64,000 bases of DNA from Caulobacter sp. SLTY (GTDB lineage: Bacteria > Pseudomonadota > Alphaproteobacteria > Caulobacterales > Caulobacteraceae), in NCBI RefSeq assembly GCF_009905535.1, contig NZ_JAAALA010000018.1, forward strand, positions 1 through 64,000, given 5' to 3'. The notes beneath the pieces are model-generated. The model was not told the origin of the DNA. It saw only the letters and a list, made by a program, of their open reading frames with translations, and ran no database searches. The translations under genes and the position numbers were made by a program. The first letter of the stretch is position 1; each line of letters opens with the position of its first letter. Shown here in pieces: positions 1-64,000 of this stretch.

Positions 1-74
1 GACAGTTGATGGGGCGGGGGGTTTAGGGGTGTTCGATTCCCGAGAGGCATTGGGCTCGCCAGGAGCGGAAGTTG

Positions 75-131
75 GTGAAAGGTCCAACGTTTCCGGTTGC
101 CTCGCGCTACAGCGGGGCCCGACTGATCGTG
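75..131 (-). repeat. Imperfect direct repeat, left copy (flanks the STAND NTPase gene)
   Basis: Aligns with 5177-5230. The best-matched parts are the first ~20 bases (about 17 identical, core gtgaaa-n-gtccaac) and later blocks acagcggg and ctgat. The right copy lies about 78 bases upstream of the NTPase start codon, so the shared sequence may be a regulatory region or the edge of a duplication. Confidence 0.4.
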
Positions 132-295
132 CCAACGAGGTCTTCTCCAGGCTTGGCGCCCGCCGCGGGACCGGCCTGCCAAGCACCACCACGCTTTGAA
201 TCTTCGAACCTGTAACCGGACTCCCCTCACAGGCCCCTCCCGCTCTGCGAACTCTCCGGTTTCTCACGGAGAGATAGCGCTGGCGCAGCGAGATG

Positions 296-316
296 GCCGC
301 GCCCCTATGGCGCGGC
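296..316 (-). terminator. Hairpin directly after the STAND NTPase stop codon
   Basis: A perfect 8-bp stem (gccgcgcc / ggcgcggc) with a 5-base loop begins two bases past the TGA stop. No U-tract follows on the minus strand, so it is not a classical intrinsic terminator. A second 7-bp hairpin lies at 252-273. A role in transcript ending or 3'-end protection is only a guess. Confidence 0.35.
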
Positions 317-317
317 A

Positions 318-3300
318 TCAGGAGTCGGGCCTTCCCCAGTCGGGCGTTTCCGGGGCCAAGCCCAGGCGCGCGCGGAGAGCGGGGAGAAAGAGGGCCAGCA
401 CCGGGTCGGTCGCGTGGGCCTTGAGGTGATCCAGGAGGCCTTCGGAATCCCAAGAGCCTTCCACGGTCGCCCTGAACGCCTCCGACATTCCTGTGAACGC
501 CTCCAAGCAAGCCTGATTGAAAGCGGCGTGCTGCCTAGCGACCCCTGAAACTCTTTCATCGTCTCCGAATGCGATGAGCACGCTCACACGGTCGGTCCAG
601 CAAGCCGCGGGCGGCGTCATCGGCTCCAACGCGTGGATGACGCCTCTCTGGCCCAACGCCCAACCGACCGCGACCTGCGGCCGCGGATCCCGTCGCCACC
701 ACTGAGCATGCCGCTCGTATATGGACGGGGCGCGCTCTTTGGGCCCGAGATTGCACAGGGCGGCGACGGCCATACTCCAGGCTTCAGCGATCTGAACCGA
801 TGAGGGCGTGTACCGCGCGCGCTCCTCCAGCGCCTTAAGCCACAGCTCCGCGCGATCCGGATGATCCGCCGCGACCCCGCTGACGAAGTTCGTGACGCTC
901 TTGGCCCACTCGACGGCGAGCTCGGGGGCTGCGCTCTCCGCCCCGGACCGCTCCTCCAGCGCTTTAAGCCACAGCTCCGCGAGATCCGGCTCAGACGCAG
1001 CCACGTCTGTGACGACGTTCATGACGCTCTTCGCCCACTCGACGGCGAGCTGGGGGGCTGCCCCCTCCGCCCCGGACCGCTCCTCCAGCGCCTTAAGCCA
1101 GAGCTCCGCGCGATCCGGCTCAGGCGCAGCCACGTCTGTGACGAAGTTCATGACGCTCTTAGCCCACTCGACGGCGAGCTCGGGGGCTGCGCCCTCCGCC
1201 CCGGACCGCTCCTCCAGCGCCTTCAGCCACAGCTCCGCCCGATCCGGGTGATTTGCCGCGCCCCCGCTGACGAAGTTCGTGACGCTCTTGGCCCACAGGA
1301 CGGCGAGCTCGGGGGCTGCGCCCTCCGCCCCCGACCGCTCCTCCAGCGCCTTAAGCCAGAGCTCCGCGCGAACCGGCTCAGGCGCAGCCAAGTCTGTGAC
1401 GAAGTTCATGACGCTATTAGCCCACGCGACGGCGAGCTCGGAGGCTGCGCCCTCCGCCCCGGACCGCTCCTCCAGCGCCGCAAGCCACAGCTCCGCGCGA
1501 TCCGGCTCAGGCGCAGCCACATCTGTGACGAAGTTCATGACGCTATTAGCCCAAGCGACGGCGAGCTCGGGGACTGCGCCCTCCGCCCCGGACCGCTCCT
1601 CCAGCGCCTTCAGCCACAGCTCCGCCCGATCCGGGTGATCCGCCGAGACACGACCGACGAAGTTCGTGACGCTCTTGGCCCACTCGACGGCGAGCTCGGG
1701 GGCTGCGCCCTCCGCCCCGGACCGCTCCTCCAGCGCCGCAAGCCACAGCTCCGCGCGATCCGGGTGATCCGCCGAGACACGGCCGACGAAGTTCTTGACG
1801 CTCTTGGCCCACTCGACGGCGAGCTCCGGGGCTGCGCCCTCCGCCCCGGACCGCTCCTCCAGCGCCTTAAGCCACAACTCCGCGCGATCCGGGTGATTCG
1901 CCGCGACCCCGCCGACGAAGTTCGTGACGCTCTTGGCCCACTCGACGGCGGGCTCGGGGGCTGCGCCCTCCGCCCTGAACCGCTCCTCCAGCGCCTCAAG
2001 CCACAGCTCCGCGCGATCCGGGTGATCCGCCGCGACACGGCCGACGAAGTTCGTAACGCTTTTAGCCCACTCGACGGCGAGCTCGGGGGCTGCCCCCTCC
2101 GCCCCGGACCGCTCCTCCAGCGCCTTAAGCAACAGCTCCGCGCGATCCGGCTCAGGCGCAGCCAAGTCTGTGACGAAGTTCATGACGCTACCAGCCCACA
2201 GGACGGCGAGCTCGGGGGCTGCGCCCTCCGCCCCGGACCGCTCCTCCAGCGCCTTAAGCCACAGCTCCGCTCGATCCGGCTCAGGCGCAGCCACGTCTGT
2301 GACGAAGTTCATGACGCTACTGGCCCACTCGACGGCGAGCTCGGAGGCTGCGCCCTCCGCCCCGGACCGCTCCTCCAGCGCCTTAAGCCACAGCTCCGCG
2401 CGAGCCGGATGATCCGCCGCGACCCCGCCGACGAAGTTCGTGACGCTCTTGGCCCACTCGACGGCGAGCTCGGGGGCTGCGCCCTCCGCCCCGGACCGCT
2501 CCTCCAGCGCCTTCAGCCACAGCTCCGCGCGATCCGGGTGATCCGCCGCGATACGGCCGACGAAGTTCGTGACGCTATTTGCCCACTCGACGGCGAGCTG
2601 GGGGGCTGCGCCCTCCGCCCCGGACCGCTCCTCCAGCGCCTTCAGCCAAACCTCCGCGCGATCCGGCTCAGGCGCAGCCACCTCTGTGACGAAGTTCATG
2701 ACGCTCTTGGCCCAAGCGACGGCGAGCTCGGGGGCTGCGCCCTCCGCCCCGGACCGCTCCACCAGTGCCTCGAGCCACAGCTCCGCCCGATCCGGGTGAT
2801 TTGCCGCGACACGGGCGACGAAGTTCGTGACGCTATTGGCCCACTCGACGGCGAGCTCGGGGGCTGCGCCCTCCGCCCCGGACCGCTCCTCCAGCGCCTT
2901 CAGCCACCGCGCCGCGCGATCCGGCTCAGGCGCAGCCACGTCTGTGACGAAGTTCATGACGCTACCAGCCCAAGCGACGGCGAGCTCGGGGGCTGCGCCC
3001 TCCGCCCCGGACCGCTCTTCCAGCGCCACGAGTTCAGCCTCCAATGTTGCATTTTTGAACACGCCAGCTGGCTGAGCGGTGGCGAAGAGCAAAAGGGCAG
3101 CGCCGGCCGCCCAAGCGGCCGAATCCGCGGCGTAAGTCTCTAGTTCAGTGAAGGCCTCGCGCAGCCGCTCATCTGCATCGCCGTCAGCGGTCGCGAAGGC
3201 ACGAGACGCCGCGTGGGCGTAGCTGTCGGCGACACCGGCGACGGGGCGATCCAACCCCAACCCTACGGCCAAGTCGGGAAAATCGCGCGCTGCGCGACCG

Positions 3301-5099
3301 CAGAACTCGGCCGTGGCCCGAGCGTCCCCTCTCCATGCCGTATCGGGCAGCCACACCTCCACCACGCCTGTACCGAGGTTCGGCTTTGACTGCGCGCGGA
3401 GGCGATCCAGCACGAAGTACTCACCCACCAAGTCGGGAAGCAGCCGGCCCAGAACGGCGCCTGCGCGCTGTCCCGGAGGAGCGAAGTGCTGCAACGTCGC
3501 GACACGTGGGTGCACCGCCTCGTCAGCCGCCCGCAACTGGACACCTCGGGGAAGGAAGGGAGCGTGACGCTGCGGCACATAGCCATCGACCATCGTCGAC
3601 AGCGCCAGCAGGTCTTCGGCGGTCTTCACCGCGTGATCGTCTCGCTCCCTGCCCCACCAAGTCTTCCGCTCGTGCTTGAGGTGTTCCTCCAGCAGCGCCT
3701 CCAAATCTGAGAAGTCCGTCTGACCGCGTCCGGCCGCCTCGGCGATGAGCAGGGCTGTCAGGGCGCGGTAGTCGGGGTCGAGGCGGGCCAGGACGTCGAA
3801 GAAGGCGTCGCGGTCGATGGGCGAGTCCGCGCGGAATGGCGCGGAGATCTCCCACAACTCATCCCGGGTAAGCGCCGGCAATTCCAGCGCGTTCTGAGCC
3901 CAGCGGTGCTGCTCTATACTTGGCCGGCTTGCTTGATCCTGCACGACCTGTGAGCGCACGATCGGATCGTCCGCTCGCTCCAAAAGGAGCACCCTAATCT
4001 TCGGTCCGCTCTGCGGCAGGCCAACGCACCAAGCAAGCAGTTCCCCCAACTCTTTCGCTTCGGACAGAACATAGTCGACGATGACCAAGTGCGGTCGGCC
4101 CGGATTCCAGAAGGCGGGCTGGACGAATTTGCGGATCTGCTGAGCGAACCCGACACGCCATTCGCCCTCCTGACGACGGGCCAGTTCCAAGGCGAACCGG
4201 CTCTTTCCGGCCCCCCCGCCGCCGACCACCATGTGCCAACGGAACATCGCCGGGTCGTCCAGGAACGCCTCGATCTCGGCCAGTTGGCGCTCGCGACCGA
4301 CGAAGGGAATCGCCGGGTTCTGGAAAGAGAGTCGATAGGTCTCCTCGAACGCCCCGGGACCGGGAAGCCAGAGCGGGACCGGCGGAGCGCCGAACAACGC
4401 GAGGTCCAGCTTTTCAGCGAGGGCGTGAACCGACGTCAGGTAATCAGTGAGTGAGGACACCTGCTGGCCGAGGAGCACCTGCCGTACGTGATCGACAAAA
4501 GTCTTCAGTTCTGGCTGCCGGAGCTTTCGGACCCAGGCGACCACGAAATGAGCGCACCAGCCTTGTTCCCCGTCGAAGTGCGTGTGGAGCCAGGGCAGCG
4601 CAGGGCGGGCGATGGCGAGATTGGCCGCGCTGTCCAATTCGGACCACGCGGCAGCGCGAGCGGCGGCCTGCGTGTCGATCTCTTGTCCTGCCTCTGGCTC
4701 GGCTAGCCCGTTCAGCGCCGTCCCGCGCAAGTCGGCCAGAACCGGCGCCCGGAGCTCATACTTCCCAGCCTGTTTGAGCTGGCCATCGATCCAAGCCAGG
4801 AGCGCATTGCAGAGAATGCGCTGAGGCGTCCCTTCGAAGCCCGCCTCGCTGGCAGCGCACTGGATGACACCGCGCATGGCCTCCAATTGGGCTTGGCGCA
4901 ACGCGGTAGCGATGAGCCGAGTCGGATCCGTCCTCGCCGCGCGACGATCGTCCAGGACCGCCTGCAGCTTGCTAGCGGCAATGTTGCCCGCGATGCTCGC
5001 AGCGCCCGTGAGAGCCATGCCAACTGGCCCGCCAATTGCCGTAGCGGCCGTGACCCCCGCGAACAGACAGCACCACAACGAGACGTCGATCTTGCTCAT
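318..5099 (-). CDS. STAND-like P-loop NTPase with 17 tandem 43-residue repeats
   Basis: A 1593-residue protein. Residues ~9-42 are hydrophobic and rich in Gly and Ala, a possible membrane-inserting segment. A FVGRE motif at ~266 opens the NTPase region; Walker A GGGGAGKS is at 293-300 and Walker B HLVIVDY at 337-343, as in STAND or AAA-like signalling ATPases. After a helical linker, residues ~691-1421 consist of 17 repeats of 43 residues (pattern LKALEERSGAEGAAPELAV, then ~24 more), followed by a degenerate 18th copy and ~150 C-terminal residues. The unit is longer than TPR (34) or Sel1 (~36-38). The ATG has a GGGGGT ribosome site. It stands alone, with no obvious partner gene. Known relatives of this layout (NLR-like proteins, Avs, SWACOS-type ATPases) act in conflict or programmed death; that role here is inference. 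Confidence 0.75.
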   Translation of the reverse strand: MSKIDVSLWCCLFAGVTAATAIGGPVGMALTGAASIAGNIAASKLQAVLDDRRAARTDPTRLIATALRQAQLEAMRGVIQCAASEAGFEGTPQRILCNALLAWIDGQLKQAGKYELRAPVLADLRGTALNGLAEPEAGQEIDTQAAARAAAWSELDSAANLAIARPALPWLHTHFDGEQGWCAHFVVAWVRKLRQPELKTFVDHVRQVLLGQQVSSLTDYLTSVHALAEKLDLALFGAPPVPLWLPGPGAFEETYRLSFQNPAIPFVGRERQLAEIEAFLDDPAMFRWHMVVGGGGAGKSRFALELARRQEGEWRVGFAQQIRKFVQPAFWNPGRPHLVIVDYVLSEAKELGELLAWCVGLPQSGPKIRVLLLERADDPIVRSQVVQDQASRPSIEQHRWAQNALELPALTRDELWEISAPFRADSPIDRDAFFDVLARLDPDYRALTALLIAEAAGRGQTDFSDLEALLEEHLKHERKTWWGRERDDHAVKTAEDLLALSTMVDGYVPQRHAPFLPRGVQLRAADEAVHPRVATLQHFAPPGQRAGAVLGRLLPDLVGEYFVLDRLRAQSKPNLGTGVVEVWLPDTAWRGDARATAEFCGRAARDFPDLAVGLGLDRPVAGVADSYAHAASRAFATADGDADERLREAFTELETYAADSAAWAAGAALLLFATAQPAGVFKNATLEAELVALEERSGAEGAAPELAVAWAGSVMNFVTDVAAPEPDRAARWLKALEERSGAEGAAPELAVEWANSVTNFVARVAANHPDRAELWLEALVERSGAEGAAPELAVAWAKSVMNFVTEVAAPEPDRAEVWLKALEERSGAEGAAPQLAVEWANSVTNFVGRIAADHPDRAELWLKALEERSGAEGAAPELAVEWAKSVTNFVGGVAADHPARAELWLKALEERSGAEGAASELAVEWASSVMNFVTDVAAPEPDRAELWLKALEERSGAEGAAPELAVLWAGSVMNFVTDLAAPEPDRAELLLKALEERSGAEGAAPELAVEWAKSVTNFVGRVAADHPDRAELWLEALEERFRAEGAAPEPAVEWAKSVTNFVGGVAANHPDRAELWLKALEERSGAEGAAPELAVEWAKSVKNFVGRVSADHPDRAELWLAALEERSGAEGAAPELAVEWAKSVTNFVGRVSADHPDRAELWLKALEERSGAEGAVPELAVAWANSVMNFVTDVAAPEPDRAELWLAALEERSGAEGAASELAVAWANSVMNFVTDLAAPEPVRAELWLKALEERSGAEGAAPELAVLWAKSVTNFVSGGAANHPDRAELWLKALEERSGAEGAAPELAVEWAKSVMNFVTDVAAPEPDRAELWLKALEERSGAEGAAPQLAVEWAKSVMNVVTDVAASEPDLAELWLKALEERSGAESAAPELAVEWAKSVTNFVSGVAADHPDRAELWLKALEERARYTPSSVQIAEAWSMAVAALCNLGPKERAPSIYERHAQWWRRDPRPQVAVGWALGQRGVIHALEPMTPPAACWTDRVSVLIAFGDDERVSGVARQHAAFNQACLEAFTGMSEAFRATVEGSWDSEGLLDHLKAHATDPVLALFLPALRARLGLAPETPDWGRPDS
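837..3029 (-). repeat. Tandem coding repeat array, 17 x 129 bp
   Basis: Seventeen contiguous units of 129 bp (43 codons) with very high DNA identity lie inside the STAND NTPase gene. The recurring block reads ccggaccgctcctccagcgc on the plus strand. Units fall in two types by their second half: one encodes VMNFVTDVAAPEPDRAELW, the other VTNFVGRVAADHPDRAELW. The unit is a multiple of three, so copies can be gained or lost in frame. It is not a CRISPR array: there are no unique spacers. Confidence 0.95.
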
Positions 5100-5176
5100 A
5101 CGCCACCCCCTTGCGTTGAACTTTACTGATCTGCCAGCTTATGAACAGTAGCCGGGGGTCCGCGGAGGTGAATTCT

Positions 5177-5230
5177 GTGAAAAGTCCAACATTCCCGCTG
5201 GTTCGTCCCACAGCGGGATCCGCTGATGGT
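5177..5230 (-). repeat. Imperfect direct repeat, right copy, upstream of the STAND NTPase gene
   Basis: Partner of the sequence at 75-131. This copy also holds a perfect inverted repeat, tcccgctg / cagcggga with a 10-base spacer. Read on the minus strand it contains gttggacttttcac, of which TTGGAC looks like a -35 box, but no clear -10 follows at 17 bases. It may be a promoter or operator for the NTPase gene. Confidence 0.4.
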
Positions 5231-5384
5231 CCGCCCTCCGCCGCTTGGCGGGTGCTTTGCCAGAAGATGTAGGGGCGCGTGTCATCCCTGATGGAAGCGG
5301 GCCTTCCGAACCCCCGCAATGAGTTAAACCTAGTCGCAGCGGATGATGGTCAGAATCCGCTAATGCGCGCTAGTTCGGCGACGG

Positions 5385-6353
<969 letters not shown>

Positions 6354-6382
6354 GCCCGCCCCTTAAATGTCAGCTGAAAAGA

Positions 6383-7381
6383 TCAAGCGCCGGCGGTCGC
6401 CGGTTGGCCGGCCGGCGCGTTGCGGCGGGTCTGCCGCTCGATCCATTCATAGGTCTTTTCCAGGCCCTGGGTCAGGGTGGCCGACGGGCGCCAGCCCAGG
6501 CGCTCCTCGATCAGGCGGTTGTCGGAGTTGCGGCCGCGCACCCCTTCCGGACCCGGGATGTGGTTGATGTGGATGGTCTTGCCGGCGATGTCGGCGACCA
6601 TGGCCACCAGCTGGTTGATCGAGACCATCTCGTCCGAGCCGATGTTGACCGGCCCCTCGAAGCCCGAGCGCAGCAGGCGGATCGTGCCCTCGACGCATTC
6701 GTCGATGTAGAGGAAGGAGCGGGTCTGCAGCCCGTCGCCCCAGACGTCGATCGTGCCGCCGTCAGCGGCCAGCGCGACCTTGCGGCAGATGGCGGCCGGG
6801 GCCTTTTCCTTGCCGCCGTCCCAGGTGCCCTCGGGGCCGAAGATGTTGTGGTATCGGGCCACGCGGCAGTTCATGCCGTAGTTGCGGTTGTAGGCGAGGT
6901 AGAGCCGCTCGGAGAACAGCTTTTCCCAGCCGTATTCGGAGTCCGGGGCGGCCGGATAGGCGCTGTCCTCGGCGCAGTTGGGGTTGTCCGGGTCTTCCTG
7001 GTTATAGGCCGGGTACATGCAGGCCGAGGAGGAATAGAAGAGGTTGTCGACGCCGCGCTCGCGGGCCTTGTGGACCACGTTGAGGTTGATGGTCGCCGAG
7101 TTGTGCATGATGTCGGCATCGTGCTCGCCGGTGAAGATGTAGCCGGCGCCGCCCATGTCGGCGGCCAGCTGGTAGACCTCGTCGAACTTGCGGTCGATGA
7201 CGGCGTCCACCACCTGCTGGTCGCGCAGGTCGCCCATGACGAAGTCGTCGGCCGCGGTCACGGCGTGCTCGTGCTCCTTCAGGTCGACGCCGCGAACCCA
7301 GAAGCCCTCGGCCTTCAGGCGCTTGACCAGATGGCCGCCGATGAATCCCCCGGCGCCGAGCACCAACGCTTGCCGTGTCAT
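6383..7381 (-). CDS. GDP-mannose 3,5-epimerase-like NAD-dependent epimerase
   Basis: A 332-residue extended SDR enzyme. The nucleotide motif is GAGGFIGGH (9-17) and the catalytic pair Y150 and K154 (YGWEK). Several stretches follow the plant GDP-mannose 3,5-epimerase closely: QLAADMGGAGYI, SSSACMYP, RYHNIFGPEGTWDGG with EKAPAAICRK, WGDGLQTRSF, INHIPGPEGVRGRNSDN. That enzyme converts GDP-mannose to GDP-L-galactose, and GDP-L-gulose as a side product. Its start overlaps the upstream glycosyltransferase stop by 4 bases (ATGA), which suggests coupled translation. GDP-mannose would come from the guanylyltransferase fusion at 38355. Specificity is inferred from motifs. Confidence 0.85.
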   Translation of the reverse strand: MTRQALVLGAGGFIGGHLVKRLKAEGFWVRGVDLKEHEHAVTAADDFVMGDLRDQQVVDAVIDRKFDEVYQLAADMGGAGYIFTGEHDADIMHNSATINLNVVHKARERGVDNLFYSSSACMYPAYNQEDPDNPNCAEDSAYPAAPDSEYGWEKLFSERLYLAYNRNYGMNCRVARYHNIFGPEGTWDGGKEKAPAAICRKVALAADGGTIDVWGDGLQTRSFLYIDECVEGTIRLLRSGFEGPVNIGSDEMVSINQLVAMVADIAGKTIHINHIPGPEGVRGRNSDNRLIEERLGWRPSATLTQGLEKTYEWIERQTRRNAPAGQPATAGA

Positions 7382-8577
7382 ATCGCAATGTCCTTCTTGG
7401 CGGCCCGCCCGCCGGCACGTTTTACAGGCGCGGCTGGCCCCCCAATCTGAGCGTCCGCGTCCCGCGTCTTCATAACCTCGTCGGCCAGCTTCTCAAGCGC
7501 CGATGCACAACCCTCTACATCGCCGACGTCCACCTGAATGTAGGGGGCGGTGCGCTGGCGGCCGAGCAGGTCCACGTCCGACTGGGTGGGGCCGATGAAC
7601 AGCAGCGGCGCCGGCAGCGGCAGACAGGCGTAGATCTTCGACGGCAGGACGTAGCCCCAGAACTCCGTCTTCTGCAGCACCAGGTGGGCGTCGGCGCTGT
7701 GCAGCACGCTGGGCAGATCCTCGATCGGAACCGGCGGGGTGACCACGATGGGCAGGTCGCGGGCTCGACATTCGTCGGCGAAGGGACCCAGGCGCGCGCC
7801 GGTGCCGTTGACCCAGATGCGCACCCGGTCGCTGCCCTGGCGGACGTGGCGCTCATAGGCGGCCAGGATGGTGTCGGTGTCGTGGGCGACGCCCATGTTG
7901 CCGGAATAGAGCAGCATCACCTTGTCGTCCGGCACGGCCCGCGGCAGGGGGCGGACCGGGGCGTCCGGCGCGAACGGGGCGCCGTCGCGGACCACGACGA
8001 TCTTGTCAGCCGGCATTCCGCCTTCGGCCAGGCGGCGCTTCTGGTCTTCACCCAGGGCCTCGATGCGGGTGGCGGCCTTGCGGACCAGGTGGAACAGGCC
8101 CTCCACGGGCTTGAGCCAGGGCATGTAGCCGGCGGCGAACACCGTCTCCGGATAGAAGTCGGTGATGCGGTAGATGATGTCCCGCCGCCAGGCGATCCAG
8201 TTCACCACGATGAAGATGTAGGACAGGAAGGGCGGCGAGCCGGTGACCAGGATCTCGGTCCCGGCCTTCGGGGTGGTGGCGATCCGCTCATTGGCGGCGC
8301 CCATCAGCTTCAGCGCCTGTTGCAATGCCCAGAGGCCGCGCTTGATCAGCGAACCGCCCTTGGCCGTGCCGACCGCGCCGACCCGGCGGATGGTCAGCCG
8401 GCCTGGGCCGATGACCTGTTCCTCAACGCCGTCCCGCTCGCCCAGGCCGACGATGGAGACCGTCTGGCCCTCGGCGGCGAGCTTTTCGGCGCGCTGCATC
8501 ATGTACTGGCCGACGGCCCCGAAGGCGGGCGGCAGCCAGTCGCAAACGATAACGGTATGGCGGTCCACGGAACTCAT
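7378..8577 (-). CDS. Glycosyltransferase, GT4/GT-B type
   Basis: A 399-residue cytosolic GT-B glycosyltransferase that probably adds one sugar to the lipid-linked repeat unit. The N-terminal fold shows the WLPPAFGAVGQYM loop (residues ~14-26) typical of GT4 enzymes, and the middle contains LLYSGNMGVAHDTD, the usual start of the C-terminal nucleotide-binding half. The classic E-x7-E signature is not obvious, as in the WbuB-like branch. The last ~20 residues are basic and probably unstructured. It is 3 bases from the upstream methyltransferase gene and overlaps the next by 4. Donor and acceptor are unknown. Confidence 0.8.
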   Translation of the reverse strand: MSSVDRHTVIVCDWLPPAFGAVGQYMMQRAEKLAAEGQTVSIVGLGERDGVEEQVIGPGRLTIRRVGAVGTAKGGSLIKRGLWALQQALKLMGAANERIATTPKAGTEILVTGSPPFLSYIFIVVNWIAWRRDIIYRITDFYPETVFAAGYMPWLKPVEGLFHLVRKAATRIEALGEDQKRRLAEGGMPADKIVVVRDGAPFAPDAPVRPLPRAVPDDKVMLLYSGNMGVAHDTDTILAAYERHVRQGSDRVRIWVNGTGARLGPFADECRARDLPIVVTPPVPIEDLPSVLHSADAHLVLQKTEFWGYVLPSKIYACLPLPAPLLFIGPTQSDVDLLGRQRTAPYIQVDVGDVEGCASALEKLADEVMKTRDADAQIGGPAAPVKRAGGRAAKKDIAI

Positions 8578-8580
8578 GGC

Positions 8581-9435
8581 CTAGCCGCCGTAGCGGAACC
8601 AGAAGCTGTGCGACGGGCCGTTGTTCAGGAACGGCAGGGCCTCGAACCACTTGCCCGAGCGCTTCAGGTAATGGCCGGGCCAGATCAGCTCATGCTTGCC
8701 GCCCTGCAGCAGGGCGTGGAGGACGTATTGCTCGCCCCAGCCGGCCCAGTCGCGGGCCTCGTGCTGCGGATACTCGTAGGGCAGGAAGATGTCGTGGACG
8801 TGGATGACCACGCCGGGCTTCAGCCGGGGAATGACGTCGCAGAACAGTCGGGCCACGTCGTTGCCGAGGTTGGCCAGGTGGCTGGAGTCGATGAACAGGA
8901 TGTCGCCGGGAACCAGCTCGTCGAAGATGCTGTAGTCGGTGACCTCTTCCAGGCGACGGCGCTCGAAGCGGTCGACGAAGGCCTCGATCTCGGCGCGGGG
9001 CCAGGGGTCGATGGCGATCAGCTGGGTGGAGAGGCCGCCGTCCTTGATGGCCTGACGGGTGATGCGGGTGCTGTGGCCGCAGCCGACCTCGACCACCCGG
9101 GCCGGCTTCAGGGTGCGGACCAGAAGATAGAGGGCGTCCACGTCGGGGCTGCGGAAGAAGGTGTTGTCGGGATTGTATCCGACGTCGTTGGTCTCGAGCT
9201 TGCGCAGCCGCTCGAGGGCCTCGCGATGCTCGTTGTAGGCGGCGGCCATCGGGCCGACGTCGAAGTCGGCCATGCCGGGCGACAGGGCGTAGACCGGGCG
9301 GTCGAACAGGCCCGCGGCGCTGAGCATATCGAGGCGGGCGTGTTCCCGCCGCTCGGCGGTCAGGGTCTCGAGGCGCAGGCCGGCGGCGCCGAGCACGCTG
9401 TTGATACCGGTCCGGACTTTGGTCGAAAACACCAC
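8581..9435 (-). CDS. Class I SAM-dependent methyltransferase (Methyltransf_24-like)
   Basis: 284 residues from a GTG at 9435; the frame stays open far upstream, into the next gene, but the GTG has AGAGGGG nine bases ahead and the upstream translation looks like a shadow. The SAM-binding motif VVEVGCGHST is at 114-123, an acidic strand end AIDPWP at ~141, LFIDSSH at ~180-186 and HVHDIFLPYEYP at ~212-223. It is related to the methyltransferase at 15305-16246, which shares the last motif as HDIYFPYDYP. It probably O-methylates a sugar of the polymer or a precursor. Substrate unknown. Confidence 0.8.
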   Translation of the reverse strand: MVFSTKVRTGINSVLGAAGLRLETLTAERREHARLDMLSAAGLFDRPVYALSPGMADFDVGPMAAAYNEHREALERLRKLETNDVGYNPDNTFFRSPDVDALYLLVRTLKPARVVEVGCGHSTRITRQAIKDGGLSTQLIAIDPWPRAEIEAFVDRFERRRLEEVTDYSIFDELVPGDILFIDSSHLANLGNDVARLFCDVIPRLKPGVVIHVHDIFLPYEYPQHEARDWAGWGEQYVLHALLQGGKHELIWPGHYLKRSGKWFEALPFLNNGPSHSFWFRYGG

Positions 9436-9496
9436 TGCAACAATCCCCTCTTTACCTGGCGAGAGCCTATAGCCGGTCAACGCGACGATCGCGCCC

Positions 9497-10300
9497 CTAA
9501 TCCTGCCGGCAGGCCCAGATGTTATGTTCGATCGCTTCGGAGCCGGGCGCCCAGGGCGTTCCGTCGACCTGACGCAAGGCGAATCCGGCGCCGGACAGGG
9601 CCTCGACGATGCGCGAACGCTCGGCCGGGTCGCTGTCGGGCAGCCACTCGAAGATGACGTGGTCGGTGACGCGGAGCATCTGCGCCGCCCCGGCCAGGAC
9701 CTCGGCCTCATAGCCCTCGACGTCGATCTTCAGCAGCCGCACCCCGGTCAGGCCGCGCCGCTGGGCCAGCTGGTCCAGGGTGATCAGCGGAACTTCGAAT
9801 CGCGCGGGCAGGTCGCTGACCCCCGCGCCGAGAGCGGTCAGCCGCGCCTTGTCGCTGGGCTTCTGGTTGTTCAGCTCGATGGAGCCGGGGGCGGCGCCGG
9901 CCGCGGCGACCACCACCACGATGTTCTCAAGGCCGTTGAGGGCGCTGTTGGTCAGCACCCGGTCAGCATTGTAGGGCTGGGGCTCGACCGCGATCACCTG
10001 GCCGGTGGGGCCGACGCAGCGGGCGGCGACCAGGGCGTGGAAGCCGACGTGGGCGCCCACGTCGATGCTGACGTCGCCGGGTCGCAGCAGCCGCTTCTGC
10101 AGGGCGATGGTGCGGGGCTCCTGCTCCTCCCCGGCCAGCAGGCTGATCTGCAGCCATTCCTGGGCGTCGAGCTGCATCCGCAGGCCTTCCGGCGCGGCGT
10201 CCACCGCCGGGGCCAGCAGGCGGCGCAGCGCGTTTTCCAGCCGATGGCGGCCACGGAATTTCGGCCCGCGGAGCAGGGCGCGATAGAGGGCGCGGATCAT
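9497..10300 (-). CDS. FkbM family methyltransferase
   Basis: A 267-residue SAM-dependent O-methyltransferase of the FkbM family, common in polysaccharide loci. Motif I is DVGAHVGFHAL (80-90), followed by IAVEPQPYN (~103-111) and the family mark LLKIDVEGYEAEVL (~189-202). The gene overlaps the upstream GT2 gene by 4 bases (ATGA), so it is translationally coupled; a 61-base gap separates it from the next methyltransferase. It is one of three FkbM genes in the locus (others at 24380 and 31078), each probably methylating a different hydroxyl. Substrate unknown. Confidence 0.85.
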   Translation of the reverse strand: MIRALYRALLRGPKFRGRHRLENALRRLLAPAVDAAPEGLRMQLDAQEWLQISLLAGEEQEPRTIALQKRLLRPGDVSIDVGAHVGFHALVAARCVGPTGQVIAVEPQPYNADRVLTNSALNGLENIVVVVAAAGAAPGSIELNNQKPSDKARLTALGAGVSDLPARFEVPLITLDQLAQRRGLTGVRLLKIDVEGYEAEVLAGAAQMLRVTDHVIFEWLPDSDPAERSRIVEALSGAGFALRQVDGTPWAPGSEAIEHNIWACRQD

Positions 10301-11157
10301 GGCTTCGCCTTCGGGGGTTGGATGCGGTTGGCGCCGGGCGGCTGGGACTGTTCGTAGGCGAGGATGGCCATCATCGCCTCGTAGACCGACAGCATGAAGG
10401 CGTAGACGAAGCCGGCGCGGCCATCGAGGAAGCCCCGGCGGACAAAGTAGATATAGACGAACCGCGCCACCGGCCGCAGGAACAGAGGCAGGCGGCCGGC
10501 CAGGGCCTTGGCGGCGCGGCGGCGCTCGGTGGGGTCGGAGGAGGAGAGCTTGGCCGTCTCCTTCGCCCCCTCGGCTCGGGCGGCGACGATCACCGCAGCC
10601 TCGTCGGCGGCATAGCGGACATGCTTGTCCAGCCAGCGGCGCAGGCCGTGGGAGAAGCTGTAGTGCAGCAGGGCCTCGGGGAAATCGCCGACCCGCTCAG
10701 GCGGCAGATCCTCACGCTGGCCGTGGCCGACCTGGACGAAGCGCAGGCGCTGGGCGTGGCCCAGCCGCACCTGGTAGGCGGGCCACATGCCGGCGTGGCG
10801 CAGCCACTGGCCGAAGAAGATGGTCTTGAACGGCACGCGCCAGGCGTCGAGGTGGTCGGTCGGCTGCAGCGCTTCCAGGGCGGCGAGGAAGGCCGGGGTG
10901 ACGATCTCGTCGGCGTCCAGGTGCAGTATCCACTCGTGGCGGAAGTCGCCGTGCTCCAGGGCGTAGTTGCGCTGGCCGGCGAAGTCGTCGAACGGCCGGT
11001 GCAGCAGGCGGCAACCATGGGCCTTGGCGATCTCGACGCTGTCGTCGGTGCTGCCGCTGTCGATGACCAGGATGTCGTCGCACCAGCTGAGCGCGGCGAG
11101 GCAGGCGGGCAGGTTGGCCGCCTCGTTGAAGGTCAGGATGAGGATCGAGACCTTCAT
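10297..11157 (-). CDS. Glycosyltransferase family 2 (WaaE/KdtX-like)
   Basis: A 286-residue GT-A enzyme. It starts with the GT2 pattern VSILILTFNEAANL, then DDILVIDSGSTDDS (27-40) and the metal-binding DADE at 81-84. The region FAGQRNYALEHG and the order of motifs match the WaaE/KdtX group, which adds glucose or heptose to lipopolysaccharide core or exopolysaccharide. The C-terminal part (FVYIYFVRRGFLDGRAG) is typical of the same group and may touch the membrane. It overlaps both neighbours by 4 bases. The true acceptor here is likely the exopolysaccharide unit, by context. Confidence 0.85.
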   Translation of the reverse strand: MKVSILILTFNEAANLPACLAALSWCDDILVIDSGSTDDSVEIAKAHGCRLLHRPFDDFAGQRNYALEHGDFRHEWILHLDADEIVTPAFLAALEALQPTDHLDAWRVPFKTIFFGQWLRHAGMWPAYQVRLGHAQRLRFVQVGHGQREDLPPERVGDFPEALLHYSFSHGLRRWLDKHVRYAADEAAVIVAARAEGAKETAKLSSSDPTERRRAAKALAGRLPLFLRPVARFVYIYFVRRGFLDGRAGFVYAFMLSVYEAMMAILAYEQSQPPGANRIQPPKAKP

Positions 11158-11714
11158 TTGGCCCCCATGGCTGGGCGCTGGCGCACCGGTTTGGCCGGAT
11201 TGCCGGCAACGATGGTCCAGGCGGGAACGTCCTTCACCGCCACCGCTCGGGCGGCGACGATCGCGAACTCACCCACGGTGACGTCCGGACCGACGAAGGC
11301 GTCGGCGCAGACCCAGGCCCCCTCCCCGATCCCGATGGTCGCCTTGACCAGCGGCAGGTCAACGCTGGCGTAGTCATGGGTGCCGGCGCAGAGGTGGGCG
11401 TTCTGGGAGACGGTGGCCTTGGGGCCGATGGTGATCGGGCCGAGGTTGTAAAGCTGGACGTTGTCGCCGACGGCGGCGTAGTCGCCGATGTCCAGGTTCC
11501 ACGGCACGGTGATCCGCACGGTGGGATGCAGGTGCACATCGCGCCCGATCCGGGCCCCGAACAGGCGCAGCATGGTGCGCCGCCAGCCCCAGAGCTGGCG
11601 CGGGCTGAGGCGGAACAGGAACTGGGAGACGTCCCATAGGGCGCGGCCGGCCAGTTCGCCCCGGCTCCATTTGCGGGCCCGACGGTTGGCGGCGATGTCC
11701 AGATCGTCGGTCAC
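11154..11714 (-). CDS. WcaF-type left-handed beta-helix acetyltransferase
   Basis: 186 residues from a GTG at 11714, chosen because it overlaps the TGA of the upstream glycosyltransferase (GTGA) and because the frame beyond it does not resemble the family. Hexapeptide repeats run from ~57 to ~175 (IGRDVHLHP, IGDYAAVGDNVQLYN, IGPKATVSQNAHL). CAGTHDY at 109-115 and the ending WTIVAGNPAKPVR are characteristic of WcaF/maltose-type O-acetyltransferases using acetyl-CoA. It probably O-acetylates a sugar in the cytosol before export. Confidence 0.85.
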   Translation of the reverse strand: MTDDLDIAANRRARKWSRGELAGRALWDVSQFLFRLSPRQLWGWRRTMLRLFGARIGRDVHLHPTVRITVPWNLDIGDYAAVGDNVQLYNLGPITIGPKATVSQNAHLCAGTHDYASVDLPLVKATIGIGEGAWVCADAFVGPDVTVGEFAIVAARAVAVKDVPAWTIVAGNPAKPVRQRPAMGAK

Positions 11715-12853
11715 AGGCGCACCGTGGCCGGCGGCTCGCCGCCAGTGGCGGCCCAGCGGTAGGCGTCCAGCATTTCCCGGCCGATCCGGTCCCAGGAGAA
11801 GTCGCGGCGCATCCAGGCCCACCCCTTTTCACCCATGTCGGCCAGCTCGGCCGGCGGACGCGCCATGGCTTCGGTCAGAGCGGCGGCGAGGGAGGCCTCG
11901 CCGGTCTCCACCCACCAGCCGCAGCCCTCGGTGACGAGACCCGCCCAGGGCGCGCCGGTGGTTGATATCACCGGTACGCCGGCCGCCAAGGCCTCGGCGA
12001 CGGTCATGGCGAAATTCTCGTTGAGCGTCGACAGAACGAACAGATCGGCGGCGCGGTAGGTCGTCAGCTTGTCGGCCCCGAACACCGGACCCTCGATGCT
12101 CACGTTGGAGAGGTTCAGGGTCCTGGCCAGGGCGATCAGCTCGCCGGCGTGGCCGCCTTCGTCCGGGCCAACGATGCGCAGGCGCCAGCCGTCAGTGGCG
12201 GCGCCGAGGCGCGACCAGGCGCGGACCAGGGCGTCGAGGCCCTTCTTGGGGTGGATGCGGCCGAGCGACAGGACGGTGCGGGTAGCCTGGGGCGCTGGCC
12301 GGTCCAGGGGCGGGACATCGATGCCGTTGGCGATGACCGTGACCGGGTTGGTCAGGCCCATGGCGCGGATGTCGTCGAACTCCTGGTCGCTGGTGGCGTG
12401 AAACAGGGCCGCTGCGCGGGCGGCCGCGCCCTGAGCCAGGCTCCACATCAGCTTCTTCTTGCTGGCGGAAAAGGCCATGGCCGGACCACCGAGCATGCCC
12501 CGGGGCGAGATAACCAGGGCCTTGCCAGCCGCCCGCGCGGCGGCGGCGGGATAGACGTTGGGGGCCAGCCACAGGCCGTGGGCGTGGAGGATGTCGGTGG
12601 TGGGCGCGGCCTGGCGCAGGGCCTGGTCCATGGCGGCGGATAGGCGAAGCTGGGAGAAGACGGGAACGCCGGCCAGGGTCTGCGGGAAGACGCGGTGGGT
12701 GACGCCGTCGCCGATGTCGCGCGGCCTGGCCCCGATGGAAAACAGCGACACCTCCGCCCCCGCCCGGGCCACGGCGGCCGACAGCCGCGGGGCCGAGTAG
12801 GACGGGCCGGCGGCCTCGTCATCGATGGAGGCGACGATCTGGACTACACGCAT
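11711..12853 (-). CDS. Glycosyltransferase family 4
   Basis: A 380-residue GT-B glycosyltransferase. The N-terminal half has the acceptor-side motif DDEAAGPSYSAPRLS (~11-25); the C-terminal half begins VLSLGRIHPKKGLDALVRAW and carries the E-x7-E signature within STLNENFAMTVAEALAAGVP, which binds the nucleotide-sugar donor. It sits two bases after the acyltransferase gene and overlaps the WcaF-type gene by 4 bases. It probably transfers a hexose from a GDP- or UDP-sugar to the growing lipid-linked unit; specificity cannot be read from sequence. Confidence 0.85.
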   Translation of the reverse strand: MRVVQIVASIDDEAAGPSYSAPRLSAAVARAGAEVSLFSIGARPRDIGDGVTHRVFPQTLAGVPVFSQLRLSAAMDQALRQAAPTTDILHAHGLWLAPNVYPAAAARAAGKALVISPRGMLGGPAMAFSASKKKLMWSLAQGAAARAAALFHATSDQEFDDIRAMGLTNPVTVIANGIDVPPLDRPAPQATRTVLSLGRIHPKKGLDALVRAWSRLGAATDGWRLRIVGPDEGGHAGELIALARTLNLSNVSIEGPVFGADKLTTYRAADLFVLSTLNENFAMTVAEALAAGVPVISTTGAPWAGLVTEGCGWWVETGEASLAAALTEAMARPPAELADMGEKGWAWMRRDFSWDRIGREMLDAYRWAATGGEPPATVRL

Positions 12854-12855
12854 GG

Positions 12856-13947
12856 TCAGGCCGACGTCGGCTCCCCGGCAGGCGGGCGGGGCGCGGGCTT
12901 GAGCCGCGCGCCGGCCCAGCGGGCGAACTGGTGGGCCGGCTTCTCGCAGATCAGGTAGAAGACGTAGGAGAAGGCCAGGATGAAGGCGAACTTCAACAAC
13001 CAGCCGAAGATCAGCCCGAGGCTGGGGATAGCCAGCGAGACGTAGACGATCGCCGCCAGCTTATGGACCAGATACAGCGAATAGCTCCACCGGCCGGTCC
13101 ATTCGAGCCAGACCGGCGGCTTGTGGATGGCGTAGTGGGTCACCTCGGCCGCCAGCCACAGGGTGACCACGATGGCGAAGACGTTGAGGGTCCAGGGATA
13201 GCCCACCGGGCTGTGATAGCGCAGCACCATGCACAGGCTCATCCCCGCCCAGGCCGCGCCGCGCAGTGGCCAGACCCAGCCGGCGAAGCGGTTCAGCCGC
13301 CCCTTGAGGTAGGCGTCGGCCAGCCAGCAGCCCATCAGCCAGCAGGGCAGGCCCAGCAGCCAGTTCAGATGGGTCCCGTACTTGGGATACTCGCCCTGGC
13401 CCGGATCGGTGGCCGCCACCCCGAGCGCCAGAATGAAGGACACAACGACCAGCGGCATCCAGCCCCCGACCCGCCGCCTCAGGATCAGCAGCAGCGGGTA
13501 GATGGTGTAGTAGATCAGCTCGCAGACGACGCTCCACAGGATGGTGCCCTCGAACAGCGACAGGCTGAGCCCCACCGTCATCGACAACAGGATGGCGGCG
13601 ATGGCCGGGATCAGGATGCGGATGTAGCGGCGGGCGAAGTACTCCCGCACCGACGGGATCCGGTTGGTGGCCGCATAGGCGTAATGGATCACGAATCCGG
13701 AGATCACGAAGAAGGCGATCACCGCCGCCGCCGAGGACCACAGATTGCTCAGCAGGCCGTTGAGCAGCTTGCCGGCGATGTGGCTGGTGTCGATCCCCTC
13801 GCGCAGGGGCGGCTGGCCGGTATGGGCGAAGACCACGATGGCCGCGCAGATGAACCGGACGGTGTCCAGGCCATTGAGGCGCGGCGGGGCCGCCGCCCTG
13901 GGCGCCGAAGGGGGCGTGGCGGCGCGGGTCTCGTCCGGCCCGATCAT
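12856..13947 (-). CDS. Acyltransferase 3 family membrane protein
   Basis: A 363-residue integral membrane protein with about ten hydrophobic helices. The N-terminal motif LDTVRFICAAIVVFAHTGQP holds the conserved Arg and His of acyltransferase-3 (OafA/ExoZ) proteins, which move acyl groups, usually acetyl, onto extracytoplasmic carbohydrates. AVIAFFVISGFVIHY and ARRYIRILIPAI are further family marks. It overlaps the PaaK-like gene by 4 bases. It is one of three such genes in the locus (also 25320 and 32138), so the polymer is probably acylated at several sites. Confidence 0.88.
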   Translation of the reverse strand: MIGPDETRAATPPSAPRAAAPPRLNGLDTVRFICAAIVVFAHTGQPPLREGIDTSHIAGKLLNGLLSNLWSSAAAVIAFFVISGFVIHYAYAATNRIPSVREYFARRYIRILIPAIAAILLSMTVGLSLSLFEGTILWSVVCELIYYTIYPLLLILRRRVGGWMPLVVVSFILALGVAATDPGQGEYPKYGTHLNWLLGLPCWLMGCWLADAYLKGRLNRFAGWVWPLRGAAWAGMSLCMVLRYHSPVGYPWTLNVFAIVVTLWLAAEVTHYAIHKPPVWLEWTGRWSYSLYLVHKLAAIVYVSLAIPSLGLIFGWLLKFAFILAFSYVFYLICEKPAHQFARWAGARLKPAPRPPAGEPTSA

Positions 13948-15308
13948 GTCTGCACGCTCCCCACCGCTCCGCCCCCCGACGTGATGGCGCCCTTATCGGA
14001 CGGTTCGGGCGACAAGTCAGCCTCGTCGATGACCATTCGGTGTTTTCCGGCCATGGAGGGCGGTATGGCCGCCGTCCACGACAGGGCGGTGTCGGCCAGA
14101 GCCGGAGCGACCCGCGCCAGCCGGGCGCGCAAGTCCGCCGCCGCCGCCTCACCCAGCGGCGCATCGGCCTCATAGCGGATCATCGGCAAGGCGCCAGGGC
14201 GGCGGACGATCTGGTAGGCGCGCACGCCGGGCGCATCGCGCACGGTGTGGGTGAAGGCTTCGGAGTGGATCACCGCCCCGTCCGGCAGGGTCACCGCCTC
14301 GTTGGAGCGACCGAACACGGCCTTGAGGCCGACCAGTCCGCCCTCCCCCGTTCCCTCGGGCAGCACCAGGTCGCCCAGGGCGTAGCGCAGCAGCGGCAGG
14401 GCGCGGGGGAACAGGCAGGTGACCACCGCCTCGCGGGCGCCGGCCTCGTTGGGCGGGCCGACCAGTTCGAGGCGGTGGCGGGCCCAGAAGACATCGTAGC
14501 CGCCGGCCGCGCGCTCATAGGCCATCGGGCCGGTCTCCACCGCGCCGTACTCCATGGCGACGGGACAGCCGAAGCAGTCGGCGACGACCTGGCGGCTGTC
14601 GGCGCGGGGGAAGCCCTCTGCGGTGGCGATCACCGCGGCCAGGTTCAGGCGGCGCAGCTCGGCGGCGCGGTGGGCGTTGGCGCGGGCGAAGCGGTCGAGG
14701 GCCGAGGCATAGCCGATCACGTAGCGGGCGCGGCTCTTCAACAGGGCGTCGGCGGCGCGGTTCAGGTCGTCCGGGGTCAGCTGGTAGGCGTTCCAGCGGG
14801 TGTAGCCGAGGGCGGCGTCGGACAGCCGCCGCTTGAGGCCGGTGACGAAGCCCTTGAACAGATGGCTATGGCCCCAGATCAGGAACAGCCGGTCGTCCGG
14901 GGCAATACCGAGGCGCTGGCGGCCGAGCCAGCCGTCCAGGCCGGCCAAAGCCGTCTCCGAGGCGAAGACGGGGAAGCGCAGGGGTTCGGCGGTGGTCCCG
15001 CCGGTGGAGCGCCAGAGCACTTCGGGTTCGCCGGTCTGCACGGCATCGACGTCGAGGCGCAGTTCGGGCTTCCGCTGGACCGGGACAAGGCTTTCGTACT
15101 GCTCCCAGCTGGAAAAGCTGTCGGGGAGCGAGAGGCGGCCTTGCTGGGCGCGGGCCCAGGGGGAGCGAGCGAGGCTTTCGGTCCAGGCGGCGTTGAGCGC
15201 CGCCAGCTGCAGCGCCGGCACGGCGGCGGGATCGGCCTCGTACGCCGGGCCGTACCCGGCGAGATCGGCCTTCAACCGTCGACTGCGCAGGGCCGCCAGC
15301 AGGGTCAT
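13944..15308 (-). CDS. PaaK/CapK-like adenylate-forming enzyme
   Basis: A 454-residue protein of the phenylacetate-CoA ligase / coenzyme F390 synthetase-like group (CapK). The phosphate-binding signature STGGTTAEPLRFP starts at residue 101; FGCPVAMEYGAVETG is the adenylate-binding region. Such proteins activate a carboxylate with ATP, but CapK members in capsule loci have no proven reaction. Here it lies between an acyltransferase and a methyltransferase, with 4-base overlaps on both sides, which hints that it activates a non-acetyl acyl group or amino acid used to decorate the polymer. That last step is inference. Confidence 0.75.
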   Translation of the reverse strand: MTLLAALRSRRLKADLAGYGPAYEADPAAVPALQLAALNAAWTESLARSPWARAQQGRLSLPDSFSSWEQYESLVPVQRKPELRLDVDAVQTGEPEVLWRSTGGTTAEPLRFPVFASETALAGLDGWLGRQRLGIAPDDRLFLIWGHSHLFKGFVTGLKRRLSDAALGYTRWNAYQLTPDDLNRAADALLKSRARYVIGYASALDRFARANAHRAAELRRLNLAAVIATAEGFPRADSRQVVADCFGCPVAMEYGAVETGPMAYERAAGGYDVFWARHRLELVGPPNEAGAREAVVTCLFPRALPLLRYALGDLVLPEGTGEGGLVGLKAVFGRSNEAVTLPDGAVIHSEAFTHTVRDAPGVRAYQIVRRPGALPMIRYEADAPLGEAAAADLRARLARVAPALADTALSWTAAIPPSMAGKHRMVIDEADLSPEPSDKGAITSGGGAVGSVQT

Positions 15309-16246
15309 TCGACGAACTTCAGCCAGACCGCGCTGGGGAAGTGCTTGCCGCCGCCAGCGGCCAGGCCGTCGGCGTTGCCTTGCGGCTCGTAGCGGGGGAA
15401 GCAGGACATCAGGGCAGCCGGCGCCGCGTAGTGGAGCATGCTGAGCGACGCCTCGATGCGGACGTTCGGGTTCCCGGCCAGGAAGGCGTGCACCAGGGTG
15501 CTTTCGGCGTGGAAGAAGAGGTCCTCGGTCAGCAGCCGGCGCGGATAGTCGTAGGGGAAGTAGATGTCGTGGAAGTGGGCGAACACGCCCGGCGCCATGC
15601 GCGGCAGGACGTCCAGCACCACCCGGTTCACCTCGCTGCCGGCCCGCACCGCATGGGTGGAATCGACGAACAGCAGGTCGCCGGCTTCCAATACGGTATA
15701 GGCGGAGACATCCACCGTCTGGGCTGGGATCGGAATGAGCTTGATCCGGCCGGCCGCCGCCTCGGCCTGCAGGAAGCCGGTGGGATACGGGTCGATGCAG
15801 GTGATTTCCGGGGTGTAGCCGGCGTCGGCGCCGGCCGCCTGGATGATCGCCGTGGAGACGCCGCAGCCGACCTGGACCACGCGCCTGGGCTTCCAGGTGC
15901 GGATGAAGCTGTAGAGGAAGTCGGCCTCGATCGGGCCGTAGCCGCCGTCATCCCCGTTGCGCTTCACCGCCTCGGCATGGACGTCGCGACCCTTCAGGGC
16001 GGCGGTGATGTCGGCCGGGGCGGTCTGGTTGAGGAAAGCGACCTGGCCCTCGATGTCGACGCCCTTGACCCCGGTCATGGCCATCGGCGCGCGCCAGCTG
16101 GTGTCCCGCTTCATCGCCGCCAGATCGGGGATCTGGGAATAGAAGTGGCGCGGCAGGACGTCGACACCGAGCCGCTGACCGAGGCTGAAAGCCCCGTGCA
16201 AGGCGTGTTTGGCCGAAGTCTTCAGGCGCCGCGTCAGGCTGGGCAT
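15305..16246 (-). CDS. Class I SAM-dependent methyltransferase (Methyltransf_24-like)
   Basis: 313 residues from the ATG at 16246, two bases after the upstream glycosyltransferase stop; a longer open frame exists but its extra N-terminus is low-complexity shadow sequence. Motif I is RVVQVGCGVSTAII, followed by CIDPYPTGF, DLLFVDSTHAV and FHDIYFPYDYP. The order of motifs matches the methyltransferase at 8581-9435, so the two are paralogues within one locus. It ends with a 4-base overlap onto the PaaK-like gene. It probably methylates a sugar hydroxyl; substrate unknown. Confidence 0.8.
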   Translation of the reverse strand: MPSLTRRLKTSAKHALHGAFSLGQRLGVDVLPRHFYSQIPDLAAMKRDTSWRAPMAMTGVKGVDIEGQVAFLNQTAPADITAALKGRDVHAEAVKRNGDDGGYGPIEADFLYSFIRTWKPRRVVQVGCGVSTAIIQAAGADAGYTPEITCIDPYPTGFLQAEAAAGRIKLIPIPAQTVDVSAYTVLEAGDLLFVDSTHAVRAGSEVNRVVLDVLPRMAPGVFAHFHDIYFPYDYPRRLLTEDLFFHAESTLVHAFLAGNPNVRIEASLSMLHYAAPAALMSCFPRYEPQGNADGLAAGGGKHFPSAVWLKFVE

Positions 16247-16248
16247 GG

Positions 16249-17379
16249 TCAGTGATCCTTGTTCAGCAGCGGGCGGACGAAATCCGCCACCCGCGCCTGA
16301 TGGGCGGTCGATGTGAAATGTTGGCCAAGGCGTCGCCAGCCGGCCTCGCCCATGCGGCGGGCCAGGGCCGGGTCGGCGAGCAGGCGGCTGATGGCCTCGA
16401 GAAGCTCGGTCCGCTCGATCGGCTGGCGGACTAGGATGCCGGTCTCGCCATCGACCACCACATCGGCCCCGCCATCGTCGTGGCAGGCCAGGCAGGGTCG
16501 AGCCTGGTTCATCGCCTCCAGGTACGCGAGGCCGAAGCCCTCCTGGCGGCTGGGCATGGTGAAGGCGTAGGCCTTTCGGTAGAGCCGCTCCAGATCCTCG
16601 ACCGAGACGCGGCCGGGCAGGAAGGCGTGGGCCGCGGCCGGCGAGGCGGCGGCGATGGCGCGCAGGGGCGCCAGGTCCGAGCCCGAACCGACCAGCACCA
16701 GCTGCACCCCCGGATGGCGGGCGGCGAGGTCGGGCAGGATGTCGAGCAGCTCGCGGTGGCCCTTTTCCTGCTCGCCGGCGTCCATCCGCGCGGCCAGCAT
16801 CAGGACCTGATCGCCGAGTGGGCGTTGAACACCATCGGCGGCCTGCAGGCTCATCGCCTCCGTAGAGATCGGTGGCGGGGTGGTCGTAGCGGTGAACTGC
16901 GGCGCCAGGCCGAGGGGGCAGGCCACGCCGTTGAACCGCTCGATATGCTTGCCCATGCGGTTCAGCGTGTAGTCGGAATTGCAAAGCACCAGGTCGGCGG
17001 CCCGGTAGGCGCGGGCGCTGGACGGCCGCAGGCGCCAGGTGCCTTCCGACCCATGGGCGCAGATGACCGTCGGCGGGCGCAGGAAGGACGGCATGGCCAG
17101 GATCGGCAGGGCCAGCCGCACATGGTCGAACACCACCAGTCCCGACCGCAGCAGGCCGGCGGCCGTAGCCAGGGCGAACGGCCCCTTGGCGCCGGCGAAG
17201 GTGCGATAGCCCGTCGCCTCGCCACCGGTCTCGGTCAGGACCAGGGTCTCGACCCCGCGACCGGTCTCGGCCCCGACCGCCCGCAGCGCGGCCAGCACGT
17301 TGCGGTTGGCCGAGGCGATGCCGCCATCGATGCCGGTTACGCCGGTGGCGCAGAACAGGATCGGGCGGCGGTCCGGCAT
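16249..17379 (-). CDS. Glycosyltransferase family 4
   Basis: A 376-residue GT-B enzyme. The C-terminal donor site shows LMLAARMDAGEQEKGHRELL and the E-x7-E signature in MPSRQEGFGLAYLEAMNQAR, with CHDDGGADVVVDGETGILV after it, all usual in GT4. The N-terminal region contains CATGVTGIDGGIASANRNVL, a glycine-rich loop that contacts the acceptor. It is separated by 1 base from the polymerase-like gene before it and by 2 from the methyltransferase gene after it, so it is part of the coupled series. Confidence 0.85.
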   Translation of the reverse strand: MPDRRPILFCATGVTGIDGGIASANRNVLAALRAVGAETGRGVETLVLTETGGEATGYRTFAGAKGPFALATAAGLLRSGLVVFDHVRLALPILAMPSFLRPPTVICAHGSEGTWRLRPSSARAYRAADLVLCNSDYTLNRMGKHIERFNGVACPLGLAPQFTATTTPPPISTEAMSLQAADGVQRPLGDQVLMLAARMDAGEQEKGHRELLDILPDLAARHPGVQLVLVGSGSDLAPLRAIAAASPAAAHAFLPGRVSVEDLERLYRKAYAFTMPSRQEGFGLAYLEAMNQARPCLACHDDGGADVVVDGETGILVRQPIERTELLEAISRLLADPALARRMGEAGWRRLGQHFTSTAHQARVADFVRPLLNKDH

Positions 17380-17380
17380 G

Positions 17381-18919
17381 CTAGACTTGGGGCGAGCCCA
17401 TGGGGTTGCGCATCATCATGGCCGGCGACCGCCGCCGGGTGAGCAGCCAGGCCTGCATCCGTGGCCCGATGAAGGCCAGCACGGCCGCGGCGATCAGCGT
17501 CCGCTGCAGCAGGCCGGCGAACAGTTTGATCATGCTGCCATCGAAGGCCATGAAGTACTGGGTGAAGATGCCGATCACCACCGCCAGGAAGATTTCCCGC
17601 GACGGACAGACCTTGGCCATCAGCACCATGACCCCCCCGCCGACCGCGCCCCAAAGGAGCGACAGGCCGAGGACCCCGGGGATCCCGAAGTCGATGAAGA
17701 ACTCCGCCATGTAGCCCAGGCCGATCGAGGCGCCGGACTCGTCCCCGGCCGCGTTGACCCCCGCGTAGGTGCGGACCAGCCAGCTGTCGCCGCCGAGCTC
17801 GGCCTTGTTGGGGAACAGGAACCGGGGCTGGGTGGCGTTGGCGATCGCCTTGCCGATCAGCGTGCCGTTCTCGTGCGCCACGACCCGAGGCACGCGCTCG
17901 ACGACATAGGTGAAGTAGAGGGTGCCGCTGGCGATGCGGCCCGACAGAGTCTCGATCGACTTGCCGACTTTGATCTTGGGAACGACGCGCCCGACGGTGT
18001 CGAAGAACAGGCCCATGCGCGCCACCGGCGAGGCGTTTACGTCTTCGCGCCAGATCTGGTCACGCCATTCCTGCTTCACGCCGCCGGACCAGACGATGCC
18101 GAACAGCAGCACGACCACCGCGCCAAAGGCCCCGAACAGCAGGATGCGGGTGTTCTGCCGCCGCTGGACACGAGTGCGCACCCAGGGACGCCACTGCGCC
18201 AGGGCGGCGATGATCACCACGAAGAGGATTTCCTTGAAGTCGCTGAAGCCGGTCAACAGCTGCGGCGCCGTCACCCACAGGGTGGCGACAACCACCTGGG
18301 TAAAGCCGCGGCCACGCTCGAAAGCCGCCACCAGCAACAGGAAATAGGGCACGAAACGCAGGGCCAGCAGGTTTTCGATGATCTGGGCGCCGCCGAACCA
18401 GAGGCTCTGCGGCAGCACATCGACGACATAGCTGATCGAAAACACCACCAGGGTGAGGATGAAGACCCGGTTCATGTTGTACCGGGTCACCGGCGCGAGG
18501 GTCTTGGCGAACACCGTGTCCTTGAACAGGGCCATCACCGCTCGAATCCCGATGACCACCGCCGCCAGGCCCAGCAGGGCCAAGAGGACCGTCCCCGCCA
18601 GCTGCTCCGGATACCCGCCGCCCGGGTATCGGCCGACGTTGTGGTGATAGATATAGCCTGTCGCGCAACTGACCCACTGGAAGGCGATGCAGGCTGGAAT
18701 GACCGGCAGCATGTCGGCCCGCCAGCTGGCGCCCACCAGGGCAAACAGCGAGAAGACGCTGATCGCCACGATCCAGTCCTGGAACACGAGGCAGAACAGG
18801 GCGCCGACCGCGCCCACCACCATCAGCGGAATCTGCAGTGGATAGAGCGAACCTCGGCGGCCCTTGGGCCGGTCTGCCAGGGCGAACTCGGGGATGTCTT
18901 CCGCGGTGGTTTCAGTCAC
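17381..18919 (-). CDS. Polytopic membrane protein, candidate polysaccharide polymerase
   Basis: 512 residues from a GTG start that overlaps the preceding methyltransferase stop (GTGA). About eleven hydrophobic segments are visible, with a large hydrophilic loop (roughly 270-390: the region after RRQNTRILLF through HENGTLIGKAIANATQP). This shape, and its place among glycosyltransferases, fits Wzy-type polymerases, which are too diverse for motif recognition. I recognise no diagnostic motif. A second candidate, with a clear Wzy_C-type pattern, lies at 36989-38353, so this one could instead be the polymerase while the other acts as ligase, or the reverse. Confidence 0.6.
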   Translation of the reverse strand: MTETTAEDIPEFALADRPKGRRGSLYPLQIPLMVVGAVGALFCLVFQDWIVAISVFSLFALVGASWRADMLPVIPACIAFQWVSCATGYIYHHNVGRYPGGGYPEQLAGTVLLALLGLAAVVIGIRAVMALFKDTVFAKTLAPVTRYNMNRVFILTLVVFSISYVVDVLPQSLWFGGAQIIENLLALRFVPYFLLLVAAFERGRGFTQVVVATLWVTAPQLLTGFSDFKEILFVVIIAALAQWRPWVRTRVQRRQNTRILLFGAFGAVVVLLFGIVWSGGVKQEWRDQIWREDVNASPVARMGLFFDTVGRVVPKIKVGKSIETLSGRIASGTLYFTYVVERVPRVVAHENGTLIGKAIANATQPRFLFPNKAELGGDSWLVRTYAGVNAAGDESGASIGLGYMAEFFIDFGIPGVLGLSLLWGAVGGGVMVLMAKVCPSREIFLAVVIGIFTQYFMAFDGSMIKLFAGLLQRTLIAAAVLAFIGPRMQAWLLTRRRSPAMMMRNPMGSPQV

Positions 18920-19626
18920 GCCGGCAGGCTCCTGGGCTTACGGCAGACGGCCAGCATCTGGCAGAAGCCGTCGGACGTGGAGCCTTCGATCGCGAAGGGA
19001 TTGAAGCCCATCCGGCCGGCCATCCGCAGCAGCCGCCAGCCGACCTTGGTGCGATAGAAATCGGACCAGGCGCGCGGCCAGGCAAAGACCAGCTTCACAT
19101 CCTCGAAGCCCACGCCCATCAGGGCGGCGAATTCCTCGGCGGTGTATTCCTTGACGTGGCGCTCGTCCCAGACCCGGTCTGGCCGGTACTGGGGGGTGCT
19201 GACGAGAACCTCGCCGTCGGCCGCGACCACGCGGGCCATCTCGCGCACCGCCTGTTCGGGGGTGTCGAGGTGCTCGATGACGTCGGCCATCACCACCGCG
19301 TCGAAGGATCGGTCCTCGAACGGAAGCTCATAGGTGCTGCCCTGGCGAACGGTGACGTTGGGGCGGTCGGCCAGCATCTTCGAGGCCAGAGCGACGCCGG
19401 AGGGTTCGTATTCCAACGCCACCACCTCGGCACAGGTCTCGGCCAGGCGCCCGGAGAGGTAGCCGTCGCCGGCGCCCAGATCCAGGGCCCGGCCGGTTCC
19501 GACGCGGCGGGTGACCATGCCGTAGCGGGCGGCGAGCGGCGGATTATAGACCTTTGAGCTCCGGTCGCATTCGCGCCAGTGATAGGCGCCCATGCGCTCA
19601 TACTTGTCGAAGACGGCCTCACTCAC
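18916..19626 (-). CDS. Class I SAM-dependent methyltransferase (Methyltransf_11-like)
   Basis: A 236-residue methyltransferase starting at GTG 19626, with AGAGGGG nine bases ahead. Motif I is ALDLGAGDGYLSG, followed by VVALEYEPSGV, FDAVVMADVIEHLDTPEQAV and VLVSTPQYRP, the order seen in Methyltransf_11/UbiE-like enzymes. It overlaps the next, membrane protein gene by 4 bases. A 118-base gap upstream suggests a possible internal promoter. By context it methylates a saccharide or a lipid-linked intermediate. Confidence 0.82.
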   Translation of the reverse strand: MSEAVFDKYERMGAYHWRECDRSSKVYNPPLAARYGMVTRRVGTGRALDLGAGDGYLSGRLAETCAEVVALEYEPSGVALASKMLADRPNVTVRQGSTYELPFEDRSFDAVVMADVIEHLDTPEQAVREMARVVAADGEVLVSTPQYRPDRVWDERHVKEYTAEEFAALMGVGFEDVKLVFAWPRAWSDFYRTKVGWRLLRMAGRMGFNPFAIEGSTSDGFCQMLAVCRKPRSLPA

Positions 19627-19744
19627 GACGCATTACCCCTCTTTGCGGTGGCGGATTGTCGGCTCCGCCGCGGGCCTTGTCGACCCGCAAGCCTCGGAAA
19701 AGCAACCCTTTCCGCCTGTGGATGATTTTCGTGGCGCCCGCATG

Positions 19745-20929
19745 TCATCGGCGTGCCGCCTTCAGGCGTTCGACAATGGCCAGCAGCCGATGGGTCCCGA
19801 AGGCGTATGAGCCTTGCTGGGAATGGGAGTCGATCGGCCCGCGCGGCAGATCGCGAACCTTGGCGCTGGCGGTCAGCATCAGCTGGGCCAGATGGTCGGG
19901 ATCGGGTTGCAGCATGGTCCAGCCGGTGACGCCGTCCTGAATCAGTTCTGGCGCGCAGCCGGCTTCGGTCGAGACGATGGCCGGCAGGCCGCAGGCGAAC
20001 CCCTCGTTGACCACCAGGCCCCAGGTCTCCTCGGTGTCGGAGGGCAGCACCTGGCAATCGGCGGCGGCGTAGACGGTGGGCAGCTGGCTCTGGTTGACGA
20101 ACCCGAGGAAGGCGACGGGCAGGTCCAGCGCCTTGGCCTTGGTTTCCAGTTCGGCGCGCAGGGGGCCGTCGCCGGCGAACCAGACCTTGATCTGCGGCCC
20201 GGCGGCGCGGGCGCGTTCCAGCGCCTCGAGCAGCAGCATCGGCCGCTTCTTTGCGATCATCTTGGCGACGAACAGGAAAACCCGGTCGCCCTCCCCTGCC
20301 CCATGGCGGGCGCGGAAGGCAGCGGCGTCACCGTTGGCGCGGGCCTTGGCGGCGCCGGCGGCGAAGCGTTCGACGTCGATCATGTGAGGCAGGCGGTGGA
20401 TGCGGTCTTCCGAGACGGCGTAGTGGCGCAGGTAGGCGTCGGTGCGGCTGCCCGGCGAAAGGTAATGACCGACGCGGGGCAGGATGGCGGAATAGGCCGC
20501 ACGCTTGACCGCCAGGGTCAGGGCCGAACGGGGGCTGGTCAGGTTGGAGTCGGTGCGCATCAGCAGCGGCGTGCCGGTGCGATAACAGGCCCAGCCGGCC
20601 TGGAGGAAGGACTTGCGGTTCCAGCCCATCATCATGAAGCCGTCGAACCGTTCGCGGGCGATGATCCCGTCGATCTCCGGCGTGTCACAGCCGGCGAAAT
20701 GGTCGATGCCCGGCCGCTTGGAGATGTTGTCGAGCCACTGCCAGTCATAGCCGTCGAGCAGGGGCACGTCCCATTCGAAGGCCTGGCCGAAGCCGGCCTT
20801 GGCCTGGCCCTGGGCTGTCTGCTGGTGGGCGTAATAGACCTTCAGATCCGCCTGGCCTGCCAGGTGGCGGAGCCAGGGGCTGTAGTACTGGATCGGATGG
20901 GTGAGCAGGGCGCCGAGCCGAAGGGTCAT
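19745..20929 (-). CDS. Glycosyltransferase family 4
   Basis: A 394-residue GT-B enzyme. The C-terminal half begins FLFVAKMIAKKRPMLLLEAL, and the E-x7-E signature appears in SDTEETWGLVVNEGFACGLP, followed by STEAGCAPELIQDGVTGW. The N-terminus (LLTHPIQYYSPWLRHLA) resembles a known group of capsular GT4 enzymes. Its ATG overlaps the sulfotransferase stop by 4 bases (ATGA). The 3' end is followed by a 118-base gap. Role: addition of one sugar; donor unknown. Confidence 0.85.
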   Translation of the reverse strand: MTLRLGALLTHPIQYYSPWLRHLAGQADLKVYYAHQQTAQGQAKAGFGQAFEWDVPLLDGYDWQWLDNISKRPGIDHFAGCDTPEIDGIIARERFDGFMMMGWNRKSFLQAGWACYRTGTPLLMRTDSNLTSPRSALTLAVKRAAYSAILPRVGHYLSPGSRTDAYLRHYAVSEDRIHRLPHMIDVERFAAGAAKARANGDAAAFRARHGAGEGDRVFLFVAKMIAKKRPMLLLEALERARAAGPQIKVWFAGDGPLRAELETKAKALDLPVAFLGFVNQSQLPTVYAAADCQVLPSDTEETWGLVVNEGFACGLPAIVSTEAGCAPELIQDGVTGWTMLQPDPDHLAQLMLTASAKVRDLPRGPIDSHSQQGSYAFGTHRLLAIVERLKAARR

Positions 20930-21867
20930 TGCGGTCGCCAGGAAGAGACGAACGGGGCCAGGGCCTCCAGACGGTCGATGTCAGCGGCGAACCGGTCGTA
21001 GAGGCGGCGGCGGTCGGCGGCGTCGAGGGCCGGATAGCCCGGCTTGAAGAACACCTTTTCCGAAACCTGGCGCAGGCGAAGCAGGCGCTTGAGGCCATCG
21101 GCCCGCTCGACCCCGAAGGCGGTCTTGAACCACCGGTAGGGACCGCGGCTGATGCCGACGTAGAGCTTGGGGAACAGCCGGCCCAGCACCCCGCCGCGCG
21201 GCTGGACCCCGCCGCGGGCATCGGTGGTCGAGGTCTGGCCCAGGGCCGTGCTGAAGTCGAAGCGGTCGACGCCCAGGAAGTCGCAGATCTCGGCCAGGGT
21301 CTCGTTCGGGCGGGCGCGCAGGTCGCGGTTGTCGATCAGCATGAGCCGCTCGCGCGGGAAATGGGCAAGCCAGCGGTCCAGGTGCTTGGCGTACAGGGCC
21401 GGCTCGAGGATCAGCTCAGGATAACGGTCGAGGGCGCCGAAGATGTCCGGCGGGTCGAGCACGGGATCGACCTGGTGGAAGTTCTGGCGACGCAGGTGCC
21501 AGTAGTGCGACTGCACCTGGTCCACGGGATTGCGCAGCAGCATCAACAGCTTGGCGTTCGGGGCCAGACGGGAGGCGGCGGCGGGAGCCAGATCGGCGTT
21601 GAGATAGCGGACGGAGAAGTCGCAGCGGACGGGCGTATCCTCCGCCCCGTCGAAATAGGCGCGATATTCATCGATGCGCGAATCGAGGTCGCGGTAGAGG
21701 AGCGCGTTCAGCTCCTTCTGAGGGTGCACGAAGACCTGCGGATGGGCGCCCAGCACCTCGGCAAGCCAGGTGGTGCCGGCCTTGGCCGCGCCGATGCCCA
21801 GCAGGGTCGGGCCGCCGGCCAGGGGACCGGAGGCGGCAGCGGCGGTGGTGGGTTGTGACAGGCTCAA
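20926..21867 (-). CDS. Sulfotransferase family protein
   Basis: 313 residues from a TTG start preceded by GGAG. The PAPS 5'-phosphosulfate loop is LLGIGAAKAGTTWLAEVLG (~22-40), and LLMLLRNPVDQVQSHYWH is the 3'-phosphate-binding strand and helix (R, then S-x-Y-x-H), both as in heparan-sulfate-type sulfotransferases. The enzyme would move sulfate from PAPS to a sugar hydroxyl. Position between glycosyltransferases suggests that it acts on the repeat unit. A second sulfotransferase lies at 26532. No PAPS synthesis genes are in the window. Confidence 0.85.
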   Translation of the reverse strand: MSLSQPTTAAAASGPLAGGPTLLGIGAAKAGTTWLAEVLGAHPQVFVHPQKELNALLYRDLDSRIDEYRAYFDGAEDTPVRCDFSVRYLNADLAPAAASRLAPNAKLLMLLRNPVDQVQSHYWHLRRQNFHQVDPVLDPPDIFGALDRYPELILEPALYAKHLDRWLAHFPRERLMLIDNRDLRARPNETLAEICDFLGVDRFDFSTALGQTSTTDARGGVQPRGGVLGRLFPKLYVGISRGPYRWFKTAFGVERADGLKRLLRLRQVSEKVFFKPGYPALDAADRRRLYDRFAADIDRLEALAPFVSSWRPQ

Positions 21868-21927
21868 GTCCGGCTCCGACAGGGACGCGGCCCCTCATAA
21901 CGGGGGCATGCGACTTGCGCGAGGGCG

Positions 21928-23091
21928 CTAGCGCACGGCATCGGCGTAGATCCCCGCCCAGCGGGCGTCGAAGTCATCGTTGCCGAGGGTCTTGAGCGAG
22001 AGGCGCGCCGCCTCGCCCTGGGCGGCGGCCGCGGCGGGATCGTCCAGGTAGCGGCGCAGGGCCTGCTCGAGGGCCTCGGGCGACTTGTCTTCGCAGATGT
22101 AGCCATCGACGTCGTGTCGGATGACTTCCGGGAAGCCGCCCACCCGGAAGATGACGCTGGCGCGTGCGGCCTGCTTGGCCTCCATCACCACATTGCCCAT
22201 CGGCTCTTCGGTCAGGGTCGGGGCGACGGCGAACAGGCTGCGGGCGAAGACGCCGGGGACATCCTCGACCTGGCCCAGGAACTCGACCCGGTCGGCGACA
22301 AGCGGGTCGGCCTCGGCCTTGGCCTTCAGATCCTGGCCCCAGCGGTCGCCGATCCATTGGCTGATCCGACCGGCGACCAGCAGGCGGGCGTCCGGGTAGT
22401 CGCCGGCCAGGCGGGTGAATGCTTCCAGCAGGACACCGATGCCCTTCTTTTCGGTCACCTGACCGACGTAGGCGATGGTGCGGCCGGCGGCCGGCGCCGG
22501 GGGGCTGGCCTCGGTGCGGCGGGGCGGGCGGCTGTAGACCACCTGGATGCGGTCGGCGGGGGCGCCGGCGGCGGTCATCGTCCCGGCGATGTAGCGGCTG
22601 ACCGCGCCGAAGCGGGCGGCGCGCCCGGCGATGAACCGCCAGGTCAGCCGCCAGATCATGTTGTGCAGGATCGGCGCGTCACCACACCGATAGACCATCG
22701 GCGTGCGCACCACGGCCAGGGCCGGCAGGAAGTTCAGCACATAGAGCTGGGTGCCGACGTGGATATGGGTCGGCTTGAAGTCGCGGTGGATGGCCAGGAA
22801 ACGCACGGCCGCCTTCACCAGGTGCGGCGGCAGGGTGGTCAGCGGATTGATCGGGTAGTCGGGGCGCGGCGGCACGAAATAGGGCGCCGTAACCGTGTCG
22901 AATCCCAGGGCGCGGAAATAGGCGCCGGCATCGGCGGCGTAGTCGGCCTCCGAGGCCACGATCAGGACCTTGGCCCCCTGGTCGCGAAGGGCGCTGAGCA
23001 CCTCCAGGTTGGCGCGTTCGGAGCCGTAGATGGCGACGGCCCCGAACAGGGCCAGGATGCGCATCTGCGAAACGGGCATGTCAGCGGCCAT
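21928..23091 (-). CDS. Glycosyltransferase family 4
   Basis: A 387-residue GT-B enzyme; starts at 23079 or 23064 are also possible, since MRILALFG is the usual first strand. The E-x7-E pattern is in TLTEEPMGNVVMEAKQAA, and GRTIAYVGQVTEKKGIGVLL opens the donor-binding half. The gene overlaps the stop of the next glycosyltransferase gene by up to 11 bases. It ends 60 bases before the sulfotransferase start. It probably adds one sugar to the repeat unit. Confidence 0.83.
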   Translation of the reverse strand: MAADMPVSQMRILALFGAVAIYGSERANLEVLSALRDQGAKVLIVASEADYAADAGAYFRALGFDTVTAPYFVPPRPDYPINPLTTLPPHLVKAAVRFLAIHRDFKPTHIHVGTQLYVLNFLPALAVVRTPMVYRCGDAPILHNMIWRLTWRFIAGRAARFGAVSRYIAGTMTAAGAPADRIQVVYSRPPRRTEASPPAPAAGRTIAYVGQVTEKKGIGVLLEAFTRLAGDYPDARLLVAGRISQWIGDRWGQDLKAKAEADPLVADRVEFLGQVEDVPGVFARSLFAVAPTLTEEPMGNVVMEAKQAARASVIFRVGGFPEVIRHDVDGYICEDKSPEALEQALRRYLDDPAAAAAQGEAARLSLKTLGNDDFDARWAGIYADAVR

Positions 23092-24370
23092 CGGCCACCC
23101 GGTCGAACAGGCCGCAGTCGCGGGCGGCGCAGGCGGCGGCCTCGAAGGCGGCGGAGCGCTCCACGGCGGGCGCGGTGGAGACCTTGCCGGCCAGCAGGGC
23201 CTTCAGCCGGTCGGCCCAGGTCAGCACGGCGTCGTCGGTCAGCTCGGCGTCGGCGTCGAGGGTCAGCACGCTGTCGAGCCCGGCAACGGCCGCGGCGACC
23301 GGCGAGCGCCCCGGGCTGGCGCAGAGAACGGGACGGCCGGCCGCCAGGGTCTGGTTGGTCTTGGAGGGGGTGTAGCCGTGGTCGTCGGACCCGAGCAGGA
23401 GGAGGAGGTCAGCCTCTCCCTGGGCCTTGAGGACATCGAGCAGCGGGGCGCGGTCGGGATACTCGACGACCAGGTCCGCGACGCCCGCCTGCTCGGCCAA
23501 CCGGGCGGCGACCGAGCGGTTGCCCTGGCTGGCGTAGCCGGTGCCGATGAAGGCCAGGGTCAGGCCCTCGAACTGGGCCAGGCGCAGGGCGCGGCCCTTG
23601 GCGATAGTGTGGAACAAGGTCAGCAGCGAGCGTTCGAGGCCGGGCGCCACGACCCCGGCGAACAGCACGCTGGCCCCGCCGGGCCGCCGCCAGTCCATCG
23701 GCAGCGGGCGGCCGAGCTCGGCGGCGACAGCGAAGTCGCGCTGGGAAAAGCCAAAGGGGGAAACCAGGCCGGGCCGGTCGCGCAGGGGCGGATAGGCGCC
23801 TTGCAGGAGGTCGATATAGGCTTGGCTGGTGGCCATCAGTCCGCCGGCCGCGGGCAGGGTCCAGGCCTCGCCGAACCGGTGCAGCCGGCGCATAAGGCCG
23901 TGGCGCAGGCCTGGCCGCGCCTTGGCGCTGTCGGGGAAGGTGGCCCAGGGGTCCTGGAAGTCGAGCACGAACGGTACGCCGAACCTGGGCAGCCAGGCGC
24001 GGCCCAGCGCCATCACCGGGAAGGCCGTGGTCGAGATGAAGACCAGGTCGAACCGCCGCGCCGCCAGCAGGTTGGCGCCCGCCGCCAGCAGCTGGCGCCA
24101 GGCCCGCAGGCCGATGGCGCTGAGGCCCGGTCGGGGCGGCGGCGCGGGGATGGCCACGACCTCGACATCGTCCGGAACCGTGCGAGTCAGCCGCTCATCG
24201 GTCAGGCGACCGGCGTCCTGAGCCCGGACACAGAGCACCACCGGCTCCCAGCCGTTCGCGCGATAGTGGCCGACCGTCATCCGCACCCGATGCATATCGA
24301 CCGCGTCGGTCGGCGGGAAATGCGGCGAAACGATCAGCACCCGGCGCATGTCTGGCCCGGCCCGCGGCAT
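23081..24370 (-). CDS. Glycosyltransferase, GT4-like
   Basis: A 429-residue GT-B-type protein; an alternative start at 24349 (MRRVLIVSPHFPP) fits the family better. The N-terminus VLIVSPHFPPTDAVDMHRVR is typical of one exopolysaccharide GT4 group. The C-terminal half has FAGVVAPGLERSLLTLF and LLLLLGSDDHGYTPSK, then NQTLAAGRPVLCASPG; the E-x7-E signature is not clear. It follows an FkbM gene by only 9 bases. Activity as a sugar transferase is likely, but the donor is unknown. Confidence 0.75.
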   Translation of the reverse strand: MPRAGPDMRRVLIVSPHFPPTDAVDMHRVRMTVGHYRANGWEPVVLCVRAQDAGRLTDERLTRTVPDDVEVVAIPAPPPRPGLSAIGLRAWRQLLAAGANLLAARRFDLVFISTTAFPVMALGRAWLPRFGVPFVLDFQDPWATFPDSAKARPGLRHGLMRRLHRFGEAWTLPAAGGLMATSQAYIDLLQGAYPPLRDRPGLVSPFGFSQRDFAVAAELGRPLPMDWRRPGGASVLFAGVVAPGLERSLLTLFHTIAKGRALRLAQFEGLTLAFIGTGYASQGNRSVAARLAEQAGVADLVVEYPDRAPLLDVLKAQGEADLLLLLGSDDHGYTPSKTNQTLAAGRPVLCASPGRSPVAAAVAGLDSVLTLDADAELTDDAVLTWADRLKALLAGKVSTAPAVERSAAFEAAACAARDCGLFDRVADGR

Positions 24371-24379
24371 GGGTGGGGG

Positions 24380-25204
24380 TCAGCCCGCCTTGGCCTGGAT
24401 CTGGAAAACGTCGCGACGGGCGGCGGCGGCCGGATCCTCGTCGATCAGCGTGACCTTGTAGCCGCGCTCCTCGAGGAAGGGGCGGACCTCCGCCAGCAGG
24501 GCGGAGGAATGCACCTCTGAGAAGATGATTGGCTTATGGGTGCGCAGCACGGTGTCGGCCCCGCGCAGCACCATCATCTCGGCCCCCTCGACGTCGAGCT
24601 TCATCAGCTGGGGCGGCGGCAGGGCGCCGCTGGAGACGAGGCCGTCGATGCTGGCGATGCGCACGGTGATCCTGGTCTGGCCGTGGGCGTCGGGCTGGAA
24701 GTCGCTGTTGGCCAGCTTGGCCATGCTGGTGTCGGGCATGATCACCAGGGTGGTCTCGCCCTCTTCCTCGCCCAGCGCCATCTCGTTGAGCTGGATCGGC
24801 AGTTTGGGGTTCAGCGCGACCAGCTTGCGCAGGCGTTCGATGTTGTCGGGCAGCGGCTCGAACACCACCACCTTGGAAGCCCCCTGGGCGGCCATCACCC
24901 CGGTGAAGAAGCCGTGCCAGCCGCCGATGTCGAAGGCCACCCCGCCCTTGGGCGTGGCGGCGGCGATCCGCTCGGCGAAGGATTGCTCGTAGGTGCCGGT
25001 CCAGATGCCCTTGTCGTCCGGCATGCGGATCCAGAAGCGGACACCCTTGGCCGGGCCGGCGTCGACGAGATGTTCGAACTCCGCGCCGTTGAGGGTGCGG
25101 TCAAGCAGCCAGCGCTGGGCCTGGGCGATGCCGGGCATGGAACGGATCGCCCCGCGCAGCCGCCAGGGCACGATCGAGACCGCCGAGCGGATCATGGACG
25201 CCAT
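24380..25204 (-). CDS. FkbM family methyltransferase with altered motif I
   Basis: 274 residues. The C-terminal family marks LMKLDVEGAEMMVLRGAD and KPIIFSEVHSSAL are clear. Motif I reads AFDIGGWHGFFTGVMA where most FkbM proteins have D-x-G-A-N-x-G; the Gly pattern is kept but Ala-Asn is replaced by Gly-Trp-His. VVVFEPLPDNIERL is the usual second motif. The ATG lies next to GGAGAG. It probably methylates a sugar; the motif change may alter the pocket or simply mark a subgroup. Confidence 0.8.
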   Translation of the reverse strand: MASMIRSAVSIVPWRLRGAIRSMPGIAQAQRWLLDRTLNGAEFEHLVDAGPAKGVRFWIRMPDDKGIWTGTYEQSFAERIAAATPKGGVAFDIGGWHGFFTGVMAAQGASKVVVFEPLPDNIERLRKLVALNPKLPIQLNEMALGEEEGETTLVIMPDTSMAKLANSDFQPDAHGQTRITVRIASIDGLVSSGALPPPQLMKLDVEGAEMMVLRGADTVLRTHKPIIFSEVHSSALLAEVRPFLEERGYKVTLIDEDPAAAARRDVFQIQAKAG

Positions 25205-25319
25205 TTGAAGAACTCTCCGGAAAGCGGGTCAGGCAATGCCATCCCGTGTGTGTCAGTGTCCACCTCAAACGGGGGGATTCTTGTGACGAATCGAACCCTT
25301 GCCCGAATGGCGGGCGGGG

Positions 25320-26378
25320 TCAGCCGGCAGTCTCGGGTCCCGCCCGCGCGGAGCGGCGCGCCACCTGCCATCGACGAACCCGGCCGAGCAGCGGTTTTTC
25401 GACCATCAGGTGAACGGCCAGGCAGGCCAGCATCGACAGCAGGATCAGCCCGAAGATCACCACCCAGACCGGCGTACCCGGCGCCAGCCGGGCCCAGACG
25501 CCGGCGCTGGCCGACAGGACATGGGGGTGGAACAGGTAGACGACGTAGGAGGCATTGCCCAGCAACAGCCCCACCCTGGCCACCCAGCCGCGCGGGCAAT
25601 GGACATAGACGCCCAGCAGGATGATCGGGGCGCAGAAGGCGGCGATCAGCAGGGTCTTGGTCACCAGATGAAACTCATGGCCGATCAGGGCCGCGAAACC
25701 CATCAGGGCGACCATGGCCAGCGCCATCAGCCAATAGGGCTCGAACGGCAGGCGGAAGGAGATGTCCGGCCGCTTGAGCCAGAACAGGCCGATCAGCACG
25801 CCGGCCCCGAACTCGACGTTCACCGCATGCCCGATGCTCTTGACCAGGGCCGGCGCCTGCGGGCCGAGCAGCAGCAGGAGCGGCAGGACACACCAAGCCA
25901 CCAGCAGGGGCCGCAGCCAGCGCGGGCCGAGCATCGAGATCGCGAAGACGGTGTAGAAGATGAACTCGTGCCGCAAGGTCCAGATGTTGAGCGGCTCCAG
26001 CGTGCCCACCGGCCAGGCGACCATGGCCCTGAGGAACGCCCCGCCGTCGAACTCGCCGCGCCCGAGATAGCGGAGGGCCGCGTAGGACAGCACCGCCAGC
26101 CACATCATCGGCACGATGCGCAGGAACCGCCGGCCGAAGAAGTCGCCGACCTTCATCGTCGGCTTCCAGTCGCGGTCGAGGCTGACCACAGTGATGATGA
26201 AACCACTGATCAGGAAGAACAGATCAACGCCCGCCGCCCCGCGGTAGAGGAAGCCGTCGAGCACGGTCTGGCCGAAATACTTGGGCGTGGCGGCCGACGC
26301 GGCCGCGTGATCGACGACGACCGCCAGGGCGGCGAGGCCACGCAGATACTGAATGCCGACGATTTCCCCACGCGTCAT
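25320..26378 (-). CDS. Acyltransferase 3 family membrane protein
   Basis: A 352-residue polytopic protein of the OafA/ExoZ type. The opening GIQYLRGLAALAVVVDHAAA carries the conserved Arg-Gly and His, and AGVDLFFLISGFIITVVS with RRFLRIVPMMWLAVLS completes the family pattern. About ten transmembrane helices are visible. It would acylate the carbohydrate on the periplasmic face. A 153-base divergent intergenic region separates it from the plus-strand sulfotransferase gene, and it is followed by a 115-base gap before the FkbM gene. Confidence 0.88.
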   Translation of the reverse strand: MTRGEIVGIQYLRGLAALAVVVDHAAASAATPKYFGQTVLDGFLYRGAAGVDLFFLISGFIITVVSLDRDWKPTMKVGDFFGRRFLRIVPMMWLAVLSYAALRYLGRGEFDGGAFLRAMVAWPVGTLEPLNIWTLRHEFIFYTVFAISMLGPRWLRPLLVAWCVLPLLLLLGPQAPALVKSIGHAVNVEFGAGVLIGLFWLKRPDISFRLPFEPYWLMALAMVALMGFAALIGHEFHLVTKTLLIAAFCAPIILLGVYVHCPRGWVARVGLLLGNASYVVYLFHPHVLSASAGVWARLAPGTPVWVVIFGLILLSMLACLAVHLMVEKPLLGRVRRWQVARRSARAGPETAG

Positions 26379-26531
26379 CCGAAACCCCCAACCCCAGCGC
26401 CCAACCTAGCCAGCGGGGGCGCCGCTGGCCAGAGCCAAGCAATTTGGGCTTCCCAGGGCGGCTCCCGGACGCCATCTTCCGGCGCAGTGCGTTTGGGGCC
26501 TGGAGCCGAAGTCTTGGGAATATTGCCAACC

Positions 26532-27365
26532 GTGATCCGCCAGCCGGCCGCCAAGGTCTGGCGCGAGCGGATCCGGCCCTTCACGGGTAATTTCGATGGC
26601 GAGCCCGACTTCCTGGTCATCGGCGCCCAGAAGGCCAGCACGACCTGGCTGTCGCACCTGTTCACCCAGCAACCGAGCCTGCTGAAACCCAAGATCAAGG
26701 AAATTCACTATTTCAACCGGCACTACGACCTGGGCCCCCGCTGGTACCGGTCGCATTTCGCCAGTTCGGAACAGGCCGAGGCGCGGGCCCTGGAAACGGG
26801 TCTGACCCGGCTGCTTCGCTATGAGGCGACGCCGGATTACCTGTTCGATGCCGGCGCGGCGGCCCGAATCGCCGCCGACCTGCCCAAAGCCAGGCTGGTG
26901 GTGCTGGTGCGCGACCCGGTCTGGCGCGCGGTGTCGGGTTACAACCATATGGTCCGGGCGGGGCTGGAGAAGCGGTCGCTGGAGTCCGCGATCCTGGGCG
27001 AGGACGAGCAGCTGGAACAGGCACGGCGCACCTCGCCCGAGGCCTACCGGCACGCGCTGGAATTCCATTCCTACGTGGCGCGCGGCCTCTATTTCGATCA
27101 GATCCAGCGCTACCGGTCGCACTTCGCCGATCGCGACATCCAGGTGCTGGTCTACGAGGAGCTCATCGCCGACCCGCAGGCCGGCCTGGAGCAGCTCGCC
27201 ACCTTCCTGGACGTGCCTCTGACCCTGCCGGCGCGCGTCACCGCCCAGAATGTCGGCCGCTACGAGCGCAAGGTCGATCCCGGCATCGAACGGTACATCC
27301 GCGACGCGACCGACGCCGACACCACCGCCCTGTTCAGCGCCCTCGGGCGGCCTCGGCCCTGGTGA
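26532..27365 (+). CDS. Sulfotransferase family protein
   Basis: 277 residues from a GTG at 26532, with GGGAA 11 bases ahead. The frame is open for 1.2 kb more upstream, but that part is antisense to the acyltransferase gene and reads as low-complexity shadow. The PAPS loop FLVIGAQKASTTWLSHLF (~27-44) and LVVLVRDPVWRAVSGYNHM (3'-phosphate site) mark a heparan-sulfate-type sulfotransferase. It is the only plus-strand gene inside the minus-strand series, and its 3' end overlaps the convergent glycosyltransferase gene by 32 bases. Substrate is presumably the locus polymer. Confidence 0.85.
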   Translation: MIRQPAAKVWRERIRPFTGNFDGEPDFLVIGAQKASTTWLSHLFTQQPSLLKPKIKEIHYFNRHYDLGPRWYRSHFASSEQAEARALETGLTRLLRYEATPDYLFDAGAAARIAADLPKARLVVLVRDPVWRAVSGYNHMVRAGLEKRSLESAILGEDEQLEQARRTSPEAYRHALEFHSYVARGLYFDQIQRYRSHFADRDIQVLVYEELIADPQAGLEQLATFLDVPLTLPARVTAQNVGRYERKVDPGIERYIRDATDADTTALFSALGRPRPW

Positions 27366-28590
27366 TCGCAGCCTGGTAAGCCTCGATAAGGGTCTGCGAG
27401 ACCCGCTCCCACGACAGCGGCCCGGCGGCCGCCTCCAACGCCGCCGCCTTGGCGGCGGCCAGTCGGGCCGGATTGTCGATCAGCCCTTGGATGGCGGCGG
27501 CAATGGCCTCGTCACCCTCCTCGGCCAGGACGATGGCCTGCGGCGCCACCCGCGCGATCTCGCGATTGCCTGCGGTGGGGGTGGCCACCACCGCAGCTCC
27601 GCCCAGCAGGGAGTGGAACACCTTGTTGGTGATGGTCAGGTCGCGGCTGGCCGGCGTCGGCCGATCCAGGGCCAGGCCGATATCGTGCTCGGCAATCCGC
27701 GACAGCAGGTCCGCCGGCGCTGTTGTGGGGTGGAAGAACAGGCTGTCCCGCCGCTCCGGCGCCAGCCGCAGGCGGAGGGACTCCTGATATTCGGCCGAGC
27801 CGTCGCCCCGGATGTGCAGCTCGACCTTGCCCCGAAGCCGGTCCAAGGCGTCGATCAGGGGCTCCAGCCCCCTCCCCGGCCCCGTCGTCTGGGACACCCA
27901 GTGCAGGCTGACCGCGTCCGGGTCGCGCCGGTCGAGCCGCTTGCCGTCGATGCCCTGGCGGTCGGACCAGCGGAAGGCGTTGTAGATCGTCAGCGGCGGC
28001 CTGGCGCCATGCTCGGCCGCCAGGGCGCCGGCCAGGGCGTCGGAGGTGGTCGAGGTCACCGCGGCCCTGTGCAGGGCCAGGTCCTCCAGCGCGCGCAGGC
28101 GACGGATCGGCCGTTCCCTTTGCGCCGAGGGGAGCAGGTCGCGGGAGTACCAGTCCTCGAAGTCGACCGAGCACAGGGCGCCCCGGCGGGTCAGGCGGTC
28201 GAGCGCAACCAGGCCAACCTCCAGGTGACAGCTGTAGAGATCCGCCTTCACCGCCTCGGCGGCGCGGAGGGTGGCCTCCACCGAGTAACCCAGGCTGCCG
28301 TCCAGCTGCAGGCCCAGGCGGCTGACCGCCGCTATGGACAGCCGCCGCTCCAGCCGGCTCCACTGACGGACCAGGGGCGAGGCGGCCGGCAGGTCGGGGA
28401 CGGTCACCCGCGGCCAGGGCCGGGCGGCCAGAAGGCCCTCATCCCGCGCCTGGTCGGCGGGGATCAGGGATGGACCGACCACGGTCACCCGGAACCCGGC
28501 GGCCGCCAGGGCGTCGGCCTCCTTAACCAGGCGCGGGTTGCGCCAGATGTGGGCGCCGGTGATCAGGCAGACGTGCCGCGGGGCCGGCAT
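27334..28590 (-). CDS. Glycosyltransferase, GT4-like
   Basis: A 418-residue GT-B protein. It starts HVCLITGAHIWRNPRLVKEA, as in a known group of bacterial glycosyltransferases, and the later part has LHWVSQTTGPGRGLEPLIDAL and GLALDRPTPASRDLTITNK, then LLGGAAVVATPTAGNREI for the donor side. The E-x7-E signature is not apparent. Its ATG shares a base with the stop of the flippase gene (TGATG), so translation is coupled. The last 32 bases overlap the opposing sulfotransferase gene. Confidence 0.78.
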   Translation of the reverse strand: MPAPRHVCLITGAHIWRNPRLVKEADALAAAGFRVTVVGPSLIPADQARDEGLLAARPWPRVTVPDLPAASPLVRQWSRLERRLSIAAVSRLGLQLDGSLGYSVEATLRAAEAVKADLYSCHLEVGLVALDRLTRRGALCSVDFEDWYSRDLLPSAQRERPIRRLRALEDLALHRAAVTSTTSDALAGALAAEHGARPPLTIYNAFRWSDRQGIDGKRLDRRDPDAVSLHWVSQTTGPGRGLEPLIDALDRLRGKVELHIRGDGSAEYQESLRLRLAPERRDSLFFHPTTAPADLLSRIAEHDIGLALDRPTPASRDLTITNKVFHSLLGGAAVVATPTAGNREIARVAPQAIVLAEEGDEAIAAAIQGLIDNPARLAAAKAAALEAAAGPLSWERVSQTLIEAYQAAITRAEAARGR

Positions 28591-30092
28591 CAGGCGGCCC
28601 TGTTGAGCAGCAGAACACGGCGGGCCAGGCGCCCGCCCGGGAGCAGGCCGCAGAGCGTATTGAGGCCCTGAGCGTCAAGGAAGCGGATCAGCGCCAGCAT
28701 CAGCAGAGACGTCGCGCCGCCGGTGACCACCAGGGTCACGATCGGCCGGGCCGCTTCGAAGGCCAGGAACCAGCCACCCGCCGCGACCGCCAGGCCGACG
28801 ACGGTCAACACCAGGCCGGGCAGAGCCGCGGCGACCAGGTCCGACAGCGCCACGAGCCCGCCGCGCACCATCACCGCCAGCATGCCGGCGGCGACCAGCG
28901 TCAGCACCACGCCCAAGGAGATCACATAGGTCTGCAGGTCGGCGACCAGGAGGGCGATCAGGCAGGCCAGGTTGGCGACTATAATCACGATGTCATAGAT
29001 CAGCGTCCGCCTGGCGCCTTCGTTGGTCAGCACCACCAGCTTGACCACGTGGTAGAGACAGGCCGCCGTCGCAGCCAGCAGCATGGGCCGCACCATGGGC
29101 GCCACGGCGTCCCACTGCTGGCCGTAAAGGGTGTGGATCGCCGCCCGTTCGGCCATGGCCAGGGTGACCGCCAGGGGCGCGGTGGTCCACAGCCCGACCT
29201 TGAGCAACAGGCCGGCGGCCCGGCGGGCCTCGGTCGAGCGGGGCTCCATCCGGGCGAGCGTCGGATAGAGGACCGCCATCACCTGGTCCGAGATCCAGCT
29301 GGCCGCCAGCTGGGCCAGGCCCCGGGCGCGGATGAACACCCCAAGCGGTCCAAACCCGGCGAGCAGCGACAGCACGATGCTCTCGATGGCGGTCTGGGCC
29401 GCGATCAGCGCCCCGCTGGTGGTGCGAAGCAGGCCGAAGACGAAGGCTTCGCGATAGCCCTTCCAGCTGAACCGCCAGCCCCGCGGGCAGTCCTTGTCGA
29501 GCAGGAAGCCGATCACCAGGGGCACCGGCACCAGCAGGTTCTGGGCCAGCAGGGCCCAGACCCCGTGGCCCATCCAGGCCAGCAGGGAAGCGACCGCCGC
29601 ATAGAGCACGAAGGACCACATCTGCAGCCCGCGCAGCGTGCGCCACTTCAGGGCGATGCGCAGATAGGAGGAGTAGTAGTACCGCGGGATGTTGATCAGC
29701 ATCGCCAGCGAGCCGACGTGCACATAGACGGCGATCGGCTGGTACTGCGGCATGAAATGCATCACCAGGGCGATGATGTTGCAGACCACGAACAGCAGCC
29801 CGTGCAGCATGATCCCGAAAGCCAGGTGCGGGTAGTAGTCCTCGTCCGTCGGCGCCTTCTGATGGAACAGGTGGGCCGAGAAGGACTGCATCGAGAAGGA
29901 CAGCAGCAGCAGGATCACCCCGCTGACCACGCCGTACTGGCCGAACATCTCCGGGCTGATCAGTCGGGCCAGCAGCAGCGACAGCAGGATCGAGCCGGCC
30001 TTGGTGCCGAAGGCCAGCCCCGCGCCCCAAAGCACCGTATCGCGCGTGGCCTTGCGGTCGATACGCTCCTGCGACTCGTCCGGGCCCGACAT
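28590..30092 (-). CDS. Oligosaccharide flippase, Wzx-like
   Basis: A 500-residue membrane protein with 12-14 predicted helices and the polysaccharide-synthesis family pattern at the N-terminus (FGTKAGSILLSLLLARLISPEMFGQYGVV). It would flip the finished lipid-linked repeat unit to the periplasm for polymerisation. FIRARGLAQLAASWISDQVM is typical of the family's middle region. Its start shares a base with the galE stop (TGATG) and its stop with the next glycosyltransferase start. It is the only flippase seen in the locus. Confidence 0.88.
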   Translation of the reverse strand: MSGPDESQERIDRKATRDTVLWGAGLAFGTKAGSILLSLLLARLISPEMFGQYGVVSGVILLLLSFSMQSFSAHLFHQKAPTDEDYYPHLAFGIMLHGLLFVVCNIIALVMHFMPQYQPIAVYVHVGSLAMLINIPRYYYSSYLRIALKWRTLRGLQMWSFVLYAAVASLLAWMGHGVWALLAQNLLVPVPLVIGFLLDKDCPRGWRFSWKGYREAFVFGLLRTTSGALIAAQTAIESIVLSLLAGFGPLGVFIRARGLAQLAASWISDQVMAVLYPTLARMEPRSTEARRAAGLLLKVGLWTTAPLAVTLAMAERAAIHTLYGQQWDAVAPMVRPMLLAATAACLYHVVKLVVLTNEGARRTLIYDIVIIVANLACLIALLVADLQTYVISLGVVLTLVAAGMLAVMVRGGLVALSDLVAAALPGLVLTVVGLAVAAGGWFLAFEAARPIVTLVVTGGATSLLMLALIRFLDAQGLNTLCGLLPGGRLARRVLLLNRAA

Positions 30093-31069
30093 CAGCCGGC
30101 CAGTTCGTGCCAGCGCCAGGCCGAGCGCAGGATGTTGTCGATATCGGAATTGACCGGCGACCAGCCGAGCACCCGGCCCGCCTTCTCCGACGAGGCCACC
30201 AACGAGCCCGGATCGCCCGGGCGGCGCGGGCCGATTTCCCGGCGGATGGGGCGGCCGGACAGCTGCTCGACCTTGTCGAGGATTTCCTTCACCGACAGCC
30301 CGTGGCCTGTGCCCAGGTTGAAGGCGTCGCTTTGCCCGCCGTCCATCAGATGGTCGATGGCGCGGACATGGGCGTCAGCCAGGTCCAGCACGTGGACGTA
30401 GTCGCGCACGGCGGTGCCGTCGCGGGTGTCGAAATCGTCCCCGTTGATCCGGAACACCGCGTCCGGCTGCATCGCCGCCCGGATGGCCAGCGGGATCATG
30501 TGGGTTTCCGGCTCGTGCTTCTCGCCGATCTCCAGGTCCGGATCGTCACCGGCGGCGTTGAAATAGCGCAGCGCCACCGACCGCAGGCCGTGTGCGACGC
30601 CATAGTCGTGCAGCATCTTCTCGCCGATCAGCTTGGACCAGCCATAGGGGTTGATCGGCGACTGCGGGTGGGTCTCGTCGATCAACGGCGCCTGCGGCTC
30701 GCCGAAGGTGGCGCAGCTGGAGGAGAACAGAATCCTGCCGACTCCGGCGGTCGTCATTCCGGCCAGCAGGTTGTTCATCCCGGTGACGTTGGTCTCGTAG
30801 TAGGCGCCCGGCTGCTGGATCGACTCCCCGACGTAGGCCAGGGCTGCGAAATGGGCGACGATGTCCGGCTTGGTCTCGGCGATGGCCCTAGCAATGGCGT
30901 CGGCGTCGCGGATGTCGCCCTCGATCAAGGGGCCGAAGCGGACGAACTCGCGCCAGCCGCGCGACAGGTTGTCGAACACCACGACGGTCCAGCCCCGCGC
31001 CGCGAAGGCCTTGCAGCAATGGCTGCCGACATAGCCGGCGCCGCCGGTGACGAAGACGGTGCGGCTCAT
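30092..31069 (-). CDS. galE: UDP-glucose 4-epimerase
   Basis: A 325-residue SDR epimerase interconverting UDP-glucose and UDP-galactose. NAD motif GGAGYVGSHCCKAFAARGW is near the N-terminus, SSSCATFGEPQ carries the catalytic Ser/Thr region and NPYGWSKLIGEKML the Tyr-x3-Lys pair. RYFNAAGDDPDLEIGEKHEPETH-like sequence is the GalE substrate region. Length is slightly short of the usual ~330-340. It lies 8 bases after the FkbM gene and overlaps the flippase gene by 1 base. Other 4-epimerases of the family could act on UDP-GlcNAc as well. Confidence 0.88.
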   Translation of the reverse strand: MSRTVFVTGGAGYVGSHCCKAFAARGWTVVVFDNLSRGWREFVRFGPLIEGDIRDADAIARAIAETKPDIVAHFAALAYVGESIQQPGAYYETNVTGMNNLLAGMTTAGVGRILFSSSCATFGEPQAPLIDETHPQSPINPYGWSKLIGEKMLHDYGVAHGLRSVALRYFNAAGDDPDLEIGEKHEPETHMIPLAIRAAMQPDAVFRINGDDFDTRDGTAVRDYVHVLDLADAHVRAIDHLMDGGQSDAFNLGTGHGLSVKEILDKVEQLSGRPIRREIGPRRPGDPGSLVASSEKAGRVLGWSPVNSDIDNILRSAWRWHELAG

Positions 31070-31077
31070 TCAGGTTC

Positions 31078-31926
31078 TCACAGGCGCACGCCGTTGAGGG
31101 TGCGGTAGGGGGCGGCGGCCAGTCGCTCGCGCACGGCGGCCGGCTCGCGGACATAGAGCATGTTCGACACCCGATAGCCGAAGGGCCTGGCGGCCAGCTC
31201 GCGGGCGAAGGGGTCGTAGTACATGGCCTCGAAGCCGAAGGCGGCGAACCGCTCGCGGATGTCGGGGGTTTCCAGCTCGGTCTGGATGGCCAGCAGCGAG
31301 GGGGCGGCCAGCACCGCGGCGGCGCCTTCCAGCACCTGCTCCTCGAACCCCTCGACATCCAGCTTGATCATCGTCGGGGCGCCGACGCCCTCGACGTCGT
31401 CGAGCCGGCGGACCGGCACGATCCGCGCCTCTTCGCCCTCGGCGGCGACGCGGTTGATGGTGTCACGCCCGACGGTGAAGGCGATCTCGCCGTTGGAGGG
31501 GCCGAGCGCCACCTCTTCCACCCGCGCCAGGGATTGCAGGCCGTTAAGCGCCAGGTTGCGGCGCAGGGATCCGGCCGTATGCGGATCGGGTTCGAAGGCG
31601 ATCGTCCGGGCGCCGCAGGCCTTGGCCGCCAGCACGCTGTAGCTGCCGACATTGGCCCCGATGTCGAGGAACAGGTCGCCCGGCCGCAGTAGGTGCAGCA
31701 AGAAGCCCATCTCGGTGAATTCATGCAGGCCGCAATAGATGTTGCCGGTCGCCCCGGTCATGCCCCGCCGCACCGCCAGCCGGGCCTCGCCGATCCAGGG
31801 CACCACCACCTCGGGCGCCAGGCGCGAGCGCAGTTGCCAGTCGGCGAACCGCGCCAGCGCCGCTACCGGCCGGCCACGGTTCATCGGATGGGAGAGGATG
31901 AACCCAAGGATCGCGTCCAGTCGCAA
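31078..31926 (-). CDS. FkbM family methyltransferase
   Basis: 282 residues from a TTG at 31926, preferred because AAAGAGGGG lies nine bases ahead; a start at 31980 would place that site inside the gene. Motif I is LFLDIGANVGSYSVLAAKA (~85-103), then IAFEPDPHTAGSL and MIKLDVEGFEEQVLEGA, all standard for FkbM. It is the first gene of the minus-strand series, and divergent from the acyltransferase gene at 32138, so the promoter of the series should lie at about 31930-32130. It probably O-methylates a sugar. Confidence 0.83.
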   Translation of the reverse strand: MRLDAILGFILSHPMNRGRPVAALARFADWQLRSRLAPEVVVPWIGEARLAVRRGMTGATGNIYCGLHEFTEMGFLLHLLRPGDLFLDIGANVGSYSVLAAKACGARTIAFEPDPHTAGSLRRNLALNGLQSLARVEEVALGPSNGEIAFTVGRDTINRVAAEGEEARIVPVRRLDDVEGVGAPTMIKLDVEGFEEQVLEGAAAVLAAPSLLAIQTELETPDIRERFAAFGFEAMYYDPFARELAARPFGYRVSNMLYVREPAAVRERLAAAPYRTLNGVRL

Positions 31927-32040
31927 TGCCGCTCGCCCCTCTTTAACGCCACTCGTCGCGATGGCCGCGACCGTCCCCACCCTGGACGCCAGTCTCTAGG
32001 CGATCAGGCAGAGCCCGCCAACACCGATGTTGCGGTGCGA

Positions 32041-32062
32041 GACAATTGAGCCGCCGATTGTC
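32041..32062. promoter_or_regulatory. Inverted repeat in the divergent promoter region
   Basis: GACAAT and ATTGTC form a 6-bp inverted repeat with a 10-base spacer, in the ~210-base region between the two divergent polysaccharide units. Its spacing would suit a dimeric regulator, but six bases per arm can occur by chance. No clear -35/-10 pair was identified. Confidence 0.25.
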
Positions 32063-32137
32063 GGGACGGTGAAAATCATGCTGTCTGTCGCGCCTGCCGG
32101 GGATCGGGGCTCGGCGCGCGGGGCGAGTGGGGGCGAG

Positions 32138-33238
32138 ATGAAGCTGCTGAAGCTGGAAGCCATGCGGGGGTTCGCCGCCCTCTATGTGGTGCTGCACCAT
32201 GTCGTGCCGCACGACCTGACCTTCCAGGGGATCGAGGTCGGCCATCTGTTTCGCTTCGGCCAGGAAGCGGTGATCCTGTTCTTCCTGGTGTCCGGTTTCG
32301 TGATCAACTATTCCTACACGATGGGCCGGGACAAATCGTTCGGGCTGTATTTCTTCAATCGCGCCACCCGCATCTACATCCCATTGCTGGTCATCTACGT
32401 GATGGGTTACGCAATCGAATGTTTCCGGGTCGCGGGTCTTGCAGATCCCAAGCTCAAGGACCTGCTGCTCAACGTCCTGATGCTCCAGGACATGGCGGCG
32501 TTGAAGCCCAACGTCATCGTCTCGTCCTACATGCACAACACACCGCTGTGGTCGCTGTCCTACGAGTGGTGGTTCTACATGCTGTTCTTCCCGATCGTGA
32601 CCATCATCAAGACCCCGCGAACCGCCGGCTACTTGGTCTTCGGCCTCTCCATCGCCGCCGCCCTGCTCTACGTCGTCTGGCCCACCTTCGCGCCGCGGCT
32701 GTTGATGTACATGGCCATCTGGTGGGCCGGGGCCCATCTGGCCCAGGCCTATATGGACAAGGCCGGCAGGATCGGTCTCAAGGACTTCCTCGCGCCCGTG
32801 GCGGCCATCGGCACGATCTGCGCCGTCCTGGCGGTGGACAACCTGCTGCATCGCGCGGCGGGCGGGGCGCTGACCTTCGGCGTCCACCCCTTCCTGGAAC
32901 TTCGCCACTTCGCCTTCTCGCTGGTGGTGCTGGTCGGGGCCTATGTCTGGATGAAGGCTCGGTGGGTGTTGTTCGACCGGGTGTTCGGCCTGTTCGCCCT
33001 GGCCGCGCCGATCTCCTACAGCGTCTATATCAGCCACAAGTATCTGGTCGCCAACGCCACCTACCTTGCCTTCCTGAACAGCCCGATCCTGGAGTTCGTT
33101 CTCTACAGCGCAGTGATGGTGGCCTTCTGCATCGCCCTCGAAATCTATTTCTATCCCTGGGTCCGCCGCGCCCTGCGCCCAATGGTCTTTCGGCAGGCCG
33201 CCGAGTCCCAGAGCGCGAGCGGCCGCAATACTGGTTGA
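32138..33238 (+). CDS. Acyltransferase 3 family membrane protein
   Basis: 366 residues from the ATG at 32138, with GGGGGCGAG just ahead; longer in-frame starts add a non-conserved leader. The opening LLKLEAMRGFAALYVVLHHV has the conserved Arg-Gly and His of acyltransferase-3 proteins, and VILFFLVSGFVINYSYTM and FFNRATRIYIPLLVIYVMGY follow as usual. About ten helices are present. It would O-acylate the polymer or a precursor outside the cytoplasm. It opens the plus-strand polysaccharide unit, 240 bases ahead of the Wzc-like gene. Confidence 0.87.
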   Translation: MKLLKLEAMRGFAALYVVLHHVVPHDLTFQGIEVGHLFRFGQEAVILFFLVSGFVINYSYTMGRDKSFGLYFFNRATRIYIPLLVIYVMGYAIECFRVAGLADPKLKDLLLNVLMLQDMAALKPNVIVSSYMHNTPLWSLSYEWWFYMLFFPIVTIIKTPRTAGYLVFGLSIAAALLYVVWPTFAPRLLMYMAIWWAGAHLAQAYMDKAGRIGLKDFLAPVAAIGTICAVLAVDNLLHRAAGGALTFGVHPFLELRHFAFSLVVLVGAYVWMKARWVLFDRVFGLFALAAPISYSVYISHKYLVANATYLAFLNSPILEFVLYSAVMVAFCIALEIYFYPWVRRALRPMVFRQAAESQSASGRNTG

Positions 33239-33478
33239 GCCTCGTCAGGGGTCCGGAAGAGCGGCTGTCGCATCTTTGCGCGGCGCCCGGATTCTGGTCG
33301 GCGACGGAGCAAGGCGCTGGCGAACGTTATCGCAAAAGGCTAAGGCGAGGAGACAGATCGTCGCGCCGTTGGTGGCCGTCCGAAGCTTTGCGCTTGCAAA
33401 GGTTTAGAGGGCGCCGGCCGGCGGGGGCGCCGGGCGTATTCCGGCAGGTGGCGTTGCAAGCAGGATTTGGGAGTAACA

Positions 33479-35794
33479 ATGGTTGACGAGACGCGACAAC
33501 TCGGCGGCGGGTCCAACGATCGCAATTCGCCCATTGTTGTCCTTCGCAACGCCGGTCTGCCCGACGCGCGCCTGGCTGGACTGAACGTCGCCGGCCCTGA
33601 TGACGGCGAAGACGATGGCTTCGACTTTGCCCGTTATCTGCACATTCTGCGGAAGCACTGGCTGGTGATCGTCGCCTCGGTGGCCGTGGCGGTCGCCATT
33701 GCCGTGGCCCTGACCCTGACGACCCAGAAGATCTACACCGCGAGCGTCACCCTGCAGATCGACAAGGAGTCGGCTCAGGTGATCAACGTGCAGGGCATTG
33801 AGCCGCGCGAGACGACCACCTACGACGAATTCTTCCAGACCCAGTACGGCCTGATCAAGAGCGAGTCGCTCGCGGCCCGGACTGTCGACCGCCTCGGCCT
33901 CGTCAACGACCAGGCCTTCCTGACCGCCATGGGCTTCACCACCGGCGGATCCAAGGCGGCGCTCCGCGAACGGATCATCGAGCGGGTGGTCGGCAGTGTC
34001 GACGTCGCCCCGATCCAGCGTTCCCGACTGGTGCGGGTGACCTTCGCCAGCCCGGATCGCCAGATCTCCGCGCGGATCGCCAACGCCATCGCCGAAAATT
34101 ACATCGGCTCCAACCTGGACCGCCGGTTCGAGTCCTCCTCCTACGCCCGCAAGTTCCTGCAGGAGCGGATCGACGAGACCCGCGTCAAGCTGGAGGAGAG
34201 CGAGCGTCGGCTGGTGCAGTACGCTCGTGAGCAGCAGATCATCAACATCCCGACAGGCGGCAGCAGCAGCAGCAGCAGCGGCGAGGCGGGTAGTTCGGGT
34301 GGTGGCCAGCAGAACACGCCGCTGGCGGCCACCAGCCTCAGCTCGCTGAACGAAGCCCTCACCATGGCCCGCGCCGAGCGCATCCGCGCCGAACAGCGCT
34401 GGCGCCAGTCCCAGGCCAGCGGCGGGGCCGGCATCCTGAACCCGGCCGACAATGCCAACATCCAGCAACTTTCGCTGAACAAGGCCAACCTCGAGGCCGA
34501 ATACCGCGAAAAGGGCGAGTCCCTGCTGCCGGATCACCCGGACATGCTGCGCCTGCGCGCCCGCATCACCGAGCTGGAACGCCAGATCCAGAACGAGACC
34601 AACAACTCCCGCAGTTCCAGCGAGCAGTCGCTGCGCGCCCAGTACGAGGTGGCCCTGCGCCAGGAACGGTCGTTCGAGGCCCAGGTCAACGCCCTGAAGG
34701 GCTCGGTGCTCGACGCCCGCGACCGGGGCATCCAGTACGACATCTTCCAGCGCGAGGTGGACACCAACCGCAGCCTCTATGACGACCTGCTGCGGCGCTA
34801 CAAGGAAGTCGGCGTCTCCGGCGGGGTGACCAACAACAACATCTCGATCATCGACCGCGCCAAGGTTCCGAAGTTCGCCTCCAAGCCCCAGCCGCGCCAG
34901 AACCTGATCACCGCCGTGTTCGCCGGCCTGCTGATCGGCATCGGCCTGGCCTTCCTGCTGGAGTTCATGGACGAGTCGATCCGCTCGCCGCAGGACGTCG
35001 AGAACAAGCTGCGCCTGCCGTTGCTGGGCTCGATCCCCAAGCTGGCCAAGGGCGTGCTGCCTATGGACGCCCTGCAGGACGTCCGATCGAGTTTCTCGGA
35101 AGCCTACTACTCGCTCCAGACCGCCCTGCAGTTCTCCAGCGACAAGGGCATGCCCCGGAACCTGGCCGTGGTCAGCGCCCGGCCTTCGGAAGGCAAGTCC
35201 ACCAGTTCGCTGGCCCTCGCGCGGAACCTCGCCCGCCTCGGCGGCCGGGTGCTGCTGATCGACTCCGACCTGCGCAATCCGTCGCTGCACCGCCTGATCG
35301 GCGTCGAAAACAGCCGTGGCCTGTCGAACTATCTCAGTGGCGGGTCGGACATCGAGGACTTCGTCTCGGTGACCAACCAGGCCAACCTTTACTTCATGCC
35401 GACCGGCCCGCTGCCGCCGGACCCGGCCCAGCTGCTGGCCAGCGGCCGGCTGGTCGACCTGATCCGCGAGACCGGCAAGCTGTTCGATGTGGTCATCTTC
35501 GACGCCCCGCCGGTGATGGGCCTGGCTGACGCCCCGCTGATCGCCTCGCGCGTCGAGGCCGTGCTGATGGTGGTCGAATCGGGCCGCACCGGCCGCCGGG
35601 TGGTTCGCGCCGCCCTGGCCCGCCTGCGCACCGCCAACGCCCGCGTGCTGGGCGTGGTGCTGACCAAGTTTGACGCTCGCACCAGCACCTACGGCTACGG
35701 CTATGGCTACGGGTACGGCTACGGGTCGAACTACGACTACACCTACGGCAGCAAGCCGATCGAGGATAAGTCCGGCGGCAAGCGCAAGGCCTGA
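33479..35794 (+). CDS. Wzc-like polysaccharide co-polymerase with C-terminal tyrosine kinase
   Basis: 771 residues from the ATG at 33479 (GGGAG ahead). The cytosolic N-terminus is followed by TM1 (~61-81), a large periplasmic Wzz/GumC part with coiled-coil stretches (~220-260 and ~330-440), TM2 (~475-496) and a BY-kinase: Walker A ARPSEGKST (567-575), Walker A' LLIDSDLRN (592-600), Walker B VVIFDAPP (671-678). The C-terminal tail has nine tyrosines between 738 and 756, in a Tyr-Gly run, as sites for autophosphorylation. A Ser-rich linker (~262-267) is encoded by agc repeats. It controls chain length and export of the polymer. No separate phosphatase gene is nearby. Confidence 0.92.
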   Translation: MVDETRQLGGGSNDRNSPIVVLRNAGLPDARLAGLNVAGPDDGEDDGFDFARYLHILRKHWLVIVASVAVAVAIAVALTLTTQKIYTASVTLQIDKESAQVINVQGIEPRETTTYDEFFQTQYGLIKSESLAARTVDRLGLVNDQAFLTAMGFTTGGSKAALRERIIERVVGSVDVAPIQRSRLVRVTFASPDRQISARIANAIAENYIGSNLDRRFESSSYARKFLQERIDETRVKLEESERRLVQYAREQQIINIPTGGSSSSSSGEAGSSGGGQQNTPLAATSLSSLNEALTMARAERIRAEQRWRQSQASGGAGILNPADNANIQQLSLNKANLEAEYREKGESLLPDHPDMLRLRARITELERQIQNETNNSRSSSEQSLRAQYEVALRQERSFEAQVNALKGSVLDARDRGIQYDIFQREVDTNRSLYDDLLRRYKEVGVSGGVTNNNISIIDRAKVPKFASKPQPRQNLITAVFAGLLIGIGLAFLLEFMDESIRSPQDVENKLRLPLLGSIPKLAKGVLPMDALQDVRSSFSEAYYSLQTALQFSSDKGMPRNLAVVSARPSEGKSTSSLALARNLARLGGRVLLIDSDLRNPSLHRLIGVENSRGLSNYLSGGSDIEDFVSVTNQANLYFMPTGPLPPDPAQLLASGRLVDLIRETGKLFDVVIFDAPPVMGLADAPLIASRVEAVLMVVESGRTGRRVVRAALARLRTANARVLGVVLTKFDARTSTYGYGYGYGYGYGSNYDYTYGSKPIEDKSGGKRKA
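34258..34282 (+). repeat. agc trinucleotide repeat encoding a polyserine linker
   Basis: Six consecutive agc codons lie in the periplasmic region of the Wzc-like protein. As the unit is a codon, length changes would stay in frame. The segment is probably a flexible loop between coiled-coil parts. Confidence 0.7.
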
Positions 35795-35796
35795 CC

Positions 35797-36999
35797 ATGG
35801 CCAGTGGCCTGTCCCCGCGGGCCATCGGGCTGGCGGCCGGTCTCGGCGCCGTCGGCCTGGGGCTGGCCGGGCTGATCCTGGTCCGCGCGCCGGCCCAGCA
35901 CGCGGCCGCCGCCGGGCTCAGCGACAGCGTGGCGCTCAGCCAGTTGTCGGCGCAGCGCCAGGCCCTGGCCCGCGGCGAACGTCCCGCGGCCATCGCCGCC
36001 TCAGCCCGTGACATCCTGAACGCCGCGCCGCTGGAGGCCGGGGCCGCCAGCCTGCTGGCCCTGAGCCTGCCCCAGGACCGGCGGGGTCCGCTGATGGAGG
36101 CAGCCGCCAGCCTGAGCCACCGTGATGACAGGGCGGATCGCTGGCTGTTCGAGGATGGCATGGCGCGGGGCGAATACGCCCAGGCCCTGCGCCACGCCGA
36201 CGCCCTGATGCGCCGCCAATCGCCGGACGAGCGGGTCGAGGTGTCCCGGCGGATCCTGCCCTACATGGGCCGACCGGCAGCTTTCGCCGCCACCGTTGAC
36301 CGGCTGGCCACCTCGCCCAGCTGGCGAGGCAGTTTCCTGACCCAGATGATCGCGCTGGGCGAGGACACCGACGACTCGTTCCGGATGCTGAAGGCCCTGC
36401 GGGCCACCGCCGCGCCGCCTACGCCCAGCGAGCTGGCCCAGTTCCTGCGCAGGCTGGTCGCCGAGCGCCGCTTTGCCGAGGCGCATCGGGCCTGGGTCGC
36501 CCTGGCCCCGGCGCAGGAGCGCGCCGGCCTCGCCCTGCTGGCCGACGGAGAGTTCGACGGCGGCAAGCCAACGCCGCCGTTCGGCTGGAACCTCGATTCC
36601 GCCACCGCCGGCTACGGCGAGATGGTTCCGTCCGAGGGCGGATCCGGAAAAGCTTTGCGGGTCAGCCACGACGGCCGCTCCCGCCAGTGGCTGGTGCGCC
36701 AGCTGGTGGTGCTGCCTCCCGGCGTCTATAGCCTCAAGGGACAGGTGCGCACCCCATCGGAGCTGTCGGCCGACAGCATGGGCTGGACCGTGATCTGCGA
36801 GGGCGCCGCCGAGCCGCTGCTGCTGGTTCCGGCCCCAACCACCGGCGGTGGGTGGAAAGACTTTTCCGCCACCTTCACCGTGCCGGCCGAAGGCTGCGCC
36901 GCCCAATCCCTGGTTCTGAATTCCCGCCCCCGTGGCGGCACGACTCCCGTGGAAGTCTGGTACGACGCCCTGGTCATCGAGCGCGCCGATGCCGGCTGA
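35797..36999 (+). CDS. Exported or membrane-anchored protein of unknown function in the polysaccharide unit
   Basis: A 400-residue protein I do not recognise. One hydrophobic helix (~9-30: AIGLAAGLGAVGLGLAGLIL) should anchor it with the rest in the periplasm. Residues ~50-260 are helical with a TPR-like feel (ARGEYAQALRHADALMRR, AERRFAEAHRAWVAL). Residues ~265-395 look like a beta-sandwich (FGWNLDSATAGYGEM, PPGVYSLKGQVRTP, GGWKDFSATFTVP), similar in style to carbohydrate-binding modules. It starts 2 bases after the Wzc-like gene and overlaps the next gene by 11 bases, so it likely works in polymer assembly or export. Similar proteins are often seen next to O-antigen ligase-type genes, but I cannot name a family. 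Confidence 0.7.
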   Translation: MASGLSPRAIGLAAGLGAVGLGLAGLILVRAPAQHAAAAGLSDSVALSQLSAQRQALARGERPAAIAASARDILNAAPLEAGAASLLALSLPQDRRGPLMEAAASLSHRDDRADRWLFEDGMARGEYAQALRHADALMRRQSPDERVEVSRRILPYMGRPAAFAATVDRLATSPSWRGSFLTQMIALGEDTDDSFRMLKALRATAAPPTPSELAQFLRRLVAERRFAEAHRAWVALAPAQERAGLALLADGEFDGGKPTPPFGWNLDSATAGYGEMVPSEGGSGKALRVSHDGRSRQWLVRQLVVLPPGVYSLKGQVRTPSELSADSMGWTVICEGAAEPLLLVPAPTTGGGWKDFSATFTVPAEGCAAQSLVLNSRPRGGTTPVEVWYDALVIERADAG

Positions 37000-38353
37000 C
37001 CCTCGTCACCGCCCCCGCTGGACCGGCCTCGCCTTCTTCGGTGCGACCGCCGCCCTGCTGGCCCTTTGCCTGTTGATCGGCGGCGCGAGCCGGCTGAACG
37101 CGGTCCAGCTCACCATCCTGGAACTGGCCAGCCTGCCCCTGCTCGGCTGGGCCCTGTGGCGGGTGACCCTTGAGGGTCTGTGGCCCACCCTCAAGGTCCC
37201 GGGGCTGATCCTTCTCGGTGTCCTGGCCGTCGCAGCCGTCCAGCTGATCCCCCTGCCTCCCGGCCTGTGGAGCAGTCTCCCGGGCCACGGCGAGGCGGCG
37301 GACGCCCTGAAACTGGCGGGCCTGGAGGTCGGCTGGCGCCCGCTCAGTCTGACGCCGGACCTGACCGTCACCCACCTGCTGTCTCTGCTGCCGGCCATCG
37401 CCCTGTTCCTCGCCGCCGTCCTGCTGCGCGCCTCGCAGCAGGCCTGGCTGATGGCGCTGATCGTGCTCTTCGCCCTGGTCAGCCTGGCGCTGGGCGTGGC
37501 GCAGACCATGGCCGGTCCGGAGAGCGGCCTCTACCTCTACCCCTTCGCCAACCGCGACAACGCCGTCGGCCTGTTCGCCAACCGCAACCATCAGGCCTCG
37601 CTGATGGTCGCCGTCCTGCCCCTGGCCGCCGCGGCTGTGGCGGTCGCCAAGGGCCGAGGCGTTCGGCCTCTGCCCCTGTGGGTGGCGCTGGCGGTCGTCT
37701 TCCTGCTGATCATCCCCTTTGTGGCCGTTCTGAAGTCACGGGCCGGCGTCCTGCTGCTGGTTCCCGGCCTGCTCGCCAGCCTGGCCATCCTCTGGCCCCC
37801 ACGCGGCGCCCTTCCCGGCATCGAGCGGCGCGGCGTGCTGGCCCTGGCGGCGGTGATCGTCGTTGGCATGGTCATCGGCGGCGCCTTCGCGCTCGGTCCG
37901 CTGCTCGAACGGTTCGCGGACAATCAGGAGGGCCGGCTGCTGTCCGGCCCGATCGCCGCCCGCGCCGCCTGGGACCTGATGCCGTTCGGCGGCGGCCTGG
38001 GCAGTTTCCGCGACATCTACGCCGGGGTCGAACCGCTCGACCTGATGGCCGTCAGCTATTGGCAGCATGCCCACAACGACTTTCTGCAGATCTGGCTGGA
38101 GGCGGGGGTTCCCGGCCTGATCGTGGTGGTGCTGTTCCTGGTCTGGTGGGCCGGGGCCGGCATCGGGGCCTGGCGGGCGCCGAGCGACGATCGGGTGATC
38201 CTGGCCCGCGCCGGCGCAGTGGCCCTGGGCCTGATGCTGGTCCACTCGTTCGTGGACTATCCGCTGCGCACGCCGGCCATGATGGCGGTGTTCGCACTGG
38301 CCTGCGCCGCGCTGGCGACGGCCGGGCGCCGGTCGCGCCGGAGTGGGGGGTAG
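36989..38353 (+). CDS. O-antigen ligase / Wzy_C family membrane protein
   Basis: 454 residues from the ATG at 36989, which overlaps the previous gene. About 11-12 helices are visible. The family signature lies in NRNHQASLMVAVLPLAAAA and in the periplasmic loop WQHAHNDFLQIWLEAGVPGL, with the conserved His-Asn-Asp-x-Leu pattern. Proteins of this family either polymerise repeat units (Wzy) or ligate O-antigen to lipid A (WaaL). With the Wzc-like gene two genes upstream, polymerase is the likelier role, but the membrane protein at 17381 is a rival candidate. Confidence 0.87.
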   Translation: MPADPRHRPRWTGLAFFGATAALLALCLLIGGASRLNAVQLTILELASLPLLGWALWRVTLEGLWPTLKVPGLILLGVLAVAAVQLIPLPPGLWSSLPGHGEAADALKLAGLEVGWRPLSLTPDLTVTHLLSLLPAIALFLAAVLLRASQQAWLMALIVLFALVSLALGVAQTMAGPESGLYLYPFANRDNAVGLFANRNHQASLMVAVLPLAAAAVAVAKGRGVRPLPLWVALAVVFLLIIPFVAVLKSRAGVLLLVPGLLASLAILWPPRGALPGIERRGVLALAAVIVVGMVIGGAFALGPLLERFADNQEGRLLSGPIAARAAWDLMPFGGGLGSFRDIYAGVEPLDLMAVSYWQHAHNDFLQIWLEAGVPGLIVVVLFLVWWAGAGIGAWRAPSDDRVILARAGAVALGLMLVHSFVDYPLRTPAMMAVFALACAALATAGRRSRRSGG

Positions 38354-38354
38354 A

Positions 38355-40487
38355 ATGCTGTATCCGATCATCATGTGCGGCGGCGCCGGCACGCGGCTGT
38401 GGCCGGCCTCCCGAACCGAAAGGCCCAAGCCCTTCATCGCCCTGGCCGGCGAAGCCCCGCTGTTCGCCCGCACCCTGGACCGCCTTCGGGCCCTGGACGG
38501 CGCCGCAGAGCCGCTGATCATCGCCGGAGCGCCGCACGCCGGCCTGATCGAAGAGGCCCTCGCAGAGGCCGGCATGCGCGGCGACATCGTCATCGAGCCG
38601 GAGGGCCGTGACAGCGCCCCGGCCATGGCCGCCGTCGCCGCTCTGGTGGCCGACCGCGACCCGGATGGCGTCTGCCTGTTCCTGTCCGCCGACCACCACA
38701 TTCCCGACCCGGCCGCCTTCGCGCGCACGGTCGAGACCGCGCATCGCCAGGCGCTGCTGGACGGCATCGTCACCCTGGGCACGCGGCCCAGCAGCCCGTC
38801 CACCGCCTACGGCTACATCCGTCCCGCCGGCGGCGAGGGCGCCGTCCGGCCGGTCGATTCCTTCGTCGAGAAACCCAACGCCGAGCGGGCCGCCCAGCTG
38901 ATCGCCGAGGGCTGCCTGTGGAACAGCGGCATGTTCATCTGCCGCGCCGCCGTCCTGCTGGAAGAGCTCGACCGCTATGCCCCGGCCATCGCGACCGCCA
39001 CCCGCGCCGCCGTCGACCAGGCCCGCCGCGAGGGCCCGGCCCTGTTGCTCGGCCAAGTGTTCCGCACGGCGCCGAAGATCTCCATCGACTTCGCGGTGAT
39101 GGAACAGACCGACCGCTGCTTCGTCGCTCCAGCCGACTTTGCCTGGTCGGACCTGGGAGCCTGGGACGCAATCTGGGCCGCCGCCACACGCGACGCCGAC
39201 GGCAACAGCCTGTCCGGCGCCGCCGTGGCCAACCGCTCGACGGACTGCCTGGTCCAGGCCGCGCCGGGGATGACCGTGGCCATCGCCGGGGTGCGCAACC
39301 TCGCGGTCATCGCCGAGCCGGGCAAGGTGATGGTCGCCGACCTCTCCGAGACCGACGTGAAGGGCCTGGTCGGCCGGGCCGAGGCAGCCGCCCCCGCCGC
39401 CGCGCCGGACCTCCCTGCCCTCGCTGCCCGGCTGGGCCGCTGGCTCGACACCGCCGCCCTCCCCCTCTGGTGGTCTCTCGGCGCCGACCATCGGCGCGGC
39501 GGGTTCGAGGAGCAGATCGACCTCGACGGCCGCCCCGTCGCCGCCCCCCGCCGCCTCCGCGTCCAGGCTCGCCAGACTCACGTCTACGCCCGCGCCGGCC
39601 TGTCCGGCTGGACCGGACCCTGGGAAGCCGCCGTCGCCCACGGCCTGACCAGCCTGGCCCAGGCCTACCGCCGCCCCGACGGCCTCTACCGCGCCGCCGT
39701 CGATGCCGCTGGCGGGGTGATCGACGACGTTCCGCAGCTGTACGACCAGGCCTTTACCCTGCTGGCCCTGGCCAGCGCCGCCGCCGCCGGCGTCGATCCG
39801 GCGGCTCGCGAGGCGGAAGCGCTGAGCCTGTTGGCCGCCATCGACACCGCCTTTGCCCACCCCGCCGGCGGCTGGCGCGAGGCGGGCGCCCGTCCGTTCC
39901 AGTCCAACGCCCATATGCACCTTCTGGAAGCCTGCCAGGCCTGGGCGGCCGTCGGCTCGGCGCCGGTCTGGCGCGCGGCGGCCGACCGCATCGTCGAACT
40001 GGCCCTGCCCCGGTTCATCGACCCGGCCGGCGGCTTTCTGCGCGAGGCCTTCGACGCGGACTGGACCCCCGCCCCCGGCGCCGAAGGCCGGATCGTCGAA
40101 CCCGGCCACCAGTTCGAATGGGCTTGGCTGCTGCTGCAGCAGAGCCCGGATCACGCCGAGGTGGCCGCCCGCCTCTATGCAGCCGGCGCCGCGGGGGTCG
40201 ATCCCTGGCGCGGCGTCGCCTGCGACGAGATCGACACCGACCTGCATCCGGTCCGCTCCAGCGCCCGCCTGTGGCCCCAGACCGAACGGCTCCGCGCCGC
40301 CCTGGGCCTGGGCCGGCACGAGGACGCAGTCGCCGCCGCCGGCGCGCTGCTCAGCTATCTGGATGTCGAGATCGCCGGCCTGTACCGCGACAAGCTGGAC
40401 CTCACCGGCCGCTTCCGCCAGGAGCCGGCCCCGGCCAGCTCGCTCTATCACATTGCCGGCGCGATTGAGGTCCTTAGACGCTGCTAG
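38355..40487 (+). CDS. Mannose-1-phosphate guanylyltransferase fused to an AGE-family sugar isomerase domain
   Basis: 710 residues from the ATG at 38355 (GGGGGG ahead). Residues 1-~335 are a GMP-type nucleotidyltransferase: IMCGGAGTRLWPASR at 6-20, KPFIAL, FLSADHHIPD, FVEKP, and the Wzm-like KISIDFAVMEQTD. They make GDP-mannose from mannose-1-phosphate and GTP. Residues ~350-705 are an alpha/alpha-barrel of the N-acylglucosamine 2-epimerase family, with VQARQTHVYARA, SNAHMHLLEACQAW, EPGHQFEWAWLL and LWPQTERLRAA; such domains can act as mannose-6-phosphate or aldose-ketose isomerases. The usual bifunctional ManC/AlgA carries a cupin isomerase instead. The fused pair would feed fructose-6-phosphate into GDP-mannose for this locus, with phosphomannomutase supplied elsewhere; the isomerase role is inference. 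Confidence 0.85.
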   Translation: MLYPIIMCGGAGTRLWPASRTERPKPFIALAGEAPLFARTLDRLRALDGAAEPLIIAGAPHAGLIEEALAEAGMRGDIVIEPEGRDSAPAMAAVAALVADRDPDGVCLFLSADHHIPDPAAFARTVETAHRQALLDGIVTLGTRPSSPSTAYGYIRPAGGEGAVRPVDSFVEKPNAERAAQLIAEGCLWNSGMFICRAAVLLEELDRYAPAIATATRAAVDQARREGPALLLGQVFRTAPKISIDFAVMEQTDRCFVAPADFAWSDLGAWDAIWAAATRDADGNSLSGAAVANRSTDCLVQAAPGMTVAIAGVRNLAVIAEPGKVMVADLSETDVKGLVGRAEAAAPAAAPDLPALAARLGRWLDTAALPLWWSLGADHRRGGFEEQIDLDGRPVAAPRRLRVQARQTHVYARAGLSGWTGPWEAAVAHGLTSLAQAYRRPDGLYRAAVDAAGGVIDDVPQLYDQAFTLLALASAAAAGVDPAAREAEALSLLAAIDTAFAHPAGGWREAGARPFQSNAHMHLLEACQAWAAVGSAPVWRAAADRIVELALPRFIDPAGGFLREAFDADWTPAPGAEGRIVEPGHQFEWAWLLLQQSPDHAEVAARLYAAGAAGVDPWRGVACDEIDTDLHPVRSSARLWPQTERLRAALGLGRHEDAVAAAGALLSYLDVEIAGLYRDKLDLTGRFRQEPAPASSLYHIAGAIEVLRRC

Positions 40488-40609
40488 AGCGTCGCCGACT
40501 TCCGCCGGATCCCGCAGCGCTGGCAGGTGTGATAGTTTTCGCGGCTCCGACTCTTGGCCCAGAGGTGGCCGAGCGCGAGGCAGCGGATGAAAAGCAGCAG
40601 ATTCGGCAT
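40484..40609 (-). CDS. Small zinc-ribbon-like protein, 41 residues
   Basis: A short gene with a strong ribosome site (GGGGGAGGG) ahead of ATG 40609. It encodes 41 residues starting MPNLLLFIRCLALGHLWAKS and ending with SATL. C10, H15, C29 and C32 sit in the pattern C-x3-GH-x-W ... Y-x2-C-x2-C-G, which recalls small zinc-binding proteins with a C-x-x-G-H-x-W start and a C-x-x-C-G ending found in bacteria and phages. Codon use is like that of its neighbours. It lies on the same strand as efp, 183 bases after it, and overlaps the opposing GDP-mannose gene by 4 bases. Function unknown. Confidence 0.65.
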   Translation of the reverse strand: MPNLLLFIRCLALGHLWAKSRSRENYHTCQRCGIRRKSATL

Positions 40610-40717
40610 GGGCCCTCCCCCGAGGCTCGGACCCTTACAACACCCGAGCGACGGCTTTGTCACGCCGCGACTGGCCGACAGGCGGGAAATCTTTATTTCT
40701 GCTCAGCGCGGAAGCGC

Positions 40718-40734
40718 GAACATTGGAAATGTTC
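40718..40734. promoter_or_regulatory. Perfect 17-base palindrome between efp and the small zinc-ribbon gene
   Basis: GAACATT and AATGTTC flank a 3-base centre. It lies about 110 bases upstream of the zinc-ribbon start codon and within AT-richer sequence (around 40690-40745), where a promoter is expected. It could be an operator. It does not match the GTTC-N7-GTTC direct repeat of alphaproteobacterial LexA sites. Confidence 0.35.
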
Positions 40735-40792
40735 AAGCAATCCAAAGTTGATGGATCAGATCCACTCGCCCTGACCCATCGCCGTCCGGGCC

Positions 40793-41362
40793 TCAGTCCT
40801 TGGCGCGCTCGTAGTAGCTGCCGTCTTCCAGCAGCACGACCACTCGGGTGCCGGCCGAGATATAGGGCGGGATCATGATCCGGGCGCCGTTGTTCAGGAT
40901 CGCCGGCTTGTAGGACGAAGAGGCGGTCTGGCCCTTCATCGCCGGCTCGGTGTCGACGATCTCGAAGGTGGCGCGGGCCGGCAGCTCGATGGCCAGCGGG
41001 TTGCCCTCGTGCAGCGACAGGAAGACGCTCATGCCCTCGGTCAGCCAGACACCCTTGTCGCCGACGGTATCTTCCGAGACCACGTACTGGTCAAAGGTCT
41101 CGGGGTTCATGAAGTGATACCCCTCGCCGTCCTGATACAGGAAGGTGTGCTCGCGCTCGTCGACGAAGGCGCGCTCGACCTGCTCGGTGGTGCGGTAGCG
41201 TTCCGAGACCTTCACCCCATCGGTGATGCGGCGCATGTCCAGCTGGGTCACCGGCGTGCCCTTGCCGGGGTGGATGTTCTCGACCTGCAGCACGACGTAG
41301 AGCTTGCCGTCGACATCGACGACCGAACCTTTGCGGAGCGAGCTGGCGGCAACCTTGGGCAT
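40793..41362 (-). CDS. efp: Translation elongation factor P
   Basis: 189 residues from the ATG at 41362; upstream in-frame sequence is antisense to epmA and was excluded. EF-P binds ribosomes stalled at consecutive prolines and speeds peptide bond formation. The N-terminal KOW-like domain has the modified-lysine loop IHPGKGTP with Lys at position 34, the residue beta-lysylated in E. coli. The middle and C-terminal OB domains follow ([20 protein letters not shown]; then [16 protein letters not shown] and [10 protein letters not shown]). The gene is divergent from epmA with ~115 bases between the starts, so the modification genes and substrate sit together. Confidence 0.97.
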
Positions 41363-41476
41363 GGTAGTCCTCGTGGCGGCGGATCGGCGTCTCTGCGCGC
41401 GATTCCGAAAGTGTCTGTTGGGGCGCCTCTCTATAGCGTCATGGACGAAACCGCCAGCCTCGGGCAGGACAGGCCC

Positions 41477-42517
41477 ATGACAGCCCCCTCCCCCTGGTGG
41501 TCGCCGGACCGGCACGAGGACCGCCGGCCATTCCTGATCGCCCGCAACAGGATCACCGCGGCGGTGCGGGCCTGGTTCGGGCAGCGGGACTTCACCGAGG
41601 TCGAGGCGGCAGCCCTGGCCGTCTCGCCCGGCAACGAGGCGCACCTGCACGCCTTCGCGACCGAGGCGATCACCACGGCGGGGGAGCGGGCGACCCTCTA
41701 CCTCCACACCTCGCCGGAGTTCGCGGCCAAGAAGCTGCTGGCGGCGGGGGAGAGCCGGATCTTCGACCTGGCGCGGGTGTGGCGCAACCGCGAGCGGGGG
41801 CCGCTGCACAGTCCCGAATTCACAATGCTGGAGTGGTATCGGACAGGCGAGCCATACGAGCAGCTGATGGACGACTGCGCCGCCCTGCTGGCGCTGGCCG
41901 CCGAGACGGCCGGCGCGAAGACGCTGACCTTCAGAGGGCGGGAAGCCGACCCCTTCGCCGAACCGGAGCGGGTGACGGTGGCGCAGGCGCTGGAGCGGTT
42001 CGCGGGCGTGGACCTGCTAGCCACGGTGCAGGCGGATGGCACGACGGACTTGGGCGGCCTGGCGGCGCAGGCGCGCGCCGCCGGCGTTCGGGTGGCGGAG
42101 GACGACAGCTGGGCCGATGTGTTCAGCCGGCTGCTGGTCGAGAAGGTGGAGCCGAACCTGGGCATCGGCCGGGCGACTATCCTCTGTGAATACCCGATCA
42201 GCGAAGCGGCCTTGGCGCGGCCCAAGCCGGAAGACCCCCGGGTGGCCGAACGGTTCGAGCTCTATGCCTGCGGCGTGGAGCTGGCCAATGCGTTCGGGGA
42301 ACTGACCGTCCCGGCCGAGCAGCGCCGGCGGTTCGAGATCGAGATGGCGGAGAAGGCGCGGGTGTACGGCGAGCGCTATCCGATCGACGAGGATCTGCTG
42401 GCGGCGCTGGCGGCGATGCCGGCGGCCTGTGGCTCGGCGCTGGGGTTCGACCGGCTGGTGATGCTGGCCACGGGCGCGAGCAGGATCGATCAGGTGCAGT
42501 GGACGCCGGTTCCGTAA
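41477..42517 (+). CDS. epmA: EF-P--(R)-beta-lysine ligase (truncated LysRS paralogue)
   Basis: 346 residues from ATG 41477; ATG 41441 is also possible. It is a class II aminoacyl-tRNA synthetase core without the N-terminal anticodon-binding domain of LysRS, as in EpmA/GenX/PoxA. Motif 1 region FTEVEAAAL, motif 2 [13 protein letters not shown] then [11 protein letters not shown], and motif 3 [12 protein letters not shown] are present. It joins beta-lysine to Lys34 of EF-P. Neighbours efp (divergent) and the aminomutase gene (72 bases downstream) fit this task. Confidence 0.93.
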
Positions 42518-42526
42518 TCCCCACCC

Positions 42527-42568
42527 TGTCATCCTTCGGTTCGCCCTGCGGGCGCCCGAAGGATGACA
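42527..42568. repeat. Intergenic palindrome between epmA and epmB
   Basis: TGTCATCCTTCGG and CCGAAGGATGACA form a perfect 13-bp stem; the inner bases (cgccc-tgc-gggcg) can pair further, so the whole 42 bases fold into one long hairpin. This looks like a REP-type element. It lies only 20 bases ahead of the epmB start, so it might also affect expression of that gene. Confidence 0.75.
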
Positions 42569-42588
42569 TGAGGGGGAGAGGGCGCCAT

Positions 42589-43629
42589 ATGGCGCGCGTG
42601 ACCCGCACCCTCCGCACCGTTGAAGCCTTGGCCGACGCCGGCCTGATCGCGCCTCAAGACCGACCGGGCCTGGAGGCGGTGGCGGCGCGGTATGCAGTGG
42701 CGATCACGGCGGGGATGGCGGAGCTGATCGATCCGGCGGACGCCGCCGACCCGATCGCGGCCCAGTTCCTGCCGCAGGAGGCGGAGCTCGTCGCCACGCC
42801 GCTGGAGCGGGCCGATCCGATCGGGGATGCGCCGCATACGCCGGTGACCGGGGTGGTGCATCGCTATCCCGACCGGGTGCTGCTGAAGCTGACCCACACC
42901 TGCGCCGTCTACTGCCGGTTCTGCTTCCGGCGGGAGATGGTCGGGCCGGAGGGGCATGGGAACCTGACGGCCGAGCAGCTGGACGCGGCGATGGCCTACA
43001 TCGCCGGGCGGCCGGACGTCTGGGAGGTGATCCTGACCGGCGGCGACCCGTTGGTGCTGTCGCCCCGGCGGCTGCGGGCGGTGATGGACCGGCTGGCGGC
43101 CATCGACCATGTGAAGATCGTCCGCTTCCATACGCGGATCCCTGTGGTCGACCCGGAGGCCGTGACGCCCGAGCTGGTCGCCGCCCTGCGCGCGCCGGGC
43201 AAGACCACCTGGGTGGCGCTGCACGCCAACCATCCGCGCGAGATGACCCCGGCGGCGCGGGCGGCCTGCGCGCGGCTGATCGACGGCGGAGCGGCGATGG
43301 TCAGCCAGACGGTTCTCCTCAAGGGGGTCAACGACGATCCCGAGACTCTGGGGGCGCTGATGCGGGCCTTCGTCGAGACCCGTATCAAGCCCTACTACCT
43401 GCACCAGGGCGACCTGGCCCCCGGCACCGGCCACCTGCGCACCACCGTGGAAGAAGGCCAGGCGGTGATGCGGGCCATGCGCGGGGCGTTCAGCGGCCTA
43501 TGCCAGCCGACCTACATCCTCGACATTCCCGATGGGCACGGGAAGGTGCCGGTGGGACCAGGGTATCTGGAGGGCGGGGTCGTTGAGGACCCGGCGGGAC
43601 GCAGACGCGCTTATCCGCCGAAGGGCTGA
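42589..43629 (+). CDS. epmB: EF-P (R)-beta-lysine-forming aminomutase, KamA-like radical SAM enzyme
   Basis: 346 residues from ATG 42589 (GGGGGAGAGGG ahead). The radical SAM cluster motif CAVYCRFC (C-x3-C-x2-C) follows LLKLTHT. EVILTGGDPLVLSPRRL is the usual SAM-contact region, VRFHTRIPVVDP and TWVALHANHPREMTPAA are typical of lysine 2,3-aminomutases, and KPYYLHQGDLAPGTGHLR holds the Lys that binds pyridoxal phosphate (in the PYYL-H-D-x2-GT context). It isomerises lysine to beta-lysine for EpmA. Length (~340) and context fit EpmB rather than the longer KamA. Confidence 0.93.
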   Translation: MARVTRTLRTVEALADAGLIAPQDRPGLEAVAARYAVAITAGMAELIDPADAADPIAAQFLPQEAELVATPLERADPIGDAPHTPVTGVVHRYPDRVLLKLTHTCAVYCRFCFRREMVGPEGHGNLTAEQLDAAMAYIAGRPDVWEVILTGGDPLVLSPRRLRAVMDRLAAIDHVKIVRFHTRIPVVDPEAVTPELVAALRAPGKTTWVALHANHPREMTPAARAACARLIDGGAAMVSQTVLLKGVNDDPETLGALMRAFVETRIKPYYLHQGDLAPGTGHLRTTVEEGQAVMRAMRGAFSGLCQPTYILDIPDGHGKVPVGPGYLEGGVVEDPAGRRRAYPPKG

Positions 43630-43671
43630 GGCCACTATCGAAGCGGGTAGTATACGGGCGCCGGCGGTCGA

Positions 43672-43819
43672 GGGGGACTGGTTGCGCCGTAGGCGCTACC
43701 TGTCCCCGGTCAGCGCCGACGGTGGACACATCCCTGCTCCAGACGTCTGGATCGCGGCGGCTGAACGGCCGGTGCTGACCGCGGACAGGTAGCCCGCTTT
43801 GCGGGCAACCTGTCCCCCC
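43672..43819. repeat. REP-like bipartite inverted repeat abutting the ppdK stop codon
   Basis: A ~46-base arm (43672-43717) and a ~51-base arm (43769-43819) are imperfect inverted copies of each other: both read, from their outer ends, ggggg-ac-xgg-ttgc, a small hairpin, ctacctgtcc-n-cggtcagc. The 3' arm ends on the first base of the ppdK TAG stop complement. A related element lies at 46609-46708 on the other side of ppdK. Confidence 0.75.
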
Positions 43820-46479
43820 TATTTCGCCAGCGCCGCTTGCGCCGCCGCGAGGCGGGCGATGGGGACGCGGAAGGGCGAGCAGCTGACGTAGTCCAGCCCA
43901 ACCTTTTCGCAGAAGGCGATCGACGCCGGGTCGCCGCCGTGCTCGCCGCAGATGCCGAGCTTGACGTCCGGGCGGACGGCGCGGCCGCGTTCGGCGGCCA
44001 GCTTGACCAGTTCGCCGACGCCTTCCTGGTCGAGGGTGGCGAAGGGATCCTTCTCCAGGATGCCCTTCTCGCGATAGTCCTCGAGGAAGCGGGCGTCGTC
44101 GCGGCTCATGCCGAAGGTGGTCTGGGTCAGGTCGTTGGTGCCGAAGCTGAAGAACTCGGCGGTTTCGGCCAGGTCGCCGGCGCGCAGAGCGGCGCGGGGC
44201 AGCTCGATCATGGTGCCGACCAGGTATTTCAGGTCGACGCCCTGCTCCTCCAGCACCGCCTTGGCGGTGCGGTCGGTGAGCGCGCGCAGGAACTTCATCT
44301 CCAGCCCGTTGCCGACCAGCGGGTGCATGATCTCCGGCACCGGCGCGGGCTTGCCCGACTTGGCGATCTCGCAGGCGGCCTCGATGATGGCCCGAACCTG
44401 CATCTCGTAGATCTCGGGATAGCTGACCCCCAGGCGGCAGCCGCGATGGCCGAGCATGGGGTTGGTTTCCTTCAGCTCCAGGGCCCGGCGCATCAGCTTG
44501 GCGGAGTCGAGGCCGGTGGCCTCGGCGACGGCGGCCACGTCCTCCTCCGAATGGGGCAGGAACTCGTGCAGCGGCGGGTCGAGCAGGCGGATGGTGACCG
44601 GCAGCCCCTCCATGATGGTGAACAGCTCGACGAAGTCGGCCTTCTGGAAGGGGGCGATCTTGGCCAGGGCGGCGCGGCGGCCGCGCTCGTCGTCGGCCAG
44701 GATCATCTCGCGCACGGCGGCGATGCGGTGCTCGTCGAAGAACATGTGCTCGGTGCGACAGAGGCCGATCCCTTCCGCGCCGAACTGACGGGCGGCCTTG
44801 GCGTCGGCGGGGGTCTCGGCATTGGCGCGCACCTTCAAGCGGCGGACCTCGTCGGCCCAGACCATCAGGGCGGCGAAGTCGCCGGTCAGCTCCGGCTCGA
44901 TCATCTTCACGGCGCCGGCCATCACCTCGCCGGTGGAGCCGTCGATGGTGACCACCTCGCCCTCGTTGAACTCGCGGCCGCGCACGGTGAAGCGGCGGTT
45001 CTTCACATCGATGATGATCTCCCCGGCCCCGGAGACGCAGGGGATGCCCCAGCCGCGGGCGACCACGGCGGCGTGGCTGGTCATGCCGCCCCGAGCGGTG
45101 ACGATGCCGCGGGCCGCGTGCATGCCCTTGATGTCCTCAGGGCTGGTTTCGTGGCGGACCAGGATGACCGCCTCGCCCGCCTGGCCGCGACGCTCGGCGT
45201 CGTCGGAAGAGAAGACGATGGCGCCCACGGCCGCGCCGGGGCTGGCCGGCAGGCCCTTGGCGATCACGGCACGGGTGGCGTCGGGCGCGATGGTGGGGTG
45301 GAGCAGCTGGTCCAGGGCGCCCGGCTCGATGCGGGCGATGGCCTCTTCCTTGGTGATCAGGCCCTCGCCGGCCATCTCGACCGCGACCTTCAGCGAAGCC
45401 TTGGCGGTGCGCTTGCCGTTGCGGGTCTGCAGCATCCACAGCCGGCCCTGCTCGACGGTGAACTCCACGTCCTGCATGTCGCGGTAATGGCGTTCCAGCC
45501 GGGCGGCCACGTCGCGGAACTGGACGAAGACCTCGGGCAGGGCTTCTTCCATCGAGGGGTTGCGGTCGCCCATCTCCTCGCGGGCGGCCTGGGTCAGCGA
45601 CTGCGGCGTGCGGATGCCGGCGACCACGTCCTCGCCCTGGGCGTTGATCAGGAACTCGCCGTAAAGGGCGGCCTCGCCTGTCGAGGGGTTGCGGGTGAAG
45701 GCGACGCCGGTGGCCGAGGTGTCGCCGAGATTGCCGAACACCATGGCCTGGATGTTGACCGCCGTGCCCCAGCTTTCGGGGATGTCGTGCATGCGGCGGT
45801 AGAACTTGGCCCGGTCGTTCATCCAGCTCTGGAACACGGCGCCGACCGCGCCCCACAGCTGGGCCTGGGGGTCCTGCGGGAAGGGCTGGCCCAGTTCCTT
45901 CTCGACGGCCTGCTTGTACTCGGCGACGATCGTCTCCCAGTCCTTGGCGGTCAGGGCGGTGTCGACATCCACGCCGAGGCGGTCCTTGTGGTCGTCGAGG
46001 ATCTCCTCGAACGCATGGTGGTCGAGGCCCAGGACCACGTTGGAGTACATCTGGATGAAGCGGCGGTAGCTGTCGAAGGCGAAGCGGCGGTCGCCGGAGA
46101 GCTTGGCCAGGCCTTCGACCGTCTGATCGTTGAGGCCGAGGTTGAGGACCGTGTCCATCATCCCCGGCATCGAGGCCCGAGCGCCCGACCGCACCGAGAC
46201 CAGCAGCGGGTTGGCCGCATCGCCGAAGGTCTTTTCGGTAATTTTCTCGATATGGGCGATGCCGCCGGCGACCTGTTCCGCCAGGTCGGCCGGGTAGCTC
46301 TGGCCGTCGGCGTAGTAGCGGTTGCAGGCCTCAGTGGTGATGGTGAAGCCGGGCGGGACGGGCAGGCCCAGCGACGACATCTCGGCCAGATTGGCCCCCT
46401 TGCCGCCCAGCAGGTTCTTCATCGAAGCGTCGCCTTCGGCGCCGCCGCCTCCGAAGCTGTAGACCCAGCGGTTCGTCAT
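43819..46479 (-). CDS. ppdK: Pyruvate, phosphate dikinase
   Basis: 886 residues from ATG 46479 (GAGGA ahead); a longer frame adds a non-conserved leader. It interconverts pyruvate, ATP and phosphate with phosphoenolpyruvate, AMP and pyrophosphate in the cytosol. The N-terminal ATP-grasp has LLGGKGANLAEMSSLGLPVP and VSVRSGARASMPGMMDTVLN. The phosphohistidine domain has GGMTSHAAVVARGWGIPCVSG-type sequence with the transfer His, and the PEP-binding barrel ends FGTNDLTQTTFGMSRDD and GICGEHGGDPASIAFCEKVG with the catalytic Cys. Length is typical. Palindromic repeats flank the gene. It probably serves gluconeogenesis or PEP supply. Confidence 0.97.
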   Translation of the reverse strand: MTNRWVYSFGGGGAEGDASMKNLLGGKGANLAEMSSLGLPVPPGFTITTEACNRYYADGQSYPADLAEQVAGGIAHIEKITEKTFGDAANPLLVSVRSGARASMPGMMDTVLNLGLNDQTVEGLAKLSGDRRFAFDSYRRFIQMYSNVVLGLDHHAFEEILDDHKDRLGVDVDTALTAKDWETIVAEYKQAVEKELGQPFPQDPQAQLWGAVGAVFQSWMNDRAKFYRRMHDIPESWGTAVNIQAMVFGNLGDTSATGVAFTRNPSTGEAALYGEFLINAQGEDVVAGIRTPQSLTQAAREEMGDRNPSMEEALPEVFVQFRDVAARLERHYRDMQDVEFTVEQGRLWMLQTRNGKRTAKASLKVAVEMAGEGLITKEEAIARIEPGALDQLLHPTIAPDATRAVIAKGLPASPGAAVGAIVFSSDDAERRGQAGEAVILVRHETSPEDIKGMHAARGIVTARGGMTSHAAVVARGWGIPCVSGAGEIIIDVKNRRFTVRGREFNEGEVVTIDGSTGEVMAGAVKMIEPELTGDFAALMVWADEVRRLKVRANAETPADAKAARQFGAEGIGLCRTEHMFFDEHRIAAVREMILADDERGRRAALAKIAPFQKADFVELFTIMEGLPVTIRLLDPPLHEFLPHSEEDVAAVAEATGLDSAKLMRRALELKETNPMLGHRGCRLGVSYPEIYEMQVRAIIEAACEIAKSGKPAPVPEIMHPLVGNGLEMKFLRALTDRTAKAVLEEQGVDLKYLVGTMIELPRAALRAGDLAETAEFFSFGTNDLTQTTFGMSRDDARFLEDYREKGILEKDPFATLDQEGVGELVKLAAERGRAVRPDVKLGICGEHGGDPASIAFCEKVGLDYVSCSPFRVPIARLAAAQAALAK

Positions 46480-46608
46480 CAAGCCGTCCTCATTAGCGTC
46501 GCGATTCCGAAGGCCCATTCGGATGGGGGTCCAGATACAGGGCCGGAGCGCTCGGGGGAACACCCTCGGATAGGGTTTGATCCCGCGGCGCAGCGAAAGG
46601 CGGCGCTA

Positions 46609-46708
46609 TCGTTCAGCCGCTACTGTCCAATCGGCTGGAGCGCTGATGACACTGACGCCTGCGCTGACCAGGGACAGGAACGCCGCTACGCGGCGATCCG
46701 GTCCCCCC
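46609..46708. repeat. REP-like repeat abutting the glyS stop codon, upstream of ppdK
   Basis: The arm at 46661-46708 read on the minus strand starts ggggggaccgg, has a gccgcgtagcggc hairpin and ends ctgtccctggtcagcgcagg, matching the arms at 43672-43819. A more degenerate second half (about 46609-46650, with ctactgtcc and cggctggagcgctg) lies inwards. It ends on the first base of the glyS stop complement, the same phase as at ppdK. Confidence 0.65.
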
Positions 46709-48714
46709 TACCCCGTCACCAGGGAGAAGTCGGCGACCTTGCCCATGGCGGCCTGGACTTGCTGGAGCAGGCGTAGGCGGTTGTCGCGTTCGGCGGGGAC
46801 GTCGCTGTTGACCAGCACCTTTTCGAAGAAGGCGTCGACCGGGGCGCGCAGGGCCGCCAGCGCGGTCATGGCGGCGGTGAAGTCCTCGGCCTCAAGGGCG
46901 GCGTCGAGCTTGGGGCCAAGCGCGGAAAGGGCGGCGAACAGGGCGCCTTCCTCAGCCGGATCGGCAACCTCTGTCGGGGCGCCTTGCGGGAGGGGACCCT
47001 TCTTCTCCTCGGCCTTGAGGATGTTGGCGGCGCGGCGGTAGCCGGCCAGCAGGTTGGCCCCGTCCTCGGTCTTCAGGAAGGCGTCGAGGGCCTCCACCCG
47101 GGCGACGATGCGGACGAGGTCGTCGTCATTCAGGGCAAAGACGGCGTCGACCAGGTCGAAGCGCTTGCCCTGGTCGCGGAGGGTGACCTTCAGGCGGTCG
47201 GCAAAGAAGGGCATCAGGGTCTGGGCCTGGACGCCCGGAACCGAGTTGAGCGGCAGGCGCAGGCCCTTCTCGAGGATGATGCGGATTACCCCCAGCGCCG
47301 CGCGGCGCAGGGCGTAGGGGTCGCGCGAGCCGGTCGGCTTCTCGTCGATACTGAAGAAGCCGACGAGGGTGTCGAGCTTGTCGGCCAGGGCGACGGCGGT
47401 CCCCAACGGGCCAGTCGGGATCTCGTCCGAGGGGCCTTGAGGGCGGTAGTGGTCGCGGATGGCGTCGGCCAGGGCGGCGTCCTTGCCATCGGCCAGGGCG
47501 TAGTAGCGGCCCATGACGCCCTGCAGCTCGGGGAACTCGCCGACCATCTGGCTGGCGAGGTCGGACTTGGCGACCGTGGCGGCCTGATGAGCCTGCGTCG
47601 GATCCGCGCCGACTTGAGCGGCCAAGTGATGGGCCAGGGTGGCGATGCGTTCGACCCGCTCCGCCATGGAGCCCAGCTTGGCATGGTAGGTCACGCCCGA
47701 CAGTTTGTCGTTCCAGGCGTCGAACCCGCTCTTGCGGTCCTCATCCCAGAAGAACCGGGCGTCGCTCAGGCGCGCCGACAGCACCTTGGCGTTACCCGCC
47801 GCGATGGTGCGGCCGCCGTCTTCGGCGGCGACGTTGGCCACGACCAGGAAATGCGGCGCCAGCTTGCCGGTCGCGGGGTCGCGGACGGCGAAGTATTTCT
47901 GGTGGGTGCGCATGGAGGTGCGGATGACCTCCGGGGGGAGGTCGAGGAAGGCCGGGTCCATGTCGCCGAGGACCGGGACCGGCCATTCGGCGAGGCCGGC
48001 GACCTCGTCCAGCAGGCCTTCGTCTTCCACCAGTTCGAGGTTGCGGGCGAAGCAGAGGGTGCGGGCGCCTTCCAGAATGCGCTGTTTGCGTTCCTCTGGG
48101 TCGAGGACGACGTAGTGGCCGGCCAGGGCCTCGCGGTATTCGTCGAAATCGCGTGCGCGGAAGACGCCGCCGCTGCCCATGAAGCGGTGGCCTTGGGAAA
48201 GGTCGCCGGCCTCCAGGCCCTCGAAGGCGATCGGCACGATTTCGCGGTCGAAGACGCAGAGGATGCGTTGCAGCGGGCGGACCCAGCGCAGCTTGCCGCT
48301 GCCCCAGGTCATCGACTTGGGCCAGGGGAAGTTTCGGACGGTCGCCTCGACCAGCTCGGCGACGATCTCGGTGGTCGGGCGGCCCTTGGACTGGCTGCGG
48401 CCGAACCAGACGCCGTCCTGCTCGACCAGCTGGTCGCGGGTCAGGCCGGTCTTGCGCAGGAAACCGTCGATGGCCTGGTCGGGGGCGCCGACGCGGGGGC
48501 CTTTCAGCTCCTCGTCACGGTCGGCCTGGGCGATGGGCAGGCCCTCGACCACCAGGGCGAGGCGACGGGGACCGGCGAAAGCCTTCATGCCCTCGCTGAT
48601 CAGGCCGGCGGCCGACAGGCCGTCGCGCATCATCCGTTCCAGGTCGCGGCCGGCCTGGGCCTGCATGCGCGCGGGGATTTCTTCGGAGAAGAGTTCGAGA
48701 AGCAGTTGGGGCAT
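46708..48714 (-). CDS. glyS: Glycyl-tRNA synthetase, beta subunit
   Basis: 668 residues from ATG 48714. It starts MPQLLLELFSEEIPARM, the standard GlyS N-terminus, with the FAGPRRLALVVEGLP and KSMTWGSGKLRWVRPLQRI motifs. The C-terminal part has the HD-like and anticodon-binding domains (DKLDTLVGFFSIDEKPTGSRDPYALRRAALG). With GlyQ it forms the alpha2-beta2 enzyme that charges tRNA-Gly. It follows the DUF2314 gene by 7 bases, so glyQ, that gene and glyS form one operon. Confidence 0.97.
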   Translation of the reverse strand: MPQLLLELFSEEIPARMQAQAGRDLERMMRDGLSAAGLISEGMKAFAGPRRLALVVEGLPIAQADRDEELKGPRVGAPDQAIDGFLRKTGLTRDQLVEQDGVWFGRSQSKGRPTTEIVAELVEATVRNFPWPKSMTWGSGKLRWVRPLQRILCVFDREIVPIAFEGLEAGDLSQGHRFMGSGGVFRARDFDEYREALAGHYVVLDPEERKQRILEGARTLCFARNLELVEDEGLLDEVAGLAEWPVPVLGDMDPAFLDLPPEVIRTSMRTHQKYFAVRDPATGKLAPHFLVVANVAAEDGGRTIAAGNAKVLSARLSDARFFWDEDRKSGFDAWNDKLSGVTYHAKLGSMAERVERIATLAHHLAAQVGADPTQAHQAATVAKSDLASQMVGEFPELQGVMGRYYALADGKDAALADAIRDHYRPQGPSDEIPTGPLGTAVALADKLDTLVGFFSIDEKPTGSRDPYALRRAALGVIRIILEKGLRLPLNSVPGVQAQTLMPFFADRLKVTLRDQGKRFDLVDAVFALNDDDLVRIVARVEALDAFLKTEDGANLLAGYRRAANILKAEEKKGPLPQGAPTEVADPAEEGALFAALSALGPKLDAALEAEDFTAAMTALAALRAPVDAFFEKVLVNSDVPAERDNRLRLLQQVQAAMGKVADFSLVTG

Positions 48715-48721
48715 GAGACTT

Positions 48722-49215
48722 TTAGGGTTCGACGGGGGTGTCGGAAAGGACCTGGCGGATCTGGTCGGCGCGCTCACCGGTAAGCCGGGAAATGTGGACG
48801 CGGATGGTGAAGCCTCCCCATCGCCGCCCGCCTCGGTCGTAGACCCAGTCGGTGATGTCCGCCGGATCGACGGTGACCCGATCACCCTCTCTGACGCCGA
48901 CGTCGAGGGTCGGGACGTTGTCCAGGATGCCGGTAATCTTGCCGCCCGGACGGCTGATGTCGCGAACCCACATATACTCTGAGCCGCCGTTCTTGACGGG
49001 GAAGCGCACCTTCAAGAGGGCGCTATCGTGGACCTGCTGGTCGCTCTCGAAGCGGCGCCAGAAGTCGGGCAGCGTGCGACGCGCCTCGCCGATGGCCGCA
49101 TTCATCGCCCTGTCGTCTTCAGAGAAGTTGAGGACGTTTTCCGTAGGCTCGGACTGGGCAAACGCGACCATGGGGGCGGCGACCAGAACCGCCGCCAGCA
49201 AGAGGGCGAACGGCT

Positions 49216-49219
<4 letters not shown>
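48722..49219 (-). CDS. Secreted DUF2314 domain protein within the glyQS operon
   Basis: 165 residues from ATG 49219, which overlaps the glyQ stop by 4 bases (ATGA). A Sec signal peptide ([21 protein letters not shown]) is clear, with cleavage before QSEPTE. The mature part contains [19 protein letters not shown] and [19 protein letters not shown], then [17 protein letters not shown], the pattern of DUF2314. The function of this family is unknown. Its insertion between the two synthetase subunits probably reflects co-expression only. Confidence 0.85.
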
Positions 49220-50109
<890 letters not shown>

Positions 50110-50127
50110 GATGTTGTTCGCAGGCGC

Positions 50128-50160
50128 AAAAAAAGTCGGCGGACCATAGGGCCCGCCGAC
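50128..50160 (-). terminator. Intrinsic terminator or attenuator just upstream of glyQ
   Basis: On the minus strand, GTCGGCGG and CCGCCGAC form an 8-bp GC-rich stem (loop of ~10 bases that may pair partly), directly followed by seven U residues (complement of a-run 50128-50134). The U-tract ends 18 bases before the glyQ ATG. It may end the transcript from the fasciclin-domain gene, or act as an attenuator for glyQ. Confidence 0.75.
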
Positions 50161-50193
50161 CTTAGCTTCAACACCTCCTGAGGGCCCACCAAA

Positions 50194-50216
50194 CCCCTCT
50201 CCCTGAGGGAGAGGGG
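50194..50216. repeat. Perfect hairpin between the fasciclin gene and glyQ
   Basis: CCCCTCTCCC and GGGAGAGGGG pair over 10 bp around a tga loop. The sequence is of a kind often seen repeated between genes in Caulobacter relatives. It could stabilise the 3' end of the fasciclin-domain transcript. No U-tract follows. Confidence 0.65.
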
Positions 50217-50246
50217 GGGCGCGTACTCGCTTGCCGTCGGGGTTGC

Positions 50247-51269
50247 CTAGCGGTTGCCCTTGGCGGCGGTCCGCTTACCGGCGCGCGACATCGGCGGGTA
50301 CTTGGCGCGGTTTTCGGCGGTGTCGAGCACCGGGCCGTTGGTCACCACGGTCGGCTGGGCGGTAGCCGTCGCGACCTGAGCGGCCGGGTCGGCCGTTTCA
50401 GTCGGCGCCGGGGCGGCCGGCATGGTGGCGGGGGCCATCGGGGCGGTCGGCTCGACCTGCTCGGCGGGGGCCTCGTCAGACGGCATGGTCTGCTGTTCGG
50501 CCGGCATGGTGGTCGCCGGGGCCGCCGGATCGGTGGCCGGCTGCTGGTAGCTGGCGCGGATGAAGCCGGTCTCGCCCATGTCGGTGGTCAGGTTGGTCGC
50601 GACGGGGGTCGGGGTGTTGACGATCACCTTGTCGACCACGTGGATGGTGCCGTTGGTGGCCTTGACATCCGACTGCAGCACGGTGGCGTTGCCGGCCATG
50701 ATGCTGTCGCCGCTGCCGTCGATCATGATGGCCGGGCCGGCCACCGAGTTCACCGGACCCTTGGCGCCCTTGATCTTCGTCGAGTCGATCGTGGCGTTGA
50801 TCAGGTGGCCGGTGAGCAGCTTCTGCAGCTCCGCCGGATTCTTCATCAGCCGGTCCAGTTCGCCGGCCGGCAGGGCGGCGAAGGCCGCGTCGGTCGGGGC
50901 GAACAGGGTCAGGTTCTGATTGGTCTTCAGCACACTGGTCAGGTTGGTGGCGTCGAGCGCCTTCGTGAGGGTGGTGAACTGTCCGGACGCCTTCAGAGTC
51001 TCGACGATGTCACCCTTGGCGACCACGGCCGGAGCGGTGGGCGCGGTCGGAGCCGCCGCCGGGGCCGGGGCAGCGGCCGACGGAGCCGTCGCGGGCGCCG
51101 GGGCCGGGGTGGTGGAGGTCGGCGTTTCCGTAGCTTCGGTGGGCTCAGCAGGCTGGGCGGGCTGGGTCGTGGTCGGCTTCGCCGGCGCGGTCTGGTCCTG
51201 GGCGCTCGCCTGGGCGCCGAAGATCAGGGCGGCGGCGGCAACGGTCGAAAGCAGGGTCAGGGTTTTCAT
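50247..51269 (-). CDS. Secreted fasciclin (FAS1) domain protein with shared C-terminal tail
   Basis: 340 residues with a Sec signal peptide (to about A23, ASA-Q). Residues ~25-83 are Pro/Ala/Thr rich and likely disordered. A FAS1 domain spans ~85-220: [33 protein letters not shown] and [10 protein letters not shown] are its H1 and H2 type regions. A second Pro/Ala-rich linker follows, and the last ~37 residues ([20 protein letters not shown] and beyond) are almost identical to the end of the protein at 51392. FAS1 proteins act in adhesion or envelope contacts. Function of the tail is unknown. Confidence 0.85.
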
Positions 51270-51391
51270 CTGTGGTCATTCCTTACTTTGCTTGGGGGAG
51301 GAAGGCGGAGGCGCGGGATCGAAGCGCGGATCCGCCGGTGGAAGGGATGGCCCGTCCGGGGGCGGCCCGTCGTTTAAACTGCGATCCGCGA

Positions 51392-51766
51392 TCAGTTGCC
51401 ACGGGCGGCGGTGCGCTTGCCGGCCCGCGACATCGGCGGGTACTTGGCGCGGTTCTCGGCGGTATCGAGCACCGGGCCATTGGTCACCACCGTGGGCTGG
51501 GCGGACGCGTAGGCGACCTGATCGGCCGGGCTCGGTTCAGCCATCGGCATGGGCGCCGGAGCGCCTTGCTCGACCTTCATCTCCTGTTCGGCGGCGCGGA
51601 CCTCATCGTTCCGGTCGAAGGTCGAGCGCTTCTGGTTCGGGTCGATCGGGCCGCTGGGCGTGGTGGTCTGGGTCGGCGGGGCTGAATCCTGGGTCGATTG
51701 GGCGGAGGCCTGGCCGGCGAACAGGGCGACGGCCGCGGCGGCGGTCAGCAGGGTGAGGGCTTTCAT
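51392..51766 (-). CDS. Small secreted protein sharing the C-terminal tail
   Basis: 124 residues from ATG 51766. A signal peptide (MKALTLLTAAAAVALFAGQASA) resembles that of the fasciclin protein. The mature part is short and polar (SGPIDPNQKRSTFDRNDEVR), then ends with a ~36-residue tail that matches the fasciclin protein except for one Lys/Arg change and a final Arg. DNA in this tail is about 88% alike between the two genes, which suggests duplication or gene conversion. No known domain. It lies 22 bases after the gene at 51789. Confidence 0.75.
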   Translation of the reverse strand: MKALTLLTAAAAVALFAGQASAQSTQDSAPPTQTTTPSGPIDPNQKRSTFDRNDEVRAAEQEMKVEQGAPAPMPMAEPSPADQVAYASAQPTVVTNGPVLDTAENRAKYPPMSRAGKRTAARGN

Positions 51767-51788
51767 CGGGGCTTTTCCTTGGGTTTGA

Positions 51789-52175
51789 CTAGTTGCCGAC
51801 GGCGCGCGTCTTGCGGCCGCCGTTGGAGTCCGGGCCGCCGGTGGCGGCGCGCGTCGAGGGGGTGTCCGGGATCGGCTGGTTGGAGGTGACCGTCGGATCA
51901 CCCGCCTTCAGCAGATAGGCCTGCTCGACCGGGGTCGGGGAACTGGTCGGGATGACAGCGGGCGCGTCGGCGCTGGTCGCGACGTCAGAGGCGGGGTCGC
52001 CGGCCGGCGGCATCGCCTCCTCCTCGCCCACCACGGGGGCGGCGGGATCGGTCAGCGGCGTGGTGGCCGGGGCTTCACCCTCCGGCGGCGAAGCGGGGCT
52101 CTGCGCCAAGGCTGGAGCCGCGATCGATAGCACCGCCAGAGATGCGGCGGTGGTCAGAACATGGTGCAGGCGCAT
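51789..52175 (-). CDS. Small secreted Pro/Ala-rich protein with a diverged version of the tail
   Basis: 128 residues with a signal peptide ending ALA-Q at ~25. The mature part is acidic and rich in Pro, Ala and Glu. The last ~36 residues follow the same pattern as the two neighbours at lower identity: PTV-x2-N-x-P-x2-DT, then R, S, G and a T-x-A-x-GN ending. It is the first of three same-strand genes for tail-bearing proteins. Function unknown. Confidence 0.65.
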   Translation of the reverse strand: MRLHHVLTTAASLAVLSIAAPALAQSPASPPEGEAPATTPLTDPAAPVVGEEEAMPPAGDPASDVATSADAPAVIPTSSPTPVEQAYLLKAGDPTVTSNQPIPDTPSTRAATGGPDSNGGRKTRAVGN

Positions 52176-52285
52176 GGTGTCCTCGGCGGCTGCGCCCTTT
52201 CGGGCATGGCCCCCCGACCAGGCAGTCAGCGCGCCGGGCGGCGAGTCCGTTGCCCGATATCACGCGTTCGTGATCGTCTCACCGA

Positions 52286-53244
<959 letters not shown>

Positions 53245-53268
53245 GCTTAAAAAACAGGGGATAGGATC

Positions 53269-54789
53269 ATGAAAACACTCAAGTTTGGACGGCTGGCCGG
53301 GCTGATGCTCGCCGCCGCCATCGCCGGAGCGCCGATGGCGGCTCCGGTGTTCGCCCAGGAGGCCCCGCCCGCCGCGGCCGCCACCACCGAAGCGCCGGCC
53401 CCGGCCGCCGCCGCGCCCGCCGAGGCCGCGCCGGCCGCCGCCGAGGAAGCGGCGCCCGCTGCTCCGACCCCTGACAAGGGCGACACCACCTGGATGATGG
53501 TCTCGATGATCCTCGTCCTGATGATGATCATTCCCGGCCTCGCGCTGTTCTACGGCGGCCTGGTGCGGTCCAAGAACATGCTGTCGATGCTGGTGCAGGT
53601 GACCACGGTCGCCGCCATCGGCATCCTCTGCTGGGTCGGTTGGGGCTACAGCCTGGCCTTCACCAGCGGCGGAGCGCTCGACGACTTTGTCGGGGGCTTG
53701 AGCAAGGTCGGCCTGACCGGGGCGATCTTCAACGACGCCGGCGCCTTCACCAACGTCGAGACCTTCTCCAAGGACGTGGTCATCCCCGAGCTGATCTTTG
53801 TCGCCTTCCAGGCCACCTTCGCGGCGATCACCGCGGCCCTGGTGCTGGGTGGCGTCGCCGAGCGGATGAAGTTCCTGGCCGTGGTGGTGTTCGCCGTCCT
53901 CTGGCCGCTGCTCTCCTACTACCCGCTGGCCCACATGGTCTGGTGGTGGGCCGGGGCCACTTCGGCGTTCGGTATGGAAGCGTCCGACCTGACCGGCGGC
54001 GCGGGCCTGCTGTGGAGCTGGGGCGCGCTGGACTTCGCCGGCGGCACCGTGGTGCACATCAACGCCGGTATCGCGGCCCTGGTCGGCGCCCTGATCCTGG
54101 GCAAGCGCACCGGCTACCAGAAGGAGCCGATGCAGCCGCACAGCCTGACGCTGACCATGGTCGGCGCCGGCCTGCTGTGGGTGGGCTGGTTCGGCTTCAA
54201 CGCCGGTTCCAACCTGGAGGCCAACGGCTATGCCGGCCTGGCTTTGATCAACACCCTGGTCTGCACCGCCGCGGCGGGCGTCAGCTGGCTGATCACCGAA
54301 CAGGTCACGCGCGGCAAGGCGTCTGCGCTGGGCCTGGCCTCCGGTCTGGTCGCCGGTCTGGTCGCGGTCACGCCGGCCGCCGGCTTTGCCGGCCCGCTGG
54401 GCTCGATCGTGCTCGGCCTGATCGTCTCGCCGATCTGCGTGATCTTCTGCTCGGTCGTGAAGAACGCGCTGAAGTATGACGACAGCCTGGACGCCTTCGG
54501 CATCCACGCCATCGGCGGCATCATCGGGGCCATCGCCACGGGCTTCCTGGTCAATCCGGCCTGGGGCGGCGCGGGCGTGGTGGACTTCACCAACGGCACG
54601 ACCGGCTACGACATGGGCGTGCAGGTGATGGCCCAGGTGAAGGCCGTCGGCTTCGCCATCCTCTGGTCGGCCGTGGCTTCGACCATCGTCTTCCTCCTGA
54701 TCAAGCTGATCTTCGGCCTGCGCGTCAGCGCGGAAACCGAAGAGGATGGTCTGGATATCGCCGAGCACGGGGAGCGGGCCTACCACTAG
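53269..54789 (+). CDS. amtB: Ammonium transporter
   Basis: 506 residues. A signal-peptide-like start (MKTLKFGRLAGLMLAAAIAG to VFAQEAPP) is followed by an Ala/Pro/Glu-rich stretch (~28-65) and then 11 membrane helices. The pore has the twin histidines in YPLAHMVWWWAG and DAFGIHAIGGIIGAI, and the family marks FYGGLVRSKNML and GWFGFNAGSN. The long extracytoplasmic N-terminus is longer than in E. coli. It moves ammonium into the cell, and GlnK from the upstream gene plugs it. The C-terminal tail (DGLDIAEHGERAYH) is the GlnK-binding part. Confidence 0.96.
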   Translation: MKTLKFGRLAGLMLAAAIAGAPMAAPVFAQEAPPAAAATTEAPAPAAAAPAEAAPAAAEEAAPAAPTPDKGDTTWMMVSMILVLMMIIPGLALFYGGLVRSKNMLSMLVQVTTVAAIGILCWVGWGYSLAFTSGGALDDFVGGLSKVGLTGAIFNDAGAFTNVETFSKDVVIPELIFVAFQATFAAITAALVLGGVAERMKFLAVVVFAVLWPLLSYYPLAHMVWWWAGATSAFGMEASDLTGGAGLLWSWGALDFAGGTVVHINAGIAALVGALILGKRTGYQKEPMQPHSLTLTMVGAGLLWVGWFGFNAGSNLEANGYAGLALINTLVCTAAAGVSWLITEQVTRGKASALGLASGLVAGLVAVTPAAGFAGPLGSIVLGLIVSPICVIFCSVVKNALKYDDSLDAFGIHAIGGIIGAIATGFLVNPAWGGAGVVDFTNGTTGYDMGVQVMAQVKAVGFAILWSAVASTIVFLLIKLIFGLRVSAETEEDGLDIAEHGERAYH

Positions 54790-54837
54790 TCTTCAGGTAG
54801 GATCCCCTCTCCCCATCTCCGGGGGGAGATCAGCGGG

Positions 54838-54863
54838 GGGCGTGGCGGGCAACCGCCACGCCC
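54838..54863 (+). terminator. Hairpin downstream of amtB, likely terminator
   Basis: GGGCGTGGCGG and CCGCCACGCCC form a perfect 11-bp stem with a gcaa tetraloop, about 50 bases after the amtB stop, followed by ttcggcgtttct, a weak U-rich tract. It can serve glnK-amtB as a terminator. Confidence 0.6.
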
Positions 54864-54910
54864 TTCGGCGTTTCTGGGGGGCCTTGCGAAGGCGGAGAGA
54901 GTGGTCGTCG

Positions 54911-54963
54911 CTCCCCCTCTGGGGGAGCTGTCCGATGCGAATACGCATCGGACTGAGGGGGCA
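54911..54963. repeat. REP-like double hairpin
   Basis: CTCCCCC-tct-GGGGGAG is followed by GTCCGATGCG-aata-CGCATCGGAC and then tgagggggc, so the outer C-run and G-run can also pair. I recall similar TCCCCCTCTGGGGGAGCTGTC sequences as intergenic repeats in Caulobacter relatives; a genome-wide search would settle this. Confidence 0.6.
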
Positions 54964-55123
54964 GCGCCGCCTTGTTGGGTTGATCATAGGCGCCGACATC
55001 GACGGCAGCGCCATAACGCTCCCCGTCCTGTCCGTTCGGCGCCGCCCCCACCACCACGCGCGTATTCGCGCGCGGTCCCCCGCCCCCGAAGGGGGCGGAA
55101 CTAAATGGACTGTCCGACGCGCC

Positions 55124-55993
55124 CTACCCCAGCCGACACCGCCGGACCCACCAGTCCGGGCGCATGCTTTCCAGCCGCTCGGCCAGGCCCTCGGCCTCGA
55201 TGTCGCCGGCGCAGAGGGCGAAGCAGGTCGCGCCCGAACCGCTCATCCTGGCCAGCAGGGTTTCCGGCTCGCCGCGCAGGGTTTCCAGCACCTCACCGAT
55301 GGCGGGGGTCAGGGACACCGCCGGGGCCTCCAGGTCGTTGCGGCAGCCGGCCATGACGGCGGCCACCTCGACCGCGTCCTCGAAGGCATCGGGCAGCCAC
55401 GGCCGTTCTGCGTTCCCCGGCGCGCCTGCCTCGTCATAGGCGCGGTAGACCGGGCCGGTCGGCGAGGCGACGCGCGGATTGACCAGCACCGCGTCGAGCG
55501 ACGGCATCCCGGGCGCGCGGACCAGCACCTCGCCCCTGCCCTCGCCGATCACCGTGCCGCCCCACAGGCAGGCGACGCCGTCGGAGCCGAGCCCGGCGGC
55601 GATGGCGTTCAGGGCCTCGTCCTGCATCGGGATGTCGAGCGCATCGCGCAGCAGGCGCAGGGTGGCCCCCGCGTCCGACGATCCGCCGCCCAGGCCCGCC
55701 GCGATCGGCAGCTGTTTGTCGAGGATCAGGCGGAACGGCGGCAAGGGTCGCCCCGCCGCCTTGGTCAGGGCCCAGGCGGCCCGCAGGACCAGATTGTTGG
55801 GCTCCAGCGCCAGTCCGGCGGCGAAGGGGCCGGTGACCTCGAAATCCAGCGCCTCGGACGGTTGCACGGCCACCCGGTCGCCGACATCGGCGAACACCAT
55901 CAGGCTGCTGACCGGGTGGAAGCCGTCGGCGGCCAGAGAGCCGACGTGCAGATAGAGGTTCACCTTGGCGGGTGCGAAAGCGGACAGGCCCAT
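55124..55993 (-). CDS. ispE: 4-diphosphocytidyl-2-C-methyl-D-erythritol kinase
   Basis: A 289-residue GHMP kinase in the MEP route to isoprenoids; it phosphorylates CDP-ME with ATP. The N-terminus FAPAKVNLYLHVG carries the conserved Lys, and the ATP loop PIAAGLGGGSSDAGA is at 96-110. The third motif, MSGSGATCFAL, is near the C-terminus. Length matches the family. It lies 21 bases after the TPR lipoprotein gene on the same strand, so the two are probably co-transcribed. Confidence 0.95.
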   Translation of the reverse strand: MGLSAFAPAKVNLYLHVGSLAADGFHPVSSLMVFADVGDRVAVQPSEALDFEVTGPFAAGLALEPNNLVLRAAWALTKAAGRPLPPFRLILDKQLPIAAGLGGGSSDAGATLRLLRDALDIPMQDEALNAIAAGLGSDGVACLWGGTVIGEGRGEVLVRAPGMPSLDAVLVNPRVASPTGPVYRAYDEAGAPGNAERPWLPDAFEDAVEVAAVMAGCRNDLEAPAVSLTPAIGEVLETLRGEPETLLARMSGSGATCFALCAGDIEAEGLAERLESMRPDWWVRRCRLG

Positions 55994-56014
55994 GCCCCTA
56001 CCCCGATCCGTTCG

Positions 56015-57739
56015 CTACTGGCGCTGTGCGACCACCGGCTTGACGCCCGTCAGCCCCTTGGCGAGCTTTTCCTCGGCCTTGGCCTTGATCGTGGCGTTGG
56101 GCTTCAGCTGCAGCACGCGGTTCCACTGGAAGCGGGCCTCGATCTGGCGACCGACCTGCCAGTAGGCGTCGCCGAGGTGGTCGTTGATCTCCGGATCGGC
56201 GGGCTCGAGCATGGCGGCGCGTTCGAGGTGCTCGACGGCGTTGCGGTAGTCGCCCATGCGGAAATAGGCCCAGCCCAGGCTGTCGATCATCGGCCCGCTG
56301 CGGGGATTGGCGGCGACGGCCTTCTGGACCATGGCCATGGCCTCGCCCAGCCGCTCTCCACGGTCGATCCAGCTGTATCCAAGGTAGTTGAGCAGTTCCG
56401 GCTCGTCCGGCTGCATGGCCAGGGCCTTCTGCAGGTCGGCCTCGGCGCCCGGCCAGTCACCGCTCCGCTCGCGGGAGATGGCGCGCATGTAGAAGAGGCG
56501 CCAGTCGGCCGCCTCGCCGTCGATCGCGATGACCTGGTCCATCAGCTTGGCGGACTCGGCGTACCGCTCGTTGGCCCGCAGGATGTCGGCATAGGTGACC
56601 AGGCCATCGCGGTCGCCACCGGCCGCGCCATCCGCGGCCATCTTCAGGGCGGCCTCGCTCTCGCCGGCCGCCTGGAACGACCAGGCCAGCCGCGAGCGGG
56701 CGGTGGCGTATTCGCGCGAGGCGGTCCCTATGCGGGCGTAGGCGGCGCGGGCGTTTTCCGCGTCCTCCATGCCGGTGTAGGCGTCGCCGATCTCGACCCA
56801 CAGCTCATCGCGGCTGGAGTCCAGCCGGGCCGACAGGCGCAGGTAGGCCAGCGCCAGGCCGTACTGCTTTTCCGCCGACATGGCCGAGGCCGGGATCAAC
56901 AGGGCGCGGGCGCCGCCCTGCTTGAGCGTGGTCATGGCCGGCGGCTTCTTGCGGGCGGCGGCGCGGGCGCGGGCGGCGGTCAGGGCCGGGTCGTTGCGGC
57001 GCACCTTCAGGGCGGCGTCATAGACAGCCACCGCCTCCGGCCCACGCTTGCGGCGTTCGAGGAAGGCGCCGTAGTCGGGGGCGAAGATGGCCGAGGCCTC
57101 GCCGTAGGACATCAGGATCTTGTAGTTGGTCTCGGCCTCGTCATAGCGCTTGAAGTGCTCGAACAGGAGGGCCTGGTTCAGCAGGCCGAACACCTCGACC
57201 AGCCGGTCGCCGCGCAGCACCGGGCGAGTGACCGCCGCGTCCATGTCGCCGCCCGCCGCCGCCGCCCAGGGGGCGAACAGCACCGCCGCCTGGCGGTGCG
57301 GGAAACCGACGCCCTGGTCGATCATGATGGCCTTGGCGGTGGCGCCATCGCCGCTGGCCAGGGCGTCCACCGCCTTGGTCAGAAGGCCCAGCCGCACGAT
57401 GACCACCGGCCCCTCGCCCTCGGCGGGCGCCAGCTGGGCGGCCTTCTGGACATCGCCGGCGAACAGGGCGGTCTGGAAGCTGCGCTGCTTGAGGCTGGTG
57501 GCTTCGGCGCCGGCGATCTGGGCCTTGGAGAAGTAGTCGAAGGCCTCCTCGTTCTGGCCATCGGCCTGGGCCGCCTGGCCGGCCAGGAACAGGCCGTAAC
57601 CGGAGCGGCCTTCCTCGGGCGCCTCGACCGCCGCCGGCTGCGACGGACGCAGGCCGGCATCGTCCGCTGAGGGCGTGGTGGCGCAGGCCGCCAGGAACAG
57701 GACGGACAGGGCGGCGGAGGCAAGGGCGAGGCGCTTCAT
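56015..57739 (-). CDS. TPR-repeat lipoprotein
   Basis: 574 residues from ATG 57739. A lipoprotein signal peptide ends in the lipobox LAAC with Cys19. The rest is helical repeats of the TPR type, clearest in the C-terminal part (EADLQKALAMQPDEPELLNYLGYSWIDRG and the following LGWAYFRMGDYRNAVEHLERA). It would be anchored in the outer or inner membrane facing the periplasm. Similar proteins in Caulobacter relatives lie next to ispE and ETF-QO genes. No enzymatic domain. The role is probably as a scaffold in envelope assembly. Confidence 0.82.
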   Translation of the reverse strand: MKRLALASAALSVLFLAACATTPSADDAGLRPSQPAAVEAPEEGRSGYGLFLAGQAAQADGQNEEAFDYFSKAQIAGAEATSLKQRSFQTALFAGDVQKAAQLAPAEGEGPVVIVRLGLLTKAVDALASGDGATAKAIMIDQGVGFPHRQAAVLFAPWAAAAGGDMDAAVTRPVLRGDRLVEVFGLLNQALLFEHFKRYDEAETNYKILMSYGEASAIFAPDYGAFLERRKRGPEAVAVYDAALKVRRNDPALTAARARAAARKKPPAMTTLKQGGARALLIPASAMSAEKQYGLALAYLRLSARLDSSRDELWVEIGDAYTGMEDAENARAAYARIGTASREYATARSRLAWSFQAAGESEAALKMAADGAAGGDRDGLVTYADILRANERYAESAKLMDQVIAIDGEAADWRLFYMRAISRERSGDWPGAEADLQKALAMQPDEPELLNYLGYSWIDRGERLGEAMAMVQKAVAANPRSGPMIDSLGWAYFRMGDYRNAVEHLERAAMLEPADPEINDHLGDAYWQVGRQIEARFQWNRVLQLKPNATIKAKAEEKLAKGLTGVKPVVAQRQ

Positions 57740-57823
57740 GGAGCCTAACTTGCCGCAATCGGTGGCGGGAGCAAGGCGGTTCGCGCGGGATGGGGCCTTA
57801 GCCGGCATCCCGCGTGGGAAACG

Positions 57824-59515
57824 CTACATGTTCGGGTAGTTCGGCCCGCCGCCGCCTTCCGGCGTGGTCCAGACGATGTTCTGCGACGGGTCCTTGATGT
57901 CGCAGGTTTTGCAGTGGACGCAGTTTTGGGCGTTGATCTGGAACTTCGGATTGTTCCCCGCCTCGTCGTACAGCACCTCATAGACCCCGGCCGGGCAGTA
58001 GAGCCGGGCCGGTTCGCCGTACTTGGGCAGGTTCACCGCGATCGGGATCGACGGGTCCTTCAGCTTCAGGTGGGCCGGCTGGTCTTCCTCGTGGTTCGTC
58101 GCCGACAGGAAGACGCTGGACAGCTTGTCGAAGCTGATCACGCCGTCGGGCTTGGGATAGACCAGCTGCTTGTTGCCGAACTCGGCGGCCGTGCCGGTCG
58201 ATTCCGCGTCGGTCTTTCCGTGCTTGAGGGTGCCGAAGAAGGAGAAACCGCCCAGCAGGTGCGTGCACCACATGTCGAACATGCCGGCGGCGCCGCCCAG
58301 CGCGGTGCCCAGTTTCGACAGCAGCGGCTTGGCGTTGCGGACGGTCTTCAGTTCCTTGGCGACCCAGCTGTTCTCGTAGGCCGCCTGGTATTCGACCAGC
58401 TCATCCGACGCCCGGCCGGCCTGGACGGCCTTGAAGGCTTCCTCGGCGGCCAGCATGCCGGTCTTCATGGCGTTGTGGCTGCCCTTGATGCGCGGCACGT
58501 TGACGAAGCCGGCCGAGCAGCCGACCAGCACGCCGCCGGGGAAGGTCAGCTTGGGCACCGACTGATAGCCGCCCTCGGTGATGGCGCGGGCGCCGTAGGC
58601 GATGCGCTTGCCGCCCTCCAGATAGGGCTTCACCGAAGGGTGGTGCTTGAATCGCTGGAACTCGTCGAAGGGCGAGAGGAAGGGGTTCTTGTAGGAGAGG
58701 TGGACCACGTAGCCGATGGCCACGTAGTTGTCCCCGAAGTGGTACATGAAACTGCCGCCGCCGGTGTTGGCGTCCAGCGGCCAGCCGGTGGTGTGCTGGG
58801 CCAGGCCCGGGCGGTGGTTGGCGGCGGGCACCTGCCACAGCTCCTTGATGCCGATGCCGTACTTCTGGGGCTCCTTGCCCTTGGCCAGGTCGAACTTGGC
58901 GATCAGCTTCTTGGCCAGCGAGCCGCGCACGCCCTCGGCGATGAAGACGTACTTGCCGTGCAGCTCCATGCCGGGCTGGTAGTCGGGCTTCTTCTCGCCG
59001 TCCTTGCCAACGCCGACCACGCCGACCACCACGCCCTTGACCGAGCCATCGTCGTTCCAGACCAGGTCGGAGGCGGCGAAGCCCGGATAGATCTCGACGC
59101 CCAGTTCCTCGGCCTTGCCGGCCAGCCAGCGACAGACGTTACCCAGCGAGGCGATGTAGCAGCCGTCGTTGTGCATGAACGGCGGCATGGCGAACATCGG
59201 CAGGTCCAGCTCGCCCTGCGGGCCGAGCACCAGGAATTTGTCCTTGGTGACCGGCGTCTCAAGCGGCGCGCCCTGTTCCTTCCAGTCGGGGATCAGTTCG
59301 GTCAGCGCCTTGGGATCGATCACCGCGCCCGACAGGATATGGGCCCCGACCTCGGAGCCCTTTTCCAGCAGGGCGACCGAAATCTCGGTCCCGGCCGCCT
59401 CGGCCATCTGTTTCAGACGGATCGCCGAGGCCAGCCCGGCCGGGCCGCCACCCACGATCACGACATCATATTCCATCGCTTCGCGTTCTTCGGCGGCCGC
59501 GTCGATGTCGCTCAT
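57824..59515 (-). CDS. Electron transfer flavoprotein-ubiquinone oxidoreductase
   Basis: 563 residues from ATG 59515. FAD-binding motif VVIVGGGPAGLASAIRLKQ is near the N-terminus; a GSEVGAHILSGAVIDPKAL motif and the quinone-binding middle follow. The C-terminus has the [4Fe-4S] motif NCVHCKTCDIKDPSQNI. It takes electrons from ETF (fatty-acid and amino-acid dehydrogenases) to ubiquinone at the inner membrane. Length is typical (~550). It is divergent from the uracil-DNA glycosylase gene, with ~180 bases between. Confidence 0.96.
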   Translation of the reverse strand: MSDIDAAAEEREAMEYDVVIVGGGPAGLASAIRLKQMAEAAGTEISVALLEKGSEVGAHILSGAVIDPKALTELIPDWKEQGAPLETPVTKDKFLVLGPQGELDLPMFAMPPFMHNDGCYIASLGNVCRWLAGKAEELGVEIYPGFAASDLVWNDDGSVKGVVVGVVGVGKDGEKKPDYQPGMELHGKYVFIAEGVRGSLAKKLIAKFDLAKGKEPQKYGIGIKELWQVPAANHRPGLAQHTTGWPLDANTGGGSFMYHFGDNYVAIGYVVHLSYKNPFLSPFDEFQRFKHHPSVKPYLEGGKRIAYGARAITEGGYQSVPKLTFPGGVLVGCSAGFVNVPRIKGSHNAMKTGMLAAEEAFKAVQAGRASDELVEYQAAYENSWVAKELKTVRNAKPLLSKLGTALGGAAGMFDMWCTHLLGGFSFFGTLKHGKTDAESTGTAAEFGNKQLVYPKPDGVISFDKLSSVFLSATNHEEDQPAHLKLKDPSIPIAVNLPKYGEPARLYCPAGVYEVLYDEAGNNPKFQINAQNCVHCKTCDIKDPSQNIVWTTPEGGGGPNYPNM

Positions 59516-59697
59516 GGTCAGTCCTCGGTTCGAAAGTCTGGTCCGCTTATCGTGATCTGACCCGACGGCGGTCAAGCATCAATGGGCCCTCAAATGGCCT
59601 AAAGGCCGTTCGCGGCAAGCCAGTTGCTAATGGCTCTCAAGTAACCACCCTTCGAGGGGGGTGACCCGGGCTTGGCGGCCCCCTATCCTCTCCTCCG

Positions 59698-60519
59698 ATG
59701 ACTCCCGCCCTCGACCGCCGCGCCGCTGAGGCCCTGCTCGCCTTCTGGGCCGAGGCGGGGGTGGAGGCGCTGTATGGCGAGGCGCCGATCGACCGGTTGG
59801 CCGAGGGGGCCGAGCGGCTGAAGGCCAAGCCTCGGCCGGCTCCGCCGCCGCCGACTCCGCTGCGGTCGGGCCGGCCCGGACCGGCCGCGCCCGACATCGG
59901 CGCGGCCCTCGCCCAGGCCCAGGAGATGGCCGCGGCCGCCCAGACGCTCGAACAGCTGGCCGAGGCCATCGCGGCCTTCGAAGGCTGCCCGCTGCGCTAC
60001 GAGGGCGCCCGGCAGGCGGTGTTCGCGCGGGGCAATCCGCAGGGACCGGTGATGGTCATCGGCGAGGGCCCCGGCGGCGACGAGGATGCGCAGGGGGCGC
60101 CGTTCGTCGGCCGCGCGGGGCAACTGCTGGATCGCATGTTAGGCGCCGCCGGCCTGACCGACCGGGTGTTCATCACCAACACCGTCTTCTGGCGTCCGCC
60201 CGGCAACCGCACGCCGACCCCGGCGGAACAGGCCGTCTGTGCGCCATTCCTCGAGCGGGCCGTCGCCCTGGTGAATCCGAAGATGCTGCTGCTGGCCGGC
60301 GGGGCCTCGGCCAAGAGTGTGCTGAAGCGGGACGAGGGCATCCTCGCCATGCGCGGCCGGTGGTTCGAATGGAAGTCGGCCGATGGTTCGCTGGACCTGC
60401 CCGCCATGCCGACACTCCACCCCGCCTTCCTGCTGCGTCAGCCGGCAGCCAAGAAGAAGGCGTGGCTGGACCTTCTGACGCTGACCGAAAGGCTTGATCG
60501 AGCGGGACGGCCTGCCTAA
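59698..60519 (+). CDS. Uracil-DNA glycosylase, family 4-like
   Basis: A 273-residue protein. Residues ~105-265 match the family: [20 protein letters not shown] (motif 1), [48 protein letters not shown] and [15 protein letters not shown] (motif 3). It removes uracil from DNA. Two of the four Cys that bind the [4Fe-4S] cluster in thermophile enzymes are replaced here: AAFEGCPL has only the second Cys of C-x2-C, and VFWRPP has Trp for Cys; C in EQAVCAPFL remains. The Pro/Arg-rich linker at ~45-65 is variable. I take the changes as usual for alphaproteobacterial members, from memory. Confidence 0.85.
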
Positions 60520-60579
60520 AGCTGCACGTCTCTTGCAACGGGGACCGGGCGAGCGTTGTGCGCGCGGGGGTGAAACGGC

Positions 60580-62280
60580 ATGGCGTCTGCCGCTGATCGG
60601 CTTTGCAGGGCTCTGATCCTGACAGTTTTCGCCCTTCTGGCGGCGAGCTGGCTGGCGGCCGGGACCGCCCTGGCCGCCGACAAGCCGCTGAGCAACGCCG
60701 ACGAGGCTCGCTACCGCGCCGCCTTCGCCGCCGCCGACCGGGGCGACTTCGACGCCGCCGAAGAAGCGCTGGAAAAGGTCAGGGATCGCTCGCTGGTCGG
60801 CCATGTGGCCTTCGTCAAGCTGATGCACCCCACCGACTACCGCGCCACCTACGCCGAACTGGCCGACTGGTTGGACGATCATCGGGAGCTGGGCGGGGCC
60901 GAGCGGATCTACGTCCTGGCCCAGAAGCGACAGCCTAAGGGAACCCGCGAGCCCAAGGCGCCCAGCTTCATCGCCGTGGCCCGCGCCTGGACGGCCAGCG
61001 CCGTCGACAGCGGCGACGCCAGCTTCCGGGCGCGGGACGCCTACTACAGCGGCCGGGTCAGCGAGGCCTGGGTGCTGGCCCCGGGCGCGGATGAGCCCTG
61101 GATCGCCGGCCTGGCGGGCTGGCGCCTGGGCAAGGTGGACGAGGCCCGCAAGTTCTTCCTGCAGGTGGCGGCGGACGACACCTACGACGACTGGATGCGG
61201 GCCGGCGCCTGGTTCTGGGCCGGCCGGGCGGCCGAGCGTAGCGGCGACCTCGCCAACGCCCGCGTCTATTTCGGCCGGGCCGCGGCGGCGCCCTACACGT
61301 TCTACGGCCTGCTGGCCCGGCGGAAGCTGGAGCTGGAGGGCCATCGGATGGTCGCCCTGCCTCCCGTCGCCCAGAAGGCCATGGCCCCGGTCCCGAACGA
61401 GGCGCCGGAGGGCGACGTCAGCCCGCTGCTGGTCAAGGTCTCCGCCCGCGAACAGGAGCATGCCGACGGCCTGGTCTCCCGCGACCCGCGCGCCCGTCGC
61501 GCCGCCGCGCTGGTGCAAGTCGGCCGTCCGATTGAGGCGGCGCAGGAGCTGCGTATCGGGCTGGCCACGGCCGGTTCCGAGACGGGCCAGCGCGAATGGC
61601 AGTCGCTGATCGTCGCCCTGAAGGTTCCGCTGCAGCTGGCGGCGACCCCGACCACGGCCGGTAAGAAGAAGCCGGCCCGCCCCTATCGACCGGAAGCCTA
61701 TGACGAGCCGGAACTGTGGCCGGATGGCGGGTTCACCCTTGACCGCGCCCTGGTCTACGCCCTCGTGCGCCAGGAGAGCCGCTTCAACCCTTACGCCTAC
61801 AGCCACGCCGGGGCGGTGGGGCTAATGCAGGTGCTGCCGACCTCGGCGGCCTATGCGGCCGGGGACGACAGCCTGGTGAACAACATCATGCCGCTGTTCG
61901 ATCCGCCGGTGAACCTGCGGGTCGGCCAGGACTATATGAGCTGGCTGATGCAGAAGGGCCTGGGCGGTGGCGACCAGGGCTACGACCTGTTCCGCGTGAT
62001 CGCCGCCTACAACGGCGGGCCGGGGGCTGTGATCAAGACCCGTGGCCGCATGGAACTGGACGCCGACGCCCTGCTGTTCATGGAAAGCCTGCCGGCGAAA
62101 GAGACGCGGGAATACGTCGAGAAGGTCGCCTTCGGCTACTGGACCTATCGCCGGAAGTGGGGCCAGCCGACCCCGACCCTCGACTCGGCGGTGCGCTATG
62201 AGCGGATCGTCGACATGCGGATCGACCAGGCGGCGGGCGTTCAGTTGGCGTCCGACAAGGCGGGCTCGCCGACTCGCTAG
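60580..62280 (+). CDS. Soluble lytic transglycosylase
   Basis: A 566-residue secreted enzyme with a signal peptide (to about A33, ALA-ADKP). A long superhelical region of TPR-like helices (~35-375) precedes the catalytic SLT domain (~385-510), which has ALVRQESRFNPYAYSHAGAV with the catalytic Glu, then GLMQVLPTSAAYAAG and VIAAYNGGPGAV. It cuts peptidoglycan strands to form 1,6-anhydro ends in the periplasm. The domain order matches Slt70. The last 4 bases overlap the convergent GT2 gene. Confidence 0.93.
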   Translation: MASAADRLCRALILTVFALLAASWLAAGTALAADKPLSNADEARYRAAFAAADRGDFDAAEEALEKVRDRSLVGHVAFVKLMHPTDYRATYAELADWLDDHRELGGAERIYVLAQKRQPKGTREPKAPSFIAVARAWTASAVDSGDASFRARDAYYSGRVSEAWVLAPGADEPWIAGLAGWRLGKVDEARKFFLQVAADDTYDDWMRAGAWFWAGRAAERSGDLANARVYFGRAAAAPYTFYGLLARRKLELEGHRMVALPPVAQKAMAPVPNEAPEGDVSPLLVKVSAREQEHADGLVSRDPRARRAAALVQVGRPIEAAQELRIGLATAGSETGQREWQSLIVALKVPLQLAATPTTAGKKKPARPYRPEAYDEPELWPDGGFTLDRALVYALVRQESRFNPYAYSHAGAVGLMQVLPTSAAYAAGDDSLVNNIMPLFDPPVNLRVGQDYMSWLMQKGLGGGDQGYDLFRVIAAYNGGPGAVIKTRGRMELDADALLFMESLPAKETREYVEKVAFGYWTYRRKWGQPTPTLDSAVRYERIVDMRIDQAAGVQLASDKAGSPTR

Positions 62281-62762
62281 CGCGTTACCAGCGCGTCAAG
62301 CCGGTCGATCCGGCCGCGCAGGCGGCGCAGCAGATCCGGGCCTTCGCCACCGCCGACCTCATCGTACAGCCGACGGGAGACCAGCAGGCTCTCATCGCCC
62401 TTGACCCCCTGCCGCCAGGCCGGTCGACGCCCGTCGCGGGAGAGACGGAAACAGCCGGCGCGCGCCCAGTCGCTCCCCAGATGCCGTGCGACCGGCGCCT
62501 CCCAACCGGATGACGGCACGAGGCCGGGCCGGAGCAGCATCAACCAGTCGCCCCGCGCGGCGGCGCAGGCATCCGCCACCCCTTGGCCCCGGAAGATGCG
62601 CGCACCCGCATCATCGGCGATGTCCAGGGTGGCGTCGGTCGATCCCTGATCAACGACCAGCAGCTCCTTGACCAGCCCGTCCACCGCCGCAGGCACCAGC
62701 GCCGCCAGGGTGGCGGATAGGGCCTGGCCACTGTTCAACGTGGGGATCACGACGGAGATCAT
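62277..62762 (-). CDS. Short GT2-type glycosyltransferase
   Basis: 161 residues from ATG 62762 (upstream starts are possible). It opens ISVVIPTLNSGQALSATLAA and has LLVVDQGSTDATLDIADDAG, the GT2 donor site. It lacks a usual D-x-D: the region GDWLMLLRPGLVPSSGW stands in its place. It is about half the length of most GT2 proteins, so it may be a distinct small type, as seen in Caulobacter relatives, or may have lost its C-terminal half. No polysaccharide genes are adjacent. Its end overlaps slt by 4 bases. Confidence 0.7.
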   Translation of the reverse strand: MISVVIPTLNSGQALSATLAALVPAAVDGLVKELLVVDQGSTDATLDIADDAGARIFRGQGVADACAAARGDWLMLLRPGLVPSSGWEAPVARHLGSDWARAGCFRLSRDGRRPAWRQGVKGDESLLVSRRLYDEVGGGEGPDLLRRLRGRIDRLDALVTR

Positions 62763-62890
62763 CCGGCCGTCATGACGGGTCGTGACCGACGAGGAAAGCC
62801 CGGGCATCCGTTTGGACCGGATGTTCCCGCTTCGTTGCGTCCGTTAACCAAGGGGCATGACCACCGGGTTCCGGCTTTGTCCTCGAGCCG

Positions 62891-63439
62891 CTATCGGCGA
62901 TTGTTCCAGAACGGCGTCGGTTGGCCGGCCGCGAGCCATTGGTTCAGCCCGTCCGGCTGGATTGTGCTGCATCGCCCTTGGGTCACGTCGGTCCTGGCAG
63001 GCCAGTAGGCGACCCCTGCCCCCCACTGGAAATTCTGCCCCGTCTTGCCGTTCGCGGCCAGGATCACCCCGAAGCTGTAGGGCTCGACCACCATGTTGAA
63101 GTCGACCTTGCCGGTCACCAGGTGAGCGGGCTGAAACACCAGGAGGGGGCGTACGCAATAGGGGATGGAGGTGGTGTTCCTGATTCCGATCAGGGTCATC
63201 CCGAAGTCGCTTGCCGACGCGACGCTCATCGAGAGCTGGAGCCCTTGAAATCCGCTGTTGTCGAGCCAGCGGCTCTCGTCATCGAAATTGACGTTGTTGG
63301 CGATCTGACTGTTGCTGAACCCGCGATCCCTGAGGGCCTTCTGAATTTGCTGTCGCGCCGTGTCCTGCGCCTGGGCCACGGAGGGCGCCATGAGCGGAAG
63401 GAGCGCCGCAAGGCAGAGGGCGGAAAAGCGCAGGTGCAT
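62891..63439 (-). CDS. Small secreted protein of unknown function
   Basis: 182 residues from ATG 63439, with GGAGAG ahead. A Sec signal peptide (LAALLPLMAPSVAQAQD) is followed by a short helical part (ARQQIQKALRDRGFSNSQIA) and a beta-rich part with two Cys (IPYCVRP and QGRCSTIQP) that may pair. I do not recognise the family. It is divergent from the radical SAM gene, with 129 bases between the starts. Confidence 0.7.
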   Translation of the reverse strand: MHLRFSALCLAALLPLMAPSVAQAQDTARQQIQKALRDRGFSNSQIANNVNFDDESRWLDNSGFQGLQLSMSVASASDFGMTLIGIRNTTSIPYCVRPLLVFQPAHLVTGKVDFNMVVEPYSFGVILAANGKTGQNFQWGAGVAYWPARTDVTQGRCSTIQPDGLNQWLAAGQPTPFWNNRR

Positions 63440-63452
63440 CGCAGGACTCTCC

Positions 63453-63474
63453 AAATGTCTGTTATCCGACATTT
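63453..63474. promoter_or_regulatory. Inverted repeat just upstream of the secreted-protein start
   Basis: AAATGTC and GACATTT form a perfect 7-bp inverted repeat with an 8-base spacer, right next to the ribosome site of the gene at 62891-63439. It could be a DNA operator for the divergent pair or an RNA hairpin in the leader. Confidence 0.4.
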
Positions 63475-63568
63475 AGAACGAGAGGCGCCGGCGAGAACAT
63501 CCCCATTTGCGGTATGTCGGCGCCAAGGAAGTTCTTGTTTTGTTCGGCTCAGACGGCTAGCGTCAGGT

Positions 63569-64000
63569 GTGCCTCCGATCCCGCTTCAGACCAAGGGCCG
63601 CGGCGCCCGCTCCAACGATACGAGCCGCTTCCTGTCGCTGCAGCGAGAGGAGTTCGACGACGGTTGGACGGCCGACGACGAAAGGCCCAAACCGCTGCGG
63701 ACCGTGATCCAGGCCGACCAGGCCAAGACGATCATCGCCAGCAACGACAGCCCCGACATCGGGTTCAATCGCTCGATCAATCCCTATCGCGGCTGCGAGC
63801 ATGGCTGCATCTACTGCTACGCGCGGCCGGCCCATGCCTATCTGGGCCTGTCGCCCGGCCTCGATTTCGAGAGCAAGCTGTTCTTCAAGCCCTTCGCCCA
63901 TGAGCTTCTGGCCAGGGAGCTTTCGAAGAAGCGCTACCAGCCGCAGGTGATCCACATCGGCGGCGACACCGACCCCTATCAGCCGGCCGAGCGCAAGCTG
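63569..64000 (+). CDS. Radical SAM protein, PA0069/SplB-like family (5' part)
   Basis: A gene cut by the window end; 144 codons are present from GTG 63569 (a GTG at 63567 is out of frame). The protein starts MPPIPLQTKGRGARSN and contains NPYRGCEHGCIYCYARP, with the C-x3-C-x2-C radical SAM motif at residues 76, 80 and 83. RGARSN, the SLQREEFDDGW region, then IIASNDSPDIGFNRSINPY and HIGGDTDPYQPAERKL are typical of the PA0069 group, related to spore photoproduct lyase. Exact reaction unknown. Confidence 0.88.
   Translation, partial: MPPIPLQTKGRGARSNDTSRFLSLQREEFDDGWTADDERPKPLRTVIQADQAKTIIASNDSPDIGFNRSINPYRGCEHGCIYCYARPAHAYLGLSPGLDFESKLFFKPFAHELLARELSKKRYQPQVIHIGGDTDPYQPAERKL

Follow-up and report, generated by a model that had tools for sequence, protein, structure and literature searches.

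Introduction

The 64-kb window analyzed here, which is the whole stretch of DNA under study and the start of an 88,906-base contig of a draft genome (87 contigs), opens with a long gene whose product joins a hydrophobic N-terminus and a P-loop NTPase to a long array of tandem repeats. A preliminary description, made from the letters alone, had proposed that this protein is a STAND NTPase serving as an immune or cell-suicide receptor. The locus thus raises the question of what kind of protein this is, how it would act and what its repeat array is for. The question has a wider bearing, for the triggers of microbial NLRs were almost all unknown according to excerpts of a 2021 review (PMC7889193).

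Results

The gene and its genomic setting

318-5099, minus strand: gene (open frame) for a 1593-aa putative STAND-like NTPase with a C-terminal repeat array
5100-5384, no strand: upstream stretch with a GC content of 0.59 (computed on 5100-5387) against 0.69 for the window
5385-6353, minus strand: neighboring gene for a GDP-mannose dehydratase-like protein (Pfam), beside sugar-locus genes

The coordinates 318-5099 originally given for the gene are correct, and to them we add the strand, which had not been named: translation starts with an ATG at 5099 and stops at 318-320 on the minus strand, while on the plus strand stops interrupt the same frame. A 760-aa open frame (861-3143, plus strand) is a shadow of the repeat array on the opposite strand and no sign of a gene. 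On the downstream side 317 bp remain between the gene and the contig end, a second copy of which was not found in the same genome. Upstream, a gap of 285 bp leads to the dehydratase-like neighbor and the adjoining sugar locus, which comprises a second epimerase, methyltransferases, a glycosyltransferase and an acyltransferase; this locus is the setting of the gene, and no defense island is visible around it. Third-position GC amounts to 0.80 for the gene and 0.76 for its N-terminal and NTPase parts, to be compared with 0.875-0.944 for nine frames at 5385-15308 and with values similar to the gene's or lower (0.65-0.77) for five other listed frames of the window. Because these frames were taken as listed, without a one-by-one check as genes, the lower third-position GC hints at a different history of the gene and is no proof of it.

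The NTPase core and its relation to STAND proteins

3180-4337, minus strand: NTPase core, approximately residues 255-640 (first row of alignment and profile A1; Pfam AAA_16, E 1.1e-5)
4200-4223, minus strand: Walker A motif GGGGAGKS, residues 293-300 (G293, G296, G298 and K299 invariant in 16/16 sequences)
4071-4091, minus strand: Walker B motif HLVIVDY, residues 337-343 (D342 invariant in 16/16, Y343 in at least 90%)
3432-3437, minus strand: conserved Pro-Asp pair, residues 555-556, within LPDLVGE (invariant in 16/16; P316 and D317 of the aligned segment)

Both Walker motifs lie where they had first been placed. G293, G298, K299, S300, D342 and Y343 do not vary in an alignment of eight sequences, and the 16 NTPase sequences of A1 have eight invariant columns, of which the P-loop accounts for four, a Gly and the Walker B Asp for one each and the Pro-Asp pair far downstream for the last two. 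The named STAND profiles (NACHT, NB-ARC and nSTAND) do not match the NTPase segment of the 1593-aa protein, to which Pfam assigns AAA_16 alone, with 26.4 bits and hence under the cut-off of 32.6. Among the members of A1 (E up to 0.01), AAA_16 is matched by 13 of the 16, nSTAND_NTPase5 by seven, nSTAND3 by two and NACHT by one. A search of the protein's own genome with nSTAND_NTPase5 (PF25199; E up to 1) returned 49 matches that resemble common P-loops, and the 1593-aa protein is not among them. Judged by sequence, the NTPase clade is STAND-like, and the 1593-aa protein is assigned to it via its relatives, with no curated model fitting the protein itself. The region that follows the NTPase (residues 410-640), where a NOD would have its helical and winged-helix parts, is modeled as helices with mixed confidence.

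The PADLOC library, which we take to contain Avs models, gave DrmC as the sole match to the 1593-aa protein at E up to 1 and no Avs model; on the 16 NTPase segments it gave five scattered weak models, each in at most two members. A PDB sequence search with the whole protein (E up to 1) found nothing, and one with the NTPase profile found ArsA-type ATPases alone, over the P-loop stretch. A DnaA-like PHROG match (E 0.22) was rejected as a P-loop. The AlphaFold model of residues 1-960, built from eight sequences, has a mean pLDDT of 62.6 with low confidence in the N-terminal helices; its fold search yielded SAMD9 (E 2e-4) and the STAND-TPR protein 6mfv (E 4.4e-3), both of which we set aside, as the TM-scores were about 0.2 and the model was poor. 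The VIA comparison of the same model covered mostly residues 493-960.

The repeat array is a predicted alpha-solenoid built from two cassette types

819-3011, minus strand: 17 tandem 43-aa repeats, residues 697-1427, modeled as an alpha-solenoid (repeat finding and model)
318-818, minus strand: C-terminal cap or tail, residues 1428-1593, plus stop (no repeat identity; mostly low pLDDT past the first 40 residues)

The array is far beyond chance: Tandem Repeats Finder reports 17.1 copies of a 129-bp period at 820-3027 (87% matches, score 3067) and, at a longer period, 5.7 copies of 387 bp (score 3465), the copy number being dependent on the draft assembly of 87 contigs. Of the 17 near-identical 43-residue repeats announced in the preliminary description, number and length stand and "near-identical" was a little generous: pairwise DNA identity between units ranges over 80-97%, since the array intermingles two cassette types of 9 and 8 units. 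At the protein level every neighboring pair of units is at least 85% identical across 150 aa (period 43), a length beyond the 100 aa that define high internal conservation at this identity; the same holds over at least 100 residues for the repeats of six of the 27 proteins examined, this one included.

A single-sequence model of residues 656-1593 consists of regular helix pairs, with ten-residue mean pLDDT values of 63-95 in the array, mostly above 76, and with helix A at positions 8-25 and helix B at positions 30-44 of the unit. Its fold search produced many alpha-solenoids (importin beta, CAND1, armadillo, PPR), the best VIA match having a Z of 18.7 and an rmsd of 17.2 over 374 aligned residues. 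The model thus speaks for an alpha-solenoid and nothing narrower, and what suggests a relation to TPRs is the sequence, compared by eye, rather than the fold. Structure prediction had been proposed at first for the N-terminus and one repeat block; the N-terminal model is of low confidence.

Profile hits on the repeats call for caution. It had been said at the outset that a profile hit to a non-STAND family would count against a STAND receptor, and by the letter such hits occurred. PADLOC matched DrmC with an E of 1.6e-20 and 71.6 bits in total, which is about 4 bits per copy, and its best stretch, confined to a single repeat, spans positions 4-37 of the 244-position profile; Pfam matched Bac_rhamnosid_C with an E of 4.8e-6, over its cut-off, with no single stretch passing. 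Because we read the score in both cases as a sum over 17 copies, and because the DrmC match fails to span the domain, we rejected DISARM DrmC and Bac_rhamnosid_C as identities and read both matches as artefacts of repetition. The same was concluded for MlrA_C (under its cut-off), DUF1327, Utp12, threonine synthase and two PHROGs.

Where the repeats vary

The closest architecture found is that of the plasmid protein QIE43105 of Rhodobacteraceae SC52 (L023), encoded amid IS5, IS481 and IS3 transposases. Its NTPase is a member of the clade (30.6% across the aligned core). Like the 1593-aa protein it has a hydrophobic start and an array in the same W14/N20 frame, here of eight regular repeats of 42 aa followed by a divergent final unit; it differs in its N-terminal sequence (hydropathy maximum 1.13) and in having fewer repeats.

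Over all codons of the units, pN is 0.110 and pS 0.168 (dN/dS 0.62). Ten variable codons (13, 16, 19, 23, 24, 25, 28, 29, 35 and 38) have a pN of 0.363 and a pS of 0.355, as against 0.028 and 0.119 for the remaining 33, a contrast that is partly circular because the codons were picked by their own variation. With the ten positions that vary in L023, picked without the window, the array gives a pN of 0.242 and a pS of 0.218, and 0.070 and 0.152 at the other 33. Taken by cassette type, the contrast becomes smaller: pN/pS at the L023 positions is 0.117/0.175 in type A (9 units) versus 0.044/0.138 elsewhere, and 0.093/0.133 in type B (8 units) versus 0.061/0.081 elsewhere, which is hardly any contrast. 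Much of the variability pattern thus reflects how types A and B differ, for positions 19, 29 and most of 23-28 follow cassette type, whereas 13 and 16 change among units of one type. The variable positions are richer in synonymous change too, which is what simple divergence of a block of DNA between the two cassettes would produce. At no codon set does pN clearly exceed pS, as positive selection would have it, and the ratios, which are no proof of selection, are compatible with relaxed constraint, with divergence of blocks or with mild diversification.

Replacements cluster at a small number of positions, most of which lie on one face of helix A: a helical wheel puts 13, 16, 19, 23 and 24 in an arc of about 140 degrees, which also holds Asn20, present in 17/17 units. 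In L023, W14 and N20 are constant in all eight regular units; 13, 19, 23 and 24 are variable there, as are 3, 7, 12, 28, 31 and 37, of which 3, 7, 12, 31 and 37 hardly vary in the 1593-aa protein. Positional entropies of the two arrays are correlated across positions 8-31 (Spearman 0.58, p 0.003) and less strongly across 1-31 (0.43, p 0.015), and the overlap of variable positions is modest (hypergeometric p 0.027 with analyst-chosen cut-offs), the ninth, divergent unit of L023 being left out throughout. In three further relatives the search pattern caught 4-5 units each, and a divergent first unit was kept, which inflates variability: 16, 23 and 24 are the most variable positions in L040, the twelve most variable ones of L123 include 13, 16, 23 and 24, and in L121 only 16 of these four stands out. 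Of L128 two units were caught and no count was made.

These data bear directly on the purpose of the array, which could have come about by slippage, gene conversion and divergence of two cassettes without any diversifying role, in a protein that may nevertheless be an NLR-like receptor. We grant this explanation a substantial minority chance: it is favored by pN and pS values that are nearly the same at the variable codons, by the denser synonymous change there and by the faint contrast inside type B, whereas it sits less well with the holding of most codons (the 33 codons above, a split from the same data) and with helix-A positions that vary in L023 and in the 1593-aa protein alike.

The N-terminus and its counterparts in relatives

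4395-5099, minus strand: N-terminal region, residues 1-235, predicted helical, a possible effector or adaptor (weak likeness to L030, L037, L073 and L133)
4962-5090, minus strand: hydrophobic Gly/Ala-rich stretch, residues 4-46 (hydropathy; helices at 6-22 and 25-55 at low pLDDT)

The N-terminus is hydrophobic and rich in Gly and Ala, just as first noticed, its best 19-residue Kyte-Doolittle mean being 1.74 (residues 4-22). Pfam has no match for residues 1-235. In relatives of the clade, the N-termini of L037 and L073 are clearly related to each other (E 3.7e-9), and in a leave-one-out profile test L037, L073 and L133 score above all 1000 shuffles. The 1593-aa protein reaches 7.4 bits in this test, a score equalled by 2 of 1000 shuffles and, when the test was repeated, by 2 of 2000; the scores of L030 and L023 fall inside the shuffles (29 and 47 of 1000). 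This suggests an N-terminal domain common to the 1593-aa protein and the Gly-rich N-termini of the clade, the likeness being marginal. As a query of its own, the N-terminus gives weak matches scattered over 12 of the 384 other genomes of the class (E up to 0.01, best 0.0013) and over 2 of 298 other genomes of the phylum at E up to 0.001.

Elsewhere in the clade the NTPase is preceded by quite different sequences. By annotation, Kitasatospora and Streptomyces plasmid relatives carry a trypsin-like N-terminus and a neighboring trypco2 gene (Trypco2 is named in PMC7159879). The N-terminus of L028 is nuclease-like and that of L121 pentapeptide-like, both by eye; L030, L073 and L133 share with the 1593-aa protein a helical, Gly/Ala-rich N-terminus; and L027, L031, L034 and L036 have short N-termini bearing an amyloid-type motif. 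Sequence comparison thus indicates that the N-termini of the clade are interchangeable on one NTPase, many of the C-termini being helical repeats.

In three of the four motif bearers (L027, L031 and L036) a Gly/Ala-rich protein of 121-127 aa is encoded directly downstream of the receptor, and its C-terminal motif resembles the N-terminal motif of the receptor; at L034 no small downstream gene was seen. The small proteins have no Pfam match over the cut-off, and the pairs were judged by motif pattern. This layout is that of the bacterial BELL/BASS amyloid NLR signalosomes as portrayed in excerpts of PMC7889193 and PMC8086366; the 1593-aa protein differs, having no such motif pattern and a downstream side that lies beyond the contig end. 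As a separate observation, these BELL/BASS-like pairs (L027:1132-1497, L031:4628-5002 and L036:10094-10474, with a GNIAVQ-type receptor motif) occur in the window's own class, and a passage of PMC7889193 stresses filamentous actinobacteria and cyanobacteria. L042 encodes, at 6428-8299 and 10127-12988, two nearby STAND-type proteins with N-termini of DNA-binding type by eye, and their matches are to the P-loop alone.

Judging by its composition and by the small proteins that partner the receptors of relatives, the N-terminus of the 1593-aa protein is plausibly a membrane effector. A receptor of the same type whose N-terminus is instead an adaptor (Death-like/EAD or similar), recruiting a separate effector perhaps encoded beyond the contig end, strikes us as rather unlikely, although it would suit the separate small candidate effectors downstream of L027, L031 and L036, the contig end 317 bp past the stop and an N-terminus of some 235 residues of predicted helix in which the first part alone is strongly hydrophobic. 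Against it count the missing GNIAVQ-type motif pattern of those relatives and the hydrophobic start, which is more effector-like.

Distribution among related genomes

With the first 633 residues as query, none of 60 relatives (36 belong to the same genus) gave a match, and at least 16 of 384 other genomes of the class did, three first-look candidates being scored per genome. Four plasmids match this query as well; phages gave no match, and of 12 candidates on viral contigs none was confirmed. Profile A1 matched over at least 190 positions in at least 2 of 74 other genomes of the genus, 16 further genomes with short matches having been excluded, and over at least 250 positions in at least 18 of 384 other genomes of the class, 60 further genomes with matches spanning fewer positions having been excluded; 12 of these 18 match of necessity, being the source of rows in A1. 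Both counts are lower bounds because part of the first-look candidates was scored per genome (24 in the genus and 4 in the class). Two scans of genome contigs for relatives returned 0 and 15 loci, respectively, and four of the 15 (L136, L137, L139 and L141) were discarded by eye as other families. Two of those discarded encode related Chloroflexi proteins (L136:5083-8040 and L137:5083-8052) in which a SIR2-like N-terminus, by eye, is fused to a STAND-type ATPase. No second genome carrying the gene itself was found among those searched. The presence/absence survey suggested in the preliminary description thus reveals a patchy occurrence, with a comparable NTPase in at least 2 of 74 other genomes of the genus.

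The dehydratase-like neighbor is found with at least 70% identity in 36 of the same 74 genomes. In 12 of the 74, picked from better matches on long contigs, DNA similarity to the window breaks off at the 3' end of this neighbor or at most some 85 bp from it; different genes follow, several of them TonB-receptor-like by eye. In these 12 relatives the upstream stretch at 5100-5384 has no blastn match, and A1 at E up to 10 finds nothing in the 9-10 kb around the neighbor gene. A conserved housekeeping context, which had initially been named as an argument against a defense receptor, was not found in the 12 relatives read, and distribution and context together fit an accessory gene.

Discussion

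On balance we consider it somewhat probable that the 1593-aa protein is an NLR-like STAND receptor, in which a repeat sensor, an NTPase switch and an N-terminal output serve to kill or arrest the cell against an invader. The identity as an NLR-type receptor is likely as such, and by analogy defense or regulated cell death would be its most probable role. The tripartite order of variable N-terminus, NTPase and superstructure-forming repeats is present, and the initial view of a STAND-like NTPase in NLR order has held up with respect to motifs, domain order, relatives with exchanged N-termini and patchy spread. In the mechanism that we propose, the repeat solenoid would hold the protein off until a foreign or altered protein binds along the helix A face. 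Binding would be followed by nucleotide exchange and oligomerization of the NTPase, upon which the clustered N-termini could act, most likely as Gly/Ala-rich helices that disturb the inner membrane. Killing or arrest of the cell by the N-termini would then stop the phage or other invader.

It is possible, in addition, that the sensor changes fast. Recombination among near-copy repeats might alter their number and order and with them the specificity, as in fungal NLRs. In its fullest form this would be a recombining cassette array, in which two types and a few variable contact codons give rise to new specificities by unequal crossing-over, fused to a membrane-killing N-terminus; we put this forward tentatively, deeming it rather doubtful as a whole, and the fast-changing receptor so conceived may be likened to fungal het/NWD genes.

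How does such a receptor compare with known systems? Anti-phage STAND proteins of the Avs/bNACHT kind are tripartite and contain a STAND switch; some of them have TPR sensors. The 1593-aa protein is like them in its order and in its putative switch and differs in matching no Avs or NACHT profile. A summary of these proteins is given in a section of PMC10907252. LypB of Caulobacter crescentus, a CARD-NLR, likewise has an ATPase followed by TPR-like repeats; LypABC is, however, a three-gene system with peptidases, as described in excerpts of PMC13236601, and the 1593-aa protein matches no peptidase family. The fungal NLRs of high internal conservation share the effector-NOD-repeat order and have repeats that are at least 85% identical across no fewer than 100 aa, and they differ in their NACHT or NB-ARC NTPases, according to passages of Dyrka 2014 (PMC4986451). 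The same passages put repeats of this kind at 16% in fungal NLRs versus 0.4-1.2% in plants, animals and dikarya at large. They also report, for Podospora, repeat-number polymorphism and positive selection at likely contact positions of NLR repeats, whereas the array studied here has similar pN and pS at its variable codons and comes from one genome. Among the reports listed in the literature search, which lay outside the main Avs/bNACHT papers, such repeats in NLRs were met in fungal ones and in no bacterial one, from which we derive no claim of priority.

Two further roles have to be weighed against the defense receptor that we favor. Fungal allorecognition follows cell fusion, and bacteria do not undergo fusion of that kind, which argues against a receptor for allorecognition or kin discrimination instead of phage defense and makes it quite improbable. 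What recommends this role is the style of the repeats, which recalls fungal NLRs, a group with some members active in allorecognition by the account of excerpts of PMC4986451 and PMC7889193. Least probable is a STAND transcription regulator or metabolic sensor (MalT/SWACOS-like), given that the gene is missing from most relatives, that its N-terminus is hydrophobic and that no DNA-binding family was matched, MlrA_C on the repeats staying under its cut-off. Many STAND proteins are regulators, and L042, from the weak tail of the search, has an N-terminus of DNA-binding type by eye.

If the reading as a defense receptor with a reshufflable sensor is true, bacteria and fungi would have come to one answer to the same problem, in which the specificity of NLRs is stored in near-copy repeats, and the array would be a testable map from repeat order to trigger. 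The clade also offers a natural comparison, as one switch appears with a trypsin-like, an amyloid-partner or a Gly-rich output. Finally, an E value of 1.6e-20 for DrmC on a repeat protein is a warning for the automatic annotation of defense genes.
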